Assembly: GCA_002684575.1 (NCBI GenBank)
Contig: NYVP01000188.1
Location: 1 to 13,171, forward strand
DNA length: 13,171 nt
Source: Verrucomicrobiales bacterium
Lineage (GTDB): Bacteria; Verrucomicrobiota; Verrucomicrobiia; Verrucomicrobiales; DEV007
Direction: 5' to 3'
Both the position numbers and the translations under genes were made by a program. Every line of letters starts with the position of its first letter. Positions within the stretch are counted from its first letter, which is position 1. The notes below the pieces were generated by a model. That model had not been told where the DNA came from, searched no databases, and saw only the letters and a list, made by a program, of their open reading frames with translations. Positions 1 to 13,171 of this stretch are shown piece by piece.

Positions 1-1050
1 AGTCTCAGGAATCACTTTAGATACCTCGATCTGTACAAAAAGACTATGGATCCTGAGGGCTATTGGCCGCTAGTTAAGTGCCCCGTTCTATTCATCACCT
101 CATCCAATGATTTTCATTCGACTTTCGAGAGAATTTATCAGTCGATAGATCTATTAAAGCATTCAAACTGGAGAGTTAGTAGTAATGTTCATCAGAACCA
201 CGGGCCTGGGAATGAGCAGTGGGTCCTATTAAACTTATGGTTCGAAAAATATCTTAAAAGGAAAGATTTTAATGTTCCGGAGACACCATCTACCGAGCTC
301 TCAGTCAAGAGTTTTGTGGCCACTTTTTCAGTCATGCCTCATAATAAGAAAAACTTAGAAGGTACTGATATTTATTATAGCTATGATCCGAATTCCAGGA
401 CGCGGTTCTGGATTCATGCAAAGGCCAAGGGTAATCAATTAAAGCAAACCGTTGATGTTCCAATCTATAAGGGCTTACCACTTTATATCTTCGCTAGTTC
501 TCGGTACCGGCTCGCGGAGCCTGTGCAGTTGGAAAGAGGGAGTGCTTCATTCTTTGTAATCAATTCTAAAGAGGAAAAAATTGTTCCTAAAGAGGTTAAT
601 CTTGGAAAACTGAAAAGTATCTCGAAAGAAACCGACATCTTTGAGGATTTTAAAAATGGTACTAGGGATTGGTCCTCTAGAGATAACTTTAGTATTAAGA
701 CTTACAAGTTTCAGAGTCCTCTAACTAAATTTTCAGAGAATAAAAGTTTATGTTTGCTGATTGATCCGAAAGACAAAAATCTTGTCGTTACTATTAGATT
801 AGAAAGTAAATTTCTGAGCCGAGAAAATAACATTGGGGATTTTTCATATACTCAAAAAGTACAAGGGGACGGTCCCAAAGAAATAGTCGTTCCTAAGGAA
901 GCTTTTAAGTCCAGTAGTAATCGAAAAATAGAATGGTCTAAGATTGCCACCATGGAATTAAGCATGATGAATATGGAGAATAAACAACGGATTAGCCTCA
1001 CTTCTTCAGGTGAGGATGGTTATCTCAAAAGCATTAAGTTTACCGATTAG
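1..1050 (+). CDS. alpha/beta hydrolase (dienelactone hydrolase / acetyl xylan esterase-like), 5' truncated
   Basis: The frame is open from the first base, so the N-terminal part, including the nucleophile serine, lies outside the window. The ATG at 46 is internal. What remains is the end of an alpha/beta-hydrolase fold: a strand and turn KCPVLFITSSNDFH carries the probable catalytic Asp (bases 109-111), and HQNHGPG about 30 residues later carries the probable catalytic His. A roughly 250-residue C-terminal extension follows, looking beta-rich and polar, with an EDFKNGTRDW segment resembling carbohydrate- or ligand-binding sandwich domains. PVC bacteria have many secreted esterases built this way. 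The substrate cannot be told from this fragment. The family call is fairly safe; the specific activity is inference. It ends 92 bases before the next small gene. Confidence 0.7.
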   Translation, partial: SLRNHFRYLDLYKKTMDPEGYWPLVKCPVLFITSSNDFHSTFERIYQSIDLLKHSNWRVSSNVHQNHGPGNEQWVLLNLWFEKYLKRKDFNVPETPSTELSVKSFVATFSVMPHNKKNLEGTDIYYSYDPNSRTRFWIHAKAKGNQLKQTVDVPIYKGLPLYIFASSRYRLAEPVQLERGSASFFVINSKEEKIVPKEVNLGKLKSISKETDIFEDFKNGTRDWSSRDNFSIKTYKFQSPLTKFSENKSLCLLIDPKDKNLVVTIRLESKFLSRENNIGDFSYTQKVQGDGPKEIVVPKEAFKSSSNRKIEWSKIATMELSMMNMENKQRISLTSSGEDGYLKSIKFTD

Positions 1051-1142
1051 AAAAGTCTTAATTATTGGTTTCATGAGATTATATAATCTTTTAATTTTGG
1101 TATAAAGTTTAAATTTACTCTTTATTGAGATAATGTTAGTAA

Positions 1143-1334
1143 ATGAATTTTCTAGAATATTGGAAACGGTTTTTTAAAAATTCTTACCATGCCTCGAAGG
1201 GAGAGATGGGAGAGAAAAAATTAAAACAGGCAGATAGAGCCAAATGGGTTTCAATATTCATTATTTTTCCAGTTATTCTCGCCATTGTCCTAAAAATCCT
1301 TTTTGAAAAAGGTTGGTTGGATTGGACTTTTTAG
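1143..1334 (+). CDS. small single-span membrane protein, unknown function
   Basis: This 63-residue protein has a basic, amphipathic N-terminal half (MNFLEYWKRFFKNSYHASKG, then several Lys and Glu) and one hydrophobic segment at about residues 35-54, ending in a short aromatic tail (GWLDWTF). The net positive charge before the segment predicts an N-in, C-out inner-membrane protein. I do not recognise a family. The reading frame is preceded by an AT-rich leader without a good Shine-Dalgarno site. Its stop codon lies inside a perfect 9-bp hairpin stem (1324-1352), which suggests the transcript ends here and that the gene is a separate unit from the cytochrome gene downstream, which has its own promoter. 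Compositional plausibility and the 3' hairpin support it being real. Confidence 0.5.
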   Translation: MNFLEYWKRFFKNSYHASKGEMGEKKLKQADRAKWVSIFIIFPVILAIVLKILFEKGWLDWTF

Positions 1335-1376
1335 GAGCCCACGAAAAAGTCCCCAAAAAATAAAATTCTATTTTTT
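1324..1376 (+). terminator. tandem hairpins at the end of the 63-aa gene
   Basis: GGACTTTTT (1324-1332) pairs perfectly with AAAAAGTCC (1344-1352) around an 11-base loop. It is followed by an all-AT inverted repeat, AAAAAATA (1355-1362) with TATTTTTT (1369-1376), which supplies a T6 tail. The first stem overlaps the TAG stop of the upstream gene. The pair probably works as a factor-independent terminator separating this gene from the next one, although the T-run does not immediately follow the stronger stem. Confidence 0.5.
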
Positions 1377-1403
1377 CCTCATATTGGATTTCATCAAGTT
1401 AAC

Positions 1404-1432
1404 TTGCGACATTAATTCATTGTCTTTATAAT
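1404..1432 (+). promoter_or_regulatory. sigma-70-type promoter of the PSD1/DUF1501 operon
   Basis: TTGCGA at 1404-1409 and a perfect TATAAT at 1427-1432 are separated by 17 bases, a textbook vegetative arrangement. The expected transcription start, about 7 bases after the -10 box, falls at about 1439. That coincides with the GTG start codon of the following gene, so the mRNA may be leaderless. Confidence 0.65.
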
Positions 1433-1438
1433 TTATTT

Positions 1439-4060
1439 GTGAGGTGGCCGCTGCTAACTATCAGTCTTTTTTTAATGGGTATATTAAAGTCCCATTCTGC
1501 GAATCCTGTCTCTGAAACCCTCTTTGCTCATAAGATCCAACCTCTCTTTAAGTCCAAGTGTTTGGCCTGTCACGGGGAAGGACCTAATAATAAGATCAAA
1601 GGGGACTTGGATATGCGTTCACTTGATGGGTTAATTAAAGGGGGAGAGAGTGGAGAGCCTTCTATTATACCGGGAAATGCAAATAAGAGTCCTTTATATT
1701 TAGCCATCACTCGTGTCCACGAGGATGACTGGTCAGCCATGCCTCCCAAAGAAAATGATAAATTGGATAAGGATCAGATTGGATACCTTCGAGATTGGAT
1801 AAACGGTGGGGCAAATTGGCCTAGTGAAGAAAAAATTGCTCAAATTCTAAAGTCTCCGGACCCTTGGGAAAAGGGCAACGGAGTCAAGGTCATGACGAGC
1901 GGAGGGATGGATCCAACATGGACCAATAGAAAGTATGAAAAAGAGGACCTTTGGGCATACCAAAATTTACAGGAGGTTGAAGTTCCCAATGGAGTCCATC
2001 CCATAGATTATTTCATCGAAAATAAGTTACCAAAAGGTCTTTCTGTAGCGGCGCAATCGGATCCGACCACTTTAATCCGTCGAGTGAGCTTTAGTTTGAC
2101 GGGGCTCCCACCGAGCCCTCAAGAAGTTAAGCAATTTATAGATTCATGGAATGATAATTCTGCCGAGGCATGGTCAAACCTTGTAGATCGTTTGCTTGAG
2201 TCTCCACATTACGGAGAACAAATGGCAAAACATTGGTTGGACGTGGTGAGGTATGGTGATTCCGCAGGGTTTTCCAATGACTATCCGAGGCCTCATGCCT
2301 GGCGTTATCGAGATTATGTGGTTCGTTCTTTTAATGAGGATAAGCCCTACGACCAATTTGTAAGAGAACAGATCGCAGGAGATGAAATTAATGGAAGTGA
2401 TCCTGAGCACATCATTGCTACAGGATTCTTACGGATGGGACCTTGGGAGCATACCGCGATGAGTGTCAAAGCAGTGACTCGTCAGCAGTACCTAGATGAT
2501 GTGGTTAATTCGGTTGGAGTGACTTTCCTAGCCAACGAGCTTCGTTGTGCGAAATGCCATGACCATAAATTTGATCCTATACCAATAAAAGACTATTATC
2601 GGATGCAGGCGATATTTGCTCCTGTGTCTTTTTCCGAGCAGCCCCTTCCGTGGCAGGAATTCGAAAATCAAAAAGGGATTAAAGAAGATGGCGCACGTTA
2701 CCAACGTCTTATTAAAGCGGATGGGATAAGAAGTATTAATACTCTTCCCGAGGAAGAGAGGCCGGTAATGAAGTTTGATCAAGAATCTGAAAAAGCTGGT
2801 CACTCAAAGGTCAGGAATAAGAGACGTCAACAGCTCAACTATCAGCTCAAGCGATCTCAAGCTGCCGCTTTTGCAGTTTCTAATGGAAAGCCGGATCAAA
2901 TTCATATTCTTCAGGGTGGCTCTATTGAGACTCCATTAGACGAAGTTAACCCTGGATTTTTAAGTCTTTTTAGTGGTTCAGAAAAACTTTCCTCTGTGAC
3001 TAATAAAAAAAGTGGTCGTCGCGAAGAGCTTGCCCAATGGATTACCGACAAAGACAACCCACTCACTTCGCGAGTCATTGTTAATCGTATTTGGCAATGG
3101 CATTTTGGACAGGCCTTGGCGGGCAATCCAAATAATTTTGGAGGAACAGGTAAGAAGCCAACTCATCCTGAGCTTCTGGATTGGTTAGCACAAAAATTTA
3201 TGGATGAGGGTTGGTCATTGAAAAAACTACACCGAATCATTCTCAGCTCTTCGGTTTATCAACGATCAACAAAACATCCAGAACCAAAAACTTTAGCAAG
3301 ACTTGATCCCAAGGGAGTGAGCTACTCGGTGTTTTCCCCGCGCCGTTTGAGTGCTGAGGAATTGCGTGATTCAATGCTCTTCGTATCTGGTGAGTTAAAT
3401 TTATCTGTTGGAGGTATACCGTGTCATCCTGAAATTAATGATGAAGTGGCTATGCAGCCACGGCATATCATGGGTTCAGTAGGTCCCGCCTATCAGGCCG
3501 ACCCTCTCCCTTCTCAACGTAATCGACGCACACTTTATGCTGAGCGGATTAGGACCTTGGCAGATCCAATGCTGGAAACTTTTAACAAGCCTGGTCCTGA
3601 TACTTCTTGTGAACGTCGTGAGAATGCCACCATCGCCCCTCAGGCCTTTACAATGCTAAACAGTCCAATCATACGGGCTCGAGCCTTGGCTCTTGCTGCT
3701 AGGCTTGAAAGAGAAAAACCAAACAGTATTAAACAACAAGTCCAACTCGCCTTTCAGTTAACTTATCAGCGATTCCCGAATGAAGATGAATTAAAGATGT
3801 GTTTTGAACATCTTAAGATTTTCACCGAACAGCATACATCCAATCCACAGGAAGAGATAGAGAAGCCAAAGTATGTGATTCGTCGAATGGTTGAAGAAAT
3901 GACAGGGCTCGCCTTTTGGTGGGTGGAAGATTTGGATGTCTATGCTGGTGGAGAATATAAGCCCGACCTTAAGCCATGGGATGTGGGTATTGAAACATTG
4001 GCGATGGGAGATTTGTGTTTGGTCCTGTTTAATTCCAACGAATTTGTGTACGTTTATTGA
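1439..4060 (+). CDS. PSCyt1-PSCyt2 (DUF1549)-PSD1 (DUF1553) cytochrome-type secreted protein
   Basis: This 873-residue protein has the full planctomycetal-type architecture. A signal peptide (about residues 1-21, cleavage near SHSA/N) precedes a haem-c domain with CLACH at 41-45 and a likely Met ligand in AMPP near 101. The DUF1549 region (about 185-400) contains HYGEQMAKHWLDVVRYGDS and a second CxxCH, CAKCHDHKFDP, at 370-380. The DUF1553 region (about 520-850) contains NPLTSRVIVNRIWQWHFG and the typical ending LCLVLFNSNEFVYV. The family is abundant in Planctomycetota and Verrucomicrobiota, always next to DUF1501 genes, and is thought to act outside the cytoplasmic membrane, perhaps in electron transfer during polymer breakdown; no reaction is established. 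The GTG at 1439 is the only start after an in-frame TAA (1400-1402) that keeps the signal peptide. Confidence 0.93.
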   Translation: MRWPLLTISLFLMGILKSHSANPVSETLFAHKIQPLFKSKCLACHGEGPNNKIKGDLDMRSLDGLIKGGESGEPSIIPGNANKSPLYLAITRVHEDDWSAMPPKENDKLDKDQIGYLRDWINGGANWPSEEKIAQILKSPDPWEKGNGVKVMTSGGMDPTWTNRKYEKEDLWAYQNLQEVEVPNGVHPIDYFIENKLPKGLSVAAQSDPTTLIRRVSFSLTGLPPSPQEVKQFIDSWNDNSAEAWSNLVDRLLESPHYGEQMAKHWLDVVRYGDSAGFSNDYPRPHAWRYRDYVVRSFNEDKPYDQFVREQIAGDEINGSDPEHIIATGFLRMGPWEHTAMSVKAVTRQQYLDDVVNSVGVTFLANELRCAKCHDHKFDPIPIKDYYRMQAIFAPVSFSEQPLPWQEFENQKGIKEDGARYQRLIKADGIRSINTLPEEERPVMKFDQESEKAGHSKVRNKRRQQLNYQLKRSQAAAFAVSNGKPDQIHILQGGSIETPLDEVNPGFLSLFSGSEKLSSVTNKKSGRREELAQWITDKDNPLTSRVIVNRIWQWHFGQALAGNPNNFGGTGKKPTHPELLDWLAQKFMDEGWSLKKLHRIILSSSVYQRSTKHPEPKTLARLDPKGVSYSVFSPRRLSAEELRDSMLFVSGELNLSVGGIPCHPEINDEVAMQPRHIMGSVGPAYQADPLPSQRNRRTLYAERIRTLADPMLETFNKPGPDTSCERRENATIAPQAFTMLNSPIIRARALALAARLEREKPNSIKQQVQLAFQLTYQRFPNEDELKMCFEHLKIFTEQHTSNPQEEIEKPKYVIRRMVEEMTGLAFWWVEDLDVYAGGEYKPDLKPWDVGIETLAMGDLCLVLFNSNEFVYVY

Positions 4061-4062
4061 AA

Positions 4063-5448
4063 ATGCAACGAAGAGAATTTTTATATGGCATTAACGGAGG
4101 CCTAGGGGCATTGGCCTTTCATTCGATGCTTAGGGCAGAAACAGCCGAGGGACCGTTAACTCCGAAAGTAGCTCATTTTCCCAAAACAAAAGCCAAGCGT
4201 TGTATTTTTCTTTATATGGCTGGCGGGCCAAGTCATATAGATACTTTTGATCCCAAGCCAAAGCTCAAAGATTTGCATCTCAAAAAATTCAAGAGAGAGA
4301 GTAAATTTCTTTCTGCCATGGGTTCTGGGGAGAGATACTACGTGCAGAGTCCGTTCAATTTTATTAAGGCCGGACAGAGTGGTATAGAGATGTGTGACCA
4401 GTGGGAGCACTTGGCTGGTGTTGCCGATGAGTTGTGTGTTTATCGTGGCTGTCAGGCAGAATCCATTAATCACCCAACAGCCAATTATCACATGAATACC
4501 GGTAATCGTTTCGGTGGTGACCCGGCCATTGGTTCTTGGGTAACTTATGGTTTAGGTTCTGAAAATCAGAACTTACCCGGTTATGTAGTGTTACCCGAAG
4601 TGGCTTATCCGCAGGGGGGAGCAGCTAACTGGTCAAATGGATATTTACCCCCTCACTTTCAAGGAACAACTTTGCGTGCCAAGGGCTCTCCAATTCTTGA
4701 TCTTCATCCTCCCAAAGGAGTGACCAGAGAAGGTCAGCGTGGACATCTTGATTTATTGAATGGTCTAAACTCTTTGCATGTGGAGCGTCATCCTCATCAC
4801 CAAGAACTTTCCGCCCGTATGGAAAGTTATGAATTAGCCTACCGGATGCAGATGGAGGTTCCAGGAATTCTTGATCTTGGAAATGAAAAGGAATCGACTC
4901 GTGAAGCCTATGGCTTGGATGATGTCAGGACCGAGGAGTTTGGAAGACGTTTACTTCTTGCTAGAAGATTGGTCGAAAGAGGTGTTCGATTTGTTCAGGT
5001 GTATACCGCAGGTTGGGATTCTCATGATTATATAAAGCGCTCCCATACAGAGCGTATTCGTTCAGTAGATAAGCCTATAGCATCATTAATAAAAGATCTT
5101 AAAGAAAGAGGTCTATTAGATGAAACCTTAGTTGTTTGGTGCGGTGAGTTTGGACGTACTCCAGACAACGGTAAGCGAGGTGGAGGCGAGCGGTTAGGGC
5201 GTGATCATAATAAAAATGCGATGCCTTTATGGATGGCTGGTGGAGGAGTTAATAAAGGAGCCATTATTGGTGCGACTGATGAAATAGGGGAAAAAGCAGT
5301 TGAAGTGGTTCACCCTATTAGGAATCTGCATGTCACGTTTTTACGGCTTTTAGGTCTGGATGATAACAAGCTGACCTATTTCCATGGAGGAAGATTTAAG
5401 CAGCTTTCTCAGACCGGTGGAGAAGTTATTGACGAATTAATTGGGTAG
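4063..5448 (+). CDS. DUF1501 family Tat-exported protein
   Basis: The protein has about 461 residues and starts with a twin-arginine signal, MQRREFLYG, followed by a Gly/Ala-rich hydrophobic stretch. DUF1501 belongs to the alkaline-phosphatase-like superfamily, and its hallmarks are visible in order: GGPSHIDTFDPKP (about 55-66), NHPTANYHMNTG (about 136-147), a RRLLLARRLVERGVRFVQV helix-strand (about 295-312), GWDSHD, and WCGEFGRTP followed by GRDHNKNAMPLWMAGGG, where Asp and His residues could bind metal. The ATG at 4063 lies 2 bases after the TGA of the PSD1 gene. A TTG at 4057 overlapping that stop is the other possible start. The two genes almost certainly form one operon, as they do throughout PVC genomes, and probably act together in the periplasm. 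The molecular activity is unknown. Confidence 0.92.
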   Translation: MQRREFLYGINGGLGALAFHSMLRAETAEGPLTPKVAHFPKTKAKRCIFLYMAGGPSHIDTFDPKPKLKDLHLKKFKRESKFLSAMGSGERYYVQSPFNFIKAGQSGIEMCDQWEHLAGVADELCVYRGCQAESINHPTANYHMNTGNRFGGDPAIGSWVTYGLGSENQNLPGYVVLPEVAYPQGGAANWSNGYLPPHFQGTTLRAKGSPILDLHPPKGVTREGQRGHLDLLNGLNSLHVERHPHHQELSARMESYELAYRMQMEVPGILDLGNEKESTREAYGLDDVRTEEFGRRLLLARRLVERGVRFVQVYTAGWDSHDYIKRSHTERIRSVDKPIASLIKDLKERGLLDETLVVWCGEFGRTPDNGKRGGGERLGRDHNKNAMPLWMAGGGVNKGAIIGATDEIGEKAVEVVHPIRNLHVTFLRLLGLDDNKLTYFHGGRFKQLSQTGGEVIDELIG

Positions 5449-5476
5449 AACATAGTATCAGATTTGACCACGCATC

Positions 5477-5590
5477 ATGTCTTCCTCTTTACTTTTTGGT
5501 CTGGTTATGGTCATTGTGATTTTACATGTAATTTGGCAAAAATTTCAGCCCCTTTTATCTCTTATTATTGATGAAACTGAAATACTTTAA
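5477..5590 (+). CDS. 37-aa single-pass membrane peptide
   Basis: ATG at 5477 opens a 37-residue frame starting MSSSLLFGLVMVIVILHVIW and ending TAA at 5588-5590. Residues 4-20 form one continuous hydrophobic helix, and the C-terminal 17 residues are short and mildly acidic. It stops 3 bases before the ATG of the amidohydrolase, so the two are probably co-transcribed and perhaps translationally coupled. No family is recognised and there is no clear ribosome binding site. It could be a real micro-protein partner of the membrane-anchored amidohydrolase, or only a translated leader. The packing against the next gene and the coherent membrane helix are the main support. Confidence 0.4.
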   Translation: MSSSLLFGLVMVIVILHVIWQKFQPLLSLIIDETEIL

Positions 5591-5593
5591 TCT

Positions 5594-6670
5594 ATGTTAA
5601 TTTTTCTTATCATTTTATGGTCTGTCGTTGGGCTTATTGTTTTTAGGTTAATTCTATTTAAAGGTCCTTATAGCAAAAAGGTAGAGGATCCTCCTAAAGG
5701 TATTATTGATATGCACTGTCATACCGCAGGCATTGGTACAGGAGGTAGTGGCGCAGTTATTTCTGGTAACTTGCGAGACAGCTGGAAATATGATGTCTAC
5801 TTGAGATCATTCGGTAGTAGCGATGATGAAGTTCATGAATACGGTGACCAAATCCTTGTCGATAAAATCGTCGACTCTATTCAAGATTCTGAATACGTTG
5901 ATGGAGTCGTTCTTCTTGCCTTGGATGCACCTAGAGATGAAAAGGGAAGCATCGTTGAAGATGAAATGGAGGTATATGTTCCCAACGAATATGTTGCCGA
6001 ACAAGTTGCCCGTTATCCTGAGTTGTATTTCGGTGCAAGTATTCACCCGAACAGACCTGATGCACTAAATCAACTAAGTTGGTCAAAAGAAAATGGAGCA
6101 GTTTTGGTTAAGTGGCTTCCTAATATTCAAGGCATGGATCCTTCGAATGAGAGATATATTACGTACTATAAAAAAATAATTGAGTTGGACTTACCTCTAC
6201 TAGTGCATACTGGAAATGAAGAGTCGTTCACAAGAACCAATGACCTTCTAGGAGATCCTGAACTTTTAAGATTGCCTTTGAGTCTTGGCGTTAAAGTAAT
6301 CGCCGCACATGTTGCGAGTTCAGGAAAATCTGAAGGATATGAAAATATTGATAGGCTTCTTGAAATGATGGATGAATATCCCAATCTGTATGCAGACATA
6401 TCTTCACTAACCCAGATTAACAAGAGAAAAAATCTTGGGAAAGTTATTAATGATAAACGCCTTGTAGGACGCCTCCTCTATGGGACTGACTATCCATTAA
6501 TTAACACTGTCATAGTTAATCCGCTCCAATATTTACTTAACTTGAACCTTAAGCAATTGAAGGATTTATTGTTTACACGTAACCCTTGGGATAGAGATGT
6601 AAAACTCAAGAGCGCTCTTGGATTTAGCAATGATGTTTTCGAGACTCCTAAAGAATTCCTGAGGTTATAA
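5594..6670 (+). CDS. membrane-anchored amidohydrolase (Amidohydro_2-like metal-dependent hydrolase)
   Basis: This 358-residue protein begins with a hydrophobic anchor (residues 1-22) and continues into a TIM-barrel metal hydrolase. The metal-binding pattern is visible in order: DMHCH with H41 and H43 after the first strand, H151 in FGASIHPN, LVKWLP with K173, LLVHTGNE with H205, VIAAHVASSG with H239, and LLYGTDYP with D299. This is the order expected for the amidohydrolase superfamily, and the GTDYP motif is typical of the Amidohydro_2 branch (decarboxylases and lactonases). The absence of a cleavage site suggests it stays tethered, with the catalytic domain outside the cytoplasm. The substrate is unknown. 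It lies between the DUF1501 gene and the rhodopsin operon and follows a 37-aa membrane peptide by 3 bases. Confidence 0.8.
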   Translation: MLIFLIILWSVVGLIVFRLILFKGPYSKKVEDPPKGIIDMHCHTAGIGTGGSGAVISGNLRDSWKYDVYLRSFGSSDDEVHEYGDQILVDKIVDSIQDSEYVDGVVLLALDAPRDEKGSIVEDEMEVYVPNEYVAEQVARYPELYFGASIHPNRPDALNQLSWSKENGAVLVKWLPNIQGMDPSNERYITYYKKIIELDLPLLVHTGNEESFTRTNDLLGDPELLRLPLSLGVKVIAAHVASSGKSEGYENIDRLLEMMDEYPNLYADISSLTQINKRKNLGKVINDKRLVGRLLYGTDYPLINTVIVNPLQYLLNLNLKQLKDLLFTRNPWDRDVKLKSALGFSNDVFETPKEFLRL

Positions 6671-6784
6671 TAGATGTAAAACACTTAATGACATTACGCG
6701 AACAACTGCTTTGCAATCCATCGGCGAGAACGAATATTAATTCATTTTGGATTCATTAAATCGATCATTAAAAGTTCCGTCTCT

Positions 6785-6799
6785 TTTGAAAATTTCAAA
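6785..6799. repeat. 15-bp palindrome upstream of the rhodopsin gene
   Basis: TTTGAAA-A-TTTCAAA is a perfect inverted repeat around one central base, 32 bases before the rhodopsin ATG. TTGAAA could also serve as a -35 element, but no good -10 box sits at the right distance. It is a candidate operator for the rhodopsin-blh operon; AT-richness makes chance occurrence possible. Confidence 0.35.
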
Positions 6800-6831
6800 T
6801 CCAAAACAATATCATTCTCGTTATTTCGACC

Positions 6832-7629
6832 ATGAACGAAACTTCTTCTTCTACATTCAAGGCTCTACAAGCGGGCCTCTCCACTGAAGGTATTACATTG
6901 TACCTCTTCTGGTTGGGTATTGTTGGAATGGGTGCTGGTGCAATCTATTTATGGATGCTTCAGGGAACTCTTTCCGATAAATACAAAAAAGTTGCAATTG
7001 TCGCGGGTATCATCTGCGCAGTTGCTTGTTTCCACTACTACAGGATGGCTTCCATCTACGCTGAGTCATTGGCAAACGCCATTACCATAGTTGACGGCGA
7101 AGTCTCAATTGGTGAACTTTCGGCCTTCCCAACGGCCTACAGGTATATCGATTGGTTGATTACTGTACCACTGATGGTGCTAGAGTTTCCACTTCTCCTT
7201 GCTTTAGGTAAAAAGAGTAAAGGATTGTTTTGGAATTTGGGCGCCCTTTCCCTTGGGATGCTTATCTTTGCATGGATTGCTGAGACAAGTCCTTTAGGCG
7301 GAGGTGTTTGGTGGGGTTTCTACATAGTATCATGCGTATTTTGGCTGCTTATTGTAAAACAGCTATATGGCCAGGTATCAAATGCTGCTTCCCATCTTCC
7401 AGAATCATTTCAAGGTCAGTTGGGGGTTATGAAAAAGTTCATTGCTATTGGTTGGATAATTTATCCTGTAGGCTTCCTGCTTGCATTATCAAGTAACGAA
7501 AGTCTTCGCGAAATTGCCTACAATGTTGCTGATGTTATCAACAAGGTTGGTTTTGGTGTCGCTTGTGTGATTGCTGCACAAATGCTCACCAAGCTTGAAT
7601 CCGAAGGTTCCTTGCCAACTGCTGAGTAG
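6832..7629 (+). CDS. proteorhodopsin, light-driven outward proton pump (green-tuned)
   Basis: This 265-residue protein has seven hydrophobic helices and all key proteorhodopsin residues. H68 in FHYYRM matches the His that pairs with the counterion. Helix C, RYIDWLITVPLMVLEF, holds D107 (proton acceptor), T111 and E118 (proton donor), the DTE signature of an outward H+ pump. The spectral-tuning position (105 in the SAR86 protein) is M115, which goes with green absorption. Helix F carries WIIYPVG, and helix G has the retinal Schiff-base lysine K238 in NVADVINKVGFG. At the helix E position equivalent to BR W138 and xanthorhodopsin G156 I align Y164, so a carotenoid antenna is unlikely. The next gene, blh, starts directly after its stop and supplies retinal. 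The role is light-driven proton motive force at the cytoplasmic membrane. Confidence 0.97.
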   Translation: MNETSSSTFKALQAGLSTEGITLYLFWLGIVGMGAGAIYLWMLQGTLSDKYKKVAIVAGIICAVACFHYYRMASIYAESLANAITIVDGEVSIGELSAFPTAYRYIDWLITVPLMVLEFPLLLALGKKSKGLFWNLGALSLGMLIFAWIAETSPLGGGVWWGFYIVSCVFWLLIVKQLYGQVSNAASHLPESFQGQLGVMKKFIAIGWIIYPVGFLLALSSNESLREIAYNVADVINKVGFGVACVIAAQMLTKLESEGSLPTAE

Positions 7630-8754
7630 GTGGTTGAATCAATTCATAAACAAACCAGAGCGCTCCGTCCACACGGATCGCTCATATTTTTTATTCCACT
7701 TGCTGCACTTTGTTTAATTTGGCTAGCAAGCAAACAAATTTTTTCAATAGTTCCCTCTGCATCGTCATGGATTTGGGTTTTCTCCTTAGCGTTTATGGGA
7801 ATGGCGCACGGCAGCCTGGATCTTCATGTCCAAGAATGGTCGAAAAACGGTGAATTCAAGGCCAAAGGTTGGACCAAATTTTTTTGGTACATTGGTTTGA
7901 TGGTTTTGACCTTTTCGCTCTTTTATATTTTTCCCTTAATCGTAACATTGGCATTCTTAACCCTAACAGCGATTCATTTCGGTGAAGCTGACAGAGTGCA
8001 TGCGGTAGAATGTTTTGGAAGCTCTTCATACATTCCCAAATCATGGGCCTGGACGAGAGGATCTTTTGTAGTTGCAATTCCTTCAGTACTGCATCCCATG
8101 AAAACTTGGGAACCATTTTATCACCTCAGTAATTATTCCTACGATTTAGTTTTAGGTAACTCAATAGCAATTTTCGGCTTCTCTCTACTCGTAGTAACAA
8201 TAACCTTGTCTGTAGTTGGTTCTTTTGATCGAAGGATAAAATGGTCTTCACCTATAGTTGCAGCATATATTTTCGAATCCATCATATGTTTGTTATGGTT
8301 CGTATATTTACCACCCCTTTTTGCTATAGGCGGCTATTTTCTAGCAATTCATTCTACAAAACATATGATCAGGCTTTCACAATTCAAAATACAAAAAAAT
8401 AAGAACTCAGATATTCTGAGAAGTGTATTAAAGCTTCACGTTGACGCTGTGTGGCTTGGAGCACCGGCATATTTAGTAGTTATAATTTGGTCATATTTCC
8501 TTGGTGCTGACTGGGCCTCCTCCTTAGCGTTTGCCTCGATAGGTTTTTATCTGATCTCAACTTTTCCTCACCACCTGCTTGTGGCCAAAATTCCGATTAG
8601 AAACTTTATCTCTGAACCCAATGATTCCGTGCTTGATAAAACCATTCAAAAATTTTCATCATCCTTAATGAAATTTAATATCAATAGTGGACATGATGAT
8701 GTCTACTCAAGCAGCGCTCCTGAAAGGGCATCAAGTTCTAGTCACATAGAATAG
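7630..8754 (+). CDS. blh: beta-carotene 15,15'-dioxygenase, Brp/Blh family
   Basis: This is an integral membrane enzyme of about 374 residues that cleaves beta-carotene into two retinal molecules, the chromophore of the adjacent rhodopsin. The four iron-binding histidines of the family are recognisable: H60 in MAHGSLD, H116 in IHFGEAD, and H241 with H245 in HSTKH. The PHH near 313-315 is also family-typical. Spacing (56, 125 and 4 residues) is close to that of the characterised marine Blh. Multiple hydrophobic helices fill most of the length, and the last 40 residues are a polar Ser-rich tail. The start is a GTG immediately after the TAG of the rhodopsin gene with no gap, so the two are co-transcribed and probably translationally coupled. 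No carotenoid synthesis genes (crtE, B, I, Y) are in the window, so beta-carotene must be made from elsewhere in the genome. Confidence 0.95.
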   Translation: MVESIHKQTRALRPHGSLIFFIPLAALCLIWLASKQIFSIVPSASSWIWVFSLAFMGMAHGSLDLHVQEWSKNGEFKAKGWTKFFWYIGLMVLTFSLFYIFPLIVTLAFLTLTAIHFGEADRVHAVECFGSSSYIPKSWAWTRGSFVVAIPSVLHPMKTWEPFYHLSNYSYDLVLGNSIAIFGFSLLVVTITLSVVGSFDRRIKWSSPIVAAYIFESIICLLWFVYLPPLFAIGGYFLAIHSTKHMIRLSQFKIQKNKNSDILRSVLKLHVDAVWLGAPAYLVVIIWSYFLGADWASSLAFASIGFYLISTFPHHLLVAKIPIRNFISEPNDSVLDKTIQKFSSSLMKFNINSGHDDVYSSSAPERASSSSHIE

Positions 8755-8839
8755 TCATAAATTTCCAATAGTGACCTGTATAAATATAATTCTGGAACCA
8801 TCAGTGAGGTTATTTTACCATTAAGGTAATTATCGGCTG

Positions 8840-10120
8840 ATGAGACTAACAATCCTGCTTCTATTTTGTTTTACAACATTTTCCTTTTTACTCCAGGGTG
8901 ATACTAAAAAGGTAAATGTTTTATTTATTCTTGCTGATGATGTTGGATATGAAGGATTGACTTGTTATGGAGGTGATTCCTATCCAACACCTATTCTTGA
9001 TGGTTTAGCAAACACAGGCATTCAGGCAATGCACTGCTATAGCATGCCGGTCTGTCATCCTACACGAATGGCGTTACTAACAGGTTGCTATCCCAAAAAT
9101 ATTGGTAGTCCACGATGGGGAACGTTTCCAAGAAAATTAGAAAGAAAGACAATAGCAAGCGTGCTTAAGAAAGCTGGTTACACAACAGCGGTGGCTGGCA
9201 AGTGGCAATTAGCCCTTCTTAAGGATGATCCTAAACAACCTTTTAGATTAGGCTTTGATGATTTTTGTGTTTTCGGTTGGCATGAGGGACCAAGGTATCA
9301 TGATCCGATGATATACGAGAACGGTTCTGTTAAAACTGGAACAAAAGGCAAATTTGGACCAGATCTCTATCGGGAATTTCTTGAGGATCATATGCTTAAG
9401 GCTCAGAAAAAAAACCAACCTTTTTTTAGTTTTTACTCAATGGCCTTATGCCATGATGTTACCGATGATCTTAAAAAGCCTGTTCCGGTTTCTCCTAGTG
9501 GTAAGTATTTAGACTACCGTGAAATGATTGTTGAAATGGATCGTCAGACTGGTTTGTTGATTGATTTTCTAAATAAAAATGGATTACGCGAAAATACACT
9601 TTTAGTTTTTGTAACTGACAACGGAACTCCTTCAAGATTTATTGCCTACCCAGATGGGAATAAACTGATTAAAGAGCCCATTTTTTCGAATTTAAACGGA
9701 CAAAGAATTCAAGGTGGTAAGGGCAAGCTAGATGATACTGGGACTAGAGTTCCTCTCATAATCAACTGGCCGTCTATTATAGAGAAAGGGCGTAAAACAG
9801 ATGATTTGATCGATATGTCAGATTTTTTTGCAACTTTTATTGAAGTGGCTGGGTTAAATCATAATCAAAAGATCGATGGGGTGAGCTTTTTGCCCATGAT
9901 GAAAGGCGGGAAATCTCCACGTTCTTGGGCATACAGTGAGTCTAAACAAAAGTGGTGGGTTAGGAATAAGTCCTACAAGTTGTACAATAATGGTAATTTT
10001 GTGGAAGTGAGTTCTACCGATCCTGGAAAAGAAACTTCTCTTGATAGGCCACTTACTAATTTACAAGAAAAGGCATTTAAATTGTTAGGTCAGGCAAGAC
10101 CGCATCGTACAAATCCCTAA
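8840..10120 (+). CDS. secreted arylsulfatase-like sulfatase (family S1, formylglycine type)
   Basis: A signal peptide (residues 1-20) precedes a sulfatase domain of about 400 residues. Visible active-site elements are D33-D34 in FILADDVGY (calcium ligands), C72 in VCHPTRMALLTG (the CxPxR formylglycine motif, with R76), K121 in VAGKWQL, H205 in LCHD, D260-N261 in VTDNGTPS (calcium ligands), and K296 in the GGKGK loop. The usual GKWH motif reads GKWQ here, so the active-site His that normally follows the Lys is replaced by Gln-123. The protein should hydrolyse sulfate esters, most likely on algal polysaccharides, after maturation by a formylglycine-generating enzyme not present here. At 426 residues it is a compact member. 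It ends 2 bases from the convergent gene on the other strand. Confidence 0.92.
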   Translation: MRLTILLLFCFTTFSFLLQGDTKKVNVLFILADDVGYEGLTCYGGDSYPTPILDGLANTGIQAMHCYSMPVCHPTRMALLTGCYPKNIGSPRWGTFPRKLERKTIASVLKKAGYTTAVAGKWQLALLKDDPKQPFRLGFDDFCVFGWHEGPRYHDPMIYENGSVKTGTKGKFGPDLYREFLEDHMLKAQKKNQPFFSFYSMALCHDVTDDLKKPVPVSPSGKYLDYREMIVEMDRQTGLLIDFLNKNGLRENTLLVFVTDNGTPSRFIAYPDGNKLIKEPIFSNLNGQRIQGGKGKLDDTGTRVPLIINWPSIIEKGRKTDDLIDMSDFFATFIEVAGLNHNQKIDGVSFLPMMKGGKSPRSWAYSESKQKWWVRNKSYKLYNNGNFVEVSSTDPGKETSLDRPLTNLQEKAFKLLGQARPHRTNP

Positions 10121-10122
10121 TT

Positions 10123-10914
10123 CTAATTTTCATTATCAGGAATAAAAGCTGAAATCATTTTTCTGAAGCCATCTACTTGTTTGCGGTAACTAGAGACCTG
10201 TTCAACATCCAAGAACTCAGCAACACCATTAATCCTTTTGTCCAGAGCATCATCAATAAATCCCATAAATTGGTCTCTATTAACATTGGTCATATCCATT
10301 GACTCCGGTTTTTCTGAAGCATTAATCTCAATAAACAAGTCACGGGCCTGATCGATTTGATCCTCTGTAATTCCAGTTATTTCTCTTATTCCGTCAAGGT
10401 CTTCTTCTGTTTTCTTTTCGATTCTCTTTATCTCGCGTTCTTCTGCATACGTTTCATATTCTGCGAGTTGATTTTCCGAGAGAAGACCCTGCATTGCATT
10501 ATCAATGGAAGAATAATTATCCTCGTCTGAAGCGATAAGATCAGCAATCGTAGCCTTTCCAGTTAACAACTTCAAGCCAGCTTCTGACTGAGTTTTTGAC
10601 TTCGCTTCTAGGAGTTCTTGAAGTTTGTTTTTTTGGTTCGCCGTAAGTGTCAGCCTTTCGGCTAATTTATCGACCTCAACACTGACTTCTGCTTTTTGTT
10701 TGTTTTCACCAAGAGCCATGATAGTTTCCCAGAACTCATTGCCCTTCTCTTCATCTTTTTTCTCATTCTTGTCTTCTACCTCAGGTTTCTCAGGTAAGGG
10801 ATTTTTTTCTGGGCCTGTATTGGCTATTGATAATCGAGATGCCTTTGATAATTGATTGGAGTCATTCAATGCCTTTTCAGATTGTTGAGTGATTAAATTT
10901 TTTTTCTGGTTCAT
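10123..10914 (-). CDS. acidic helical protein with duplicated LTxxQ-type repeats, unknown function
   Basis: This 263-residue, strongly charged, helix-rich protein has a disordered Pro/Glu/Lys linker at about 35-58. After that there are two copies of the same layout: LTANQKNKLQELL (90-102) then LLSENQLAEYETY (144-156), and ITEDQIDQARDLF (182-194) then FLDVEQVSSYRKQ (234-246). The Q-to-Q spacing is 55 and 53 residues, so the domain looks internally duplicated. The motifs resemble those in Spy/CpxP-like LTxxQ periplasmic proteins, but I cannot assign a family. As called from the ATG at 10914 it lacks a membrane segment. A 48-codon frame overlapping its start encodes one, and the two are probably a single gene split at an A8 run (see 10877-11023). 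Confidence 0.65.
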   Translation of the reverse strand: MNQKKNLITQQSEKALNDSNQLSKASRLSIANTGPEKNPLPEKPEVEDKNEKKDEEKGNEFWETIMALGENKQKAEVSVEVDKLAERLTLTANQKNKLQELLEAKSKTQSEAGLKLLTGKATIADLIASDEDNYSSIDNAMQGLLSENQLAEYETYAEEREIKRIEKKTEEDLDGIREITGITEDQIDQARDLFIEINASEKPESMDMTNVNRDQFMGFIDDALDKRINGVAEFLDVEQVSSYRKQVDGFRKMISAFIPDNEN

Positions 10915-11023
10915 CTACTCCAACAACGTATTGAGCAAATAAAACACCGATGACTCCTGCAAATAAACCAAAGACAAATCCTATTATCATCTTTGGAGAA
11001 TTTTTATTCTCTACATCATTCAT
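10877..11023 (-). CDS. N-terminal membrane anchor in the other frame (probable 5' part of the acidic repeat gene)
   Basis: On the minus strand, an ATG at 11023 opens a 48-residue frame, MNDVENKNSPKMIIGFVFGL and onward, with one transmembrane helix at about 12-34 and a C-terminus VDEPEKK. It overlaps the start of the 263-aa gene by 38 bases and stops at 10877-10879. At the A8 run (10898-10905 on this strand) removing one A would continue EPEK directly into NLITQQSEKA of the downstream frame. That would give a single protein of about 300 residues: anchor, flexible linker, then repeat domain. Either this is a homopolymer sequencing error, a recent frameshift, or expression by slippage. As a standalone 48-aa protein it is less convincing. 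Confidence 0.5.
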   Translation of the reverse strand: MNDVENKNSPKMIIGFVFGLFAGVIGVLFAQYVVGVDEPEKKFNHSTI

Positions 11024-11055
11024 TACTTATAAACTTAACCTAATATTGGGAATTG

Positions 11056-11074
11056 ATTAAAATTAAATTTTAAT
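11056..11074. repeat. 19-bp AT palindrome between divergent genes
   Basis: ATTAAAAT-TAA-ATTTTAAT is a perfect 8-3-8 inverted repeat in the roughly 97-base gap between the minus-strand anchor frame and the plus-strand esterase. It lies 32 bases from the minus-strand ATG and 46 bases from the esterase ATG, so it could be a shared operator. The low complexity keeps confidence low. Confidence 0.3.
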
Positions 11075-11120
11075 ACCGACTACGGTTGTTAATTTTTGTT
11101 CAATAGTGTTATTCTGAGGA

Positions 11121-12368
11121 ATGATAAGGATAATATTTATTTTATCGGTCACGATAATATTTGGTTTTTCAGATAATGAAAAATGGGAGCCAGTTATTGT
11201 TCCAGAAAAAAAAGAAGGGCTAATAAATAGTGCGAGAGAGATTGAAGTCTTCCAACATGGGATAAAAAAAGAATGGGGATATAATAAACCACAAACTGAC
11301 ACTTTTATTGTCATTCATCCTGATTCTCCTAAGAAAAATGCTCCATTATATGTTGTTTTACACTCAGCGGGGCATGATGTTTTTTCTGCTGTTAAGTGTA
11401 CAAAACAAGTCGGAAACCATGATATTTATCACTCTCCGCCAAGTTTTTATGCCCTTTATGTCGATTGTAGGGCCAACAAAGGAGATTGGTGGTGGGGAGG
11501 AATGCATGCGAGAGATGCTAATCTTAAAAAACAAAATTCAGGCGTATCAACCCGGCCGGTTGAAAAGCGAGTTATAGATACGGTTAAGTGGGTCACGGAT
11601 AATTATGATATTGATCCTAACAGAGTTTATTTGTCGGGCAACTCAATGGGGGGAAGTGGTGCGCTAGGGATTGGCTTGCGTCATGGAGATATTTTTGCGG
11701 CAATCAAAGCCAATGTTCCGGCAGGTATAGAGCATGCCGATCAGAGAATGTCATTCTCTGATTTTAAAAAATCAGAGAACCTTAACCTGCCTGATCCTCC
11801 AATCACATTAAATTACTCCGGTCAAAATGATGGCTGGTCCTTCGGTCATGACAGATTTGTTAATGCGATGAATGGAAGAAAGTACCCTCTTTATTTTTAC
11901 TGGGGAGCGTTTGGTCATGCTAATAATCATGCAAGAATTCTTAAAGTAAATGACCTTATCAACTCGTTTGATTGGCTTAATGTTAGAAAAAACCAGGCCT
12001 ATCCAGTTTTTACCAATGCTTCGTGTAACAGTAAATTGCCCTGGCCTGATAACTTGAAAGATAAAAAGTCAGGCCAGCTAAATGCATTTTTTAGATGGAG
12101 ATCAATCAGTGATACAGAAAAAGATTTTAAGATTTCCCTTTTTATGATCTCGTCTGATCAATTGAAAACCGAATTCCGAATTCCTGAAAAAGCAGCTACT
12201 GATGTGAGTTTGCGGAGATTACAGAGAATGAAGCTTAACGAAGGAGATTCAGTGAAGTGGAGTTTTGGAAAAGTGAATGGAGAAACTATTATTGGCTCTG
12301 ATAATATATTTACCGTCAAAAATCTAAATCTGACAAGTACCCCACAAACCTTGTCTATTAACAAGTAA
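11121..12368 (+). CDS. secreted alpha/beta hydrolase (esterase / PHB-depolymerase-like)
   Basis: This 415-residue protein starts with a short signal peptide (about 1-17). Its catalytic domain shows an oxyanion-region strand YVVLHSAGHD (about 78-87), the nucleophile elbow YLSGNSMGGSGA with S175, an acid candidate D237 in SGQNDGWSFGH, and a catalytic His in WGAFGHANNH (H266 or H270). This arrangement matches the PHB-depolymerase, feruloyl-esterase and CE1-like group of secreted esterases. A domain of about 120 residues follows, with PWPDNL and SGQLNAFFRWRS, probably a beta-sandwich. The motif DWWWGGMHARDAN near 122-134 is an aromatic-rich loop probably lining the active site. The substrate could be an acyl ester on polysaccharide or a polyester; I cannot tell which. 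GAGG lies just before the ATG but is too close to be a normal ribosome binding site. Confidence 0.8.
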   Translation: MIRIIFILSVTIIFGFSDNEKWEPVIVPEKKEGLINSAREIEVFQHGIKKEWGYNKPQTDTFIVIHPDSPKKNAPLYVVLHSAGHDVFSAVKCTKQVGNHDIYHSPPSFYALYVDCRANKGDWWWGGMHARDANLKKQNSGVSTRPVEKRVIDTVKWVTDNYDIDPNRVYLSGNSMGGSGALGIGLRHGDIFAAIKANVPAGIEHADQRMSFSDFKKSENLNLPDPPITLNYSGQNDGWSFGHDRFVNAMNGRKYPLYFYWGAFGHANNHARILKVNDLINSFDWLNVRKNQAYPVFTNASCNSKLPWPDNLKDKKSGQLNAFFRWRSISDTEKDFKISLFMISSDQLKTEFRIPEKAATDVSLRRLQRMKLNEGDSVKWSFGKVNGETIIGSDNIFTVKNLNLTSTPQTLSINK

Positions 12369-12438
12369 ATTTGATTTTTTATGTCACTTGACTAGTGGCT
12401 TTGTAGCTTATATTAACTATAATTAAACTACATAATAT

Positions 12439-12660
12439 ATGGAAATATCTATTCTCTATTGAGGAATGTGAAACTACAAACCTCAAGCCGTCAGTTTGGC
12501 GGATAAAATAAAGAGTGAGTTTGCAGATGCAAATGTCGAAATCGTTGAAGGAAGTGGTGGAGTCTTTGAAGTTACCTTTGATGGTAAGTTAATTTACTCT
12601 AAAAAAGAGACAGGAGAATTTCCTGAGGAGCAGGATATTTTGAATATATTAAAAGGATAG
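12439..12660 (+). CDS. selW: SelW-like (Rdx / SelT-SelW-SelH family) selenoprotein with UxxU motif
   Basis: Read from the ATG at 12439 to the TAG at 12658-12660 through two in-frame TGA codons (12460-12462 and 12469-12471), this gives 73 residues. It begins MEISILY-U-GM-U-NYKPQA and continues with a helix SLADKIKSEF, a turn VEIVEGSGGVFEV, and FDGKLIYSKKETGEFPEE. This matches the thioredoxin-like SelW/Rdx fold along its whole length (compare YCGAUGYK and the later GxFEVxxxGKLIxSKK in animal SelW). Both TGAs fall exactly on the CxxC/CxxU redox positions, so they most likely encode selenocysteine (U8, U11). No in-frame ATG exists after the second TGA, and TAA lies just upstream, so normal callers miss it. 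A SECIS-like hairpin follows at 12488-12502. The expected role is a small cytosolic thiol/selenol redox protein. Chance decay to TGA at just these two codons seems very unlikely. Confidence 0.85.
12488..12502 (+). promoter_or_regulatory. candidate bacterial SECIS hairpin in the SelW-like gene
   Basis: CCGTC (12488-12492) pairs with GGCGG (12498-12502), four Watson-Crick pairs and one G-U, closing a 5-base loop AGTTT whose second base is G. The apical loop begins 21 bases after the second TGA and 30 bases after the first. Both fit the spacing known for bacterial SECIS elements (about 16-37 bases), so one element could serve both codons through SelB. The stem is short and another fold (CAAAC 12477-12481 with GTTTG 12494-12498) competes. 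Confidence 0.5.
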
Positions 12661-12667
12661 AATTATT

Positions 12668-12702
12668 GAGCTTAAATTTTTTTCATTTATCAAAAAAAGC
12701 TC
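12668..12702 (+). terminator. hairpin after the SelW-like gene
   Basis: GAGCTT (12668-12673) pairs with AAGCTC (12697-12702). A T7 run (12677-12683) and an A7 run (12692-12698) can extend the stem after a 3-base bulge. It begins 8 bases after the stop codon. No T-tract follows on this strand, so termination is uncertain; it may stabilise the 3' end instead. Confidence 0.35.
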
Positions 12703-12748
12703 GCATAAATATTGAGATCCAAGTTTAAATAAAAATTGAAAGTTTCAT

Positions 12749-12817
12749 GAGCTTAGGCTCACGAGGAGCCGTCCCTCTTCCTTTATTTATAACCCCACTT
12801 TGAAGGAAGGGGACGGC
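12749..12817 (+). ncRNA. structured region with 15-16 bp inverted repeat, candidate ncRNA
   Basis: The left arm at 12768-12783 (GCCGTCCCTCTTCCTT) pairs almost perfectly with the right arm at 12803-12817 (AAGGAAGGGGACGGC), one base bulged, around a 19-base loop. Just upstream, GAGC-ttag-GCTC (12749-12760) and GGCTC-acgag-GAGCC (12756-12770) are two further hairpins that share bases with each other, and the second shares GCC with the long stem, so the folds are mutually exclusive. It is GC-rich against an AT-rich background, and a terminator-like hairpin with T8 ends at 12900. This could be a small RNA, a switching attenuator, or a dispersed intergenic repeat. I do not recognise a known riboswitch class. 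Confidence 0.4.
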
Positions 12818-12873
12818 CAGTCTCAGCAAGTCCCGAGTATTTACATACACGAGTCACATATATAACTCCGCCT

Positions 12874-12900
12874 CTAAGTCAAATCTTAGCAATTTTTTTT
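12874..12900 (+). terminator. weak factor-independent terminator
   Basis: CTAAG (12874-12878) pairs with CTTAG (12885-12889) around a 6-base loop, followed by CAA and T8 (12893-12900). The T-tract is good but the stem is short and AT-rich. It would end a transcript coming through the structured region upstream. Confidence 0.4.
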
Positions 12901-13056
12901 AACAATTTCGGCACACGTTATAAAAATAGGGTTTTTGTGCATTTTTAATTTAAAATTTTTCACCAGACATTGGGTTTTGGAATGCAATAGTTAAGAAATA
13001 CGTAGTTTTTTATTCACTATATGTATTGAAAATCTTTTTTAGGAGATTTTATTTTA

Positions 13057-13073
13057 TTGGCACAAGAGTTGCG
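13057..13073 (+). promoter_or_regulatory. sigma-54 (RpoN) promoter
   Basis: TTGGCAC (13057-13063) and TTGC (13069-13072) carry the invariant GG and GC separated by exactly 10 bases, matching the -24/-12 consensus TGGCAC-N5-TTGC. The start of transcription should lie near 13084, about 17 bases before the ATG at 13101. Such promoters need an enhancer-binding ATPase; I could not identify its binding site upstream. Confidence 0.7.
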
Positions 13074-13100
13074 CGAATTTTATAAAAATAAATTCAAATT

Positions 13101-13171
13101 ATGCACATATTAGTACAACACGAGGTTGAAGATTTTGAAGTGTGGAAAAAAGTTTACGATGAAGATGAGCC
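13101..13171 (+). CDS. small ABM/dimeric alpha-beta barrel-like protein, 3' truncated
   Basis: Only the first 23 codons are in the window: MHILVQHEVEDFEVWKKVYD followed by EDE. A first beta-strand (HILVQHEV) followed by a DF-x-x-W-K-x-V-Y-D helix start is what the small cyclase or antibiotic-biosynthesis-monooxygenase type of ferredoxin-like barrel proteins show (members often begin with a strand then VxDFxxWKxxFD). The function cannot be specified from this fragment. The ATG is 28 bases after a strong sigma-54 promoter, so expression is probably conditional. Confidence 0.55.
   Translation, partial: MHILVQHEVEDFEVWKKVYDEDE

Follow-up and report, generated by a model that had tools for sequence, protein, structure and literature searches.

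The selW gene of the window (the whole 13,171-nt stretch of Verrucomicrobiales DNA analysed here) is a real, conserved bacterial member of the SelW family with a UxxU redox motif, and both of its in-frame TGA codons very probably encode selenocysteine (Sec). We refer to these codons as UGA-1 and UGA-2; their positions, and those of the neighbouring RNA pairings, are collected in Table 1. The explanation that we favour, and that taken as a whole we consider probable, is a bacterial UxxU selW derived from a CxxU form, in which a single SECIS element would serve both UGAs and whose product would act as a diselenide reductase.

Table 1. Coordinates of the selW gene, its in-frame TGA codons and associated RNA pairings (numbered from the first base of the window)
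Feature	Coordinates	Strand	Description
selW-like CDS, UxxU	12439..12660	+	73 residues and TAG stop; ATG start
First in-frame TGA (UGA-1)	12460..12462	+	residue 8, predicted Sec; alternates with Cys codons in relatives
Second in-frame TGA (UGA-2)	12469..12471	+	residue 11, predicted Sec, usual SelW Sec position; TGA in nearly all relatives
SECIS-like hairpin core	12488-12502	+	stem CCGTC (12488-12492)/GGCGG (12498-12502), loop AGTTT (12493-12497)
Candidate lower stem, enclosing the second TGA	12460..12485	+	TGAGG (12460-12464)/CCTCA (12481-12485)

Apart from TGA at codons 8 and 11, the selW frame is free of stops up to its TAG, and its translation reads MEISILYUGMUNYKPQAVSLADKIKSEFADANVEIVEGSGGVFEVTFDGKLIYSKKETGEFPEEQDILNILKG. 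For profile searches both TGAs were read as Cys. The protein matched Pfam Rdx (PF10262) with 80.4 bits (cut-off 22.6), NCBIfam NF041051 with 103.5 bits (cut-off 88) and TIGR02174 with 72.9 bits (cut-off 34.2), and the two TGAs fall on the redox pair of the SelW/Rdx family. The original prediction of two TGAs three codons apart in a SelW/Rdx-like frame, and of membership in this family, was thus borne out by the reading of the frame and by the three profile matches. Cys at the first redox position, a trait of CxxC and CxxU SelW/Rdx proteins, is absent from the window gene, which has a TGA codon there; we class the gene as a variant within the family and not as its CxxU form.

An AlphaFold model of the window SelW, built on a 10-row alignment, reached a pLDDT of 93.2. 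Its closest structure was the SelW-family crystal structure 2fa8 (TM 0.91). Mouse SelW 2npb superposed with a TM of 0.74 and was also among the eight distinct sequences matched when solved structures were searched by sequence. Strand 2-8 of the model ends at residue 8 and helix 14-27 comes after it. The protein is predicted to have the thioredoxin-like fold of SelW, in which the redox pair lies between strand 1 and helix 1, and would carry two Sec separated by two residues in a thioredoxin-like redox motif. Such a protein, a putative small reductase, would most likely alternate between the diselenol form and a Se-Se bond. A diselenide in the redox motif of SelL is reportedly announced in the title of a 2007 paper by Shchedrina, and that diselenide is said to be experimental; SelL is a different family from the window SelW, in which the diselenide is a predicted one. 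SelL is given as a selenoprotein family with two Sec in the accessible text of PMC3473315.

The distribution of the two TGAs was examined in two sets of relatives. Within the order, an Rdx match was found in 70 of 386 genomes (74 rows). Counting the own gene, which was listed twice, only once and dropping one degenerate hit with several other stops and no match left 72 loci, of which 14 were UxxU, 55 CxxU and 3 CxxC. Twelve of the UxxU genomes, the own one included, belong to the window's family and two to a second family; both TGAs are therefore kept in 13 other genomes of the order besides the own. Rdx matches occurred in 21 of the 74 genomes of the window's family, and 12 of these 21 had two TGAs. 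For the second set GTDB species genomes were scanned and the best 80 of 100 passing loci taken. These named loci are not a random draw, since one of the two search patterns demanded a Cys codon at residue 11. U was present at residue 11 in all 80 of the best 80 of 100, with 10 UxxU and 70 CxxU loci; nine of these 10 came from Verrucomicrobia/Verrucomicrobiales and one from Planctomycetota (casp150-mb.178). The named UxxU records include AG-439-D21 and AG-313-K16, which we take to be names of single-cell genomes. The two sets cannot be added up because several genomes occur in both.

When repeats were removed from the 152 loci (72 of the order and the best 80 of 100 named), 134 distinct 60-base stretches were obtained: 116 CxxU, 15 UxxU and 3 CxxC. 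The first site is TGC or TGT in the 116 CxxU loci, Cys in the 3 CxxC and TGA in the 15 UxxU, and the second is TGA in 131 of the 134 and Cys in 3. Across the 72 order loci and the best 80 of 100 named loci, residues 8 and 11 were encoded only by Cys codons or TGA, with no Trp codon; relatives with neither Cys nor TGA at these residues, which the original prediction had named as telling against it, were absent from both. A phylum sample that overlaps the order (387 genomes, 48 with Rdx, judged by the stop table) held no two-TGA Rdx gene outside the own genome, so the UxxU form appears narrow outside the order. Searches of viral contigs and of phage records returned no relative of the window selW. 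CxxU SelW genes with an in-frame TGA were also seen in Bacillaceae (Salibacterium, Bacillus, Robertmurraya and Alkalihalobacillus; six loci).

A second copy of the region is present in the source genome, a 2.79-Mb assembly of 188 contigs (estimated 81.55% complete) in which the window is contig C188. The start of contig C109 (1-1045) overlaps window positions 12127-13171; the 1,045 shared bases show 9 mismatches, of which one is an N in C109. Both selW TGAs are kept in C109, and its selW translation is identical to that of the window; the differences therefore fall outside the SelW protein, and C109 lends the support of another haplotype or of a second copy in the assembly, and not that of a diverged gene. 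The relatives are the stronger support against an artefact. That the binned genome has two contig ends with 99.1% identity points to a mixture of strains or to an overlap left unmerged.

We then considered the RNA pairings downstream of the TGAs. Numbered from the base after UGA-2, positions 17-21 of the SECIS-like hairpin pair with 31-27 and positions 22-26 form the loop. All five stem pairs form in 13/15 UxxU and 98/116 CxxU loci and in 0/3 CxxC loci. Standard pairs fill 97.3% of the hairpin cells in UxxU and 96.4% in CxxU; sliding the 3′ side by 1-3 lowers this to 60.3% or less. Under a synonymous-codon null, all five pairs formed in a mean of 2.3 of the 15 UxxU loci (maximum 9; 2,000 draws) and 13.6 of the 116 CxxU loci (maximum 25; 400 draws). 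The pair types include C-G, T-A, G-C, A-T, T-G and G-T. The hairpin is maintained by compensatory changes, beyond the synonymous-codon null. Its loop is AGTTT in 14/15 UxxU rows and CGTGT, GGTCT, AGTTT or AGTCT in 103/116 CxxU rows. An Rfam scan of the window gave nothing at gathering scores.

The SECIS of eukaryotes is located in the 3′ UTR. The window gene differs from eukaryotic UxxU SELENOW in that its bacterial SECIS lies within the reading frame and would have to act on two codons at different distances. From UGA-2 to the start of the hairpin loop is 21 nt, and from UGA-1 it is 30 nt; the published range for the distance from the UGA, 16-37 nt, covers both. The other bSECIS rules, in the accessible text of PMC13188914, are a G in the first two loop positions, a stem of 4-16 bp and an MFE of -7.5 or lower. 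All 15 distinct UxxU loci fit this model for UGA-2, in having the loop G, an MFE below -7.5 and 4 or more stem pairs, and folds starting at UGA-1 gave MFEs of -9.4 to -20.8. We infer that the same hairpin serves UGA-1 too and that Sec is inserted there. In the proposed mechanism, Sec-tRNA would be made with SelA and SelD, and SelB, tethered by the one hairpin, would deliver it to both UGAs. SECIS spacing is reportedly strict in E. coli, so UGA-1 may be read poorly.

Genes of the Sec machinery, named in the original prediction as what to look for in the same genome, were found there above their cut-offs: selB (334.8 bits, cut-off 242.25), selA (435.1 bits, cut-off 267.9) and selD (356.6 bits, cut-off 125). 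The selD gene itself has one in-frame TGA, which falls in ...KTCGUAAKIDP... and is followed downstream by a hairpin with loop GGUC. No tRNA-Sec scored above the cut-off in the own assembly (81.55% complete), and the gene that flanks tRNA-Sec in relatives of the same genus was not found in it by a search run without a positive control. Eight scoring tRNA-Sec candidates in the own genome were rejected, being ordinary tRNAs by ARAGORN. A tRNA-Sec above the cut-off was present in 13 of 21 genomes searched, including 11 of 14 UxxU genomes; the three UxxU genomes in which it was missing are 53-82% complete (the own 81.6%, the other two 53% and 79%). ARAGORN, run on 10 of the 13 tRNA-Sec loci, called 9 as tRNA-SeC(tca) and gave none for the tenth. 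Direct support for the decoding of Sec in a bacterial SelW comes from Campylobacter jejuni, whose one-Sec SelW is translated through its UGA by Ribo-seq and proteomics, according to the accessible text of PMC11955535. The earlier proposal that both TGAs are Sec and form a UxxU motif is thus supported by the profile matches, the Cys of homologues, selA, selB and selD, the tRNA-Sec of relatives and the covarying SECIS-like hairpin.

The reading that both UGAs are Sec leaves room for UGA-1 to use an overlapping structure of its own, either the TGAGG/CCTCA stem or an alternative hairpin, with the mRNA refolding between the two decodings. Three enrichments speak for it: TGAGG can pair with CCTCA or, one mismatch being allowed, with CCCCA, and this stem forms a mean of 4.1 of 5 pairs in the 15 UxxU loci versus 2.4 in the 116 CxxU loci; an alternative 6-pair hairpin register, whose loop is displaced 4 nt upstream from that of the main hairpin, is complete in 8/15 UxxU versus 9/116 CxxU loci; and a Gly codon (GGN) follows the first site in 14/15 UxxU versus 14/116 CxxU loci. 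All three are weakened, however, because most UxxU rows are closely related and so not independent. The stem moreover includes the TGA itself and an invariant Pro codon, of which its enrichment is partly a by-product, and the alternative hairpin is incomplete in 7/15 UxxU rows, including two of the window's genus. We consider such a separate structure unlikely.

Less probable still is that only UGA-2 encodes Sec, UGA-1 ending a leader peptide or acting as a regulatory stop, with a restart at the codon 10 ATG (ATG-TGA). Met does stand at codon 10 in 11/15 distinct UxxU loci, and some database entries begin downstream (e.g. P0017), but the other 4/15 have Val, Gln or Lys there. Codons 2-7 are constrained as protein: pairwise comparison of 14 UxxU loci gave 159 synonymous versus 227 non-synonymous codon differences there, as against 38 versus 653 in the stretch of eight codons that precedes the ATG. 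Such a restart would also lose strand 1 and the first redox residue, and residue 8 alternates with Cys only.

A last possibility, that TGA is reassigned to Trp or that selW is a pseudogene or a sequencing error, finds some favour in the protein databases, where 21 of 51 hits are full-length WxxW (P0002-P0016, P0018-P0021, P0023 and P0026), 4 are CxxW and the remainder have an internal start or are shortened. It can be set aside with near certainty: the WxxW entries are most simply TGA taken as Trp by gene callers, loci read as DNA show Cys or TGA and no Trp codon at either site, both TGAs are kept in two own contigs and in 13 other genomes of the order, and a conserved window gene terminates with TGA. 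This last is the well-matched PSCyt2/PSD1 gene at 1439-4060; the original statement that TGA is a stop in the other genes of the window needs correcting, since of the ten other frames checked this gene alone has TGA as its stop. The Smr gene downstream of selW on contig C109 also terminates with TGA.

The favoured explanation, one SECIS for both UGAs of a gene derived from CxxU, also suggests a route to the UxxU form. The CxxU hairpin sits at the same place, so the first Cys codon of an ordinary CxxU selW is already within SECIS reach. A change of TGC or TGT to TGA takes one base, and an ordinary CxxU selW could become UxxU by such a third-base change (TGY to TGA) at this codon. Genus g43 holds both forms (L042 and L064 UxxU, L030 and L055 CxxU), so at least one form change, or a transfer, took place near g43. 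A tree of 138 rows (20 UxxU; 72 columns), most forks of which are poorly supported or drawn open, needed 7 form changes, of which the starred branches force only 1. In the 132-row set, holding the 15 UxxU rows as one clade cost 17.5 log units and was not rejected by the AU test (p 0.32); with the 14 UxxU rows remaining after removal of the Planctomycetota row, the constrained tree scored 1.7 units above that of the free search (p 0.52). A single Verrucomicrobial origin is therefore quite possible, and a repeated gain is hinted at, if anywhere, only between phyla. A fuller version of the account, in which one SECIS decodes two UGAs 9 nt apart, a one-base change in CxxU creates a diselenide site, the form was perhaps gained more than once (in Verrucomicrobiales and separately in Planctomycetota) and a Gly codon is favoured after UGA-1, is put forward tentatively; we judge it plausible, a little short of probable.

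Gene neighbourhood was compared at nine listed loci. A Smr-like gene lies downstream of selW in five, all of the window's genus or a neighbour genus: C109, where it comes after an ABM-like gene, DUBC01000010.1 (Verrucomicrobiales bacterium) and three others. Overlapping frames are listed in its place at two further loci, and the last two, including the Planctomycetota locus, have other neighbours. The own Smr gene, the sole copy tested by profile, matched PF01713. About 110 bases past the selW stop, an inverted repeat was noted by eye at 12768-12784/12803-12817 (GCCGTCCC... / ...GGGGACGGC), which is possibly a terminator or a small repeat element.

Elsewhere in the window, a bacteriorhodopsin-like gene at 6832-7629 (PF01036, 122.6 bits) lies immediately before a beta-carotene 15,15'-dioxygenase-like gene at 7630-8754 (PF15461, 106.1 bits), and the pair is probably a light-driven pump with retinal synthesis. 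A 263-residue frame at 10123-10914 on the minus strand had no Pfam match at E 0.001. The organism is probably marine: a 91%-identical protein (P0024) carries a Tara source label, and the relatives' names point the same way.

The original prediction had held that a two-Sec SelW would be unusual. This is to be tempered for eukaryotes: in the accessible parts of the cited papers, UxxU SelW has been published from Ostreococcus lucimarinus (PMC2375036, PMC7539508) and amphioxus (PMC3473315), whose SELENOW has two Sec, as predicted for the window SelW, and is called UxxU in PMC7539508. For this reason only the bacterial UxxU SelW looks new, and no description of one was found in open-access main texts, to which the search was confined. 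Prokaryotic selenoprotein tables, as far as these main texts give them, list SelW-like proteins as CxxU (PMC1088965, PMC2398784, PMC9312934, PMC13188914; with one Sec in the last). The window gene shares with the bacterial CxxU SelW-like genes (PF10262), its nearest CxxU relatives included, the family, the Sec at residue 11 and the SECIS position; it differs in the first redox residue, Cys in those genes and predicted Sec here. Other bacterial UxxU families appear in the same kind of tables, namely Prx-like 2, a mercuric-reductase-like metal-binding protein and an FmdB-like regulator (PMC2398784, PMC13188914); they have two Sec three residues apart, as predicted here, and are different families by the assignments of those tables.

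SelW-like proteins rank with the most abundant selenoproteins of marine bacteria, according to the accessible text of PMC2398784 and PMC9402790. UxxU SelW is probably under-counted because database entries shorten SelW or write Trp, and public protein sets may misrepresent such selenoproteins widely. Kept across two genera, the bacterial UxxU SelW offers a compact natural test of SECIS reach, with one element and two codons, and its comparison with the CxxU SelW of close relatives sets Cys against Sec at one position in a small protein.
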